Source of the DNA: Psychromarinibacter sediminicola
GTDB taxonomy: Bacteria; Pseudomonadota; Alphaproteobacteria; Rhodobacterales; Rhodobacteraceae
DNA length: 48,075 nucleotides
Reading direction: 5' to 3'
Assembly: GCF_029168335.1 (NCBI RefSeq)
Contig: NZ_JARGYC010000036.1
Coordinates: 1-48,075 of the forward strand
Below, one piece after another: positions 1 to 48,075 of the stretch. The translations under genes and the position numbers were made by a program. Each line of letters starts with the position of its first letter. Position 1 is the stretch's first letter. The notes below the pieces were generated by a model, which saw only the letters and a list, made by a program, of their open reading frames with translations, was not told the DNA's origin and did no database searches.

Positions 1-2
1 GG

Positions 3-24
3 GGAGGGGGCGGCCGCCCCCTCC
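3..24. repeat. 22-bp perfect inverted repeat upstream of the ABC ATPase gene
   Basis: The left half GGAGGGGGCGG is followed directly by its exact reverse complement. It ends 26 bases before the ATG at 51, so it lies in what is probably the gap between an upstream operon gene (outside the window) and the ATPase gene. Strong GC stem-loops in such gaps often protect or attenuate transcripts in ABC operons; that role here is inference. There is no T-run after it, so it is not a classic terminator. Confidence 0.5.
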
Positions 25-50
25 GCCCGCTGCCTCGCGAGGATCGCCGC

Positions 51-1124
51 ATGAGTTCCGTCACCCTCGACAACATCGTCAAGCGCTTCGGCAGCTTCAC
101 CGCCGTGCACCAGACGAACCTGGAAGTGTCCGAAGGCGCCTTCGTCACCCTGCTGGGGCCGTCCGGCTGCGGCAAGACGACGAACCTGCGCATGATCGCG
201 GGGCTTCTGGACCCGACCGAGGGCGAAATCCGGATCGGCGGCAAGCGGGTCAACGACGTGCCGATCCACAAGCGCAACCTCGGCATCGTGTTCCAGAACT
301 ACGCGCTGTTCCCGCACAAGACCGTGGCCGACAACGTGGCCTTCGGGCTGAAATACCGCAACGTGTCGAAGGCGGACGCCGAGAAGAAGGTGCGCGAGGC
401 GCTGGAACTGGTGCAGCTGCCGCAGGTGGGCGACCGCTATCCCAAGGCGCTGTCCGGCGGCCAGCAGCAGCGCATCGCGCTGGCCCGCGCCATCGTGGTG
501 GAACCCGACGTGCTGCTGCTGGACGAGCCGCTCTCGGCGCTCGACGCCAACCTGCGCGAGGACATGCGCGTGGAGCTGAAGCGCATCCAGGACCAGATCG
601 GCGTGACCACCGTCTTCGTCACCCACGACCAGTCCGAGGCGCTGGCGATGTCCGACGAGATCGTGGTGATGTCGAACGGCCGCGTCGAGCAGGTCGGCAC
701 CCCCGAGGAGGTCTACAACACCCCCGCCTCGGAATTCGTGGCGAACTTCCTGGGCGCCTCGAACATCCTCGACGGCACCTGCAAGGCCGCCGGCGACGGC
801 GCCACGCTGGAGGTGCCGCTGTTCGGCACGGTCCAGGTCCCGCCCGAGAAGGCGAAGGGCGTCGGCCAGGGGCCGGCCAAGCTGGTGCTCCGCGCCGAGA
901 AGCTGACGCTTTATGCGAAAGACACCGCGCCCGAGGGGCTGGTGACGGCCGAGGCGACGGTCGAGACCGTCGACTACCAGGGCCAGACCGTCCGCTATTT
1001 CGTCCGCGCCGGCGAGACGCAGTTCCAGGCGATCAACCTGATCGACGGGCATCCCTTCGCCGAGGGCACGTCGGTCACGGTGGGCTTCCGGCCCAAGGAC
1101 TGCGCGGCGCTGCCGGGGGGATGA
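51..1124 (+). CDS. ABC transporter ATP-binding protein, PotA-like (polyamine/organic solute type)
   Basis: This is the cytoplasmic ATPase of an importer in the spermidine/putrescine (PotA) group. Walker A GPSGCGKT is at residues 36-43, the signature LSGGQQQR at 134-141 and Walker B VLLLDEP at 154-160, followed by the D-loop SALD and the switch histidine in VTHDQSEALAMSD. The C-terminal 110 residues look like the TOBE domain usual in PotA/MalK-type ATPases, and 357 aa is a normal length. The ATG has a GAGGA ribosome site about 8 bases upstream. The permeases and binding protein are not seen and would lie upstream of the window. The gene ends one base before the aminotransferase gene, so they are cotranscribed. 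The substrate is not fixed by sequence; the downstream genes favour an amine. Confidence 0.9.
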   Translation: MSSVTLDNIVKRFGSFTAVHQTNLEVSEGAFVTLLGPSGCGKTTNLRMIAGLLDPTEGEIRIGGKRVNDVPIHKRNLGIVFQNYALFPHKTVADNVAFGLKYRNVSKADAEKKVREALELVQLPQVGDRYPKALSGGQQQRIALARAIVVEPDVLLLDEPLSALDANLREDMRVELKRIQDQIGVTTVFVTHDQSEALAMSDEIVVMSNGRVEQVGTPEEVYNTPASEFVANFLGASNILDGTCKAAGDGATLEVPLFGTVQVPPEKAKGVGQGPAKLVLRAEKLTLYAKDTAPEGLVTAEATVETVDYQGQTVRYFVRAGETQFQAINLIDGHPFAEGTSVTVGFRPKDCAALPGG

Positions 1125-1125
1125 G

Positions 1126-2463
1126 ATGAGCCACCTGTTCTACCAGGGCCGCGGGCGCAAGCCGGTGCTCGACCAGGCGCGCGGCGTCTACATGTGGGAC
1201 AAGGACGGGCGGCGCTACCTCGACGGCTCGTCAGGCGCGATGGTCTGCAATATCGGCCATTCCAACCCGCATGTGCTGGCCGCGATGCAACGGCAGATGG
1301 AGAAGTCCACCTTCGGCTACCGCCTGCATTTCGAGACCGAGGCGTCCGAGAAACTGGCCTCGCGGCTCGTCGGGCTGATGCCCGAGGGGCTGTCGAAGGT
1401 GTTCTTCGTCTCCGGCGGCTCCGAGGCGGTGGAAAGCGGCATGAAGCTGGCGCGGCAATACGCGCTGGCCGTCGGGCAGGGCACGCGCTGGAAGGTGATC
1501 AGCCGCGCGCCCTCCTATCACGGCTGCACTTTGGGCGCGCTGGCGACCACCTCCTACGGCCCCCTGACCGTGCCGTTCGAGGCGATGCTGCGGCCGATGC
1601 CCAAGGTGCCCGCCCCGCGCGCCTATCTCGACGGGCTGGACCCGGACGACCCGGCGACGGGGCGGCATTACGCCGACACGCTGGAGGCGCAGATCCGGGC
1701 CGAGGGGCCGGAGACGGTGCTGGCCTTCCTGCTGGAGCCCGTCGGCGGCGCCTCCACCGGCGCGCTGGTGCCGCCCGAAGGCTACATGGAGGCCGTCCGC
1801 GAGGTCTGCGACCGCCACGGCGTCCTGTTGATCATGGACGAGGTGATGACCGGCGCCGGCCGCACCGGCGCGTTTCTCGGCTGCGAGCACTGGGGCACGC
1901 GCCCCGACATCGTGGTGATGTCCAAGGGGCTGGGTGCCGGCTATGCGCCGCTGGGCGCGATGATCGCCGACGAGCGGCTGGTCGACCCGGTGCTGGAAGC
2001 GGGCGGTTTCGCGCACGGCTTCACCTATGCCGGCAACCCCTTGGCCTGCGCCGCGGGGCTGGCCGTGGTGGACGAGATCGAGCGGCAGGGGCTTTGCGAA
2101 AATGCAAGGACAATGGGCGAAAAGCTGATCGCGCGCCTGCACGGGCTCATGCAGAAGCACGAGATCGTCGGCGACGTCCGCGGCAAGGGCCTGCTGACCG
2201 CCTTCGAGTTCATGGCCGACCGCGACAGCAAGGCGCCGCTGCCCAAGGCGCTGAACGCGCATCAGCGCTTCGTCGACATCGCCTATGCCAACGGCCTCAT
2301 TGTCTATTCCCGCCGCACCCGCGACGGGGTCGAGGGCGACCATATCCTGGTCTGCCCGCCGCTGATCCTGACCGACACCCATCTCGACGAGATCGTCGAG
2401 GGGCTGGATATCTCGCTTTCGCAGTTCGCGGCGGAACTCGCCTCGGTGCCGGAGCCGGGCTGA
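1126..2463 (+). CDS. class III (omega-amino acid type) PLP-dependent aminotransferase
   Basis: A 445-aa fold-type I aminotransferase of class III, the group that moves terminal amino groups from diamines, beta-alanine or omega-amino acids to pyruvate or 2-oxoglutarate. Visible landmarks are the substrate-domain SGGSEAVESGMKLAR (residues 96-110), the YHG stack residue region near 131, the cofactor-ring Asp in IMDEVMTGAGRTG (Asp238) and the Schiff-base Lys in VVMSKGLGAGYAPLGA (Lys267). It starts one base after the ABC ATPase stop and ends three bases before the BKACE gene. Context suggests it deaminates the imported amine or an intermediate of it. The exact substrate cannot be read from the sequence. 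Confidence 0.9.
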   Translation: MSHLFYQGRGRKPVLDQARGVYMWDKDGRRYLDGSSGAMVCNIGHSNPHVLAAMQRQMEKSTFGYRLHFETEASEKLASRLVGLMPEGLSKVFFVSGGSEAVESGMKLARQYALAVGQGTRWKVISRAPSYHGCTLGALATTSYGPLTVPFEAMLRPMPKVPAPRAYLDGLDPDDPATGRHYADTLEAQIRAEGPETVLAFLLEPVGGASTGALVPPEGYMEAVREVCDRHGVLLIMDEVMTGAGRTGAFLGCEHWGTRPDIVVMSKGLGAGYAPLGAMIADERLVDPVLEAGGFAHGFTYAGNPLACAAGLAVVDEIERQGLCENARTMGEKLIARLHGLMQKHEIVGDVRGKGLLTAFEFMADRDSKAPLPKALNAHQRFVDIAYANGLIVYSRRTRDGVEGDHILVCPPLILTDTHLDEIVEGLDISLSQFAAELASVPEPG

Positions 2464-2466
2464 GCC

Positions 2467-3393
2467 ATGTCGCGTATTGTCATCACCTGCGCCGTCACCG
2501 GCTCGATCCACACGCCGTCGATGTCGCCCTACCTGCCGGTCACGCCGGACGAGATCACCGAAAGCGCCCTGGGCGCGGCCGAGGCCGGCGCCTCGATCCT
2601 ACACCTGCACGCGCGCGACCCCGACGACGGGCGGCCCTCGGCCAGCGCGGATCATTTCATGGCCTTCCTGCCGCGGCTGAAGCAGGCGACGGATGCGGTG
2701 CTGAACCTGACCACCGGCGGCAGCGCGATCATGACGCTCGACGACCGGCTGGCCGCACCGAAACGGGCCGAGCCCGAGATGTGCTCGCTCAACATGGGGT
2801 CGATGAACTTCGCCATTTACCCGGCGGCGGAGCGGATCACGGAATGGAAACACGACTGGGAAAAGCCGTTCCTGGAAAACTCCGACGACCTCGTCTTCAA
2901 GAATACCCCCCGCGACATCGCCCGCATCCTGACCGAGATGGGCCGGGAGCGCGGCGCCCGGTTCGAATTCGAATGCTACGAGGTGGGCCATCTCTACATG
3001 CTGCGCCACTTCATGGATCGCGGGCTGGTCGAGGCGCCGGTTTTCATCCAGTTCGTATTCGGCGTGCTGGGCGGCATCGGGCCGGACCCGGAGAACCTGA
3101 CCCACATGGTGCGCATCGCCGACAAGCTCTTCGGCGACGCCTATGCGTTTTCCGTGCTGGCCGCCGGGCGCCACCAGATGCCGATGGCGGCGATGGCGGC
3201 GGCGATGGGCGGGCATGTGCGCGTCGGGCTGGAGGACAGCCTGATGATCGCGCGCGGGCAGCTGGCCCGCAGCAACGCCGAGCAGGTCGCGAAGGTGCGC
3301 GGCATCGTCGAGGGGCTGGGCCGCGAGGTCGCGGGCCCGGCGGAGGCGCGCGAGATGCTGGGGCTCAAGGGCGCGGACCGGACGGCGATATGA
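2467..3393 (+). CDS. beta-keto acid cleavage enzyme (BKACE, DUF849 family)
   Basis: A 308-aa TIM-barrel enzyme of the family whose founder, Kce, cleaves 3-keto-5-aminohexanoate with acetyl-CoA in lysine fermentation. Family members condense a beta-keto acid with acetyl-CoA, giving acetoacetate and a new acyl-CoA, using Zn2+. The HxH metal motif is in ILHLHARDPDDGRPS (His46, His48), and the family segments FEFECYEVGHLYM, VFGVLGGIGPD and GGHVRVGLEDSL are all present. Its stop overlaps the start of the acetyltransferase gene. It would suit a beta-keto acid made from the amine by the preceding aminotransferase or the oxidoreductase downstream; that pathway is inference. Several BKACE subfamilies exist and the substrate is open. 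Confidence 0.88.
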   Translation: MSRIVITCAVTGSIHTPSMSPYLPVTPDEITESALGAAEAGASILHLHARDPDDGRPSASADHFMAFLPRLKQATDAVLNLTTGGSAIMTLDDRLAAPKRAEPEMCSLNMGSMNFAIYPAAERITEWKHDWEKPFLENSDDLVFKNTPRDIARILTEMGRERGARFEFECYEVGHLYMLRHFMDRGLVEAPVFIQFVFGVLGGIGPDPENLTHMVRIADKLFGDAYAFSVLAAGRHQMPMAAMAAAMGGHVRVGLEDSLMIARGQLARSNAEQVAKVRGIVEGLGREVAGPAEAREMLGLKGADRTAI

Positions 3394-3872
3394 CCGCGCT
3401 GGCGCTGCGTATCGCCGAGGCGCAGGACGTCCCGCGCCTGCAGGACGCGCTGCAGCGGCTGTCGGACGACCTGGGCGATGCGCACGCGGCGACCGAGGCG
3501 GATCTGCGCCGCGCCGGCTGGGGCGGGGCGCCGGCGTTTCGCGCCGTGCTGGCCGAGGCGGGCGCCGACCTGGCCGGCGCCGCGCTCTATTCGCCGTGCT
3601 TCTCGACGGTGCGCGGCGGGGCGGGGATCTATGTCTCCGACCTCTGGACCGCGCCCGGATTTCGCGGGCAGGGCATCGGCAGGAAGCTGCTGGCGCGGGT
3701 CTGGGCGGATGCCGAACAGGTCTGGGCGGCGCGGTTTCTGAAGCTGAACGTCTACCACCACAGCGCAGGGGCGCGGGCGTTCTACGAGCGGCTGGGCTTT
3801 GCCGCCATGGACGACGTGCAGGAAATGGTGCTGGGCGCCGCGGGCGGCGCGGCGCTGAAAGGAGAGGCATGA
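3390..3872 (+). CDS. GNAT family N-acetyltransferase
   Basis: A 160-aa GNAT protein. The acetyl-CoA pyrophosphate loop is the RGQGIG in DLWTAPGFRGQGIGRKLL, and the C-terminal LNVYHHSAGARAFYERLGF matches the end of the fold. The start chosen is the ATG at 3390, which overlaps the TGA of the BKACE gene as ATGA; the open frame extends far upstream, but only as a shadow of other genes. Its own stop overlaps the next ATG in the same way. The neighbour is a deacetylase-like gene, so opposing acetylation and deacetylation of an amine is plausible. The acceptor substrate is unknown. Confidence 0.85.
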   Translation: MTALALRIAEAQDVPRLQDALQRLSDDLGDAHAATEADLRRAGWGGAPAFRAVLAEAGADLAGAALYSPCFSTVRGGAGIYVSDLWTAPGFRGQGIGRKLLARVWADAEQVWAARFLKLNVYHHSAGARAFYERLGFAAMDDVQEMVLGAAGGAALKGEA

Positions 3873-4894
3873 AGACGATCTTCGACGACCGGCAATGGGC
3901 GCACGACCCCAGGCATTTCATGGCGAACGGGGCGATCCTGCCGAACCCCGAACAGCCCGAGCGCATCGCGGTGCTGAAGGCGGCGGCCGAGGCGGCGGGC
4001 TGCGGTTTCGCGGCGCCCGCCGATGCCGGCATGGGCCCGATCGCGGCGCTGCACTCGCCGGACTACCTGGTGTTCCTGCAGACCATCGTGAAACGCTGGC
4101 AGCGGATCGAGGGCGCGGGCGCCGAGGTGATCCCGAACATCCACCCCGCCGCGCGCAGCGACGGCTACCCGCGCTCGGCCGTGGGGCAGGCGGGCTATCA
4201 CCAGGCGGACACGGCCTGTCCCATCGCCGACGGCACGTGGCAGGCCGCCTACTGGTCGGCGCAGACGGCGGTGGCCGGGGCCGACGCGGTGGCGGGCGGC
4301 GAAAGGGCGGTCTATGCGCTGTCGCGGCCGCCGGGGCACCATGCCTTCGGCGACCTGGCGGGGGGCTTTTGTTTCCTGAACAACGCCGGCATCGCGGCAG
4401 AGCGGCTGCGGGCGAAGGGGCTCCGGCCCGCCATCGTGGACGTGGACGTGCATCACGGCAACGGCACGCAAGGCCTATTCTACGACCGCGACGACGTGCT
4501 GACCGTGTCGATCCACGCCGACCCGGTGCGGTTCTACCCGTTCTTCTGGGGCCACGCGCAGGAGCGGGGCGCGGGCCGCGGCATGGGCTACAACCTGAAC
4601 CTGCCGCTGCCGCGCGGGACCGACGATGCGGCCTATCTCGCCGCGCTGGAGACGGCGCTGCAGCGGGTGGCGGCGTTTGGAACCGATGTCGTCGTCGTTG
4701 CGTTGGGGCTCGATGCCTCGGTCGACGATCCGTTCCAGGGCTTCGCGGTGACGCAGGACGGATTCGCCCGGATCGGGGCCGCTTTCGCAGCGACGGGGTT
4801 GCCTTGCGTCTTCGTGCAGGAGGGCGGCTACCTGTCGGACAGTCTCGGCGCGAACCTGACCCGGGTGCTGACCGGATTCGAGGAGGGGAAATGA
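3869..4894 (+). CDS. histone-deacetylase-family amidohydrolase (acetylpolyamine amidohydrolase-like)
   Basis: A 341-aa member of the arginase/deacetylase fold. The Zn and active-site motifs are RPPGHHAFGD (residues 153-162, with the tandem His157-His158), FCFLNNAGIAA, the metal-binding DVDVHHGNGT (191-200) and the C-terminal LGLDASVDDPF and EGGYLSD. Bacterial proteins of this length and context are mostly acetylpolyamine amidohydrolases, which remove acetyl groups from N-acetylputrescine or N-acetylcadaverine. The ATG at 3869 overlaps the preceding TGA and the frame ends overlapping the oxidoreductase start. In this operon it would free an amine for the aminotransferase or oxidase. Substrate assignment is inference; the family call is firm. 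Confidence 0.88.
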   Translation: MKTIFDDRQWAHDPRHFMANGAILPNPEQPERIAVLKAAAEAAGCGFAAPADAGMGPIAALHSPDYLVFLQTIVKRWQRIEGAGAEVIPNIHPAARSDGYPRSAVGQAGYHQADTACPIADGTWQAAYWSAQTAVAGADAVAGGERAVYALSRPPGHHAFGDLAGGFCFLNNAGIAAERLRAKGLRPAIVDVDVHHGNGTQGLFYDRDDVLTVSIHADPVRFYPFFWGHAQERGAGRGMGYNLNLPLPRGTDDAAYLAALETALQRVAAFGTDVVVVALGLDASVDDPFQGFAVTQDGFARIGAAFAATGLPCVFVQEGGYLSDSLGANLTRVLTGFEEGK

Positions 4895-5994
4895 CCACGG
4901 CCGACGTGATCGTCATCGGCGGCGGAATCGCCGGGATCAGTGCTGCGGCGCGGATCGCGGAACGCGGGATGACCGTTGTGGTGCTCGAAGGCGAGGACCA
5001 GCTCGGCTATCACTCCACCGGGCGCTCGGCGGCGATCTTCATCCGGAACTACGGCAACGCCACGCTGCGCGCGCTGAACGCCGCCGCCGCGCCGTTCATG
5101 GAGGCGCCCGAGGGCGTATCGGAGACCTCGTTGCTGTCGCCGCGGGGCGAGTTGCTGGTGGCCACCGAAGACGAGATGCCGGCGCTGGACAAATACGCGG
5201 CCGGGTCGTCGGGGCTCGACCGGCTGACGCCCGACGAGGCGGTGGACCTGGTGCCGATCCTGCGGCGCGAGGCCATCGCGGGCGCGGTGATCGAGCGGGA
5301 TGCGCAGGACATCGACGTCGACCGGATGCTGTCGGGCTTCGCCAAGATGCTGCGGCGCGCGGGCGGCGAGATCCGCACCGGCGCGCAGGTGCGGCGGATG
5401 CGGCATGGCGACGGGCTGTGGAAGGTCGAGACCCGCCGCGACCGGCTGGCGGCGCCGGTGGTGGTGAACGCGGCCGGCGCCTGGGCGGCGGATGTGGCGC
5501 ATCTGGCCGGTGCGAAACCGATCCCGCTGCAGGCGCTGCGGCGGTCGGCGGCGATCCTGCCCGCGCCGGACGGGCACGACGTGTCGGCCTGGCCGCTGTT
5601 CGGCTCGGCCGCGGAAAACTGGTACGCCAAGCCCGAGGCCGGCAAGCTGATGGTCAGCCCCGCCGACGAGGACGAGGTCGACCCGCACGACGCCTGGGCC
5701 GACGACATGGTGCTGGCCGAGGGGCTGGACCGCTACGAACGCGCGGTCACGGTGCCGCTGACGCGGGTCGAGACCTCCTGGGCGGGGCTGAGGACCTTCG
5801 CGAACGACCGCACGCCGCTGGTGGGCTTCGACGCCTGGGAGCCGGGGTTCTTCTGGCTGGCGGGGCAGGGCGGCTACGGCGTGCAGACCGCGCCGGCGCT
5901 GGCGGCGCTGACCGCGGCGCTGGTGGCCGGCGAGGCGCCGGCGCTGGCGCCGGACGTGGTGACCGCGCTGGACCCGTCGCGGCTGATGGTCTGA
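4891..5994 (+). CDS. FAD-dependent amine/D-amino acid oxidoreductase (DAO family)
   Basis: A 367-aa flavoprotein. The dinucleotide-binding motif GGGIAGISAA is close to the N-terminus (about residues 10-19), followed by LEGEDQLGYHSTGRSAA, in which the HSTGRSA segment is typical of glycine oxidase/sarcosine oxidase relatives. The C-terminal FFWLAGQGGYGVQTAPALA is the usual second FAD contact of the DAO family. The ATG at 4891 follows a good AGGAGGGG site and overlaps the amidohydrolase stop. It is the last gene of the operon and the 24-bp palindrome follows five bases after its stop. It probably oxidises a C-N bond of the operon's amine substrate; the substrate is unknown. Confidence 0.87.
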   Translation: MTTADVIVIGGGIAGISAAARIAERGMTVVVLEGEDQLGYHSTGRSAAIFIRNYGNATLRALNAAAAPFMEAPEGVSETSLLSPRGELLVATEDEMPALDKYAAGSSGLDRLTPDEAVDLVPILRREAIAGAVIERDAQDIDVDRMLSGFAKMLRRAGGEIRTGAQVRRMRHGDGLWKVETRRDRLAAPVVVNAAGAWAADVAHLAGAKPIPLQALRRSAAILPAPDGHDVSAWPLFGSAAENWYAKPEAGKLMVSPADEDEVDPHDAWADDMVLAEGLDRYERAVTVPLTRVETSWAGLRTFANDRTPLVGFDAWEPGFFWLAGQGGYGVQTAPALAALTAALVAGEAPALAPDVVTALDPSRLMV

Positions 5995-5998
5995 GGGC

Positions 5999-6022
5999 AA
6001 ATGTTTCGCGCGCGAAACATTT
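5999..6022. promoter_or_regulatory. 24-bp perfect palindrome after the amine operon: terminator or operator
   Basis: The half-site AAATGTTTCGCG is followed immediately by its exact reverse complement, five bases after the stop of the FAD oxidoreductase. The run TTTTCGGTTT follows, so as RNA it could act as a factor-independent terminator with a tight CGCG loop. The perfect, spacer-free symmetry would equally suit a dimeric repressor site for the downstream mrp promoter. The sequence alone does not decide. Confidence 0.6.
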
Positions 6023-6030
6023 TCGGTTTA

Positions 6031-6046
6031 TTACCAGATAGTTAAC
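6031..6046. promoter_or_regulatory. CtrA-like box (TTAC-N7-TTAAC)
   Basis: TTAC and TTAAC are separated by seven bases, one mismatch from the CtrA consensus TTAA-N7-TTAA known in alphaproteobacteria. It sits in the mrpA upstream region in a locally AT-rich spot of a very GC-rich window. Regulation by CtrA is inference from the motif only. Confidence 0.3.
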
Positions 6047-6184
6047 GCACCGCGCGGCGGCGCCGGCGGCGCCGCTCCCGGCCCGGCGGGGCACGCGCGA
6101 TGAAATCCGCGTCAGGGAGTCGGGAAATCGGTTTGTGCTTGCCGACGAATAATCTAGTTTCATCCCGGCACGCGCCGCCGGACG

Positions 6185-6190
6185 TATAAT
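6185..6190 (+). promoter_or_regulatory. candidate -10 box of the mrp operon
   Basis: A perfect TATAAT lies 30 bases before the mrpA ATG and just upstream of its AAGGA ribosome site. No good -35 hexamer stands 16-18 bases upstream, so the promoter may need an activator or may be coincidental. Confidence 0.35.
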
Positions 6191-6220
6191 GGCGCGACGG
6201 GACGGGATGAAGGACGCGGG

Positions 6221-9109
6221 ATGACCGAAGGCGGGGGCTTTCTTCCGATAATCGCGATGCTGCCGTTTCTGGGCGCGTTGCTGCCGGGGCTGATGATACG
6301 CGCGGGGCGCAATGTCTGCGCCGTGACGACCGCGATGCCGACGATCCTGGCGCTGGTGATGCTGGCGATCCTGGCGCCCTCGGTGTTCTCGGGCGAGGTG
6401 ATCGAGGCCGAGATCGCCTGGCTGCCGGCGCTGGGGCTGAAGGCGTCGTTCTTCCTCGACGGGCTGGGGCTGCTGTTCGCGGGGATGATCCTGGGCGTCG
6501 GGCTGCTGATCACGCTCTATGCGCGGTTCTACCTGGCGGGCGAAGACCCGATGGGGGTGTTCTACACCTATCTGCTGCTGTTCCAGGGCGCGATGCTGGG
6601 CATCGTGATCTCGGACAACATATTGCTTTTGCTTATCTTCTGGGAGCTGACGAGCCTGTCGTCCTTCCTGCTGATCGGCTACTGGAAGCACCTGCCCGAG
6701 GGTCGGCAGGGCGCCCGCATGGCGCTCGCGGTCACCGGCGGCGGCGGGCTGGCGATGATCGGCGGGATGCTGATCCTGGGCAATATCGCGGGCAGCTACG
6801 AGCTGACCGAGATCCTCGCCGAGACCGAGGCGATCCAGGCGAGCGACTGGTATCTGCCGGCGCTGATCCTGATCCTCTTGGGCACCTTCACCAAGTCGGC
6901 GCAGTTCCCGTTCCATTTCTGGCTGCCGCACGCGATGGCCGCCCCGACGCCGGTCTCGGCCTATCTGCACAGCGCGACCATGGTGAAGGCGGGCGTGTTC
7001 CTGATGGCGCGGCTGTGGCCGGTGCTGGCGGGCACCGATGCGTGGTTCTACATCGTGGCGACCACGGGCCTTGTCACCATGGTGATCGGTGCGCTGATCG
7101 CGCTGTTCAAGGACGACCTGAAGGCGCTTCTGGCGTTCTCGACCGTGTCGCATCTGGGGCTTCTGACGATGCTTCTGGGCTTCGGCACGCCGGTTGCGGC
7201 AGGCGTGGCGGTGTTCCACATCATCAACCACCTGACCTTCAAGGCGTCGCTGTTCATGTGCGCCGGCATCGTCGACCACGAGGCACATACCCGCGACATC
7301 AAGCGGCTGGGCGGGCTGGCGAGCCTGATGCCGGTGACCTTCGCGATCTCGACGGTCGCGGCGCTGTCCATGGCGGGCATCCCGCTGTTCAACGGCTTTC
7401 TGTCGAAGGAGCTGATGCTGGAGGAGGCGGCGCATACGACCTGGGCCGGCAACCCGCAGATCGTCGGTATTGTGGCGACCATCGGGGCGCTGCTGTCGGT
7501 GGCCTATTCGTTCCGCTTCGTGGCGCATGTCTTCCTGGGGCCGGTGCGCGACGACTATCCGCACAAGCCGCACGACCCGCCCTTCGGGATGTACGCGGCG
7601 CCGGCGCTGTTGGCGGTGCTGGTGGTGCTGATCGGCGTGTTCCCGGCGGCGACGGTGGAGCCGCTGGTGAACCTGACGGCCGGGGCGGTGACGGGCCAGG
7701 AGATGCACATGCATCTGAAGCTCTGGCACGGCGTGACGCCGGCGCTGTTCATGTCGGTCATCGCGGTGGTGGGCGGCGCGATCCTGCTGGGGCTGCACCG
7801 GCCGCTGGACCGGCTGTGGATCGCCATGCCGCGGCCCGAGGCGAAGGTGATCTTCGACTGGATCGTGCGGCAGGCGGCGACTGTGTCGGGCCGGATCGCC
7901 GAGGGCACGCATAACGGGGCGATCAGCCGGTATCTGGCGATCTTCACCGCGGCGACGGTGGTGCTGGGCTATCTCGCCTGGGCCGGCGGCGGCATGGCGC
8001 CCGCGACGCGCGAGATGCTGCCGATCCCGCCGGTAGTGGGCGTCGGCTGGGTGATGCTGCTGGGCGCCACGCTGGCCGTGGTGGTGATGCACCGCAACCG
8101 GTTCCGGGCGCTGGTGCTGATCGGGATCATCGGGCTGATGATCTCGGCCGGCTTCGTCTATATGTCGGCGCCGGACCTGGCGCTGACGCAGATCTCGGTG
8201 GAGACGGTCACCATCATCCTGCTGCTTCTGGCGCTGCACTTCATGCCGAAGGAGACCCCGCGGGAAAGCGGCCCGGCGCTGCGCCTGCGCGACGCGGTCA
8301 TCGCGCTGGGCGCCGGCGGCGGGGTGGCGATGCTGACCTATGCGTTCCTGAGGCGCGACTTCTCGACGATCTCGGATTTCCACCTGGAGAATTCCTATAG
8401 CGGCGGGGGCGGCACCAACGTGGTCAACGTGATCCTGGTGGACTTCCGGGGCTACGACACGTTCGGCGAGATCATCGTGCTGGGGATCGCGGGGCTGACG
8501 ATCTATGCGCTGATGGAGGCGCTGCTGGCCGGGCCGGCCTCGCGGCGGCTGCGCAACTGGGATTTCAGCCGCGACCGCTCGCGCGACCGGCACCCGCTGA
8601 TGATGGTGGTGGCGACGCGGGTGATGATGCCGATCGCCGCGGTCGTGGGCCTCTACATCTTCCTGCGCGGGCACAACCAGCCGGGGGGCGGCTTCGTGGC
8701 CGGGCTGGTGATCTCCATCGCGCTTCTGATGCAGTACATGGCGTCGGGCTTTGCCTGGACGCAGGGCCGCCAGCGGATCGAGTATCACTCGATGATCGGC
8801 TCGGGCGTCGTCATCGCCGGGCTGACCGGGGTGGGCGCGTGGTTCGCCGGGCAGCCGTTCCTGACCAGCGCCTTCGGCTACGTGCATCTGCCGCCCATCG
8901 AGGAGTTCGAGCTGGCCACCGCGGCGTTGTTCGACCTGGGCGTGTTCCTGGCGGTGCTGGGGGCGGTGATGCTGACGCTCTACAGCCTGTCGCGGATCGC
9001 ACGCTATGCCGGCGAGACGGTGAATATCGGGCCGATGGACTACGACCCGTCGCAGCCGCCCGAGGAAATGGCCCGCGAAGAGGCCGAGAGACGAGAAGAG
9101 GAGGGCTGA
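6221..9109 (+). CDS. mrpA: Mrp Na+/H+ antiporter subunit A fused to subunit B
   Basis: A 962-aa polytopic membrane protein. The first two thirds are the MrpA core related to the NuoL/NuoM antiporter-like subunits of complex I; the TKSAQFPFHFWLPHAMAAPTPVSAYLHSATMVKAG block is the diagnostic helix with the conserved Lys and Pro residues. From about residue 785 (MMVVATRVMMPIAA onward, with HNQPGGGFVAGL) the protein continues as an MrpB domain, so no separate mrpB gene is needed. This A-B fusion is the group 2 arrangement seen in Rhizobium Pha and other alphaproteobacteria. The ATG follows AAGGA at seven bases. It is the first gene of mrpAB-C-D-E-F-G, which exchanges cytoplasmic Na+ (or K+) for protons, giving salt and alkali tolerance. 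Confidence 0.96.
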   Translation: MTEGGGFLPIIAMLPFLGALLPGLMIRAGRNVCAVTTAMPTILALVMLAILAPSVFSGEVIEAEIAWLPALGLKASFFLDGLGLLFAGMILGVGLLITLYARFYLAGEDPMGVFYTYLLLFQGAMLGIVISDNILLLLIFWELTSLSSFLLIGYWKHLPEGRQGARMALAVTGGGGLAMIGGMLILGNIAGSYELTEILAETEAIQASDWYLPALILILLGTFTKSAQFPFHFWLPHAMAAPTPVSAYLHSATMVKAGVFLMARLWPVLAGTDAWFYIVATTGLVTMVIGALIALFKDDLKALLAFSTVSHLGLLTMLLGFGTPVAAGVAVFHIINHLTFKASLFMCAGIVDHEAHTRDIKRLGGLASLMPVTFAISTVAALSMAGIPLFNGFLSKELMLEEAAHTTWAGNPQIVGIVATIGALLSVAYSFRFVAHVFLGPVRDDYPHKPHDPPFGMYAAPALLAVLVVLIGVFPAATVEPLVNLTAGAVTGQEMHMHLKLWHGVTPALFMSVIAVVGGAILLGLHRPLDRLWIAMPRPEAKVIFDWIVRQAATVSGRIAEGTHNGAISRYLAIFTAATVVLGYLAWAGGGMAPATREMLPIPPVVGVGWVMLLGATLAVVVMHRNRFRALVLIGIIGLMISAGFVYMSAPDLALTQISVETVTIILLLLALHFMPKETPRESGPALRLRDAVIALGAGGGVAMLTYAFLRRDFSTISDFHLENSYSGGGGTNVVNVILVDFRGYDTFGEIIVLGIAGLTIYALMEALLAGPASRRLRNWDFSRDRSRDRHPLMMVVATRVMMPIAAVVGLYIFLRGHNQPGGGFVAGLVISIALLMQYMASGFAWTQGRQRIEYHSMIGSGVVIAGLTGVGAWFAGQPFLTSAFGYVHLPPIEEFELATAALFDLGVFLAVLGAVMLTLYSLSRIARYAGETVNIGPMDYDPSQPPEEMAREEAERREEEG

Positions 9110-9110
9110 G

Positions 9111-9479
9111 GTGGAGATCGTGGTTGCGAGCGCGGTGGGCGTGCTGACCGCCGGGGGCGTCTATCTGATGCTGCGGCTCAGGGCGTTCCCGGTGATCCTG
9201 GGGATGGCGTTTCTGTCCTACGCGGTGAACATCTTCCTGTTCTCGACCGGCCGCATCGCCATCGACGCGCCGCCGATCCTGAACAACTACGCCGACGTGC
9301 CCTATACCGACCCGCTGCCGCAGGCGCTGGTGCTGACGGCCATCGTGATCTCGTTCGGGATGACCGCCGTCTTGGTGATGATCGCGCTGGGCGCCTTCCT
9401 GGAGGCGGCGCATGACCGGATCGACATGACGGGCGAGCCCGACGAGGAAGACGCGGCCGGAACGGAGCGCGAGGGATGA
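9111..9479 (+). CDS. mrpC: Mrp antiporter subunit C
   Basis: A 122-aa NuoK-like subunit with three predicted membrane helices. Family landmarks are VGVLTAGGVYLMLRLRAFPVILG near the N-terminus and DPLPQALVLTAIVISFGMTA in the last helix, which carries the conserved DPLPQALVLTAIVI signature of MrpC. The start is a GTG one base after the mrpA stop, with GAAGAGGAGG upstream. The acidic tail extends past the membrane part and overlaps the mrpD start by four bases, so translation is probably coupled. Confidence 0.95.
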   Translation: MEIVVASAVGVLTAGGVYLMLRLRAFPVILGMAFLSYAVNIFLFSTGRIAIDAPPILNNYADVPYTDPLPQALVLTAIVISFGMTAVLVMIALGAFLEAAHDRIDMTGEPDEEDAAGTEREG

Positions 9480-11176
9480 GCCACTGGATCATCGCCCCCG
9501 TCGTGCTGCCGGCGCTGCTGGCGCCGCTGATCGCCTTCGTGATGCGCCACGACATGCTGCTGGCGCGGACGGCGTCGATCGCGGGGACCGTGGCGCTGCT
9601 GGTCATTTCCATCGGGCTGACCGGCGCGGCGCTGGACGGGACGGTGCATGTCTACCGGCTGGGCGACTGGCCTGCGCCGTTCGGGATCGTGCTGGTGCTG
9701 GACCGGCTGTCGGCGATGATGGTGCTGGTGACGGCGATCCTGGCGCTGATCGCGCTGGTCCATGCGGTGGCGAGCGGCTGGGACGCGCGGGGCTGGCATT
9801 TCCACGCGCTGTTCCAGTTCCAGCTGATGGGCATCTGCGGCGCCTTCCTGACCGGCGACGTCTTCAACCTGTTCGTCTTCTTCGAGGTGCTGCTGATCGC
9901 CAGCTACGGGCTGATGATCCATTCCGGCGGCAAGGTGCGGCTGCGCGCGGGGCTGCAATACGTGGTGATGAACCTTGCCGGCTCGACGCTGTTCCTGTTC
10001 GCGGTGGGCACGCTCTATGCCGTCACCGGCACGCTGAACATCGCGGACCTGGCGGTGAAGGTGCAGGAGATCCCGGCGGAGGACGCGGCGCTGCTGCGGG
10101 TGGCGGCGATGCTGCTGATGATCGTCTTCGCGATCAAGGCGGCGCTGTTCCCGGTGCAGTTCTGGCTGCCCAACACCTATGCCAATGCGCCGGCGCCCGT
10201 CGCCGCGCTGTTCGCGATCATGACCAAGGTCGGGGCCTACGCGATCCTGCGGGTGCATACGGTCGTCTTCGGGCCGCATGTCGAGTCGCTGGAGGGACTG
10301 CCGGGCGACTGGCTGTTCCCGGCGGCGGTGGTGACGGTGGCGGTGGGCGCCGTCGGCGTGCTGGGGGCGAGGCGGCTGATGCCGATGCTGTCCTTTGCCG
10401 TCGTCGGCTCGATGGGGACGCTGATGCTGGCAATCTCGGCCTTCACGCCGGACTCGGCGCTGGCGGCGCTCTACTACATGCTGCATTCGACCTTCGCGGC
10501 GGCGGCGCTGTTTCTGTTCGCCGACCTGCTGCTGTCGCGGCGGGCCTCGGGCGATCTGCTGCACGCGGCGCCGCAGACGATCCAGAACGGGCTGTTCGCC
10601 GCGATCTTCTTCGCCGCGGCCATCGGCATGGCGGGGATGCCGCCCTTGAGCGGGTTCCTGGGCAAGCTTCTGGTGCTGGACGCGCTGCGCGACCCGGCCG
10701 AGATCGGCTGGGCCTGGGCGGCGGTGCTGGCGGGGTCGCTGATGACCATCGTGGGCTTCGCGCGGGCGGGCAGCGCGCTGTTCTGGAAGTCGACGGCGAT
10801 CCCCGACCTGGACATCGCGCCGGGCGGCGCGGCGGCGCCGCTGGCGCCGGAGGTCACGCCGGCCGGGCCGCTGAACGTGGCGCCGGTGATGGTGGCGATC
10901 GCGCTGCTGGCTTTGCTGTCGGTCGCGGCGGGGCCGGTGTCGTCCTATCTTGAGGCGACGGCGGGGCAGCTGCACGATTCCAGCGACTATGTCGACGCGG
11001 TGCTGCACGCGCCCGAGAACGAGACGTCGAAGATGGAGACCATGGGCCACGGCGACGATCAAGATGACGGGCACGGCGACGAGACCGACGAGGCTGGTGA
11101 CGACGAGCATGGCGACGCCGAGGGCGCGGCGGCCGAGGAAGAGGCGCACGACGGCGCGGCAGGGGAGGGGCACTGA
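9476..11176 (+). CDS. mrpD: Mrp antiporter subunit D, with an unusual His/Asp/Glu-rich C-terminal tail
   Basis: A 566-aa NuoN/NuoM-like subunit and, with MrpA, one of the two ion-translocating modules. The VFNLFVFFEVLLIASYGL helix carries the conserved Glu, and AIKAALFPVQFWLPNTYANAPAPVAALFAIMTKVGAYA is the conserved Lys/Pro helix pair. The last ~50 residues are a hydrophilic run dominated by Asp, Glu, His and Gly, absent from typical MrpD proteins, which end near the last helix. The tail could bind metal or buffer protons, but no role is known to me. The ATG overlaps the mrpC stop (ATGA). Confidence 0.95.
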   Translation: MSHWIIAPVVLPALLAPLIAFVMRHDMLLARTASIAGTVALLVISIGLTGAALDGTVHVYRLGDWPAPFGIVLVLDRLSAMMVLVTAILALIALVHAVASGWDARGWHFHALFQFQLMGICGAFLTGDVFNLFVFFEVLLIASYGLMIHSGGKVRLRAGLQYVVMNLAGSTLFLFAVGTLYAVTGTLNIADLAVKVQEIPAEDAALLRVAAMLLMIVFAIKAALFPVQFWLPNTYANAPAPVAALFAIMTKVGAYAILRVHTVVFGPHVESLEGLPGDWLFPAAVVTVAVGAVGVLGARRLMPMLSFAVVGSMGTLMLAISAFTPDSALAALYYMLHSTFAAAALFLFADLLLSRRASGDLLHAAPQTIQNGLFAAIFFAAAIGMAGMPPLSGFLGKLLVLDALRDPAEIGWAWAAVLAGSLMTIVGFARAGSALFWKSTAIPDLDIAPGGAAAPLAPEVTPAGPLNVAPVMVAIALLALLSVAAGPVSSYLEATAGQLHDSSDYVDAVLHAPENETSKMETMGHGDDQDDGHGDETDEAGDDEHGDAEGAAAEEEAHDGAAGEGH

Positions 11177-11179
11177 GCC

Positions 11180-11674
11180 ATGGCGTTGAAACGCATCTTT
11201 CCGCATCCCCTGCTGACGCTGGTGCTGACCTTCGTCTGGCTGGCGCTGGTCAGCACGGTGACGCTGGGCAACCTGATCCTGGGATTCGCCGTCGGCATCG
11301 TGGTGCCGCTTCTGACCGCGCCCTACTGGCCGGACCGGGCGAAGATCCACTACCCGTTCCGGGTGATCGAATACGCGCTGATCGTGCTTTGGGACATCGT
11401 GGTGGCGAATGTCGAGGTGGCGCTGATCATCCTGTTCAAGCGCAACGCGAACATCCGGTCGCATTTCATCTGCGTGCCGCTGGAACTGACCTCGCCCGAG
11501 GCGATCACGGTGCTGGCGGGCACGATCACGATGACGCCGGGCACCGTGTCGGCGACGCTGGCGGCGGACGGCCAGGCGATCCTGGTGCATTGCCTGCATA
11601 CCGACGATCCCGACGGGGTGCGCGCCCAGATCAAGAACCGCTACGAGCGCCGGCTGAAGGAGATATTCCAGTGA
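11180..11674 (+). CDS. mrpE: Mrp antiporter subunit E
   Basis: A 164-aa subunit with two or three N-terminal helices and a soluble C-terminal half. The conserved MrpE block is in VPLELTSPEAITVLAGTITMTPGTVSATL, followed by LVHCLHTDDP. It follows mrpD after three bases and its stop overlaps the GTG start of mrpF. It belongs to the structural half of the Mrp complex (subunits E, F, G) needed for antiport but absent from complex I. Confidence 0.95.
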   Translation: MALKRIFPHPLLTLVLTFVWLALVSTVTLGNLILGFAVGIVVPLLTAPYWPDRAKIHYPFRVIEYALIVLWDIVVANVEVALIILFKRNANIRSHFICVPLELTSPEAITVLAGTITMTPGTVSATLAADGQAILVHCLHTDDPDGVRAQIKNRYERRLKEIFQ

Positions 11675-11940
11675 TCACCTACGCGCTTCTTTTCGCCTTT
11701 GCCTGTTTCGGGGCGGGTCTGTTGTTCAACCTGTGGCGCATCGCCGTCGGGCCGGACGTGGCCGACCGGATCCTGGCGCTGGACACGATGGTGATCAACG
11801 CAATCGCGCTGATGGTGCTGTACGGCATCTGGCGCGGCACGGCGGTCTATTTCGAGGCGTCGCTGCTGATCGCGATGGTCGGGTTCATCTCGACCGTCGC
11901 CTATTGCCGCTTCGTGCTGCGCGGCGACATCATCGAGTAG
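11671..11940 (+). CDS. mrpF: Mrp antiporter subunit F
   Basis: An 89-aa, three-helix subunit. RIAVGPDVADRILALDTMVINAIALMVL is the family core, with the conserved Asp-Arg pair before the second helix. The start chosen is GTG at 11671, overlapping the mrpE TGA (GTGA); the longer open frame upstream only shadows mrpE. The end FVLRGDIIE is typical of the family. Nine bases separate it from mrpG. Confidence 0.93.
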   Translation: MITYALLFAFACFGAGLLFNLWRIAVGPDVADRILALDTMVINAIALMVLYGIWRGTAVYFEASLLIAMVGFISTVAYCRFVLRGDIIE

Positions 11941-11949
11941 GGGGCGGTC

Positions 11950-12354
11950 ATGGAGATGTACACGGAAATCCTGGTGTCCTTCTTCCTCGTCGTCGCGGGG
12001 ATCTTCGGGCTGGTCGGCTCGTTCGGGATGCTGAAGCTGACGGACACGATGCAGCGGCTGCACGCGCCGACCAAGGCGACGACGCTGGGCGTGGGCGGCG
12101 TGCTGATCGCCTCGATGCTGTATTTCGGGCTGGGCAAGGCGCAGGTGTCGTTCCACGAGCTGCTGATCACGATCTTCCTGTTTTTGACCGCGCCGGTGAC
12201 GGCGAACTTCATCGCCAAGACCTACATGGCGCGCAATATCAAGCCCGAGGAGCTGCCCGCGAGCGAGCGGGAGTACGGCTGGGCCGTCTACGACGATCCG
12301 CCGGGCCGGGCAGAGGAAGACTTCCACGAGCGCGAGCGCAAGGGGCGGAACTGA
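11950..12354 (+). CDS. mrpG: Mrp antiporter subunit G
   Basis: A 134-aa, three-helix subunit ending the mrp operon. The family core FGLVGSFGMLKLTDTMQRLHAPTKATTLGVGGVL is intact, and LLITIFLFLTAPVTANFIAK forms the third helix. A 40-residue charged tail follows, longer than in many MrpG proteins. The next gene, a lyase, starts 17 bases on, so readthrough is possible. Confidence 0.94.
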   Translation: MEMYTEILVSFFLVVAGIFGLVGSFGMLKLTDTMQRLHAPTKATTLGVGGVLIASMLYFGLGKAQVSFHELLITIFLFLTAPVTANFIAKTYMARNIKPEELPASEREYGWAVYDDPPGRAEEDFHERERKGRN

Positions 12355-12371
12355 GCCGGGGCCGGCGCGCC

Positions 12372-13265
12372 ATGCGCGGCATCGTCACGGTTCTGAACAC
12401 CCCCTTCGACGCCGCGGGGGCGGTGGATCTCGCGGCGCTGGAGCGGCATGTGCGCTATGCGCTGGCGGCCGGCGTGGCGGGGTTTCTCGTGCCGGCCATG
12501 GCGGCCGAGGTCGACGTGCTGACGCCGGCGGAGCGCGACGGCATGCTGCGGACGGTGGTGGCGGCTGCGGGCGGCCGGGTGCCGGTGATCGGCGGCGCCT
12601 CGGCCGGGACGGCCGCGGCGCGGGTGGCCAATGCGCGGCGGGTCGGGGCGCTGGGGGCCGACTACCTCTTGGTCAGTCTCAGCGGACAGGACAGAGCGGC
12701 GCTGGCCGCCGAGATCCGCGACGTGGCCGACGCGGCCGGCCTGCCGGTGATGGTGCAGGACTGGGACGCGGCCGGCGGCGGCATTCCGGTGCCGGTGCTC
12801 GTCGAGCTCTTCGAGACGGTCGAGGCGTTTCGCTGCCTGAAGGTCGAGACGGCGGATGCCGGGCCGAAATACACCGCGCTGAAGGCGGCGACGGGCGGCG
12901 AGATGCATGTCTCGGGCGGCTGGGCGGTGCAGCAGCTGATCGAGGCGCTGGACCGGGGCGTCGATGCCTTCATGCCGACGGCGCTGCATTTCAGCTATTG
13001 CGGGATCGTGCGGGCCTATCTGGCCGGCGACCGGGACGGGGCGACGGCGGCGTTCCGCGCGCTCTTGCCGGTTCTGGCGTTCTCCAACCAGAGCCTGCCG
13101 CTGTCGATCCGGTTCTTCAAGCGGCTGCTGTGGCGGCAGGCGATCTATCCGACAGAGGCGCTGCGGATGAAGGCGGCGGTGCCCGACGTCTACCAGGCGC
13201 GGATCATGGACGAGCTGGTCGACCTGGCGATCGCGCTGGAGACGGAACGCGGGTGGCGGGGCTAG
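12372..13265 (+). CDS. dihydrodipicolinate synthase (DapA)-family lyase of unknown substrate
   Basis: A 297-aa class I aldolase fold of the DapA/N-acetylneuraminate lyase family. The N-terminal IVTVLNTPFDAAGAVDLAALERHV and the Schiff-base lysine in FRCLKVETADAGPKY support this. The segment where DapA has its catalytic Tyr (YNVP-type) reads VMVQDWDAAGGGIP here, with no Tyr, so it is unlikely to be DapA itself; it may act on another 2-oxo acid. ATG at 12372 lies 17 bases after mrpG with a weak ribosome site, and the gene converges on the CBS gene across 10 bases. Cotranscription with mrp is likely from spacing, but no functional link is evident. Confidence 0.8.
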   Translation: MRGIVTVLNTPFDAAGAVDLAALERHVRYALAAGVAGFLVPAMAAEVDVLTPAERDGMLRTVVAAAGGRVPVIGGASAGTAAARVANARRVGALGADYLLVSLSGQDRAALAAEIRDVADAAGLPVMVQDWDAAGGGIPVPVLVELFETVEAFRCLKVETADAGPKYTALKAATGGEMHVSGGWAVQQLIEALDRGVDAFMPTALHFSYCGIVRAYLAGDRDGATAAFRALLPVLAFSNQSLPLSIRFFKRLLWRQAIYPTEALRMKAAVPDVYQARIMDELVDLAIALETERGWRG

Positions 13266-13275
13266 CGCCGGCGTC

Positions 13276-13668
13276 TCAGCCGTATTGCAGGAAGGCGGCC
13301 AGGAGGTCGGTGCGGGTGAGCATGCCGACGAGCCGACCGCCGTCGGTGACGGGGTAGACGCGGAACGGTTTCTCGATGAACGCCTCGGCGGCAGTGACGA
13401 GGTCGGTCTCGATGTCCAGCGTCTCGACGTCCGGCGTGGCGTGGTCGGCCACGGTGCCCTGCCATTGCCGGTAGTAGCTGGCGCCGAGGGCGGAGCGGAA
13501 GCAGTCCTTCTGGGTCAGGATGCCCGCGAGCCCGCCGGAGTGGTTCACGACGGCCGCCGCGCCGCTCTGGGTGCGGACGAGCTGGGCCACGGCGGCGCGG
13601 ATCGGTTCGTCGGGGCGCAGGCGCAGGAAGTCGCGCTGCATGACCGAGGCGATGCGGCTTTCATCCAT
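13276..13668 (-). CDS. CBS-domain pair protein at the end of the nqr operon
   Basis: A 130-aa protein made of two CBS repeats: residues about 5-60 (VMQRDFLRLRPDEPIRAAVAQL and GGLAGILTQKDCFR) and about 70-130 (TLDIETDLVTAAEAFIEKPFRVYPV and GGRLVGMLTRTDLLAAF). CBS pairs bind adenosyl nucleotides and often sense energy state. I chose the ATG at 13668 because AAAGGA stands about 10 bases upstream; an ATG 12 codons earlier would lie deep in nqrM. The start overlaps the nqrM stop by eight bases, so it is almost certainly translated from the nqr transcript. A regulatory role for Nqr is inference. Confidence 0.85.
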   Translation of the reverse strand: MDESRIASVMQRDFLRLRPDEPIRAAVAQLVRTQSGAAAVVNHSGGLAGILTQKDCFRSALGASYYRQWQGTVADHATPDVETLDIETDLVTAAEAFIEKPFRVYPVTDGGRLVGMLTRTDLLAAFLQYG

Positions 13669-13831
13669 GCGCGGCGTCCTTTTCACGGTTCGGGCAGCCG
13701 GCACAGCGCTCGCCGCCGGCGCAGGCGGTGCCCTCGCAGGCGGTCTGCGGCGGCTTGCCCCGGAGCGCGAGGCCGAGGGCGAGGCCGCCGGCGGCCAGGG
13801 CGGTGATGACGATGGCGAGGAGGAGTTCCAT
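13661..13831 (-). CDS. nqrM: Na+-NQR maturation protein NqrM
   Basis: A 56-aa single-pass membrane protein that begins MELLLAIVITALAAGGLALG, one hydrophobic helix, followed by a basic turn and the Cys cluster CEGTACAGGERCAGC. NqrM proteins share this plan (one helix, then about four Cys) and are needed to insert the Fe-S centre between NqrD and NqrE. It starts two bases after the apbE stop and its end overlaps the CBS gene, exactly where nqrM lies in known nqr operons. The identification rests on position plus the helix and Cys pattern. Confidence 0.88.
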   Translation of the reverse strand: MELLLAIVITALAAGGLALGLALRGKPPQTACEGTACAGGERCAGCPNREKDAAHG

Positions 13832-13833
13832 GC

Positions 13834-14796
13834 TCAGAGCTCCGCCGCGTCGAAGCCGCCGGTGCGGGTGGCGGTCAGACCGTCGGGCGTGGCCGACAGG
13901 AACAGCGCGGCGATGCCGTGGCGAGTGGCGAGTGCGGGGCCGCGGGTCTCGCCGGCGGCCATCAGGGCGGTGGCCCAGCCGTCGGCCTCCATCGCCGTGG
14001 GGGCGAGGACCGAGACCGAGGCGAGGGCGCCGGTGATCGGTTCGCGCGCGGCGGGGTCGATGATGTGGCTGTAGAGCCGGTCGCCCGCGCTGTAGCTGTT
14101 CGCGCGGGTGCCGGAGGTGGCGATGGCGGTGCCGTCGAGCGTGACGGCGCCGGCCAGCGCGGCGATGCCGGGGCGCGGATCCTCGATGCCGGCATGCCAG
14201 GGGCGGCCGGTCGGGTGGCGGCCCCGGGCGGTCAGCTCGCCGCCGAGGTCGATCAGGAAGTCGTCGTGGCCCGCGGCCCGCAGCGTCTCGGCCATGCGGT
14301 CGAGCGCGCGGCCCTTGGCGATGCCGCAGAGGTCCAGGGTCAGCCCGTCCTCGGCCTTCTCCAGCATGCCGTCCCCGGCGCCGAGGCCGCGCCAGCCGCC
14401 GGGCGTGCCCTCGATGGGCCCGAAGCCCCAGCGGGCGACCAGCGGGCCGACCGACGGGTCGAAGGCGCCGTGCGTGGTGCCGGCCAGCGCCAGGGCGGCG
14501 GCGGCGACGCGGGCCGTCTCGGGCGTCGCCTCGACCGGGCCGGCGGGGGCGCGGTTGAAGGCGGTGATCAGGCTGTCGGGGCGCCAGGGGCTTTGCTCGG
14601 CGTCGATCTCCGCCAGCAGCGCCTTGAGCGGCGCGCGCAGGCGGGCGGCGCCCGCGCCCGCGGGCAGGACGACGCGCCAGCCGGTGCCGAAGGCGGCGCC
14701 GTCCAGCGTCTCGACGGGGGACGCGCCAAGCGCGAGGCGGGGCGCGGCGAGCGTCGCGGCAGTGGCGGTCAGCAGGCGGCGGCGGGTCAGGCGCAT
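13834..14796 (-). CDS. apbE: FAD:protein FMN transferase (Tat or lipoprotein-type export signal)
   Basis: A 320-aa ApbE protein, the Mg-dependent enzyme that attaches FMN to Thr of NqrC/NqrB from FAD in the periplasm. The N-terminus MRLTRRRLLTATAATLAAP is a twin-arginine-like signal. Conserved blocks are the MSHHH-equivalent region, DPSVGPLVARWGFG, LDLCGIAKGRALDRM and DFLIDLGGELTARG, then ATSGTRANSYSAGDRLYSHIIDP. It lies between nqrF and nqrM. Its presence means at least one covalent FMN is expected, and NqrC keeps the acceptor site. Confidence 0.93.
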   Translation of the reverse strand: MRLTRRRLLTATAATLAAPRLALGASPVETLDGAAFGTGWRVVLPAGAGAARLRAPLKALLAEIDAEQSPWRPDSLITAFNRAPAGPVEATPETARVAAAALALAGTTHGAFDPSVGPLVARWGFGPIEGTPGGWRGLGAGDGMLEKAEDGLTLDLCGIAKGRALDRMAETLRAAGHDDFLIDLGGELTARGRHPTGRPWHAGIEDPRPGIAALAGAVTLDGTAIATSGTRANSYSAGDRLYSHIIDPAAREPITGALASVSVLAPTAMEADGWATALMAAGETRGPALATRHGIAALFLSATPDGLTATRTGGFDAAEL

Positions 14797-14799
14797 GGC

Positions 14800-16023
14800 T
14801 CAGGCTCCGAAATCGTCGTTATGGATCATGTGCCGCTCCACCCCCAGCTTGCGCAGGGTGGTCAGGACGGCGGCGATCATCACCGGCGGACCACAGAGAT
14901 AGTACTCGCAATCCTCCGGCGCAGGGTGCTGCGACAATGTCTTGCGCACGATCTCGTGGATGAAGCCGGTGGCGCCGGTCCAGCGGTCGCCCGGCGCCGG
15001 GTCGGACAGGGCGGGGGTCCAGGTGAAGTTGTCGTGCGCGGCGGCGATGCCGTCCAGCTCGTCGACGTAGAACAGATCGCCCGCCGAGCGGGCGCCGTAG
15101 AAGAAGGACATCTTGCGGTGCGTCCCGAGGCCGATCTGCTCGTGGATCATGGCGCGCAGCGGGGCCATGCCGACGCCGCCGCCGATGAACACCATTTCGC
15201 GGTCGGTGTCCTGCACGCCGAACTCGCCGAAGGGCCCGGAGATGTCGAGGTCGTCGCCGGGCTGGCAGGCGAACAGGTAGGACGAGACGATGCCGGGCGG
15301 GATGTCCTGTTCGTGCCCCGGCGGGGGCGCGGCGAGGCGGATGTTGAACACCGCCCGCCCGGCGTCCTCGGGCCGGTTGGCGATGGAGTAGGCGCGGGTG
15401 ACCTTGGCGTCGGAGCGGGCCTTGAGGCCGAACCAGCCGTTGACCTGCCAGGTCTCGCGGAATGGCTCGGGCACCTCGATGGTGGCGAAGTCGAGCGTGT
15501 AGGCCGGCGCCGAGAGCTGCATGAACATGCCGGCGCGGTAGTTCATGTCGAAGCCTTCGGGCAAGTCGAGGACCAGTTCGCGGATCAGGGGCGCCAGCAT
15601 GGTGTTTGAGATCACGCGGGCCGAGACGGTTTCGGCCGAGAGGATGTCGGCGGGCACCTCGACCGTGGCGGGGCCGCGCAGGGTGGTCTGGCAGGCGAGA
15701 CGGACGCCGGCCTTGCGCTCGGCGGCGGACAGGATGCCCTTCTCGGTCGCCTGCGCCTCGCCCGCGCCGGGGCCGCCGGCGGTGACGCGGCAGAGACCGC
15801 AGGTGCCCGAGCCGCCGCAGCCCGCGGGGATCGGGATGCCGGCGCCGTGCAGGACCGACAGCAGCGTGTCGCCGCGTTTCGCGGGGATCGTCTGGCTTTC
15901 GTTCACCGTGACCTCGATGGCGCCCTGCGGCACCAGCGACCGGCGCGCGCCCAGAAGCCCGAAGGTCAGCAGCAGCACGAGGGCGACGATGACGCCCGAG
16001 CCTATGAGGATTTCCGCAATCAC
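14800..16023 (-). CDS. nqrF: Na+-NQR subunit F (NADH dehydrogenase, FAD and 2Fe-2S)
   Basis: A 407-aa electron-input subunit. One N-terminal helix (MIAEILIGSGVIVALVLLL) is followed by a ferredoxin domain with the 2Fe-2S ligands in GCGGSGTCGLCRV and LACQTTL, the FAD motif RAYSIANRPED, the NADH motif IGGGVGMAPLRAMIHEQ and the C-terminal YYLCGPPVMIAAVLTTLRKLGV with NDDFG. I placed the start at GTG 16023, overlapping the nqrE stop as GTGA, because it gives the usual 407-residue length; the open frame upstream only shadows nqrE. All cofactor residues look intact. Confidence 0.95.
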   Translation of the reverse strand: MIAEILIGSGVIVALVLLLTFGLLGARRSLVPQGAIEVTVNESQTIPAKRGDTLLSVLHGAGIPIPAGCGGSGTCGLCRVTAGGPGAGEAQATEKGILSAAERKAGVRLACQTTLRGPATVEVPADILSAETVSARVISNTMLAPLIRELVLDLPEGFDMNYRAGMFMQLSAPAYTLDFATIEVPEPFRETWQVNGWFGLKARSDAKVTRAYSIANRPEDAGRAVFNIRLAAPPPGHEQDIPPGIVSSYLFACQPGDDLDISGPFGEFGVQDTDREMVFIGGGVGMAPLRAMIHEQIGLGTHRKMSFFYGARSAGDLFYVDELDGIAAAHDNFTWTPALSDPAPGDRWTGATGFIHEIVRKTLSQHPAPEDCEYYLCGPPVMIAAVLTTLRKLGVERHMIHNDDFGA

Positions 16024-16631
16024 GGGCCCACCATCTGTGCGAAGGAGGAAAAGCCGAGTGACATCATCCCCGCCACGACGAAGGCGATGCCGAGGCCGCG
16101 CAGGCCCGCCGGCAGGTCGGCATAGGCCATGCGGGTGCGGATCGCCGACAGGAGGATCACGGCGAGCGCGAAGCCCGCGCCGCTGCCGAGGCCGTAGGCG
16201 ACGGAGTCGGTGAAGCTGTAGCTGCGTTCCACCATGAACAGGCTGCCCGCGAGGATGGCGCATTGCACCGTCAGGAGCGGCAGGAAGACCCCGAAGGCGC
16301 CGTGGATGGCGGGGAAGAAACGCTCCAGCACCATCTCGATCAGCTGCACCGTGGCGGCGATGACGCCGATGAAGGCCAGAAGCGACAGGTAGGACAGGTC
16401 GAGCTCGGGCCGGCCGGCCCAGTCCCAGGCGCCGGGGGCGAGGACGGCGGTATAGATCAGCTGGTTCAGCGGCACCGTCACGCCGAGCACGAAGGTGACG
16501 GCGATGCCGAGGCCCACCGCCGTCTCCAGCCGCCGCGACAGCGCCAGGAAGGTACACAGCCCGAGGAACAGGGTGAGCGGCATGTTCTCGACGAACATCG
16601 CTTCGAGGAAGAGGGCGCCGAAGCCGGTCAT
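16020..16631 (-). CDS. nqrE: Na+-NQR subunit E
   Basis: A 203-aa, six-helix membrane subunit. It keeps both conserved Cys regions that, with NqrD, hold the intramembrane 2Fe-2S centre: LFLGLCTFLALSRRLETA in the first helix and LLTVQCAILAGSLFMVER in the middle. The C-terminal AYADLPAGLRGLGIAFVVAGMMSLGF is the usual NqrE end. Its ATG overlaps the nqrD stop by four bases and its stop overlaps the nqrF GTG. Confidence 0.95.
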   Translation of the reverse strand: MTGFGALFLEAMFVENMPLTLFLGLCTFLALSRRLETAVGLGIAVTFVLGVTVPLNQLIYTAVLAPGAWDWAGRPELDLSYLSLLAFIGVIAATVQLIEMVLERFFPAIHGAFGVFLPLLTVQCAILAGSLFMVERSYSFTDSVAYGLGSGAGFALAVILLSAIRTRMAYADLPAGLRGLGIAFVVAGMMSLGFSSFAQMVGP

Positions 16632-17281
16632 TCCGCGGGCTCCGTGACGCGGGGCGCCTCGTGCTCGGTCGGCTCGGTCTGTTCGGTGCGGATCGAGCGG
16701 ATCGCCCAGACGAGAAGGCCCAGCAGGAAGAAGGCCGAGGGCGCGAGCTGCATCAGCGACAGCGGCTGGAACCAGCCGCCCTGATCGGTGGTGCGCAGGA
16801 TCTGGTAGCCGAGGAGCGCGCCGGTGCCGAGGAACTCGCGCAGCGAGCCGATGATGACGAGGATCAGCGAATAGCCCAGCCCGTTGCCGAGCGCGTCGAC
16901 CATGGACGGCAGCGGCGGGTTGGAGCGGGCGAAGCTCTCGGTCCGGCCGAGGACCAGGCAGTTGGTGGTTATCAGCGCGACGAAGACCGACAGCCGCTGC
17001 GAGATGTCGAAGAAATAGGCCTGCAGCACCTGGTCGATGACGATCACCAGCGAGGCGACGATGATGATCTGCACGATCAGGCGGATGGTGCCGGGGATGT
17101 GGCGGCGTATCAGGCTGACCGCGAAGGCCGAGAGCACCAGCACCACGGTCAGCGCCACCGACATGGTCAGCGCCGTGTCGAGCTTGGTCGTCACCGCCAG
17201 CGCCGAGCAGAGCCCGAGGATCTGCAGCGTGATCGGGTTCTGCCGGATCAGCGGCGTCGTCAGGGTGGTCCAGAGCGCCAT
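16628..17281 (-). CDS. nqrD: Na+-NQR subunit D
   Basis: A 217-aa, six-helix subunit that is the inverted-topology partner of NqrE. Cys is present in QILGLCSALAVTTKLDTA and in ALITTNCLVLGRTESFA, the expected ligands for the shared Fe-S centre; GNGLGYSLILVIIGSLREFLGTG is a family block. A charged, Glu-rich tail follows the last helix. The gene starts three bases after the nqrC stop. Confidence 0.95.
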   Translation of the reverse strand: MALWTTLTTPLIRQNPITLQILGLCSALAVTTKLDTALTMSVALTVVLVLSAFAVSLIRRHIPGTIRLIVQIIIVASLVIVIDQVLQAYFFDISQRLSVFVALITTNCLVLGRTESFARSNPPLPSMVDALGNGLGYSLILVIIGSLREFLGTGALLGYQILRTTDQGGWFQPLSLMQLAPSAFFLLGLLVWAIRSIRTEQTEPTEHEAPRVTEPAE

Positions 17282-17284
17282 GGA

Positions 17285-18088
17285 TCAGAACTCCCCGTCG
17301 CGCATCGCCTCGATGACGGGGCCGTAGCCGTCGGGGCCGAGCCAGAAGCGGACGATCCGGGTCATGGCGGTGGAGGTGCGGGTGGCGCCGGTGATGCCGT
17401 CGACCTCGTAGGGCGAGGTGGCGACGCCCTTGGCGACGGCGAAGCGCAGGTTGCCGAGGTCGTCGATGAACTGCTTGCCGGCGAAGCTGGCCTGCCAGGC
17501 GGGTTCCTCGATCCGGGCGCCGAGGCCCGGCGTTTCCTGCTGCTGGGTCACGGTCATGCCGGCGATGGTGCGCATGTCGCCGTGCAGCGCCAGCATCGCC
17601 TGGATCGTGCCGTTATAGCCCTGCCCGGCGATCGGCAGGATCACGAGCTGCAGCGCCCCGTCCGCGTCGCGCAGGATGTAGATCTGGGCGTAGTCGGGGC
17701 GGGCGCCGAGGCCGGCGATATCCTCGGCCGGGCTGAGCTCGGTCCAGTTGGCGGCGTCGGCGAGCGCGGTGTCGAGCGAGGCGGGGTCGACGCCTTCGGC
17801 CGCGGCGCCCTCTTCGAGGTCGACCACGACGGTCGAGATGGCGCCGTCCTCGGACTGGGCGAGCAGGTCAGTCATGCCGGGGATCGCGGCGATCAGCGAT
17901 TCCAGGCGCAGCTGCTCTTCGGCGGCGCGGTTGGCGGCCTGGATCGGGCGCAGGATGGCGGTGGCGCCGGTGACCGCCACGGCGCAGGCGGTGGCGACGG
18001 CGAAGGCCACGGCGATGGTCTTGCCCCGGCTGTCGTTCGGCAGCGCGAGGAAGCGTTTCCAGGCGGCGAAGGGTCCGGTGTCAGCCAA
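17285..18088 (-). CDS. nqrC: Na+-NQR subunit C (covalent FMN)
   Basis: A 267-aa periplasmic flavoprotein anchored by one N-terminal helix (TIAVAFAVATACAVAVTGATAIL). The FMN acceptor motif is intact as DGITGATRTSTAM near the C-terminus, and GYNGTIQAMLALHGDMRTI plus ETPGLGARIEEPAW are family blocks. The start is a TTG at 18088 with AGGAGA upstream, overlapping the nqrB end by eight bases. The apbE gene downstream supplies the FMN transferase. Since NqrB here lacks its own FMN site, this is the only covalent FMN I can see in the complex. Confidence 0.94.
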   Translation of the reverse strand: MADTGPFAAWKRFLALPNDSRGKTIAVAFAVATACAVAVTGATAILRPIQAANRAAEEQLRLESLIAAIPGMTDLLAQSEDGAISTVVVDLEEGAAAEGVDPASLDTALADAANWTELSPAEDIAGLGARPDYAQIYILRDADGALQLVILPIAGQGYNGTIQAMLALHGDMRTIAGMTVTQQQETPGLGARIEEPAWQASFAGKQFIDDLGNLRFAVAKGVATSPYEVDGITGATRTSTAMTRIVRFWLGPDGYGPVIEAMRDGEF

Positions 18089-18857
18089 GGCGTCTTCTCC
18101 TGAGGGTGAGCCAGAGGGCGATGGCGATCTCGTCCAAGAGCGGCGCGGCGAGCGAGGTCAGAAGCGCCGCCGAGACCGCCAGCTGAACCGGGTGCGCGCC
18201 GGTCCAGTAGGCCGCGAACATCAGCGCCAGCGCGGCGTAGAGCGCGCCGTTCAGCCAGCGGCCGAGCGCGGTGGTCGCGCTGGTGACCGGGTCGGCGACC
18301 AGAAGGACCAGCACGACGCCGTAGATCGCCAGCTTGTCGGGAAACGGGATGCCCGCGAGCGCGGCGAGGGCCATGACGGCCAGCGCGCCCAGCAGCAGGC
18401 GGGCGGAGATCACCCCGAAGGCGGCGCCGATCAGCGCGGCGGGGATCACCGCCCAGCCCACCGGGATCGCGAGGCCGGGCCAGCCCGAGGCGGGGAAGCT
18501 GAAGCCCAGGAAGGCCAGCGCGACGGTGGCGGGGTTCAGGATGTTCCGGCCCCAGCCGCCGAAGGCAAGCTCCGCCATCACCACGCCGAAGGAGGTGCCG
18601 AGGACCAGCGCGAAGATCCCCAGATCCTCGGGCGCCAGCATCGCCAGCGCCAGCGCCGTGAGCGCGCCGGCGAAGGAGGGCGGCTGCGCGCGCGCCAGCA
18701 TCCACAGGACGTGCCAGAGGCCGGCGACCAGCAGGAAGAAGCCCAGCCGCGCCAGCGCCCAGGGCCCCTCGATCACCAGCCAGGTGACGGCGACGGGCAG
18801 GATCGCCGCGAGCAGCATCAGCGCGACGGTTTCGCGGTCCCACAGGCCCCGGATCAT
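18081..18857 (-). CDS. nqrB: short NqrB/RnfD-family membrane subunit lacking the SGAT FMN motif
   Basis: A 258-aa membrane protein, against about 350 aa for RnfD and 400-415 aa for NqrB. Two family blocks are clear: AFGGWGRNILNPATVALAFLGF (residues ~97-118; NqrB GGxGRNxxNPA) and LLVADPVTSATTALGRWLNG (~186-205; NqrB DPVSA/DPVTS). Between them, where NqrB and RnfD carry the SGAT motif with the FMN-binding Thr, the sequence runs straight from FPASGWPGLAIPVG into a helix; no SGAT is present anywhere. The ATG overlaps the nqrA stop and the frame is unbroken, so this is not a visible frameshift. Shortening seems to be an internal loss of the flavin loop plus some helices and the N-terminal extension. 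Confidence 0.85.
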   Translation of the reverse strand: MIRGLWDRETVALMLLAAILPVAVTWLVIEGPWALARLGFFLLVAGLWHVLWMLARAQPPSFAGALTALALAMLAPEDLGIFALVLGTSFGVVMAELAFGGWGRNILNPATVALAFLGFSFPASGWPGLAIPVGWAVIPAALIGAAFGVISARLLLGALAVMALAALAGIPFPDKLAIYGVVLVLLVADPVTSATTALGRWLNGALYAALALMFAAYWTGAHPVQLAVSAALLTSLAAPLLDEIAIALWLTLRRRRLG

Positions 18858-20125
18858 ATGGCTTCCTCCGCTGCGATCCGCGCCAGCATGGCATCGAGCA
18901 GCCGCGAGAGCGAGGGGTCGGCGCCGCTGACGTAATCGGCGAGGGTGAGATCCTCGGACAGAAGCGACAGGGCGCCGAGTTTCACCGCCGTTTCGCTGTC
19001 GCCGGCGGACAGCGCGCGCAGGAGGCTCATCGCGGGCAGGGCGCCGCCGGTGGCCTGTTCCAGCGCGGCGCTGGGGATCAGCGGCAGCGGGCGCGAGGCG
19101 CGTTTCAGGGCCGAGAGGAACCAGTGCGGCCGGGGGCCGTGGCGGTCGGGGTCGATGACCGTGACCTGCCGGTCCCGGCCGGTGAGCCATTGCGATTCCC
19201 GCCCCTCCAGCGCGGAGCCGGAGAGGATGGCGTGCGGGCCGGGTTTCACGTCGTGCCAGGTCAGGCCGCGCAGGTCGGCGCCGGGCTGGCAGCGGACCAG
19301 CCGCGCGCTGCGCATCGCCGGGCCGGAGACCGAGACGAGCCGGGTGTCGTTGACAAGGCCGGTGGCGAGCAGGTCGCCGATGGCGGCCACGTCCTCGGCG
19401 TGAAGCTCCCAGACCGGCCGGCCGATCTCGGCCGGGAAGTGGCGGTGGATCTGGAAGCCGGCGAGGCCCCAGGGATGGGCGCCGGCCACCTTGACGACTT
19501 TCAGCCGCTGCGACACGCGGGCCGGGCCGACGAGATCCTCGCCCGGCGGCTGGCACAGGTGGATCGGACCGCCCGTCAGGAGCGTGAGCGCCCGCAGCCC
19601 GCGTTCCAGCGCGCCGAACTCGTGGTCGAGCGCGCGGCGCGGGTCGGGCGCGAGCGGGCGGGTGTCGACGGCCATGACGAAGATCGCGGCGGGCTCTTCG
19701 TCGGGGTCGGGGAAGCGGCCGAAGGGGCGCGAGCGTATCTGCGTCCAGAGGCCGGAGCCGAGGAGCAGGGCGCGCAGGGCGTCCGAGTCGCCCGCAGCGT
19801 CGCCCACCTCGTGCGTGTGGCGGCCGGCGCTGTCCTCGTGGAAGAACCGCATCCGGGTCAGCCGGTGGCCGGGGCCGAGGTCGATGCCGGCGACGCGGGC
19901 GGGCATCGGGGCTGTCACGACGACGCGCGGGTCGCGGCGCGAGCGCAGGACCGGCGCCCCCTGGGCGACGAAATCGTCCTTCGCGACGAGCGGCTCGACG
20001 CGGAAATCCTCCTCGGGCGTGGCGGTCAGCGCGGCCTCTTCGGTAATGGCGCGCTCCACGGTCCCGGGCGCGGGAGGCGTGTCAGCGAGGCTGACCTCCA
20101 GACCGCTTCGAAAGAGCCAGGGCAT
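18854..20125 (-). CDS. nqrA: Na+-NQR subunit A
   Basis: A 423-aa soluble cytoplasmic subunit, close to the usual 445 aa. Family features include the N-terminal biotinyl/HPr-like segment with PLVAKDDFVAQGAPVLRSR and VVTAPMPARVAGID, the HPWGLAGFQIHRHFP block (HxxGLxGxHIH in NqrA) and VSVSGPAMRSARLVRCQPGADL. It heads the operon; ATG at 20125 follows GAGGGGAG. The chromosome side upstream is shared with the divergent multiheme cytochrome gene across 114 bases. It is NqrA rather than RnfC because no ferredoxin Cys clusters are present. Confidence 0.92.
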   Translation of the reverse strand: MPWLFRSGLEVSLADTPPAPGTVERAITEEAALTATPEEDFRVEPLVAKDDFVAQGAPVLRSRRDPRVVVTAPMPARVAGIDLGPGHRLTRMRFFHEDSAGRHTHEVGDAAGDSDALRALLLGSGLWTQIRSRPFGRFPDPDEEPAAIFVMAVDTRPLAPDPRRALDHEFGALERGLRALTLLTGGPIHLCQPPGEDLVGPARVSQRLKVVKVAGAHPWGLAGFQIHRHFPAEIGRPVWELHAEDVAAIGDLLATGLVNDTRLVSVSGPAMRSARLVRCQPGADLRGLTWHDVKPGPHAILSGSALEGRESQWLTGRDRQVTVIDPDRHGPRPHWFLSALKRASRPLPLIPSAALEQATGGALPAMSLLRALSAGDSETAVKLGALSLLSEDLTLADYVSGADPSLSRLLDAMLARIAAEEAI

Positions 20126-20170
20126 GCCTGCTCCCCTCTCAGAAAATCGCCTTTGCGGCCACCGATCACA

Positions 20171-20199
20171 TTGTCGGGAGAGGCTCGCTCTGCTAGCGT
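20171..20199 (+). promoter_or_regulatory. candidate sigma70-type promoter of the pentaheme cytochrome gene
   Basis: TTGTCG and TAGCGT are separated by exactly 17 bases in the nqrA-cytochrome divergent gap, 41 bases before the cytochrome ATG. The -10 match is weak, so this is a tentative call. Confidence 0.25.
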
Positions 20200-20239
20200 C
20201 AGATTATCGTTATTCCCAGAGGCATCAAGGTCTAACGCC

Positions 20240-21436
20240 ATGATTCTTTCGAAGAAAACCTTCGGCCGGATATCATCTTTTCCTGCCGTACTCGCCGTCG
20301 CCGCCCTGTCGGCGGGGGCTTTTTCCGCAAATGCACAAACCGCGGACACGGATGCCGCGGAAAGCGGCACGGACGCGGAAAACGTCACCACTTTCGTGCT
20401 GCCGGACAGCGGCCCGTTCTCTCCCGAGACCATCGAGATCAAGAACGCCGTCGCCATCGGCAACTGGGCGCGGTCGGGCCATTCCGACCGGGCGTCCGAA
20501 TCGTTCTCACATTGGGACGAGGACGGCGAGGTGCCGGCGGTCTGTGCCACCTGCCATGCGGGCGCCGGGTTCCGGTCGTTCCACGGGCTGGACGGCAGCG
20601 AGCCCGGCGTGCGGGAAGAGCCCTTCCCGATCGGCGGGGTCGTGGATTGCGAGACCTGCCACCATCCGGGCCTGTCGCAGGTGGCCGAGATCACCCTGCC
20701 TTCGGGGGTCGAGCACCCGGTGCAGGGCGGCGAGGCCGCGTGCTTCACCTGCCACCAGGGCCGCGCCGCGGGCGCGACGGTGTCCGAAGCGGTGGGCGAC
20801 ATGCCCGAGGACGAGCCGAACCCCGAGTTCCGCTTCGTGAACCCGCATTACAACCAGGCCGCGGCGACCTGGCTGGGCGGCTACGGCGAGTCCGGCTATC
20901 ACTATCCGGGCAAGAGCTATTCGGGCCGGTTCCTGCATGCGCAGCCGGTGGCCAGCTGTGCCTCGTGCCACGAGCCGCACAGCCTGGAGGTCGCGGAGGA
21001 GGCCTGCGAGGTCTGCCATTTCGACGCGGCGCCGAAGGACATCCGCATCAGCCGGGTCAGCTATGACGGCAGCGGCGACACCACCAAGGGCATCCGCGCC
21101 GACATCGACGCCAATGCGGCCAAACTGCTGGACGAGATCGAGACCTATGCGGCCGAGGTCGCGGGCACGCCGATCCTGTACGAGGCGCATTATCCGTACT
21201 TCTTCGCCGACGCGAACGGCGACGGGGTCGCGGACGAGGCGGACGGGCGGTCGGTGTCCTACAATGCCTGGACGCCGCGGCTTTTGAAGGCGGCGTTCAA
21301 CTGGAAGTTCGTGACGGCCGATCCGGGCGTGCATGCGCATAACCCGCATTACGCGCTGGAGCTCCTGTACGACTCGATCGAGGACCTGGCGAGCACCACG
21401 GGGACCGACTTCGAGGCGATGGGCCTGTTGCGCTGA
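20240..21436 (+). CDS. periplasmic pentaheme c-type cytochrome
   Basis: A 398-aa exported protein with a signal peptide (AVLAVAALSAGAFSANA, cleavage near residue 32) and five CxxCH heme sites: CATCH 102-106, CETCH 137-141, CFTCH 168-172, CASCH 240-244 and CEVCH 256-260. The C-terminal 130 residues have no heme motif and contain a calcium-loop-like DANGDGVADEADG. It resembles multiheme electron-transfer cytochromes (cytochrome c554/NrfB-like arrangement of hemes) but I cannot assign a named family. It is divergent from nqrA with a 114-base shared promoter region and ends before a strong terminator. A role as electron partner of the Nqr complex is inference. Confidence 0.85.
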   Translation: MILSKKTFGRISSFPAVLAVAALSAGAFSANAQTADTDAAESGTDAENVTTFVLPDSGPFSPETIEIKNAVAIGNWARSGHSDRASESFSHWDEDGEVPAVCATCHAGAGFRSFHGLDGSEPGVREEPFPIGGVVDCETCHHPGLSQVAEITLPSGVEHPVQGGEAACFTCHQGRAAGATVSEAVGDMPEDEPNPEFRFVNPHYNQAAATWLGGYGESGYHYPGKSYSGRFLHAQPVASCASCHEPHSLEVAEEACEVCHFDAAPKDIRISRVSYDGSGDTTKGIRADIDANAAKLLDEIETYAAEVAGTPILYEAHYPYFFADANGDGVADEADGRSVSYNAWTPRLLKAAFNWKFVTADPGVHAHNPHYALELLYDSIEDLASTTGTDFEAMGLLR

Positions 21437-21483
21437 GAGCGTCCGCGCCCGTCGGGCGCGCGGGGCTCTTGCCGACGGAACGG

Positions 21484-21516
21484 GGGCGGCGCGGGGCGAT
21501 CCCGCGCCGCCCTTTT
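21484..21516 (+). terminator. factor-independent terminator of the pentaheme cytochrome gene
   Basis: A 12-bp perfect GC stem (GGGCGGCGCGGG with CCCGCGCCGCCC) with a five-base loop and a TTTT tail lies 48 bases after the stop. A second, smaller hairpin (CGCGCCC/GGGCGCG) precedes it at 21444-21460. Confidence 0.85.
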
Positions 21517-21540
21517 CGTGCCGGGCGTCTTATGCGCGTT

Positions 21541-21723
21541 TCACGAGCGGCCGGCGGCGCGCAGGCGCAGGGCGAGCCGCGACAGCCAGAGGCCGACGTC
21601 GCGCGGGTCGGCGGGATAGGGCAGGTCCGGGAGGTCCAGGGCGTCCGCGTCCTTCGGAGCCCGGCCGCCGGACGCGGCCGGAGCGGCACCGGCGCACGCT
21701 TCGGTTGTCGATGATTTGGTCAT
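21541..21723 (-). CDS. small hypothetical protein
   Basis: A possible 60-aa protein beginning MTKSSTTEACAG and ending LWLSRLALRLRAAGRS. It has an acidic/proline stretch (DADALDLPDLPYPADP) and an amphipathic basic C-terminal helix; no family is recognised. An ATG 13 codons earlier also exists but I see no clear ribosome site for either. It stands between a terminator and the divergent CtrA-like box, so it would be a single-gene unit. Coding potential is uncertain; base composition in the third codon position is in line with the neighbours. Confidence 0.4.
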   Translation of the reverse strand: MTKSSTTEACAGAAPAASGGRAPKDADALDLPDLPYPADPRDVGLWLSRLALRLRAAGRS

Positions 21724-21768
21724 GCTGTCTCGCGGGAAATGTGGCCGTTCACGCCTACGCAACCAAGC

Positions 21769-21784
21769 CTAACATATCCTTAAC
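21769..21784. promoter_or_regulatory. CtrA-like box upstream of the CheB-CheR gene
   Basis: CTAA-N7-TTAAC, one mismatch from TTAA-N7-TTAA, in an AT-rich island between the small ORF and the chemotaxis-type gene. CtrA controls motility and chemotaxis genes in several Rhodobacteraceae (established); control here is inference. Confidence 0.4.
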
Positions 21785-21802
21785 AGGGCAATCGTTGCCT
21801 CC

Positions 21803-21841
21803 ACGGTCCTTGTCACGGTCCTTGTCACGGTCCTTGTCACG
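21803..21841. repeat. 12-bp tandem repeat, three copies
   Basis: The unit ACGGTCCTTGTC appears three times in a row (the first slightly offset), ending about 135 bases before the CheB-CheR start and lying in its leader or promoter region. No protein-coding role is seen. Confidence 0.75.
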
Positions 21842-21975
21842 GGCCGCGGGCGACGGCTATGGAGGAAGGACGCGAACAGGACCGTCCGGCCCGGCACGGC
21901 CGACGGGGTACGACTTTTGGTTGCATCCTTGCGGGCGTGCGCGACCGGACCCCCGGCTGTGGGGGAGAGTGAGTA

Positions 21976-24900
21976 TTGAGTGAGGAGACGCGCGCCGCCG
22001 AGACGAGCGTGATGGTCGGGGTCGCCGCCTCGGCCGGCGGGCTCGAGGCGATCTCGCTTCTGGTCCGGCACCTGCCGCCGGCGCTGAACTGCGTCTATGT
22101 CCTGGCCCAGCACATGTCGCCCAGCCACAAGAGCATGATGGCCTCGCTTCTGGCGCAGGAGACCGAGCTCGACGTGGCCGAGATCGTGGGCCCCACCGTG
22201 CCGCGACCGGAGACGATCTATGTGCCGCCGCCGGGCTCGGACGTGGTCTTTGCGGGGGGCGAGCTGGTCCTGGAGCAACCCGAGGGGCACGCGGCCACGC
22301 CGAAACCCTCGGCCGACCGGCTGTTCAAGTCGCTGGCGCAGGAGGCGGCCGAGACCGCGGTGGGGATCGTCCTGTCCGGCACCGGCAGCGACGGCAGCTA
22401 TGGCGTGCAGGCGATCCGCGAGGCCGGCGGCATCACCATCGCGCAGGAGCCGAATTCGTCGAAATACGACAGCATGCCGATCTCGGCCACGCGCACCGGC
22501 TGCGTCGACCTGACGCTGACGCCGCAGCAGATCGGCCAGCACCTGGCCAAGATCCTGGAGACGCCGCGCGATCTGTCGGGGCTGAAGGCGCTGTACGACC
22601 GGGACTCGAAGAACTCCGACCTGTTCCAGATCCTGCTGGCGCATACGCGGGTCGATTTCCGGCACTACAAGGCGACCACGATCAACCGGCGCATCCACCG
22701 CCGGATGGTGGCCAAGGGGATCGAGGATTTCCGCGACTACGTGGAGCTGTGCCGGCTGTCGGTGGAGGAGGTCGAGGCGCTGTATCGCGACCTGCTGATC
22801 TCGGTCACCAGCTTCTTCCGCGACCCCGAGCAGTTCGGGGCGCTGGCCAAGGCGGTGGCCGCCCGGGCGGCGGCGGCGCCGGACGCGCCGATGCGCGTCT
22901 GGATCCCGGGCTGCGCCACCGGCGAGGAAGCCTATTCCATCGCGATCCTGGTGGTCGAGGCGATGGGCGGGCTGGACCAGGTCGACAAGGAGCGGCTGCA
23001 GGTCTTCGCCACGGATATCGACGAGCGGGCGCTGGAGACCGGCCGGCGCGGCCGCTACCCGGCCTCGGCCGTCACCGACATTCCCAAGCCGTATCTCCAG
23101 CGCTATTTCAGCCTCGGCGAAGAGACCATCGAGGTGAGCGCGCGGCTGCGCAGCTTCGTGATGTTCACCCGGCACAACGTGGTCCAGGACGCGCCGTTCA
23201 TGTCGATCGACCTGGTCAGCCTCCGCAACGTGCTGATCTATTTCGAGACGCGGCTACAGGAACGGGTTCTGACCCGCATCCAGTACGCGCTGAAGCCCGA
23301 CGGGCTGTTGTTTCTGGGCACGTCCGAGAGCGTGGGCGGCATGGAGGCGTATTTCACGAGCGCCGGCCCAGGGCCGGATATGGGGCCGGATACGGGGCCG
23401 GATATGGGCCCAACCACCGGCGCCAGGATCTTCGGCAAGCGGGCCGCGCAGCTGCCGCCGGTGCCGAACCTGAATGCCAGCCTGCCGGCGGGGCTGAGCG
23501 GGCGCGCCCCGGCGCCGCCCGAGCTGTCCGGCCGGCCCGCGCCCAGCGAGGACCGGCAGCGGTTCGACGCGCTGGCGCGGTCCTTCGTGTCGACCGGCAT
23601 CCTGACTGACGCGAACAAGCAGATCCTGCGGATCTACGGCGACATCGCGCCCTTCGTCGAGATGACGGCGCCGGTGCATGGCAGCATGACGCTGTCGGTC
23701 CTGCACAAGACGCTCGCCTTCGACGCTGGTTCCATGGTGCTGGTGGCGCTGCGCCATCGCGAGGTGCGCTCGGGCCAGTGGCACGCCTTCGACGGGCGCG
23801 GCTTCAACACCGTGCGGATGACGGCCTATCCGATCGTCACCGGCGACGCGGAGCCGCTGGTGCTGATCGGGTTCGAGACCGAGTCGCGCTCGGCCCCGGA
23901 CCCCGCAGAGGTGGAGCGGACGGATTACGTCGACTATCTGGAGACCGAGCTCGGGCGCACGCGCGACACGCTGCAGGTCGCCATCGAGCAGCTTCAGGCG
24001 TCGAACGAGGAGCTGCAGTCGCTGAACGAGGAGCTGCAGTCGTCGAACGAGGAGCTGCAATCGACCAACGAGGAACTGGAGACCTCGAACGAGGAGCTGC
24101 AATCCACGAACGAGGAGCTGATCACCGTCAACGAGGAGCTCCTGGTCAACGCGGCGCAGCTGGAGCGGACCTCGGCGGAGCTGAACGGGCTGATCAAGGG
24201 GCTGCCCACCGACATGATGATGCTGGATCCGGGGCTGCTGATCCGGCACGCCTCGGAAAGCGCGGTGGAGACCTTCGACATCCGCGAGCGCGGCCAGGCG
24301 CTGGGGCATCTGTCGCAGTGCCGCATCCCGGCCGGCTATCCGCCGCTCGTCGAGATCTGTTCGCGGGCGCTGGTGGACCGCAAGCGGATCAGCCAGCAGT
24401 TCGAGATATTCTGGAAACTGAAGTCGCTGACGGTGACCCCGCTGTTCACCGGGGGCGACGAGCTGATCGGGCTGATCCTGGTGATCGACACGGTCGATCT
24501 GATGGCCGACACGCTGCTAAACAAGACGCTGCGCCGGTTCGGTCAGGTCGGCACCTGGCGGGCCAACCTGTGGACCGGCCAGCTGTCCTGGTCGGAGGAG
24601 GTCTATGCGATCCACGGGCTGGAGCCGGACTGGAAGCTGCGCAGCCTGGAGGACGGGCTGGCCTTCTATCACCCCGACGACCGGGCGATGGTGCGGGCGG
24701 CGCTGGACCGGTCGCTGGAAGAGGGCGAGCCGTTCCATTTCCTGGCGCGGCTGAACCGGGCCGACGGCAAGACCATCGTCGTGGAATCGGCCGGCGCGCC
24801 GGTGCAGGACGAGGAGGGGCAGGCCGTCGCGCTGACCGGCGTGTTCCGGGACTATACCCGGCTGCGCAACGACCATCTGCTGGTCAAGCATTACAACCAG

Positions 24901-25251
24901 GTCGCCACCGACGAGGGCATCGGGTTCTATTCGCTCGACGTGGTGAACGACCTTCTCTACTGGAGCCCGCGGCTTTACGAGATCCTGGGGATCGACCCCG
25001 AGACGCCGCCGCGGATCGCGGTCGCGCTGGACCGCTTCGCGCCGGAGGCGCGGGCGCGGGTTGCGGCGATGCTGCAGAATGCTATCGAAAGAAACGAGCC
25101 GTTCGAGTACACTGAAGAGATCGTCCGGCCCGACGGCACGCACCTCCGCTGCCGCGGAACGGGGCGAATCGAACTGGGCGAAGACGGAAGGCCGACGCAT
25201 GTCTATGGCACGTTCCAGGTCGTGGATGACGAGACAGACGTCGGCGGATGA
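21976..25251 (+). CDS. CheB-CheR-PAS multidomain sensory protein
   Basis: A 1091-aa soluble protein. Residues ~10-190 are a CheB methylesterase domain with its catalytic Ser in AASAGG, His in AQHMSPSHKS and Asp in GTGSDGSYG, but no receiver domain. Residues ~200-460 are a CheR methyltransferase (SAM motif VWIPGCATGEEAYSIA, then SLRNVLIYF). A long heptad-repeat coiled coil built on NEELQS units (~670-720) leads to PAS domains (~730-830, 840-960, 970-1085; YAIHGLEPDWKLRSLED and YEILGIDPETPPR are typical). No histidine kinase or output domain follows. Start is TTG at 21976 after GGGGGAGAG. Such proteins occur in Rhodobacteraceae as general sensory regulators rather than classical chemotaxis enzymes. 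Confidence 0.92.
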   Translation: MSEETRAAETSVMVGVAASAGGLEAISLLVRHLPPALNCVYVLAQHMSPSHKSMMASLLAQETELDVAEIVGPTVPRPETIYVPPPGSDVVFAGGELVLEQPEGHAATPKPSADRLFKSLAQEAAETAVGIVLSGTGSDGSYGVQAIREAGGITIAQEPNSSKYDSMPISATRTGCVDLTLTPQQIGQHLAKILETPRDLSGLKALYDRDSKNSDLFQILLAHTRVDFRHYKATTINRRIHRRMVAKGIEDFRDYVELCRLSVEEVEALYRDLLISVTSFFRDPEQFGALAKAVAARAAAAPDAPMRVWIPGCATGEEAYSIAILVVEAMGGLDQVDKERLQVFATDIDERALETGRRGRYPASAVTDIPKPYLQRYFSLGEETIEVSARLRSFVMFTRHNVVQDAPFMSIDLVSLRNVLIYFETRLQERVLTRIQYALKPDGLLFLGTSESVGGMEAYFTSAGPGPDMGPDTGPDMGPTTGARIFGKRAAQLPPVPNLNASLPAGLSGRAPAPPELSGRPAPSEDRQRFDALARSFVSTGILTDANKQILRIYGDIAPFVEMTAPVHGSMTLSVLHKTLAFDAGSMVLVALRHREVRSGQWHAFDGRGFNTVRMTAYPIVTGDAEPLVLIGFETESRSAPDPAEVERTDYVDYLETELGRTRDTLQVAIEQLQASNEELQSLNEELQSSNEELQSTNEELETSNEELQSTNEELITVNEELLVNAAQLERTSAELNGLIKGLPTDMMMLDPGLLIRHASESAVETFDIRERGQALGHLSQCRIPAGYPPLVEICSRALVDRKRISQQFEIFWKLKSLTVTPLFTGGDELIGLILVIDTVDLMADTLLNKTLRRFGQVGTWRANLWTGQLSWSEEVYAIHGLEPDWKLRSLEDGLAFYHPDDRAMVRAALDRSLEEGEPFHFLARLNRADGKTIVVESAGAPVQDEEGQAVALTGVFRDYTRLRNDHLLVKHYNQVATDEGIGFYSLDVVNDLLYWSPRLYEILGIDPETPPRIAVALDRFAPEARARVAAMLQNAIERNEPFEYTEEIVRPDGTHLRCRGTGRIELGEDGRPTHVYGTFQVVDDETDVGG

Positions 25252-25281
25252 TTGCCGGGCGGATCCCGGCGGCGGCGCAAA

Positions 25282-25312
25282 TTAACACTCTATAAACTAA
25301 AACCTGTATAAA
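25282..25312 (+). promoter_or_regulatory. AT-rich promoter region with a CtrA-like box
   Basis: A ~45-base AT-rich island in otherwise GC-rich DNA holds TTAA-N7-TAAAC (25282-25297), one mismatch from the CtrA consensus, and TTAACA followed 19 bases later by TATAAA. It stands between the CheB-CheR stop and the next gene. Confidence 0.4.
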
Positions 25313-25345
25313 AAATTGCCGAAAACCCGCGAAAGGATTTTCCAA

Positions 25346-26020
25346 GTGATTGCTGACCGCGGAGAAGAGCCGAACGCACGCTGCAAGCTGTCGATCTCGC
25401 TGACGCGCGACATGGAGACCGGCGCGTGGTTCGCGGACCGTATCGAGCTGGATCTCGGCGATGCGCGCAACGTGACCTCGTTTTCGCGGCCGACGCCGAT
25501 CGCCAGCGTCTTCTCGGCCGAATTCATCGAGGAACTGACGCCGTTCCTGCCGGACAGCGCGGAGGCGACGATGCTGGTCGATTCGAACGCGGTACTGGAG
25601 ACACCGCGCCTCGTGCTGGGCAGCATCCGGGTCGCGGCGCATCAGCCGATGCACGGAATCCAGCATGTCGTGATCCGGTTCCGCAAGGCGCTGGGGCTCG
25701 CCCAGTCGGTCCTGCGCCCCAAGCACCGGCTCGAATCGGCCACGCTGACGGCGCTGGAGCAATCGGCGGGGGAGGCGCTTCTGAACCTGCTGCGGCCCTG
25801 CATCGACCTGGCCACGGTCGACGGCATCGACCCGTCGGACGAACGGATCGGCCGGCAGGTGGCCGAGCGGCTGGAGATGCTGTCGGAGAACAAGGAGGAA
25901 CTGGCCTTCTTCTCCTATCTCCTGAAGCGCTACATCGAGAACCTGCCCGATGCCGATGCGCGGGCGCCGGCGCTGGAGCATATGCGCCGGCACAACCTGG
26001 CGGCGGCGATGGCGCGCTGA
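25346..26020 (+). CDS. conserved-looking protein of unknown function
   Basis: A 224-aa soluble protein with no family I recognise. The N-terminal half looks beta-rich (CKLSISLTRDMETGAWFADRIELDLG, then PTPIASVFSAEFIEELTPFLPD); the C-terminal half is helical and charged (TLTALEQSAGEALLNLLRP, RLEMLSENKEELAFFSYLLKRYIENL). The start chosen is GTG at 25346, because AAAGGA stands eight bases before it; a TTG ten codons earlier lacks a ribosome site and falls in the promoter-like island. It has its own AT-rich promoter region with a CtrA-like box, as does the sensory gene before it, so the two may share control. Confidence 0.8.
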   Translation: MIADRGEEPNARCKLSISLTRDMETGAWFADRIELDLGDARNVTSFSRPTPIASVFSAEFIEELTPFLPDSAEATMLVDSNAVLETPRLVLGSIRVAAHQPMHGIQHVVIRFRKALGLAQSVLRPKHRLESATLTALEQSAGEALLNLLRPCIDLATVDGIDPSDERIGRQVAERLEMLSENKEELAFFSYLLKRYIENLPDADARAPALEHMRRHNLAAAMAR

Positions 26021-26222
26021 GGCGGCGCCGCGCCCCTTTCCCCTTTCCATCAGCCGTCTGACCGGGCGCGGTTTTGTCGCCTCCGCGCTCTTGTGAACCG
26101 CGCGCGTTCTGGCATGGTTCATGGCTGGGCCCTTTGGGGGAATGTCGCGGGGAATGTCGGGTAGACGCGATGGGGTGGACGAGACGCCGGGCGGCTCCGT
26201 GCCCGGGGACGGAGCGCCGGTC

Positions 26223-28490
26223 ATGACGGCGTCGGAGCGCATCGCGCGGCTGATCCTGCGGCGCAACCGGCTGTGGCTGGCGCTGCTTCTGGCGGTGCTG
26301 GCGGGGCTGGCCGCCGGCCTGCCGCGGCTGGAGGTTTCGTCGGACAACCGCGCCTTCTTCGGGCGGGAGAACGAGGAATACCGCCAGCTCCTGGCGCTGG
26401 ACGCGACCTATGCCGACAGCAGCGGGCTGTTGTTCCTGATGGTGCCGCCGGAAGGCACGGCCTTCGAGCCCGCCGCCCTGGAGGCGTTGCGCCGGTTCAC
26501 CGACGCCGCCTGGCAGATCCCGTATGTCCTGCGCGTCGACAGCGCCGCGAACCAGTCCGTCTCGCGCGCGGAAGGCGACGAGATCATCGTCGAGCCGCTG
26601 CTGGAGGAGGTCACGCCCGAGGCCGCGGCGCGGTTCGAGGAGCGGCTGATGGGGCTGGAGGAGGCCGTCGGCCGGCTGGTCGCCGAGGACGGCAGCGCCT
26701 ATGGCATGAGCGTGCAGGTGGTGCTGCCCGAGGCGGAGGGCACGACCGAGGAAGTGGTCGGCCACGTCCGCGCGATGATCGAGGACTGGCGCGCCGATTA
26801 TCCGGGCTGGGAGTTCCGGGTGACGGGCGGCATGCTGGGCGGCCTGACGCTGGAACAGGTGGCGCTCGACGACCTGTTGCGGCTGGTGCCCGCCTCGGCC
26901 GCCATCGTGCTGCTGTTGCTGGTCTTTCTGATGCGCACGTTGGTCGGGGCGGCGGTGACGCTGGCGGTCGTTCTGTCGGGCACCGTGGCGACGCTGGGCT
27001 TCGCGGGCTGGACGGGCGTGGTGCTGACCGCGGGGACGGCGATCAGCCCCTTGTCGGTGACGGTGCTGATCACGGCGTCCAGCATCCATGTCATGCTGAG
27101 CTGGATGCGCAAGCGCGAGGCGGCGGGGCCGGACGCCGCCGCGGAAGAAGCGCTGGCAGAGAACCTGGGCGCGGTCACGGTGACGAACCTGACGACGGCC
27201 TTCGGATTTCTGTGCCTGAACTTCAGCGAGTCGCCGCCCCTGCGCGACATGGGCAACATCATCGCCTTCGGGCTGATGGTGGGGCTGGCGGCGACATTCG
27301 TGATGCTGCCGGCGGGGCTGCGCTTCGACCGGCGCGAGCATGCCGGGCGCATCCCGATCAGCGCGGCGCTGATGGAGCGGCTGGCCGGGGGCATCCTGCG
27401 CCGCTGGCGGTGGTGGCTGTGGGGCTTTCCGCTGGCCGTCGTCGTGGCGCTGACCGGCATCGCGCGGATCGGCTACGACGACAGCATCTACCGCTATTTC
27501 GACGACCGCTACGAGTTCCGCCGGGCTGCCGACGCGATCACCGAGAAGCTGTCGGGGCTGGAATCGATGCAGTTCTCGTTCCACGCGCCGGAAGGGGCCA
27601 ACGTCTTCGACCCCGAGTTCCTGCGCGCGATCGACCGGTTCTCGGCCTGGCTGGAGGACCAGCCGGAGGTCGTGTCGGTCTCGTCCATCGCGGCGATCCT
27701 GAAGCGGCTGAACGAATCGATGAACGGCGGCGACGCGGCGTTCCGGACGATTCCCGACAGCCGCGAGGCGAATGCGCAGCTGATGATGTTCTACGAGTTC
27801 TCGCTGCCGGTGGGGATGGACCTGACCTCGACCATCGACGTCAGCCGCACCCAGACCCGGCTGATCGCGTCGCTCAGGGTGGCGGATTCGAACGAGACCC
27901 GCGCGCTGGCCGACGCGGCGGAGGCGTGGCTGGCCGAGAACGAGCCGCTGCTGGACGCGCCGGCCTCGGGGCTGTCGGTGGCCTTCGCGCGGCTCAGCCA
28001 GCGCAACAACCAGCAGATGCTGCTGGGGCTGGGGGCGGTGCTGATCTTGATCTCGGGCACGATGGTGGTGACGCTGCGCAGCGTGAAATACGGCGCGATC
28101 AGCCTGGCGCCGAACCTGGTGCCCGCGGTGCTGGCCTTCGGGCTGTGGGGCTGGACCTTCCGCGACGTGAACCTGGGCTCCACCGTGGTGACGACGATGA
28201 CCTTCGGCATCGTGGTGGACGACACGGTGCATTTCCTGATGCACTATCTGCGGCGAAAACGGGCGGGCCTGGACGCCGCGGCGGCGCTGCGCGACACCTT
28301 CTCGGTCGTCGGCGCGGCAATCGTGATCACGACGCTGGCGCTGATGGCGGGATTTGCGGTCATGACCTTGTCAGGCTTCGTGATCAACCAACATATTGGC
28401 GCACTGACCGTATTCGTGGTTGGCTTCGCCGTGCTGGCGGATTTGCTGTTCCTGCCGGCCCTTCTTTACGCCTTCAGGGGGAAAGACTGA
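26223..28490 (+). CDS. RND/MMPL-superfamily exporter
   Basis: A 755-aa membrane protein of the predicted-exporter RND type (COG1033-like): one N-terminal helix (LALLLAVLAGLAAGLPRLE), a large periplasmic loop, about five helices from residue ~225, then a second loop and second helix bundle. The C-terminal TFGIVVDDTVHFLMHYLRRKR is the family signature with the membrane-embedded Asp pair. I prefer the ATG at 26223, with GGAG eight bases upstream; an in-frame ATG at 26121 has no ribosome site and adds a Gly-rich, atypical leader. Its stop overlaps the LolA-like gene as TGATG. Family members move hydrophobic cargo such as lipids or hopanoids; cargo here is unknown. Confidence 0.88.
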   Translation: MTASERIARLILRRNRLWLALLLAVLAGLAAGLPRLEVSSDNRAFFGRENEEYRQLLALDATYADSSGLLFLMVPPEGTAFEPAALEALRRFTDAAWQIPYVLRVDSAANQSVSRAEGDEIIVEPLLEEVTPEAAARFEERLMGLEEAVGRLVAEDGSAYGMSVQVVLPEAEGTTEEVVGHVRAMIEDWRADYPGWEFRVTGGMLGGLTLEQVALDDLLRLVPASAAIVLLLLVFLMRTLVGAAVTLAVVLSGTVATLGFAGWTGVVLTAGTAISPLSVTVLITASSIHVMLSWMRKREAAGPDAAAEEALAENLGAVTVTNLTTAFGFLCLNFSESPPLRDMGNIIAFGLMVGLAATFVMLPAGLRFDRREHAGRIPISAALMERLAGGILRRWRWWLWGFPLAVVVALTGIARIGYDDSIYRYFDDRYEFRRAADAITEKLSGLESMQFSFHAPEGANVFDPEFLRAIDRFSAWLEDQPEVVSVSSIAAILKRLNESMNGGDAAFRTIPDSREANAQLMMFYEFSLPVGMDLTSTIDVSRTQTRLIASLRVADSNETRALADAAEAWLAENEPLLDAPASGLSVAFARLSQRNNQQMLLGLGAVLILISGTMVVTLRSVKYGAISLAPNLVPAVLAFGLWGWTFRDVNLGSTVVTTMTFGIVVDDTVHFLMHYLRRKRAGLDAAAALRDTFSVVGAAIVITTLALMAGFAVMTLSGFVINQHIGALTVFVVGFAVLADLLFLPALLYAFRGKD

Positions 28491-29284
28491 TGCACCTCAC
28501 CCGGAGAGTCCTGCTGACCGGCGCGGCCGCCGCGGCCCTGGTCCCGTCCGCCGTCGCCGCCCAGAGCGCGCGCGAGAAGGGCGAGCGCATCGCGCGCGAG
28601 GCCGCCGCGCGGACCGAGGGCTACGGCGATCTCTCGGCCACGGGCGAGATGATCCTGAAGAGCGCGGGCGGCCAGACGAGCACCCGGCGATTCGACGTGA
28701 AATGGGTCGAGACCGGCGGCGGCGCCTCGCGCTCGCTGCTGGTGTTCAACTGGCCCGGCGACATCCGCAACACGGCGCTCCTGACCCACAGCTACGAGGG
28801 CCGCAGCGACGACCAGTGGCTGTGGCTGCCCTCGCTCAACAAGGTGCGGCGGATCTCGTCGTCGGGGCGCAGCGGGTCCTTCGTGGGCAGCGAGTTCGCC
28901 TACGAGGACATGACCGACCAGGAGGTCGAGGAGTTTACCCATACCTGGGTGCAGGACGGCGCCGGGCCGGGCGGCATCGCCTGCCATATCGTCGACCGGC
29001 GGCCGAAATCGGCCTCGGGCTACAGCCTGCAGCGCGTGTGGTTCGACCGGCAGCATCTGCGGGTGCAGCAGGTGCAGTATTTCGACCGCCGCGGCGCGCA
29101 TCTGAAGACGCTGCGAGTGAGCGGCTACCGGCTGTACCAGGGGCGCTTCTGGCGCGCAGGCCGGATGGATATGCAGAATCACCTGACCGGCAAGGCGACC
29201 ACGCTGACCTGGTCGAACTACCGCTTCGACACCGGCGTGAACCCCAACGTGCTGACCCCGAATGCGCTGAAGCGGATTCGCTGA
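28490..29284 (+). CDS. LolA-like outer-membrane lipoprotein-sorting protein
   Basis: A 264-aa periplasmic protein. MHLTRRVLLTGAAAAALVPS is a twin-arginine-like or Sec signal. The mature part is a LolA-type half-barrel; SLLVFNWPGDIRNTALLTHSYEGRSDDQWLWLPSLNKVRRISSS and GSFVGSEFAYEDMTDQEVEEFTHTW are the characteristic blocks of the outer-membrane lipoprotein-sorting family paired with RND exporters. Its ATG overlaps the exporter stop. By analogy it ferries the exporter's hydrophobic cargo across the periplasm; this is inference from family and context. Confidence 0.88.
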   Translation: MHLTRRVLLTGAAAAALVPSAVAAQSAREKGERIAREAAARTEGYGDLSATGEMILKSAGGQTSTRRFDVKWVETGGGASRSLLVFNWPGDIRNTALLTHSYEGRSDDQWLWLPSLNKVRRISSSGRSGSFVGSEFAYEDMTDQEVEEFTHTWVQDGAGPGGIACHIVDRRPKSASGYSLQRVWFDRQHLRVQQVQYFDRRGAHLKTLRVSGYRLYQGRFWRAGRMDMQNHLTGKATTLTWSNYRFDTGVNPNVLTPNALKRIR

Positions 29285-29391
29285 GCCGAAGCGTCGCAAG
29301 GCGGCCACTGTCCCCCAGGAATCCGCCTCGGCAGGATTGACTGACGCCGCGGCAGCGGTAAGCGTTCCGGTACGCTTTCGGGGGAATAGTG

Positions 29392-30783
29392 ATGTTGAAT
29401 AAATTATTGGGCCGCACGGGGTCGGCGCTGTGCCTGGCCGTTGCCATTCCGAGCACCGCAGCGATGGCAGAGACGGCAGTCGACGTCTCCGGTCAGATCG
29501 ATTTCGGCGCGCGGTTCTATTTCGACGACGGGCTTTATGCCGGGCAGGACGCGGCCGGCGGCCAGTTCTTCATGGGCGCCACTCTGAACGCCGAGATGGA
29601 TGCCGGGCCGGGGCGGTTCACGTTCCAGATCAAGGGACGCGAGGATACCGACGGGGCGCGGTCGATCCTCAACCTGAAGCGGGCGTATTACACGCAGGTC
29701 TTCGACAACTGGGATCTGCTGATCGGGGTGAACACCGAGAACTGGGGCGTGGCCGACAGCCATTCGGTGCTGAACGTCATCAACCCGCGCGACGAGACCG
29801 ACATGATCTATGGCGGCGAGTTCATCGGCACGCCGATGATCAACGCCAACGTCCCGACCGCGGCCGGTACGTTCAGCGCCTATGCGCTGCTGGGCTTCGT
29901 GCAGCCCAACCTGCCGGACGCGGCGTCGCGTCAGCGCGCGCTGTGGCCGACGGCGGAGAGCCGCGCCTATTACCAGGAAGGCGACGGGCGCAATTTCGAC
30001 TTCGCCTTCCGCTGGACCAAGACGCTGTCGGTCGGCGGCGGCGGGCTGGACCTGGCCGCGTCCTATTTCAACGGCACCAGCCGGTCGCCCCTGGCGCTTC
30101 CGGGCTGCATCACCTCGGTCGGGCCGGTGACCGAAGCGATCTGCTCGGCCGTGAACGATGCCATCGTCGGCGCCTTCGAGGGCGGCTTCCCGGCGGCGAG
30201 CGATCCGCAGGATCTGTTCGACGCGCTCGACACGCTGCCCGAAGGGGTGGTGGACGCGGCCATGGCGCTTGCCTCGGGGCTGCCGGCCGTCGGGTTCGTG
30301 CCGTATTACCAGAAGGTCCAGCACGGCGGGCTGAGCGCCGTCTACGTCCACGGCGATGCGCAGCTCCGGGGCGAGCTGGCCTATACGGTGCCCTCGGGCG
30401 AGGACGGCTTCTTCGCCGGGGTGGTCGGCGGCGACTACACCTTCTCGGGGATCGGCCGCACGGGGGCGTCGCTGACGCTGGTGGCCGAGTATCTGTGGCA
30501 CGACCGCTCCACCCGGCATCCCGGCTCGATCTTCGACAACGACGTGTTCCTCGGAGCGAACTTCCTTCTGAACGACACCCGCGACACGCGGTTCCGGATC
30601 GGCGGCTTCCACGACCTCGACACCCAGGCGCAGCTGTTCCAGCTCTCCGCCTCCACCCGGGTGAACGACAGCACGCGGATCGAGCTGAACGCGATGCATG
30701 TCGAGGCCGACGGCTGGTCGGACCCGCTGTCCTTCATCGACAACGACAATTTCGTCGAGCTGAAGATCTCCACCTACTTCTGA
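29392..30783 (+). CDS. outer-membrane beta-barrel protein of the exporter module
   Basis: A 463-aa exported protein with signal peptide MLNKLLGRTGSALCLAVAI...AMA. The rest alternates short polar turns with amphipathic strands (IDFGARFYFDD, FTFQIKGRED, FDFAFRWTKTLSV, LDLAASYFNGTSRS, TRFRIGGFHDLD), ends with Phe (STYF) like outer-membrane barrels, and has NDTRDTRFRIGG near the end. This resembles the DUF1302-type barrels that accompany RND/LolA-like pairs. ATG at 29392 is preferred over the GTG one codon earlier, with GGGGGAA upstream. A terminator 45 bases downstream closes the unit. The 107-base gap before it may hold a separate promoter. Confidence 0.8.
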   Translation: MLNKLLGRTGSALCLAVAIPSTAAMAETAVDVSGQIDFGARFYFDDGLYAGQDAAGGQFFMGATLNAEMDAGPGRFTFQIKGREDTDGARSILNLKRAYYTQVFDNWDLLIGVNTENWGVADSHSVLNVINPRDETDMIYGGEFIGTPMINANVPTAAGTFSAYALLGFVQPNLPDAASRQRALWPTAESRAYYQEGDGRNFDFAFRWTKTLSVGGGGLDLAASYFNGTSRSPLALPGCITSVGPVTEAICSAVNDAIVGAFEGGFPAASDPQDLFDALDTLPEGVVDAAMALASGLPAVGFVPYYQKVQHGGLSAVYVHGDAQLRGELAYTVPSGEDGFFAGVVGGDYTFSGIGRTGASLTLVAEYLWHDRSTRHPGSIFDNDVFLGANFLLNDTRDTRFRIGGFHDLDTQAQLFQLSASTRVNDSTRIELNAMHVEADGWSDPLSFIDNDNFVELKISTYF

Positions 30784-30827
30784 CGCGCCCCTGACGCGCG
30801 CTCGTCGCGCCTGGGGACGCACCCGGA

Positions 30828-30868
30828 GAGGCCGCCGCGGCTTGACAGCCACGGCGGCCTCTTCTTTC
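30828..30868 (+). terminator. factor-independent terminator after the outer-membrane barrel gene
   Basis: GAGGCCGCCG(C)GG pairs with CC(A)CGGCGGCCTC across an eight-base loop, with one mismatch near the loop, and is followed by TTCTTTC. Confidence 0.8.
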
Positions 30869-30899
30869 AGTATCCACGCGGGCTGTAGGAGAGCGACCG

Positions 30900-32678
30900 A
30901 TGCGGATGACGACCGAAGAAGCCTTCGTGAAGGGGCTGCAGCGCCACGGGATCGAACATGCCTTCGGCATCATCGGCTCGGCCTTCATGCCGATCTCCGA
31001 CCTGTTCCCGAAGGCCGGCATCACCTTCTGGGACTGCGCGCATGAAGGCTCGGGCGGGATGATGGCCGACGGCTTCACCCGCGCCTCCGGCAGGATGTGC
31101 ATGATGATCGCCCAGAACGGCCCCGGCATCACCAACTTCGTGACGGCCGTGAAGACGGCCTACTGGAACCACACGCCGCTGCTGCTGGTCACCCCGCAGG
31201 CGGCGAACCGGACCATCGGGCAGGGCGGGTTCCAGGAGGTGGAGCAGATGGCCGCCTTCCGCGACATGGTCGCCTACCAGGAGGAGGTGCGCGATCCCTC
31301 CCGCGTGGCCGAGGTGCTGAACCGCGTCATCGTCAACGCCCGCCGCGCCTCGGCGCCCGCGCAGATCAACATCCCCCGCGACGTCTGGACCCAGGTCGTG
31401 GACATCGAGATCCCCGAACCGGTGGAGTTCGAGCGGCCGGGCGGCGGCGAGACGGCGCTGGCCGAGGCGGCGGCGCTGCTGTCGGACGCGACCTTCCCGG
31501 TGATCCTGAACGGCGCCGGCGTGGTGCTGGCCGGCGCGATCCCGGACACGATCGAGCTGGCCGAACGGCTGTCGGCCCCGGTCTGCGTCGGCTACCAGCA
31601 CAACGACGCCTTCCCGGGCTCGCACCCGCTCTTCGCCGGGCCCCTGGGCTATAACGGCTCCAAGGCGGCGATGGAGCTGATCAAGCGCGCCGATGTGGTG
31701 CTGGCGCTCGGCACACGTCTCAACCCGTTCTCGACGCTGCCGGGCTACGGCATCGACTACTGGCCGAAGCAGGCCAGGATCATCCAGGTCGACATCAACC
31801 CCGACCGGATCGGGCTGACCAAGGCGATCTCGGTCGGCATCGTCGGCGACGCGAAGAAGGTGGCACGGACGCTCTTGGCCAAGCTCTCCGACGGCGCCGG
31901 CGACACCGACCGCGACAAGCGCGCGGGCGCCATCGCGCAGATCAAGTCCGCCTGGGCGCAGGAGCTGTCCTCGATGGACCACGAGGAGGACGACCCCGGC
32001 ACCACCTGGAACGAACGCGCCCGCGCCGCGAAACCCGACTGGCTGAGCCCGCGCAAGGCGTGGCGCGCGATCCAGGCGGCGCTCCCGCGCGAGGCGATCA
32101 TCTCGTCGGACATCGGCAACAACTGCGCCATCGGCAACGCCTACCCATCCTTCGAAGCGGGGCGGAAGTATCTCGCACCCGGGCTGTTCGGCCCCTGCGG
32201 CTACGGCCTGCCCGCCATCGTCGGCGCCAAGATCGCCTGCCCGGACACGCCGGTCGTGGGCTTCGCCGGCGACGGCGCCTTCGGCATTGCTGTCACCGAA
32301 CTCACCGCCATCGGCCGGCCGGAATGGCCCGCGATCACCCAGATCGTGTTCCGCAACTACCAGTGGGGCGCGGAGAAGCGGAACTCGACGCTCTGGTACG
32401 ACGACAATTTCGTCGGCACCGAACTGGGCGAGGGCGTGTCCTATGCTCGGCTCGCCGAGGCCTGCGGGCTGAAGGGCGTGGTCGCGCGCACGATGGAGGA
32501 GCTGACCGAGGCGTTGGACCGGGCGATCCGGGACCAGATGGAGAATGGCGTGACCACGCTGATCGAGGCAATGATCAACCAGGAGCTGGGCGAGCCGTTC
32601 CGCCGCGACGCGATGAAGAAGCCGGTGGAGGTGGCGGGCATCGACCCGGCCGACATGCGCCCGCAATTGCCCGTCTGA
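30900..32678 (+). CDS. xsc: sulfoacetaldehyde acetyltransferase
   Basis: A 592-aa thiamine-diphosphate enzyme. It converts sulfoacetaldehyde and phosphate to acetyl phosphate and sulfite, the C-S cleavage step in taurine, isethionate and related C2-sulfonate breakdown. The catalytic Glu region is FWDCAHEGSGGMMADGFTRASG, the TPP-binding motif is GFAGDGAFGIAVTELTAIGRPEWPAI...FRNYQWGAEKRN, and SSMDHEEDDPGTTWNERARAAKPDW and SDIGNNCAIGNAYPSFE are blocks I associate with true Xsc. Length matches the family. ATG at 30900 follows AGGAGAG. pta and ackA follow, as expected for using acetyl phosphate. No sulfonate transporter, taurine dehydrogenase or TauR-type regulator lies in the window. Confidence 0.96.
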   Translation: MRMTTEEAFVKGLQRHGIEHAFGIIGSAFMPISDLFPKAGITFWDCAHEGSGGMMADGFTRASGRMCMMIAQNGPGITNFVTAVKTAYWNHTPLLLVTPQAANRTIGQGGFQEVEQMAAFRDMVAYQEEVRDPSRVAEVLNRVIVNARRASAPAQINIPRDVWTQVVDIEIPEPVEFERPGGGETALAEAAALLSDATFPVILNGAGVVLAGAIPDTIELAERLSAPVCVGYQHNDAFPGSHPLFAGPLGYNGSKAAMELIKRADVVLALGTRLNPFSTLPGYGIDYWPKQARIIQVDINPDRIGLTKAISVGIVGDAKKVARTLLAKLSDGAGDTDRDKRAGAIAQIKSAWAQELSSMDHEEDDPGTTWNERARAAKPDWLSPRKAWRAIQAALPREAIISSDIGNNCAIGNAYPSFEAGRKYLAPGLFGPCGYGLPAIVGAKIACPDTPVVGFAGDGAFGIAVTELTAIGRPEWPAITQIVFRNYQWGAEKRNSTLWYDDNFVGTELGEGVSYARLAEACGLKGVVARTMEELTEALDRAIRDQMENGVTTLIEAMINQELGEPFRRDAMKKPVEVAGIDPADMRPQLPV

Positions 32679-32689
32679 GCGCCACCTGC

Positions 32690-32730
32690 TGCTTCTTCTC
32701 GTTGAAAAATACGCAAATCCCGGCGGGGCA
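32690..32730 (-). repeat. copy of a Rhodobacteraceae-like intergenic repeat (minus orientation)
   Basis: Read on the minus strand the segment runs CCCGCCGGGATTTGCGTATT then TTTCAACGAGAAGAAGC. It shares the GGCGGG-type arm, GTATTT core and GA(T/A)GAAG end with the copy at 37711-37745. I recall this kind of element between genes in many Rhodobacteraceae genomes; family identity is inference. Confidence 0.5.
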
Positions 32731-32772
32731 ACTGGCGCCTGTCGTCGCCCCGTGATGTGATCCGGAGACACT

Positions 32773-32799
32773 TGCCCCGAGTGCCCCGAGTGCACCGAG
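32773..32799. repeat. 9-bp tandem repeat, three copies, before pta
   Basis: TGCCCCGAG, TGCCCCGAG and TGCACCGAG follow one another just upstream of the pta ribosome site (AGGAG). No function is evident. Confidence 0.7.
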
Positions 32800-32815
32800 C
32801 CGAACAGGAGCCCCC

Positions 32816-33769
32816 ATGCCGGACCCCTATCCGTTTCTCTCCACCGCGACGCCCACCGTCCCGGCCCGCCTGATGGCGCAGGCGCGCGCGCGCCCCGTGC
32901 CGCGCGTGGCGCTGGTCAATGCCGGTGCGGCCAACCCGCTGGCCGGCATCCGCGAGGCGGCGGAGGAGGGGCTGGCCGAGCCGGTGCTGATCGGCGACGA
33001 GGCCAAGATCCGCGCCGCGGCCGAAGAGATCGGATACGACATCGCGCCGTTCCGGCTGATCCACGCCCCGCATGCCGAGGCCTCGGCGAAGGCGGCGGAG
33101 CTGGCCCGCCACGGCGAGGCGGACGCGATCATGAAGGGGCAGGTGCATACCTCGACCTTTCTCAAGGGGCTGTTGCCGTCGAAGGCGGGGCTCAGGGACA
33201 AGGGGACGCGCTGCGGCCACGTCTTCCACATCACCGCGCCGGGGCACGACCGGCCGCTTCTGCTGACCGACGCGGCGCTCAACGTAGACCCGGATGTCGA
33301 GACCCGGCAGGCCTGCCTGACCCACGCGGTGCGGCTGGCCGAGATCCTCGGCGTGGAGCGGCCGCGCGCCGGGCTGCTGGCGCCGACGGAGGACCCGATC
33401 CCGACGGTGCCGAACACGATGGAAAGCGCGGCCATCGCGACCTGGGCGAAAGACCATCTGCCCGATGCCGACGTCGCGGGGCCGATCGCGATGGACCTGA
33501 TCCTGTCGAAGCGCGCGGCCGAGATAAAGCATTACCACAGCCCCGTCGCGGGGGACGCCGACATCATCCTGACGCCGAACATCACCACCGGCAACGCGGT
33601 GTTCAAGCTTATGGTGATGGGCATGGGCTGCTGCGCCGGCGGGCTGGTGATGGGCTGCCGGGTGCCGATCCTGCTGACCTCGCGCAGCCAGGAGGCGCCG
33701 GACCGCATCGCCTCGGCCGCGCTGGGGGTGATCGTGGCGGACGCGCAGAAACGGGCGATGGCGGCCTGA
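32816..33769 (+). CDS. pta: phosphate acetyltransferase (short, single-domain)
   Basis: A 317-aa member of the phosphate acetyl/butyryltransferase fold, which turns acetyl phosphate from Xsc into acetyl-CoA. It lacks the long N-terminal regulatory domains of E. coli Pta; short Pta proteins are known to accompany xsc. Conserved stretches include VALVNAGAANPLAGIREAAEEGL, AIMKGQVHTSTFLKGLL, NPDVETRQ-like NVDPDVETRQACL, and ADIILTPNITTGNAVFKLMV. ATG follows AACAGGAGCCCCC. A 137-base gap with two repeats separates it from xsc, and its TGA overlaps the ackA ATG (TGATG). Confidence 0.93.
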   Translation: MPDPYPFLSTATPTVPARLMAQARARPVPRVALVNAGAANPLAGIREAAEEGLAEPVLIGDEAKIRAAAEEIGYDIAPFRLIHAPHAEASAKAAELARHGEADAIMKGQVHTSTFLKGLLPSKAGLRDKGTRCGHVFHITAPGHDRPLLLTDAALNVDPDVETRQACLTHAVRLAEILGVERPRAGLLAPTEDPIPTVPNTMESAAIATWAKDHLPDADVAGPIAMDLILSKRAAEIKHYHSPVAGDADIILTPNITTGNAVFKLMVMGMGCCAGGLVMGCRVPILLTSRSQEAPDRIASAALGVIVADAQKRAMAA

Positions 33770-34824
33770 TGCTGCTGGTGCTGAACACCGGCTCCTCCTC
33801 GATCAAGGCGGCGCTGTTCCGGCCGGACCTGACCGAGGTGCTGTCAGGCCATGTCGCCGGCATCGGCCAGAAGCAGGGGGCCGAGCTGGCGCTGGGCGAG
33901 ACGTCGCGCGCGGTGGCGGCGCCGGATCACAAGGCCGCGCTCGCCGCGTTCCTGTCGGCGCTGGAGGAGGCCGGCGCCGGCGAGGTCACGGCGGCCGCGC
34001 ACCGGGTGGTGCATGGCGGGGCCGAGCTGACGGCGCCGGTGCGGCTGACGCCCGAGGCGATCCGGGTGATCGAGGCGAACGTGCCGCTCGCGCCGCTGCA
34101 CAACCCGCCCGGGCTGGCCGGGATCGAGGCGATGCGCGACGCCCGCCCCGACCTGCCGCAATTCGCCAGCTTCGACACCGCCTTTCACGCCACCCAGTCG
34201 GAGGTCGCCACGGCCTATGCGATCCCGAAGGCGCTGCGCGACAAGGGTATCCGCCGCTACGGCTTCCACGGGCTGAGCTATGCCGGGATGGTGGCGCAGT
34301 TCGGCGCCGCCCTGCCGCGCCGCCTGCTGGCGCTGCATCTGGGCGCAGGGGTCAGCCTGTGCGCGATCCGCGAGGGGCGGTCGGTGGCCACGACGATGGG
34401 CTACTCGCCGCTCTCCGGGCCGACCATGGCGACGCGGTCGGGCGACATCGACGGGATGGCCGTGCTGCGGCTGGCCGAGGAGACGGGCATCGAGGAGGCG
34501 GGCCGCGTGCTGAACCGCGACTCGGGGCTGAAGGGCCTGGGCGGCACCGCGGACATGCGCCGTCTGCTGGCGAGCGACGCCCCGGAGGCGCGGTTCGCCG
34601 TCGATCACTTCGTCTGGACCGTGGTCGAGCAGGCCGGCCGGCTGATCGCCGCGATGGACGGGGTGGACGCGGTGGCCTTCACCGGCGGCATCGGCGAGAA
34701 CGCCGGCGAGATTCGGGACCGGGTGATGGCGCGGCTGGCCTGGCTGGGCGAGCTGCCGGTTCACGTCGTTCCGGCCGAGGAGGAGCGCCAGATCGCCCGG
34801 GATGCCTTTGCGCTGATGGGCTGA
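33769..34824 (+). CDS. ackA: acetate kinase, short and divergent
   Basis: A 351-aa ASKHA-fold kinase, about 50 residues shorter than typical AckA (~400). LVLNTGSSSIKAALF, AAHRVVHGGAELT, FDTAFHATQ, IRRYGFHGLSYAGM, TRSGDIDG and FTGGIGENAGEIRDRV are all family motifs. Two are altered: the phosphate motif HLGNG(A/C)S reads HLGAGVS, and the PGTRMGTRSGD motif reads SGPTMATRSGD. It would interconvert acetyl phosphate plus ADP with acetate plus ATP, giving direct ATP gain from sulfonates or acetate activation. It overlaps pta and converges on the PPC-domain gene with only three bases between stops. Confidence 0.9.
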   Translation: MLLVLNTGSSSIKAALFRPDLTEVLSGHVAGIGQKQGAELALGETSRAVAAPDHKAALAAFLSALEEAGAGEVTAAAHRVVHGGAELTAPVRLTPEAIRVIEANVPLAPLHNPPGLAGIEAMRDARPDLPQFASFDTAFHATQSEVATAYAIPKALRDKGIRRYGFHGLSYAGMVAQFGAALPRRLLALHLGAGVSLCAIREGRSVATTMGYSPLSGPTMATRSGDIDGMAVLRLAEETGIEEAGRVLNRDSGLKGLGGTADMRRLLASDAPEARFAVDHFVWTVVEQAGRLIAAMDGVDAVAFTGGIGENAGEIRDRVMARLAWLGELPVHVVPAEEERQIARDAFALMG

Positions 34825-34827
34825 GCC

Positions 34828-35274
34828 TCAGCGGGTATCGTTCGGGTGCAGGAACAGCTCCTTGTAGCCGGTGCGCGGGTCGTCCGCACGGCGGAAGGCT
34901 ACGGCGGAGGTCAGCCCGAGCACGATCTCCGCCGTCGTCCGCACCGTGCAACCCGGCAGCAGGTGGCCGCCGGTCATCCGGCCCTCGGCGTCCGATACGG
35001 CCAGGTGCAGGTGCGGCCCCTCGGCCGAGAGGGTGCCGGACAGCGCCACGATCTCCAGCGGCCCCGGCACCGCCAGCGGGTCGTCGCGGCCGGCGGGGCG
35101 CAGGCGGGCCCCGGTCAGGCTGCCGATGCAGGCCGCGACGAAGCCGGCGGTCTCGGGCGCGGCGGCGAAGGCGGCCTCCAGCGCGCGGCGCAGGTCGTCG
35201 CCCGGTTGCAGGCGCAGCGCGACGAAGCGCGTCGCGGCGGCGGGCCAGCTGGCGGAGAGGTCGGCATCGGACAT
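34828..35274 (-). CDS. PPC/DUF296-domain protein
   Basis: A 148-aa protein that is essentially one PPC (DUF296) domain. The signature GGHLLPGCTVRTTAEIVLGL is near residues 105-125 and ALSGTLSAEGPHLHLAVSDAEG provides the HLHLA strand with its His residues. Bacterial and archaeal members form trimers with a conserved His metal-like site; plant relatives bind DNA, but no function is established for this kind. The ATG at 35274 starts 44 bases after the DUF1028 stop. Both genes are probably read from the divergent promoter region at 35976-36069 shared with the ABC transporter. Confidence 0.85.
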   Translation of the reverse strand: MSDADLSASWPAAATRFVALRLQPGDDLRRALEAAFAAAPETAGFVAACIGSLTGARLRPAGRDDPLAVPGPLEIVALSGTLSAEGPHLHLAVSDAEGRMTGGHLLPGCTVRTTAEIVLGLTSAVAFRRADDPRTGYKELFLHPNDTR

Positions 35275-35318
35275 GCGCGGCAGCCTAGATCGGGACGCGC
35301 GGGATGTCTGCCCGCGGG

Positions 35319-35975
35319 TCAGCTCCGATACGGATCGTCCAGCACCGGCACCGTCTTCACCCAGTCGCCGTAATCGCCGCTGGTGGCGCGGGCGTGCAGC
35401 GACAGAAGGTCGTCGACGGGCGTTTCGCTGTAATCCACCCGCAGGGTCAGCGGCGGGATGTCGGGACCGACGACCAGCAGCGCGGCCGACAGAAGCCCCC
35501 GGCTGTCGCCGCCGGCCCGCTCGCCCGCGCGGATCGCGGCGAGCAGGCGGTCGGGCAGGTTGCCCTCGGCCGCGCGGTAGCCGTCGGCGATCGCGTCGAG
35601 GACTGCTTCGCTCGACAGGAGATTGCCGGAGGCGACGAAATCCGGCCCCTCGCGGCTGCCCTTCACATCGGTGTTGTCGTGGCCGGTATGCACCGCCGTC
35701 CGGCCCTGCAGGTCCAGCACCGCGAGCTGGCGCGCCGCGCGCCCGGCGTCCGCGTCGACGACGCGGGGCAGCGCCTCGGGCGCGGAGGCTCCCCGGGCCA
35801 TCTCGGTCAGGACATCCTCGCCCCAGAAGGTGCTGGGCGCGGCCCCCTGCGAGGCCGAGGCGCCGCCGCGGGGATTCGCGCGCAGAACCCAGCCGCCGAC
35901 GCAAAGACTGCCCGTCGTGGCGGCCCCGCCGACCCAACCCGTGTCACGATCGAGCGCAAGGATTGAAAATGTCAT
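35319..35975 (-). CDS. DUF1028-family protein (Ntn-hydrolase-like)
   Basis: A 218-aa protein starting MTFSILALDRDTGWVGGAATTGSLCVGGWVL, the typical DUF1028 N-terminus, followed by GASASQGAAP, LEVLDLQGRTAV-like AVLDLQGRTAVHTG and GNLLSSEAVLDAI. The start has an ideal AAGGAGG at eight bases. After Met removal the protein would expose Thr2, as in N-terminal nucleophile hydrolases, whose fold the family resembles; catalytic activity is unproven. Genes of this family often sit with peptide or amine uptake genes, and here it is divergent from a peptide-type ABC operon, so hydrolysis of the imported compound is plausible. Confidence 0.88.
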   Translation of the reverse strand: MTFSILALDRDTGWVGGAATTGSLCVGGWVLRANPRGGASASQGAAPSTFWGEDVLTEMARGASAPEALPRVVDADAGRAARQLAVLDLQGRTAVHTGHDNTDVKGSREGPDFVASGNLLSSEAVLDAIADGYRAAEGNLPDRLLAAIRAGERAGGDSRGLLSAALLVVGPDIPPLTLRVDYSETPVDDLLSLHARATSGDYGDWVKTVPVLDDPYRS

Positions 35976-35996
35976 GGTTTCTCCCTCCTTGCCCAT

Positions 35997-36040
35997 ATTT
36001 ATCATGAAAATTTTGATTCACGAGAATTATCATGATAATT
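35997..36040. promoter_or_regulatory. operator-like palindromes and promoter of the ABC transporter operon
   Basis: A perfect 16-bp palindrome, AATTATCA followed by its complement (36025-36040), and a near-palindrome TTTATCATGAAAA (35998-36010) share the TTATCATGA core, with centres 28 bases apart. The block is strongly AT-rich. The right palindrome contains GATAAT (36034-36039), a fair -10 box with TTTTGA 17 bases upstream, so a protein bound there would block dpp transcription. The FadR/GntR gene at the operon end is the natural candidate; that link is inference. Confidence 0.65.
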
Positions 36041-36069
36041 TAGCGGAACAGTCCAACGGAGGGAAATCC

Positions 36070-37650
36070 ATGCAACTCATCACCTGGACGCGCCGGGCCG
36101 TCTTCGCTGCCGCCGGCGCGCTTCTGGCTGCGGGGACGGTCGGCAGCCTGCCGGCCCAGGCGCAGACGCCGCCGGGCGTGCTGGTCGTCGGCCAGATCGC
36201 CGAGCCCAAGTCGCTCGACCCCGCCGCCGTCACCGCGGTCAACGACTTCCGTATCCTGATGAACATCTATGACGGGCTGGTGCGCTACAAGTCCGGCACG
36301 CTGGAGGTCGAGCCGGCGCTGGCCGAGAGCTGGGAGATCAGCGAGGACGGCACCGAGTACACGTTCAACCTGCGCGACGGCGTGAGCTTTCACGACGGCA
36401 CGCCGTTCAACGCCGAGGCGGTGGTCTTCAACTTCGAGCGGATGCTGGACGAGGACCATCCCTATCACGACACCGGCCCGTTCCCGCTGGCCTTCTTCTT
36501 CTCGTCGGTCGACACGGTCGAGGCGGTGGACGACCTGACGGTGAAGTTCACCCTGTCGGCGCCCTACGCGCCGTTCCTGTCGAACCTGGCCTATCCCACG
36601 GGCCTGATCGTCTCGCCCGCCGCGGTGGAGCAGCACGGCGAGGATTTCGGCCGCAACCCGTCGGGCACAGGCCCGTTCCACTTCGTCGAGTGGCGCTCGA
36701 ACGAGGCGGTCGTGGTCGAGAAGAATGCCGATTACTGGGACGGCGCGCCGGCGCTTGAGGCGGTGATCTACCGCCCGATCACCGACGCCAACACCCGCGT
36801 GGCCGAGATGCTGGCGGGCGGGATCGACCTGATGGTCGAGGTGCCGCCGGTGGCGCTTTCGGAGTTCGAGGGCGACGAGTTCACGGTGCACGAGCAGTCC
36901 GGCCCGCATGTCTGGTTCCTGATCCTGAACCTCAAGGAGGGCCCGTTCGCCGAGAAGCTGGTGCGCCAGGCCGCGAACTACGCGATCAACAAGTCGGCGC
37001 TGGTCAACGATGTGCTGGAGGGCACCGCCGAGGTCGCCGCCGGCCCGACGCCGCCGGCCTTCGCCTGGGCCTATAACGAGGAGCTGGAGCCCTATCCCTA
37101 CGATCCGGAGAAGGCCCGCGAATTGCTGGACGAGGCCGGCGTCGAGAACCCGGAGCTGACCTTCTACGTCACCGAGGGCGGCTCGGGTATGCTGGACCCG
37201 GTGGCCATGGGCACCGCGATCCAGGCCGATCTGGAGGCCGTGGGCTTCGACGTGACCATCGAGACCTACGAGTGGAACACCTTCCTGGGCGAGGTGAATC
37301 CGGGGCTGGAGGGCAAGGCGGACATGGCCGAGATGGCCTGGATGACCAACGACCCCGACACGCTGCCCTACCTGGCGCTGCGCACCGATGCCTGGCCGTC
37401 GGAGGGCGGGTTCAACTCGGGCTATTATTCCAACCCCGAGGTGGACGAGCTTCTGGAAAAGGCCCGCGTGTCGACCTCGCAGGAGGAGCGCGCGGAGCTC
37501 TACAAGGAGATGCAGGAGATCGTGCAGGAAGACGCGCCCTGGGTCTTCGTGGCGAACTGGAAGCAGAACGCGGTGACCTCGGACGCGGTGGAGAACTTCC
37601 AGCTGGAGCCGTCGTTCTTCCTGCTGTTGAAGGACGTCGTGAAGAACTGA
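36070..37650 (+). CDS. peptide-type ABC transporter substrate-binding protein
   Basis: A 526-aa exported binding protein of the DppA/OppA class (SBP family 5). The signal peptide runs to about residue 37 (RRAVFAAAGALLAAGTVGSLPAQAQ). Family features are IAEPKSLDPAAVTAVNDFRILMNIYDGLVRY, the SBP_bac_5 lead LAESWEISEDGTEYTFNLRDGVSFHDGTPFNAEAVVFNFERM and NPSGTGPFHFVEW. ATG at 36070 follows GGAGGG at seven bases. It begins the transporter operon, set apart from the permease genes by two hairpins. Family 5 proteins bind peptides but also nickel, glutathione, opines or sugars, so the ligand is open; the adjacent pathways do not settle it. Confidence 0.92.
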   Translation: MQLITWTRRAVFAAAGALLAAGTVGSLPAQAQTPPGVLVVGQIAEPKSLDPAAVTAVNDFRILMNIYDGLVRYKSGTLEVEPALAESWEISEDGTEYTFNLRDGVSFHDGTPFNAEAVVFNFERMLDEDHPYHDTGPFPLAFFFSSVDTVEAVDDLTVKFTLSAPYAPFLSNLAYPTGLIVSPAAVEQHGEDFGRNPSGTGPFHFVEWRSNEAVVVEKNADYWDGAPALEAVIYRPITDANTRVAEMLAGGIDLMVEVPPVALSEFEGDEFTVHEQSGPHVWFLILNLKEGPFAEKLVRQAANYAINKSALVNDVLEGTAEVAAGPTPPAFAWAYNEELEPYPYDPEKARELLDEAGVENPELTFYVTEGGSGMLDPVAMGTAIQADLEAVGFDVTIETYEWNTFLGEVNPGLEGKADMAEMAWMTNDPDTLPYLALRTDAWPSEGGFNSGYYSNPEVDELLEKARVSTSQEERAELYKEMQEIVQEDAPWVFVANWKQNAVTSDAVENFQLEPSFFLLLKDVVKN

Positions 37651-37654
37651 AGGT

Positions 37655-37709
37655 TCGGGCCGGGCTTGCACCCGGCCCGACCCGCGCGCCGCCCGTGCCG
37701 GGCGGCGCG
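37655..37709 (+). terminator. two stem-loops between the binding-protein and permease genes
   Basis: First stem TCGGGCCGGG/CCCGGCCCGA with a six-base loop (37655-37680), second stem CGCGCCGCCC/GGGCGGCGCG with a five-base loop (37685-37709). Neither has a T-run, so they may act as mRNA stabilisers or partial terminators that keep binding-protein mRNA in excess, as is common in ABC operons. Confidence 0.6.
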
Positions 37710-37710
37710 T

Positions 37711-37745
37711 GCCTCCGGCGGGAGTATTTCCGCCAAGATGAAGAT
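37711..37745 (+). repeat. copy of a Rhodobacteraceae-like intergenic repeat
   Basis: GCCTCCGGCGGGAGTATTTC then CGCCAAGATGAAG, in the gap before the permease gene. A related copy in the other orientation lies at 32690-32730. Confidence 0.55.
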
Positions 37746-37792
37746 GGGGCGCTTCGGCCCGGCCGGACCCGCATCCCGAAAGGAGGGCGCCC

Positions 37793-38740
37793 ATGGGGGG
37801 CTATATCGTCAAACGCCTTCTCTCCGCGATTCCCGTCCTGCTGGGCATCACGGTCATCGTGTTCCTGATCATGGCGCTGATCCCGGGCGACCCGGCCACG
37901 GCGATCCTGGGCAGCTACGCGACGCCGGAAAACGTCGAGAAGATCAACCGCGACCTCGGGCTCGACAAGCCGCTGGTGGCGCGGTACTTCATCTGGCTCG
38001 GCAACATGCTGACCGGGGATTTCGGGCGCTCCTTCTCGCTCAACCGGCCGGTCATCGACGAGGTGCTGGAGCGGTTCGGGGCGACGCTGGTGCTGGCTGG
38101 CACGGCCTTTATCATCTGCACGATCTTCGGGATCATCGCGGGCGTGATCTCGGCCGCGCGGCAGTACGGGCTGGCGGACAAGGCGATCACCTTCGCGGTG
38201 CTGATCGGCATCTCGATCCCGTCCTTCTTCCTCGGCATGATGATGATCCTGGCCTTCGCGGTGGAACGGCGCTGGTTTCCGGTCTCGGGGATGTACGCGA
38301 TCTATGGCGGCGGCGATCTGGCGGATCTCGCCTGGCACCTGGTGATGCCGGCCATCGCGCTGGCGGTGGTGGCCACCGGCGTCATCGCGCGGCTGTCGCG
38401 CTCGGCGATGCTGGAGGTGCTGCGGCAGGACTATATCCGCACCGCGCGGGCCAAGGGCGTGCATGAGCGCCGCGTGATCTGGACCCATGCGCTGAAGGCG
38501 GCGATGGTGTCGATCATCCCGGTCCTCGGCATCCAGGCGGGCTTCGTCCTGTCCGGGGCGGTCTATATCGAGATCGTGTTCCAGTGGCCCGGCGTCGGCC
38601 GGATGCTGGTGAACGCGATCCTGCAGCGCGACATCCTGCTGGTGCAGGGCGGCGTGGTCTTCGTCGCGGCCTGCTACGTGCTGTTCAACATCGCCGTGGA
38701 CGTGGCGCAGAGCCTGCTGGACCCGAGGATCAAGACATGA
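37793..38740 (+). CDS. ABC transporter permease, DppB type
   Basis: A 315-aa membrane protein with six predicted helices. LLSAIPVLLGITVIVFLIMALIPGDPA at the N-terminus is the usual DppB start, and the coupling (EAA) loop is RSAMLEVLRQDYIRTARAKGVHERRVIWTHALKAAM. ATG follows AAAGGAGGG. The stop overlaps the start of the fused permease-ATPase gene as ATGA. Confidence 0.94.
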   Translation: MGGYIVKRLLSAIPVLLGITVIVFLIMALIPGDPATAILGSYATPENVEKINRDLGLDKPLVARYFIWLGNMLTGDFGRSFSLNRPVIDEVLERFGATLVLAGTAFIICTIFGIIAGVISAARQYGLADKAITFAVLIGISIPSFFLGMMMILAFAVERRWFPVSGMYAIYGGGDLADLAWHLVMPAIALAVVATGVIARLSRSAMLEVLRQDYIRTARAKGVHERRVIWTHALKAAMVSIIPVLGIQAGFVLSGAVYIEIVFQWPGVGRMLVNAILQRDILLVQGGVVFVAACYVLFNIAVDVAQSLLDPRIKT

Positions 38741-40623
38741 CCCAGTTCATCAAGCTCCTCGCCCGGAACCAGCTGGCGCTTGCCGGCGGGATCATCCTGT
38801 CCATCGTGGTGCTGGTGTCGATCCTGGTGCCGATCCTGCCCCTGCAGCCGCCCGACGTGACCAATACCGCAGACCGCTTCATGGCGCCGTTCAGCGAAGG
38901 CCATTGGCTGGGCACCGACCACCTGGGCCGCGATCTGCTGTCGCGGCTTCTCTGGGGCACCCGGCTGAGCCTGGCCGTGGGCGCGGCGGCGGCCATCGTG
39001 GCGGCCGTCATCGGCTCGGCCATCGGGATCGTCGCGGGGTATTTCGGCGGCACGACGGACAACGTCATCATGCGCGGCGTCGACATGCTGATGGCTTTTC
39101 CCTACATCCTCTTGGCACTGGCCATCGTCGCGGCGCTGGGGCCGGGGCTGATGAACGCGCTGATCGCCGTGGCGGCCGTCAACATCCCGTTCTTCGCGCG
39201 GAACATCCGCGGCATCACCGTGGGCATCGCGCACAAGGAATTCGTGGACGCGGCGAAGCTCGCGGGCAAGGGGCACCTGACGATCCTGACGACAGAGATC
39301 CTGCCGAACGTGGTGCCGGTCATCGTGATCGCCATGTCGACCACCATCGGCTGGATGATCCTGGAGACGGCGGGGCTCTCGTTCCTCGGGCTGGGCTCGC
39401 AGCCGCCGCAGGCGGATCTCGGCTCGATGCTGGGCGAGGCGCGCTCGGCGCTGATCACCAACCCGCATACCTCGGTCGTGCCGGGCCTGATGATCTTCAT
39501 CATCGTGATGTCGATCAACCTGCTGGGCGACGGCGTGCGCGACGCTTTGGACCCGCGGCTGCGCTCGGGCGCGCTGAGCCGGCCGAAGCCGACGACCACC
39601 GTGGCGCGGCAATCCTCGCCGCCGCACGGGCCGGGCGAGGGGGTGCTGGACATCCGCGAGCTGGAGACGCAGTTCCACGTGGGCAAGCGCGTGTTCAAGG
39701 CGGTGAACCAGGTGAGCCTGAACATCGAGCCCGGCGAATGCCTGGGCGTGATCGGCGAGAGCGGCTCGGGCAAGTCGGTCACGGCGCTGTCGGTGATGGG
39801 ACTGGTGGCCTCGCCACCCGGGGTCATCACCGGCGGCGCGGTGTTCCATGGCGGGCAGGACCTCGTCGGCGCGCGGTATTCGACGCTGCGGCGGCTGCGC
39901 GGGGACAAGGTGGCGTATATCTTCCAGGATCCGCTGTCGACGCTGCACCCGCTGATCCGCGTCGGCGAGCAGCTGGCCGAGGCGATCCGGGTGCACCATC
40001 CGGTCGGCAAGGCGGAGCTGCGGCAGCGGGCCATCGACCTGCTGAACGACGTGCGCATCCCCAATGCCGAAAGCCGGGTGGACAGCTATCCGCACGAGAT
40101 GTCGGGCGGGATGCGGCAGCGGGTGGCGATCGCCATGGCGCTGGCCAACGAGCCGGAGGTGATCATCGCGGACGAGCCCACGACGGCGCTGGACGTGACG
40201 GTGCAGGCGCAGGTGCTGTCGCTGCTGGACGACCTCAGGCGCGAGCATAACGTGGCGATCATGTTCATCACCCACGACTTCGGCGTGGTGGCGCAGCTCT
40301 GCGACCGCGTGGCGGTGATGTATGGCGGCCAGATCGTCGAGCAGGGGACGACCGACGACATCCTCGCCAACCCGGCGCATCCCTACACCAGGAAGCTGAT
40401 GGAATGCGTGCCCGAGCTGGGCGCCGGCCGGCGCGAGCTTGCGGCGATCCCGGGCCTGCCGCCGGCGGTGGACGACCTGCCGCCCGGCTGCGCCTTTGCC
40501 CCGCGCTGCCACAAGGCGCAGGCGGAGTGTACGAAGGCGCCCATCGAGATGACCCGTGGGGGCGGCCGGGCCGTCCGGTGCCTCTATCCCGAGACCAAGC
40601 TCGTCGAGGAGGAGCCGGCATGA
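38737..40623 (+). CDS. fused ABC transporter permease and ATP-binding protein (DppC-DppD)
   Basis: A 628-aa protein. Residues 1-~285 are a DppC permease (HWLGTDHLGRDLLSRLLWGTRLSL; EAA loop EFVDAAKLAGKGHLTILTTEILPN). A ~20-residue Pro/Ser-rich linker (PKPTTTVARQSSPPHGPG) leads to a DppD ATPase from ~305 with Walker A GESGSGKS, signature MSGGMRQR, Walker B VIIADEP and the C-terminal oligopeptide domain with its Cys set (GCAFAPRCHKAQAECTK). There is no stop or frame break at the join. Such fusions are known in this transporter class. ATG overlaps the dppB stop; stop overlaps the next ATPase start. Confidence 0.93.
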   Translation: MTQFIKLLARNQLALAGGIILSIVVLVSILVPILPLQPPDVTNTADRFMAPFSEGHWLGTDHLGRDLLSRLLWGTRLSLAVGAAAAIVAAVIGSAIGIVAGYFGGTTDNVIMRGVDMLMAFPYILLALAIVAALGPGLMNALIAVAAVNIPFFARNIRGITVGIAHKEFVDAAKLAGKGHLTILTTEILPNVVPVIVIAMSTTIGWMILETAGLSFLGLGSQPPQADLGSMLGEARSALITNPHTSVVPGLMIFIIVMSINLLGDGVRDALDPRLRSGALSRPKPTTTVARQSSPPHGPGEGVLDIRELETQFHVGKRVFKAVNQVSLNIEPGECLGVIGESGSGKSVTALSVMGLVASPPGVITGGAVFHGGQDLVGARYSTLRRLRGDKVAYIFQDPLSTLHPLIRVGEQLAEAIRVHHPVGKAELRQRAIDLLNDVRIPNAESRVDSYPHEMSGGMRQRVAIAMALANEPEVIIADEPTTALDVTVQAQVLSLLDDLRREHNVAIMFITHDFGVVAQLCDRVAVMYGGQIVEQGTTDDILANPAHPYTRKLMECVPELGAGRRELAAIPGLPPAVDDLPPGCAFAPRCHKAQAECTKAPIEMTRGGGRAVRCLYPETKLVEEEPA

Positions 40624-41579
40624 GCCTCGCGCTGCAACTGGACGACCTGTCCAAGACCTTTCCGGTCGGCAAGCCGCTGTTCGGGCCGGCCAAGGCCCAT
40701 GTGCGCGCCGTGCGGCCCGTGACGCTGCAGGTCGAGACGGGCGAGACGCTGGGCATCGTGGGCGAGTCCGGCTGCGGCAAGTCCACGCTGGCGCGGATGC
40801 TGGTGGGGCTGCTGCCGCCCTCGACCGGGGAGATCAAGATCGAGGGGCATCGGCTGAACAACGCCAATCCGGCCGAGTTCGGGCGCTCGATCCAGTACGT
40901 GTTCCAGGACCCGATCAGCTCGCTGAACCCGCGCAAGTCGATCCGCTCGATCCTGGAGGTGCCTCTGAAGCGGCTGCACGGGATGAACGCGGAGGCGCGG
41001 CGCGCGCGGATCAGCGAGATCTTCGCCTCCGTCAACCTGCGCGAGGAATTCCTGGAGCGCTACCCGCACGAATTCTCGGGCGGGCAGGCGCAGCGCATCG
41101 GCATCGCCCGGGCGCTGGCGGCCAACGCGCGGATCATGGTGCTGGACGAGCCGGTCTCGGCGCTGGACGTGTCGGTGCAGGCGCAGGTGCTGAACCTTCT
41201 GGCGCGGCTGAAGGGGGAGTTCGGACTGACCTACCTGTTCATCTCCCATGACCTGGCCGTCGTGGAGGCGGTCAGCGACCGGGTGGCGGTGATGTATTTC
41301 GGCGCCGTGGTCGAGGTCGGCAAGGCGGAAAAGATCTTCGCCGCGCCGCGACATCCCTACACCAACCTGCTGGCCGGCTCGGCGCCGGTGGTCGGTCGGC
41401 CCTTGACGCCGCCCGAGGCGAAGGGCACGGAGCTTCCCGACCCGCTCAATCCGCCGCCCGGTTGCCCCTTCGCGCCGCGATGCCCGAAGGCGACGGAGAT
41501 CTGCCGCGACGTGGACCCGCCGCTCGAACAAATGGGAGAGGATCAGTTTGCCGCCTGTCACCACCCGCTCGATGCCTGA
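40620..41579 (+). CDS. ABC transporter ATP-binding protein, DppF type
   Basis: A 319-aa second ATPase for the heteromeric transporter. Walker A GESGCGKST, signature FSGGQAQR, Walker B IMVLDEP and VSALDVSVQAQVLN are intact, and the C-terminal GCPFAPRCPKATEICRD is the oligopeptide/dipeptide ATPase tail, possibly with a Fe-S-like Cys set. It ends overlapping the GntR start by about 30 bases if the TTG start is used, so the regulator is in the same operon. Confidence 0.94.
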   Translation: MSLALQLDDLSKTFPVGKPLFGPAKAHVRAVRPVTLQVETGETLGIVGESGCGKSTLARMLVGLLPPSTGEIKIEGHRLNNANPAEFGRSIQYVFQDPISSLNPRKSIRSILEVPLKRLHGMNAEARRARISEIFASVNLREEFLERYPHEFSGGQAQRIGIARALAANARIMVLDEPVSALDVSVQAQVLNLLARLKGEFGLTYLFISHDLAVVEAVSDRVAVMYFGAVVEVGKAEKIFAAPRHPYTNLLAGSAPVVGRPLTPPEAKGTELPDPLNPPPGCPFAPRCPKATEICRDVDPPLEQMGEDQFAACHHPLDA

Positions 41580-42324
41580 ACCCGGCCCGGACCGGCTGAG
41601 CCGGCCCGCGCAGGTGGCCGAGGCGATCAAGACCTGGGTGGTCGAGCAGAACATGGGCCCCGGCGACCGGCTGCCGAACGAGGGCGAGCTGATCGAGCGG
41701 TTCGGCATGGCCAAGGGCACCATCCGCGAGGCGATGCGGATCCTGGAGGCGCAGGGGCTGGTGAAGACGCGGACCGGGCCGGGGGGCGGCTCGTTCGTCC
41801 ACGCGGTCAGCGAGGTGCGGGCGCGGGCGCTTCTGGCGAACTATTTCTATTTCAAGGATCTGACCGTCTCGGACATCTACCAGCTTCGCATCGCGCTGGA
41901 GCCGGAGATGGCGGCGGGGCTGGCAGGCAATCTGGACCAGGAGCAGCTTCGAGCGCTGGCCGACAAGCTGGCCGACTACGAGAACCCGCCGGGCAGCGCC
42001 GAGGAGGAGCGGGCGCAGCACGTGGCGTCGCTGGAATTCCACGCGCTGCTGGCGAGCTACGCGGAGAACCCGCTTCTGAGTTTCGTGATCGGCTTCATGG
42101 CGCAGATGCTGTCGGACCTGACGGTCTATCGGCGGCTCTACGAACCCCGGAACTATGACCTGTGGCGCATGGGGCGCGACCATCAGGAGGCGCTGCTGTC
42201 CGAGCTGCGGCGGGGCGACGGGGCGGCCGCCCATGCCATCATGAAAGAGCATATGGAGGCCGCGCGCGACTTCATGGTCCGGCAGGAAGCCGAGATGGAG
42301 CGGCGGTTCCTGGAGGGGCGGTGA
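41548..42324 (+). CDS. FadR/GntR-family transcriptional regulator (FCD domain)
   Basis: A 258-aa regulator. Residues ~17-85 are a GntR winged helix (QVAEAIKTWVVEQNMGPGDRLPNEGELIERFGMAKGTIREAMRILEAQGLV), and ~100-240 the all-helical FCD ligand domain with likely metal-binding His residues in EFHALLASYAENPLL, RDHQEALL and KEHMEAARDF. The TTG at 41548 has AGAGG upstream; the ATG at 41572 is the alternative start and would remove the overlap with the ATPase gene. As the last gene of the operon it most likely represses the divergent promoter region at 35997-36040, but no direct evidence exists. Confidence 0.88.
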   Translation: MPPVTTRSMPEPGPDRLSRPAQVAEAIKTWVVEQNMGPGDRLPNEGELIERFGMAKGTIREAMRILEAQGLVKTRTGPGGGSFVHAVSEVRARALLANYFYFKDLTVSDIYQLRIALEPEMAAGLAGNLDQEQLRALADKLADYENPPGSAEEERAQHVASLEFHALLASYAENPLLSFVIGFMAQMLSDLTVYRRLYEPRNYDLWRMGRDHQEALLSELRRGDGAAAHAIMKEHMEAARDFMVRQEAEMERRFLEGR

Positions 42325-42358
42325 CGCGCTGTCCCGCCCCGGCCGGCGGCCGGCGCCG

Positions 42359-42652
42359 CTACTTGGCCAGCTCCTTTGCCAGTTCGCAGGCGATATAGGC
42401 GACGCAGGCCGCGTCGTTGCCGCCGGAGCATTGCGCCTTGGCCTGCGCGCATTCCGACCCGCCGCCGCCGGCGTTCTGGCCCTTGAGGTAGTTGTAGTAT
42501 TCGACCCCCTGCCGCGTGAACTTGCGGTTCGCGGGCGGCCCGGCATGGCAGAACGAACATTGCGCGCCGGTGTCGTTGGCGTATTGCGGCAGGGCGGCGG
42601 CCGGCGCGGCGAGTGCGAGGGCGAGAAACGGGGCAAGGAGGAAGCGGCGCAT
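42359..42652 (-). CDS. small monoheme c-type cytochrome-like periplasmic protein
   Basis: A 97-aa exported protein: signal peptide RFLLAPFLALALAAPAAA, one heme site CSFCH (residues 32-36), and a segment KFTRQGVEYYNYLKGQ. A second Cys-rich part (SECAQAKAQCSGGNDAACVAYIACELAKEL) carries four more Cys, likely two disulfides. No axial Met is evident. The gene converges on the GntR gene and stands alone, so its partner is unknown. I recognise no named family. Confidence 0.7.
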   Translation of the reverse strand: MRRFLLAPFLALALAAPAAALPQYANDTGAQCSFCHAGPPANRKFTRQGVEYYNYLKGQNAGGGGSECAQAKAQCSGGNDAACVAYIACELAKELAK

Positions 42653-42840
42653 GAAAGAGACCTTTGTCGGGGAAATGAAACGCCTTCGCTGAAGACGCGG
42701 GTGGAAATAACTTCCCCTACGTTAGCCGGCACGCCGGAGCCTGGCCAGTCACTTTCGGCCCGGGCGCGGACCAGGGGCCCAAACGCAGCGCGCCGCCCCG
42801 GGGCGGGACGGCGCGGTAAGGGTCTGACTGTGCAGGCGCG

Positions 42841-43785
42841 TCAGTCGAAGGATTTCTCGATCCGGTCCAGCGTCTGCATCGCCGACAGCACGTCGTGGAC
42901 CGAGCTGTTCGGCTCGCGCCCCTCCTTGATGGCCGAGACGAACTCGCGGTCGATCAGCTCGATGCCGTTGTTCGACACCGCCACGTCCGACAGGTCCACC
43001 GGATTCTCGTAGCCGTCGACGAGGTCGTCGTAGCGGGCGATGTAGGTGCCGTTGTCGCAGATGTAGCGGAAGAAGGTGCCGAACGGCCCGTCGTTGTTGA
43101 ACGACAGCGACAGGGTGCAGATGGCGCCGTCGGCCGCCTTCATGCCGATGGCCATGTCCATGGCGATGCCGAGTTCCGGGTGCTTGGGCCCCTGCAGGCC
43201 GAACGCCTCCTTCACCTGGCCGCCGGTCTGGTACTGGAACAGGTCGACCGTGTGGCAGGCGTGGTGCCACAGCAGGTGATCGGTCCAGCTGCGCGGCTCG
43301 CCCTTGGCGTTCTTGTTCTCGCGGCGGAAGAAGTAGGTCTGCACGTCCATCTGCTGGATCTTCAGCTCGCCCGCCTGGATCTTGTTGTTGATCCACTGAT
43401 GCGACGGGTTGAAGCGGCGGACCTGGCCGGCCATCGCCAGCACGCCGGTCTCCTTCTGCTTGGCGCAGATCGCCTCGGAATCCGCCAGGCTGTCGGCCAT
43501 CGGGATCTCGATCAGCACCGGCTTGCCGGCCTCCATGCACTGGATCGCCTGCTCGGCATGGAGCTGCGTGGGGGTGGCGAGGATGACGGCGTCGACGTCG
43601 TCGCGGGCCAGGCTCTCGCCCAGGTCGGTCGTGGCGTGGCCGATGCCCTGCTCGGCGGCCAGCGCGTCGATCTTTTCCTTGGTCGGGCCCATGACGGAGG
43701 TGACCTCGATCTCGTCGATGGCGCTCAGCGCTTCCAGGTGCTTCTTGCCGAACGCGCCATAGGCGCCGGCGACACAGATACGCAT
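42841..43785 (-). CDS. ligC: 4-carboxy-2-hydroxymuconate-6-semialdehyde dehydrogenase
   Basis: A 314-aa NADP-dependent Gfo/Idh/MocA oxidoreductase that oxidises the ring-cleavage product of protocatechuate 4,5-dioxygenase to 2-pyrone-4,6-dicarboxylate. The Rossmann start is VAGAYGAFGKKHLEAL; GKPVLIEIPMADS holds the family EKP-like segment, and IQQMDVQTYFFRRENKNAKGEPRSWTDHLLWHHACHTVDLF is near identical, as I recall it, to Sphingobium LigC. Length matches (about 315). It follows ligB by 44 bases, with GAGGGAG before its ATG, and ends the lig operon. Confidence 0.95.
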   Translation of the reverse strand: MRICVAGAYGAFGKKHLEALSAIDEIEVTSVMGPTKEKIDALAAEQGIGHATTDLGESLARDDVDAVILATPTQLHAEQAIQCMEAGKPVLIEIPMADSLADSEAICAKQKETGVLAMAGQVRRFNPSHQWINNKIQAGELKIQQMDVQTYFFRRENKNAKGEPRSWTDHLLWHHACHTVDLFQYQTGGQVKEAFGLQGPKHPELGIAMDMAIGMKAADGAICTLSLSFNNDGPFGTFFRYICDNGTYIARYDDLVDGYENPVDLSDVAVSNNGIELIDREFVSAIKEGREPNSSVHDVLSAMQTLDRIEKSFD

Positions 43786-43829
43786 GTCTTCACTCCCTCA
43801 GTCGTTGGTTCGGCAGGGAAACGCCGCGG

Positions 43830-45079
<1,250 letters not shown>

Positions 45080-45234
45080 CGCATCCTCCCATGGATCGGG
45101 CGCGCCGGGCGTGGCGCCTGTCTGTTATGTGTCTTTTTCGCGGGCGAGAACAAGCCGCGCGCACGCATGACACGGCAGCCGGGAGGACGCCCGGCCACGC
45201 GACGCTGTCTAGCAGGCACGCGCGGGGGGCTGTA

Positions 45235-45273
45235 ATTCGAATCCGCCGGCCGATATTGGAAAATGCTATATCG
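45235..45273. promoter_or_regulatory. LysR-type box upstream of ligA, with an ATTCGAAT element
   Basis: CGATAT (45251-45256) and ATATCG (45268-45273) form a perfect inverted repeat with an 11-base spacer, the T-N11-A geometry of LysR regulator sites, overlapping the 3' end of the lysR gene about 170-190 bases before ligA. Next to it is the palindrome ATTCGAAT (45235-45242). A similar ATTCGAAA occurs in the galB upstream region at 46559-46566. Confidence 0.6.
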
Positions 45274-46507
45274 ACGGGCCGGGCGCGGTCGGCTCCGCGG
45301 CGTCGCGCGGGGCGTGGCGGCGCAGGAGTTCGATGAATCGGGCCTGTCCCTCGGTCGGCCGCCAGCCGTCGCGATAGGTCAGGCCGATGGTCCGCGCGCC
45401 GCCCTCCAGCGGGATCGGCAGCGGCGCGATATCGCCGCGCTTCTCCTCCTCGGCGATCTGGTGGCGCGAGATGATCGACACATAGGGCCCCTGCGCCAGC
45501 AACCCGCGCAGGAAGACCAGCGACGAGGAGACCACGCGCACCGGGGTCGCCGGGCGCTCCTGGATGCGCAGCGTCTCGAACAGGTAGCCGCCGGCGGGCG
45601 TGTCGCGCGGCGGGGCGACCCAGGGGTAGGCGAGCGTGTCCTCGACGCTCGGCGCGCGGTAGGAGAACAGCGGGTGCGACGGATGGGCGACGAGCGCCAG
45701 CGCGTCGTCGAACAAGGGCTCCTGGACGATGTCCTCGGCCGGGGACGGGTCGCGCAGGGCGCCGATCAGGCAGTCGAGATCGCCCTCGCGCAGGGCGCGC
45801 AAGAGCTGTGGGTAGCGGCCGTCGACGACGCGGATCTGCATGCCGGGGTCGGTGCCGACCAGCGCGTTGACGGCGCGGGGCAGGATGGTGGTCCGCGCCA
45901 GCGGCAGGCTGCCGATGGTGAAGCTGCCCGCGCCCGCGCCCTGGCTGTGGGCGATCTCGTCGGTGCCCTGCCGGATCTCGGCCTGCGCCAGCTTGGCGCC
46001 GCGGGTGAAGGCCTGCGCCGCGGCGGTGAGTTCCACGCCGACCGGCGTGGCGGTGAACAGGGTGAGGCCCGACAGCGCCTCCAGCGTGCGGGCGGCGCGG
46101 TGGATGGTGGGTTGCGACACGCCCAGGGTGCGGGCGGCCACGGTGAAGCTGCCGGCATTGGCGATGGCGATCAGGGCGCGTAGCTGCGCGGCGGTGACGA
46201 GCCGGTCGAACCCCTCCTTGCGCGCGGTGCTGCGGCCGGTCTTGAGCGCCGCGCGGGCGCCCTGCGCCAGGTGGTCCAGCGCCGTGCGGACCCGGCGGGC
46301 AAAGAGCGCGCCGGCCGGCGTCGGCGCCAGCGTCCGTGCCCGGCGGATCAGCAGCGGGACGCCGAGATCGCGCTCCAGCCCGGCGATGGCCTGGGTGGCG
46401 GCGGGCTGCGACAGGTGGCAGCGCCCGGCGGCGACCGAGACCGAGCCCGCGCGCACGGCCTCGGCAAAGACGCGCATGTGACGTATGTTCGGAAAAGCGG
46501 CGTCCAT
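45266..46507 (-). CDS. LysR-family regulator with two tandem HTH domains
   Basis: A 413-aa LysR-type protein, about 110 residues longer than usual. Residues ~6-65 form a first LysR HTH (HMRVFAEAVRAGSVSVAAGRCHLSQPAATQAIAGLERDLGVPLL). A second LysR-type HTH follows at ~105-165 (AQLRALIAIANAGSFTVAARTLGVSQPTIHRAARTLEALSGLTLF), then the substrate-binding domain to residue ~395. It lies between the lig operon and the divergent galB-type gene and very likely controls both in response to a pathway intermediate. The duplication is real in sequence: both helices keep the S-(V/T)-AA-L-SQP pattern. Start at 46507 has only a weak ribosome site. Confidence 0.92.
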   Translation of the reverse strand: MDAAFPNIRHMRVFAEAVRAGSVSVAAGRCHLSQPAATQAIAGLERDLGVPLLIRRARTLAPTPAGALFARRVRTALDHLAQGARAALKTGRSTARKEGFDRLVTAAQLRALIAIANAGSFTVAARTLGVSQPTIHRAARTLEALSGLTLFTATPVGVELTAAAQAFTRGAKLAQAEIRQGTDEIAHSQGAGAGSFTIGSLPLARTTILPRAVNALVGTDPGMQIRVVDGRYPQLLRALREGDLDCLIGALRDPSPAEDIVQEPLFDDALALVAHPSHPLFSYRAPSVEDTLAYPWVAPPRDTPAGGYLFETLRIQERPATPVRVVSSSLVFLRGLLAQGPYVSIISRHQIAEEEKRGDIAPLPIPLEGGARTIGLTYRDGWRPTEGQARFIELLRRHAPRDAAEPTAPGPSI

Positions 46508-46532
46508 TGTCCGGCGACTCGCGGGGCTGGGT

Positions 46533-46566
46533 ATAGCGAAATCTTATCCTGGCGATGCCATTCGAA
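46533..46566. promoter_or_regulatory. candidate operator in the lysR-galB divergent gap
   Basis: ATA-N9-TAT (46533-46547), a partial LysR-type inverted repeat, and ATTCGAAA (46559-46566), shared with the ligA upstream region, occupy the AT-richer middle of the 118-base gap. GGGAGGA before 46626 is the galB ribosome site. Confidence 0.4.
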
Positions 46567-46625
46567 ATAGGCAATCCGGGCCCGCTGGGCAATAACGGCG
46601 CCGAAGACCACACCGGGAGGACTCC

Positions 46626-47363
46626 ATGGCCGACAACAAGACGGCGCTGGTGATCAGCGCGCATTCCGCCGATTTCGTCTGGCGCGCGGGCGGCGCCATC
46701 GCGCTGCACCAGTCGCGGGGCTACGAGGTCACGGTGGTCTGCCTGTCCTACGGCGAGCGCGGCGAGAGCGCCAAGCTGTGGAAGCAGGAGGGCATGACTC
46801 TGGACAAGGTGAAGGCCGCGCGCGAGGAAGAGGCGCGCAACGCCGCCGCCGCGCTGGGCGTGTCCGACATCCGGTTTCTGGACCGGGGCGACTATCCGCT
46901 GGATCTGGGCCGCGAGACGCTGGACATGATGGTCGACATCATCCGCGAGGTGCAGCCGAACTTCATGTTCAGCCACTCCAAGTGGGATCCCTACAACACC
47001 GACCACATGCGCACGACCGACTTCGCGCTGGAGGCCCGCATGGTCGCGCAGGCCTGGGGCCACAACCCCGGCCAGAAGGTGCTGGGCGCGCCGCAGCTTT
47101 ACCTGTTCGAGCCGCACCAGACCGAGCAGATGGAGTGGAAACCGAACGTCTTCCTCGACATCACGCCGGTCTGGGACAAGAAATGGGCCGCGATCCAGTG
47201 CATGCAGGGGCAGGAGCACCTGTGGCATTTCTACGAGAACGTGGCCGAGAACCGGGGCAACCATTTCCGCCGGAACTCCGGCGGGCAGGCGGGCGGCCGC
47301 GACTGCCGCTATGCCGAGGGCTTCCAGATGGTGTTCCCGCAGACCGTGGACGAGCTGTCATGA
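46626..47363 (+). CDS. galB: 4-oxalomesaconate hydratase, GalB type (PIG-L/LmbE fold)
   Basis: A 245-aa Zn enzyme of the PIG-L deacetylase fold. [18 protein letters not shown] carries the (A)H-x-x-D metal motif near the N-terminus, [12 protein letters not shown] and [12 protein letters not shown] the other metal and active-site segments. In Pseudomonas putida, GalB of this fold hydrates 4-oxalomesaconate to 4-carboxy-4-hydroxy-2-oxoadipate in gallate breakdown; here it replaces the unrelated amidohydrolase-fold LigJ. It follows GGGAGGA and its stop overlaps the aldolase start. Family and context agree, so the call is strong although activity is not proven by sequence. Confidence 0.9.
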
Positions 47364-48052
47364 GCTATCAGCCGGGAACGACCGGAATCGTCGTCCAGTC
47401 CATCGAGCGCGCCGACCGGGCGGTGATCGACGGGCTGGCGGAATGCGGCGTGGCCACGGTGCACGAGGCGCAGGGGCGCAAGGGGCTTCTGGCGGCTTAC
47501 ATGCGGCCGATCTACACCGGTGCGCGGGTGGCGGGCTCTGCCGTGACCATCCTGGCGGCGCCTTGCGACAACTGGATGATCCATGTCTGCATCGAGCAGC
47601 TGCAGGAAGGCGACATCATGGTGCTGGGCACGATCACGCCGTCGGATGCGGGCTATTTCGGCGACCTCTTGGCGACCTCGGCGATGCAGCGCGGCTGCAA
47701 GGGGCTGGTGATCGACGGCGGCGTGCGCGACGTGCGCGACCTGACCGAGATGGGCTTTCCGGTGTGGTCGAAGGCGGTGCATGCGCAGGGGACGATCAAG
47801 GAGACGCTGGGCTCGGTGAACGTGCCGGTGATCTGCGCCGACGCGCATGTGAACCCGGGCGACGTGATCGTGGCCGACGACGACGGGGTCTGCGTGGTGC
47901 GCCGCGAGGAGGCCGCCGAGGTGCTGGAGAAGGCGCGGGCACGGGAGGCCAACGAGGCGGAGAAGCGCAAGCGGTTCGAGGCCGGGGAACTGGGGCTCGA
48001 CATCTACGGCATGCGCGAGAAGCTGGAGAAGGCGGGGCTGAAATACGTCTGA
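47360..48052 (+). CDS. ligK: 4-carboxy-4-hydroxy-2-oxoadipate aldolase
   Basis: A 230-aa RraA-fold class II aldolase that splits 4-carboxy-4-hydroxy-2-oxoadipate to pyruvate and oxaloacetate, the final step of the protocatechuate 4,5 route. The Mg-binding/active-site stretch is [40 protein letters not shown], with [20 protein letters not shown] after it; [21 protein letters not shown] is the N-terminal family block. It starts overlapping the galB-type gene and the window ends 23 bases after its stop. RraA-only proteins are shorter (about 160 aa), so the length also supports LigK/GalC. Confidence 0.94.
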
Positions 48053-48075
48053 GGGGTTTCGCCGCGCTGCGCGCG

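Follow-up and report, generated by a model that had tools for sequence, protein, structure and literature searches.

The window analysed here, a stretch of 48,075 nucleotides, harbors on its minus strand, from 20125 to 13276, the genes nqrA-B-C-D-E-F, apbE, an nqrM-like ORF, and a CBS-domain gene, in this order (Table 1). NqrA to NqrF, the six subunits of a Na+-NQR, are encoded in one operon together with ApbE and NqrM, the latter assigned by eye; the gene at the corresponding position in Nitratireductor is annotated as nqrM. Relatives of the CBS-domain ORF occur in 16 of the 20 loci compared. The genome also contains the gene for the 49-kDa subunit of complex I, so the operon probably does not encode its sole NADH dehydrogenase. 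Two features go beyond what an earlier note on this DNA had recorded: a pentahaem cytochrome gene divergent from nqrA and a deletion in NqrA.

Table 1. Features of the nqr locus in the window.
Feature	Positions	Strand	Remarks
CBS-domain gene	13276..13668	-	Last in operon
NqrM-like small protein	13661..13831	-	56 aa; Cys motif; assigned by eye
ApbE flavin transferase	13834..14796	-	One of two in the genome
NqrF	14800..16023	-	NADH/FAD/[2Fe-2S] input subunit; exceeds TIGRFAM cut-off
NqrE	16020..16631	-	Two intramembrane [2Fe-2S] cysteines kept
NqrD	16628..17281	-	Two intramembrane [2Fe-2S] cysteines kept
NqrC	17285..18088	-	FMN-binding domain; TGAT flavinylation motif at 17381-17392
Short NqrB	18081..18857	-	258 aa; matches Pfam NQR2_RnfD_RnfE, E 3.5e-19
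NqrA variant	18854..20125	-	423 aa; 22 residues absent after residue 342
Divergent region	20126..20239	.	114 bp, common to nqrA and the cytochrome gene
Pentahaem c-type cytochrome, Cyt5	20240..21436	+	398 aa; probably periplasmic

Against the TIGRFAM models, NqrF (421 bits, cut-off 295), NqrD (278, cut-off 245), and NqrE (263, cut-off 248) exceeded the cut-offs, and NqrA (212, cut-off 321), NqrB (62, cut-off 350), and NqrC (141, cut-off 144) did not reach them. The parts that the earlier note had described as intact, namely the TGAT motif of NqrC, the cysteine pairs of NqrD and NqrE, NqrF, ApbE, and the NqrM-like ORF, are all present. All four cysteines of the NqrD/E [2Fe-2S] cluster were kept in 48/48 NqrD and 47/47 NqrE aligned rows, counted with short fragments and L180 excluded and with the NqrE row of L214 set aside, as it proved to be the NqrD fragment of that locus. 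The canonical NqrCs of L049, L050, L051, and L213 carry AGAT at the flavin site, where the others have SGAT or TGAT.

The short NqrB keeps the GRNxxNPA and DPVTSA blocks and lacks SGAT, which bears out the earlier note on this point. In the phmmer search against the PDB, residues 41-124 aligned to V. cholerae NqrB over the GRNxxNPA block, and residues 90-253, with the DPVTSA block, did so weakly. Relative to three canonical NqrBs, the alignment shows the loss of about 45 N-terminal residues, about 40 residues after the first helix, a 44-residue stretch holding SGAT, and about 10 more, and the stretch between the two blocks is, as had been claimed, too short for the flavin loop. What remains is the full transmembrane fold of NqrB without the FMN loop, the N-terminal part of the quinone site, and the first periplasmic hairpin. 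The protein contains the PF03116 domain alone, and NqrF is a separate protein.

Among 195 genomes, its own included, ten others encode full-length short NqrBs with 57-71% identity to that of the window, and seven encode more distant forms (33-36% identity). Scanning named genomes yielded 119 confirmed relatives; the 80 of them that are listed, on which all counts over named loci rest, are 53-71% identical in the best segment and comprise 78 Alphaproteobacteria (66 Rhodobacterales, ten Hyphomicrobiales, and two unplaced) and two labelled as Gammaproteobacteria. Residues were counted over the 87 distinct sequences of 99 inner-clade rows, the window's included, 12 outer-clade sequences, and 19 canonical NqrBs. 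The SGAT columns were empty in 87/87 inner and 12/12 outer short NqrBs, and SGAT or TGAT occupied them in 19/19 canonical sequences.

Three findings had been named in the earlier note as arguing against its reading, and none of them was obtained. A conserved flavin-linked Thr elsewhere in NqrB was rejected: GA[ST] occurs in 13 of the 80 named NqrBs, at scattered places, and [ST]GA[ST] occurs once among them, at residue 30 of L198, near the N-terminus and away from the flavin position. No second full-length nqrB was found in the window's own genome (completeness 99.99), where the search gave a single PF03116 gene. A sequence error or local deletion is excluded by the near-constant length of the protein, 254-273 aa in all 80 named loci. 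Additionally, some genomes (G004, G103, and G204) carry a canonical operon alongside a short one, which indicates that the short NqrB is a separate line rather than a local variant. In a tree of 48 rows built from NqrC, NqrD, NqrE, and NqrF, with NqrB unused, 30 short operons split from 18 long ones with an SH-aLRT support of 100. The tree left out L180, with broken frames, and L043 and L214, which are cut; both this tree and the cytochrome tree described below are single-run quick trees.

The description of the operon as otherwise complete needs one correction, in that NqrA, too, has lost residues. The stretch missing from the window's NqrA, residues 347-368 of a 447-aa canonical NqrA, measures 0 residues in 18/18 inner rows, 0-4 in the 12 outer rows, and 22-24 in 19/19 canonical ones. 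In V. cholerae, the C-terminal NqrA stretch R330-N379, within which the lost residues fall, intertwines with NqrB F34-L53, the V. cholerae NqrA numbering being transferred here by length rather than by alignment. The part of NqrB that corresponds to F34-L53 is also absent.

The ubiquinone site of Na+-NQR, comprising the N-terminal part of NqrB, G140, and F159, was not found in the short NqrBs. Taking the roles of the ubiquinone-contact and nearby positions from PMC10643135 and PMC4014512, we found Gly at position 140 in 2/87 inner, 0/12 outer, and 19/19 canonical sequences, Phe at 159 in 1/87, 0/12, and 19/19, respectively, and Asn at 156 in 0/99 short and 18/19 canonical NqrBs. G141 was kept in 61/87 inner sequences, the window's among them. 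The riboflavin ligands followed another pattern in the inner clade, to which the window belongs: N200 was kept in 85/87, N203 in 76/87, and D346, as Asp or Glu, in 86/87. Since a pure scaffold would not need these ligands, electrons may still reach riboflavin in the inner clade. In the outer clade they are mostly lost (N200 in 2/12 and N203 in 4/12). The D346 position holds Glu in 19/19 canonical NqrBs.

These residues bear on a reading in which the complex is still a quinone reductase, the NqrC FMN docking deeper in NqrB, at the former FMN loop, and passing electrons to riboflavin and then to a remodelled quinone site. We regard it as unlikely. It is in keeping with the riboflavin-site residues of the inner clade and the whole NqrB fold that was kept, and a covalent flavin sampling a non-covalent site has been proposed for two-subunit Nqr/Rnf-like complexes (PMC11334425). 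However, the quinone-site residues, the NqrB N-terminus, and the NqrA segment are lost, the riboflavin ligands have mostly disappeared from the outer clade, and the linked cytochrome is left unexplained.

The cytochrome gene was divergent from nqrA in the 10/10 inner-clade loci read first and in 77 of the 80 named loci. The three exceptions are L146 and L148, which end at contig ends, and L198, without an nqrA hit, in which a likely transposase ORF, recognized by eye, lies upstream of nqrB (L198:6104-7912). A survey of 394 genomes from the same family found the cytochrome in 47 of 51 with a short NqrB versus 19 of 343 others (Fisher p 1.6e-40, with kinship ignored), and in two of the 56 long-NqrB-only genomes, where it lies beside other genes. 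Presence was defined by profile hits below 1e-40, with weak hits in G016, G096, and G209 counted as absent; genomes were sorted by hand, on bits and spans, into 51 short and 56 long-only ones, with the partial matches in G017, G237, and G323 included; and the NqrB and cytochrome scans were taken to cover the same 394 genomes, as group and number were the same. In G424, the cytochrome and the short nqrB are on separate contigs. In Nitratireductor, Shinella, and Paracoccus seriniphilus, the cassette is located on plasmids of 0.6-0.86 Mb, and their annotation tables revealed no shared surroundings beyond it.

In its main features, the cytochrome tree matches that of NqrC-D-E-F. L098 adjoins the inner clade in both, with a support of 86 in the cytochrome tree, in which the L082 cytochrome, not linked to NQR, branches just outside. 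That the operon is an NQR in decay, retained by chance or solely for assembly, is highly improbable: broken copies do exist, L045 being in pieces and L198 having neither an nqrA nor a cytochrome hit next to its likely transposase, but 119 relatives were confirmed, and the near-constant length, the invariant cofactor residues, and the largely agreeing trees speak against decay.

No pentahaem gene was found near three short-NqrB operons, L042 and L046, which form one basal branch, and L044, for which about 1.6 kb upstream was covered. Their genomes gave no cytochrome hit or, in G016, a weak one; L096, the tree neighbour of L044, has the cytochrome. Other acceptors must therefore exist, and the NqrB loss may predate the partnership. 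In L046, a gene for an ethylbenzene-dehydrogenase-type haem protein (L046:1367-2752) lies divergent from nqrA in place of the pentahaem gene, and together with the cytochrome-less operons it weakens the case for the cytochrome as the only acceptor. The deepest branches among the short operons are L226 and the pair L042 and L046 (branch supports 84 and 81), so the loss of the NqrB flavin may be older than the cytochrome partnership. L226 (G511) has an nqrBCDEF-apbE operon in which no nqrA was found, with NqrC-F and ApbE at approximately 7184-11373 and an NqrB that diverges further still; a four-CXXCH ORF lies about 2-3 kb away.

We read ten of the 19 genomes that have the cytochrome but no short NqrB. 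In seven of the ten, its divergent neighbour encodes a protein with Ferric_reduct, FAD_binding_8, and NAD_binding_1 domains; these proteins are orthologs sharing 60-68% identity with the L085 copy. The assignment comes from Pfam for five of the seven and for a second G051 copy, and from tblastn for L087 and L100. Such a partner is another route for NAD(P)H electrons across the membrane. The ferric-reductase-like NAD(P)H family delivers electrons outward. One electron-crossing system is thus swapped for another beside the same kind of cytochrome, and this swap is our strongest indication that the cytochrome receives its electrons from the short NQR. A clear partner was not found in two of the ten loci read, nor for the second G427 copy (L090). 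In L082 (5862-9548), the cytochrome adjoins a cytochrome b561-type protein and a nine-CXXCH protein (PF11783), a different possible electron feed. On a Defluviimonas plasmid, the annotation places the cytochrome 2-8 kb from genes for PepSY, cytochrome b, DUF2271, and ApbE.

Taken together, the gene content and residue patterns suggest that the complex is an output-rewired Na+-NQR, and we hold it to be likely that its NADH electrons end in the periplasm, via the pentahaem cytochrome, and not at quinone. NqrF would take electrons from NADH through FAD and [2Fe-2S], and the [2Fe-2S] cluster of NqrD/E would carry them across the membrane to the periplasmic face, where NqrC holds its covalent FMN. 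From there they would pass to the divergently encoded cytochrome and a further acceptor, while NqrB and the trimmed NqrA would be retained as a scaffold for the swinging NqrC. With the FMN loop and the quinone site of NqrB lost, electrons would not return through the membrane to ubiquinone. The losses, the retained input and crossing parts, the cytochrome's linkage and shared history, and its other NAD(P)H pairing were computed. The hand-over to the cytochrome is inferred from the linkage, shared history, and partner swapping, and its direction and the lack of quinone reduction are inferences as well; the carriers up to NqrC are assigned from conserved residues and the known pathway. Counting against the hand-over, divergent genes need not encode proteins that touch. 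The earlier note had proposed that electron flow is rerouted after the NqrC FMN, either directly to quinone or to an outside acceptor. Rerouting is well supported by sequence; the outside acceptor is favoured by the cytochrome frequencies given above, and the direct quinone option, which the kept riboflavin site would still allow, is disfavoured by the changed ubiquinone-contact positions and the missing NqrB and NqrA segments.

Electron flow through the short NQR is probably outward, away from the cell interior. Under the opposite direction, the periplasmic cytochrome would feed electrons from an outside donor via NqrC and NqrD/E to NAD+, driven by an ion gradient. The carriers should be reversible in principle, and Na+/H+ antiporter genes are nearby: Mrp genes lie in the window (6221-11176 and on), and Na_H_Exchanger family genes adjoin the cytochrome gene in L037, L045, and L094. 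These antiporter genes hint at a Na+ link for the short NQR. We nevertheless judge reverse flow improbable, as the cytochrome also pairs with the ferric-reductase-like protein, whose family delivers electrons outward, and reducing NAD+ with electrons from c-haem would probably be a steep uphill step.

Of the proposed Na+-path acids of NqrB, D52 was kept in 55/87 inner NqrBs, the window's included, and E157 was Glu in 0/99 short NqrBs; the E273-like column, where the alignment is approximate, holds Glu in 3/87 and Asp in 8/87. A changed Na+ function, also raised in the earlier note, is plausible given the loss of E157. Two coupling mechanisms are debated for Na+ movement in NQR and RNF, via NqrB or via the NqrD/E-type pair (PMC12174285). 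With the NqrB flavin, quinone-site residues, and some proposed Na+-path acids gone and the NqrD/E cysteines kept, the short NQR is a natural test of the coupling site; should it pump Na+, this would mean that ion transport is possible through NqrD/E instead of NqrB. As a tentative and rather unlikely extension, the complex could be a 'half NQR', an NADH:cytochrome oxidoreductase perhaps pumping Na+ at NqrD/E alone, whose NrfA-fold pentahaem partner would be a periplasmic reductase of a new, NADH-driven kind. Many Rhodobacterales and some Hyphomicrobiales likely possess a direct NADH-to-periplasm electron route, obscured in public annotation by labels like 'RnfABCDGE type electron transport complex subunit D' for the short NqrB and 'cytochrome c3 family protein' or 'cytochrome C' for its partner.

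Compared with the V. cholerae-type NqrABCDEF, the complex differs in an NqrB without the covalent-FMN loop, the quinone-site residues, and the N-terminal part, in the 22-residue NqrA deletion, and in the linked divergent pentahaem cytochrome. RnfD, the name that NCBI gives to such proteins, was rejected for the short NqrB (TIGR01946, 54.5 versus 207 bits, and no FMN motif), and an RNF complex was rejected because RnfB and RnfC are absent from the operon, which has NqrF and NqrA instead. Both a lost NqrB/RnfD flavin site and a multihaem cytochrome beside an archaeal RNF are already known. In two-subunit Nqr/Rnf-like complexes, primarily of Actinobacteria and the candidate phyla radiation, an NqrB/RnfD homologue without the flavinylation site, whose NqrB-type membrane domain is fused to an NAD-binding domain, is accompanied by an NqrC-like subunit (PMC8238504, PMC11334425). 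The short NqrB likewise lacks the flavinylation site; however, no such fusion was found in it, six NQR subunits remain, NqrD/E are usable, and the partner is a cytochrome. The RNF complex of Methanosarcina acetivorans has a multihaem cytochrome (PMC12174285) and, like the present locus, links an Rnf/Nqr-type membrane core to a multihaem c-cytochrome. There, the cytochrome accompanies six RNF subunits, whereas here the NQR return branch is cut and the input is NADH. A complete nqrA-F operon combining NqrB flavin-site loss with a linked NrfA-like cytochrome was not found described in the open-access papers searched, the sources consulted including PMC9325719.

Cyt5 has five CXXCH motifs and an N-terminus that by eye resembles a signal peptide, and its fold is predicted to be the NrfA-like pentahaem one. 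The HMMER match to NrfA was weak, and hhalign against the E. coli NrfA profile covered only 33 columns, elsewhere than R106 and H264. When the two proteins were anchored without gaps at haem 1 and haem 4, Ser/Ala and Tyr222 fell at these two positions; under this placing, R106 and H264 would not be kept. Cyt5 further differs from NrfA in its first haem motif, CXXCH instead of CXXCK, in an extra invariant His203, and in the NADH-driven complex encoded next to it. Its role may be that of a divergent NrfA-type reductase or of a wire.

An FNR-type site common to the divergent regions was rejected, as the best site in the window has four mismatches and the loci are related. Sites with at most two mismatches occurred in 29 of 78 stretches versus 7.4 in shuffles, and those with one mismatch in 10 versus 0.9. 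FNR/Crp-type sites resembling TTGAT-N4-ATCAA lie between nqrA and the cytochrome gene in some relatives, namely L171, L174, L183, L185, L187, and others, but not in the window.
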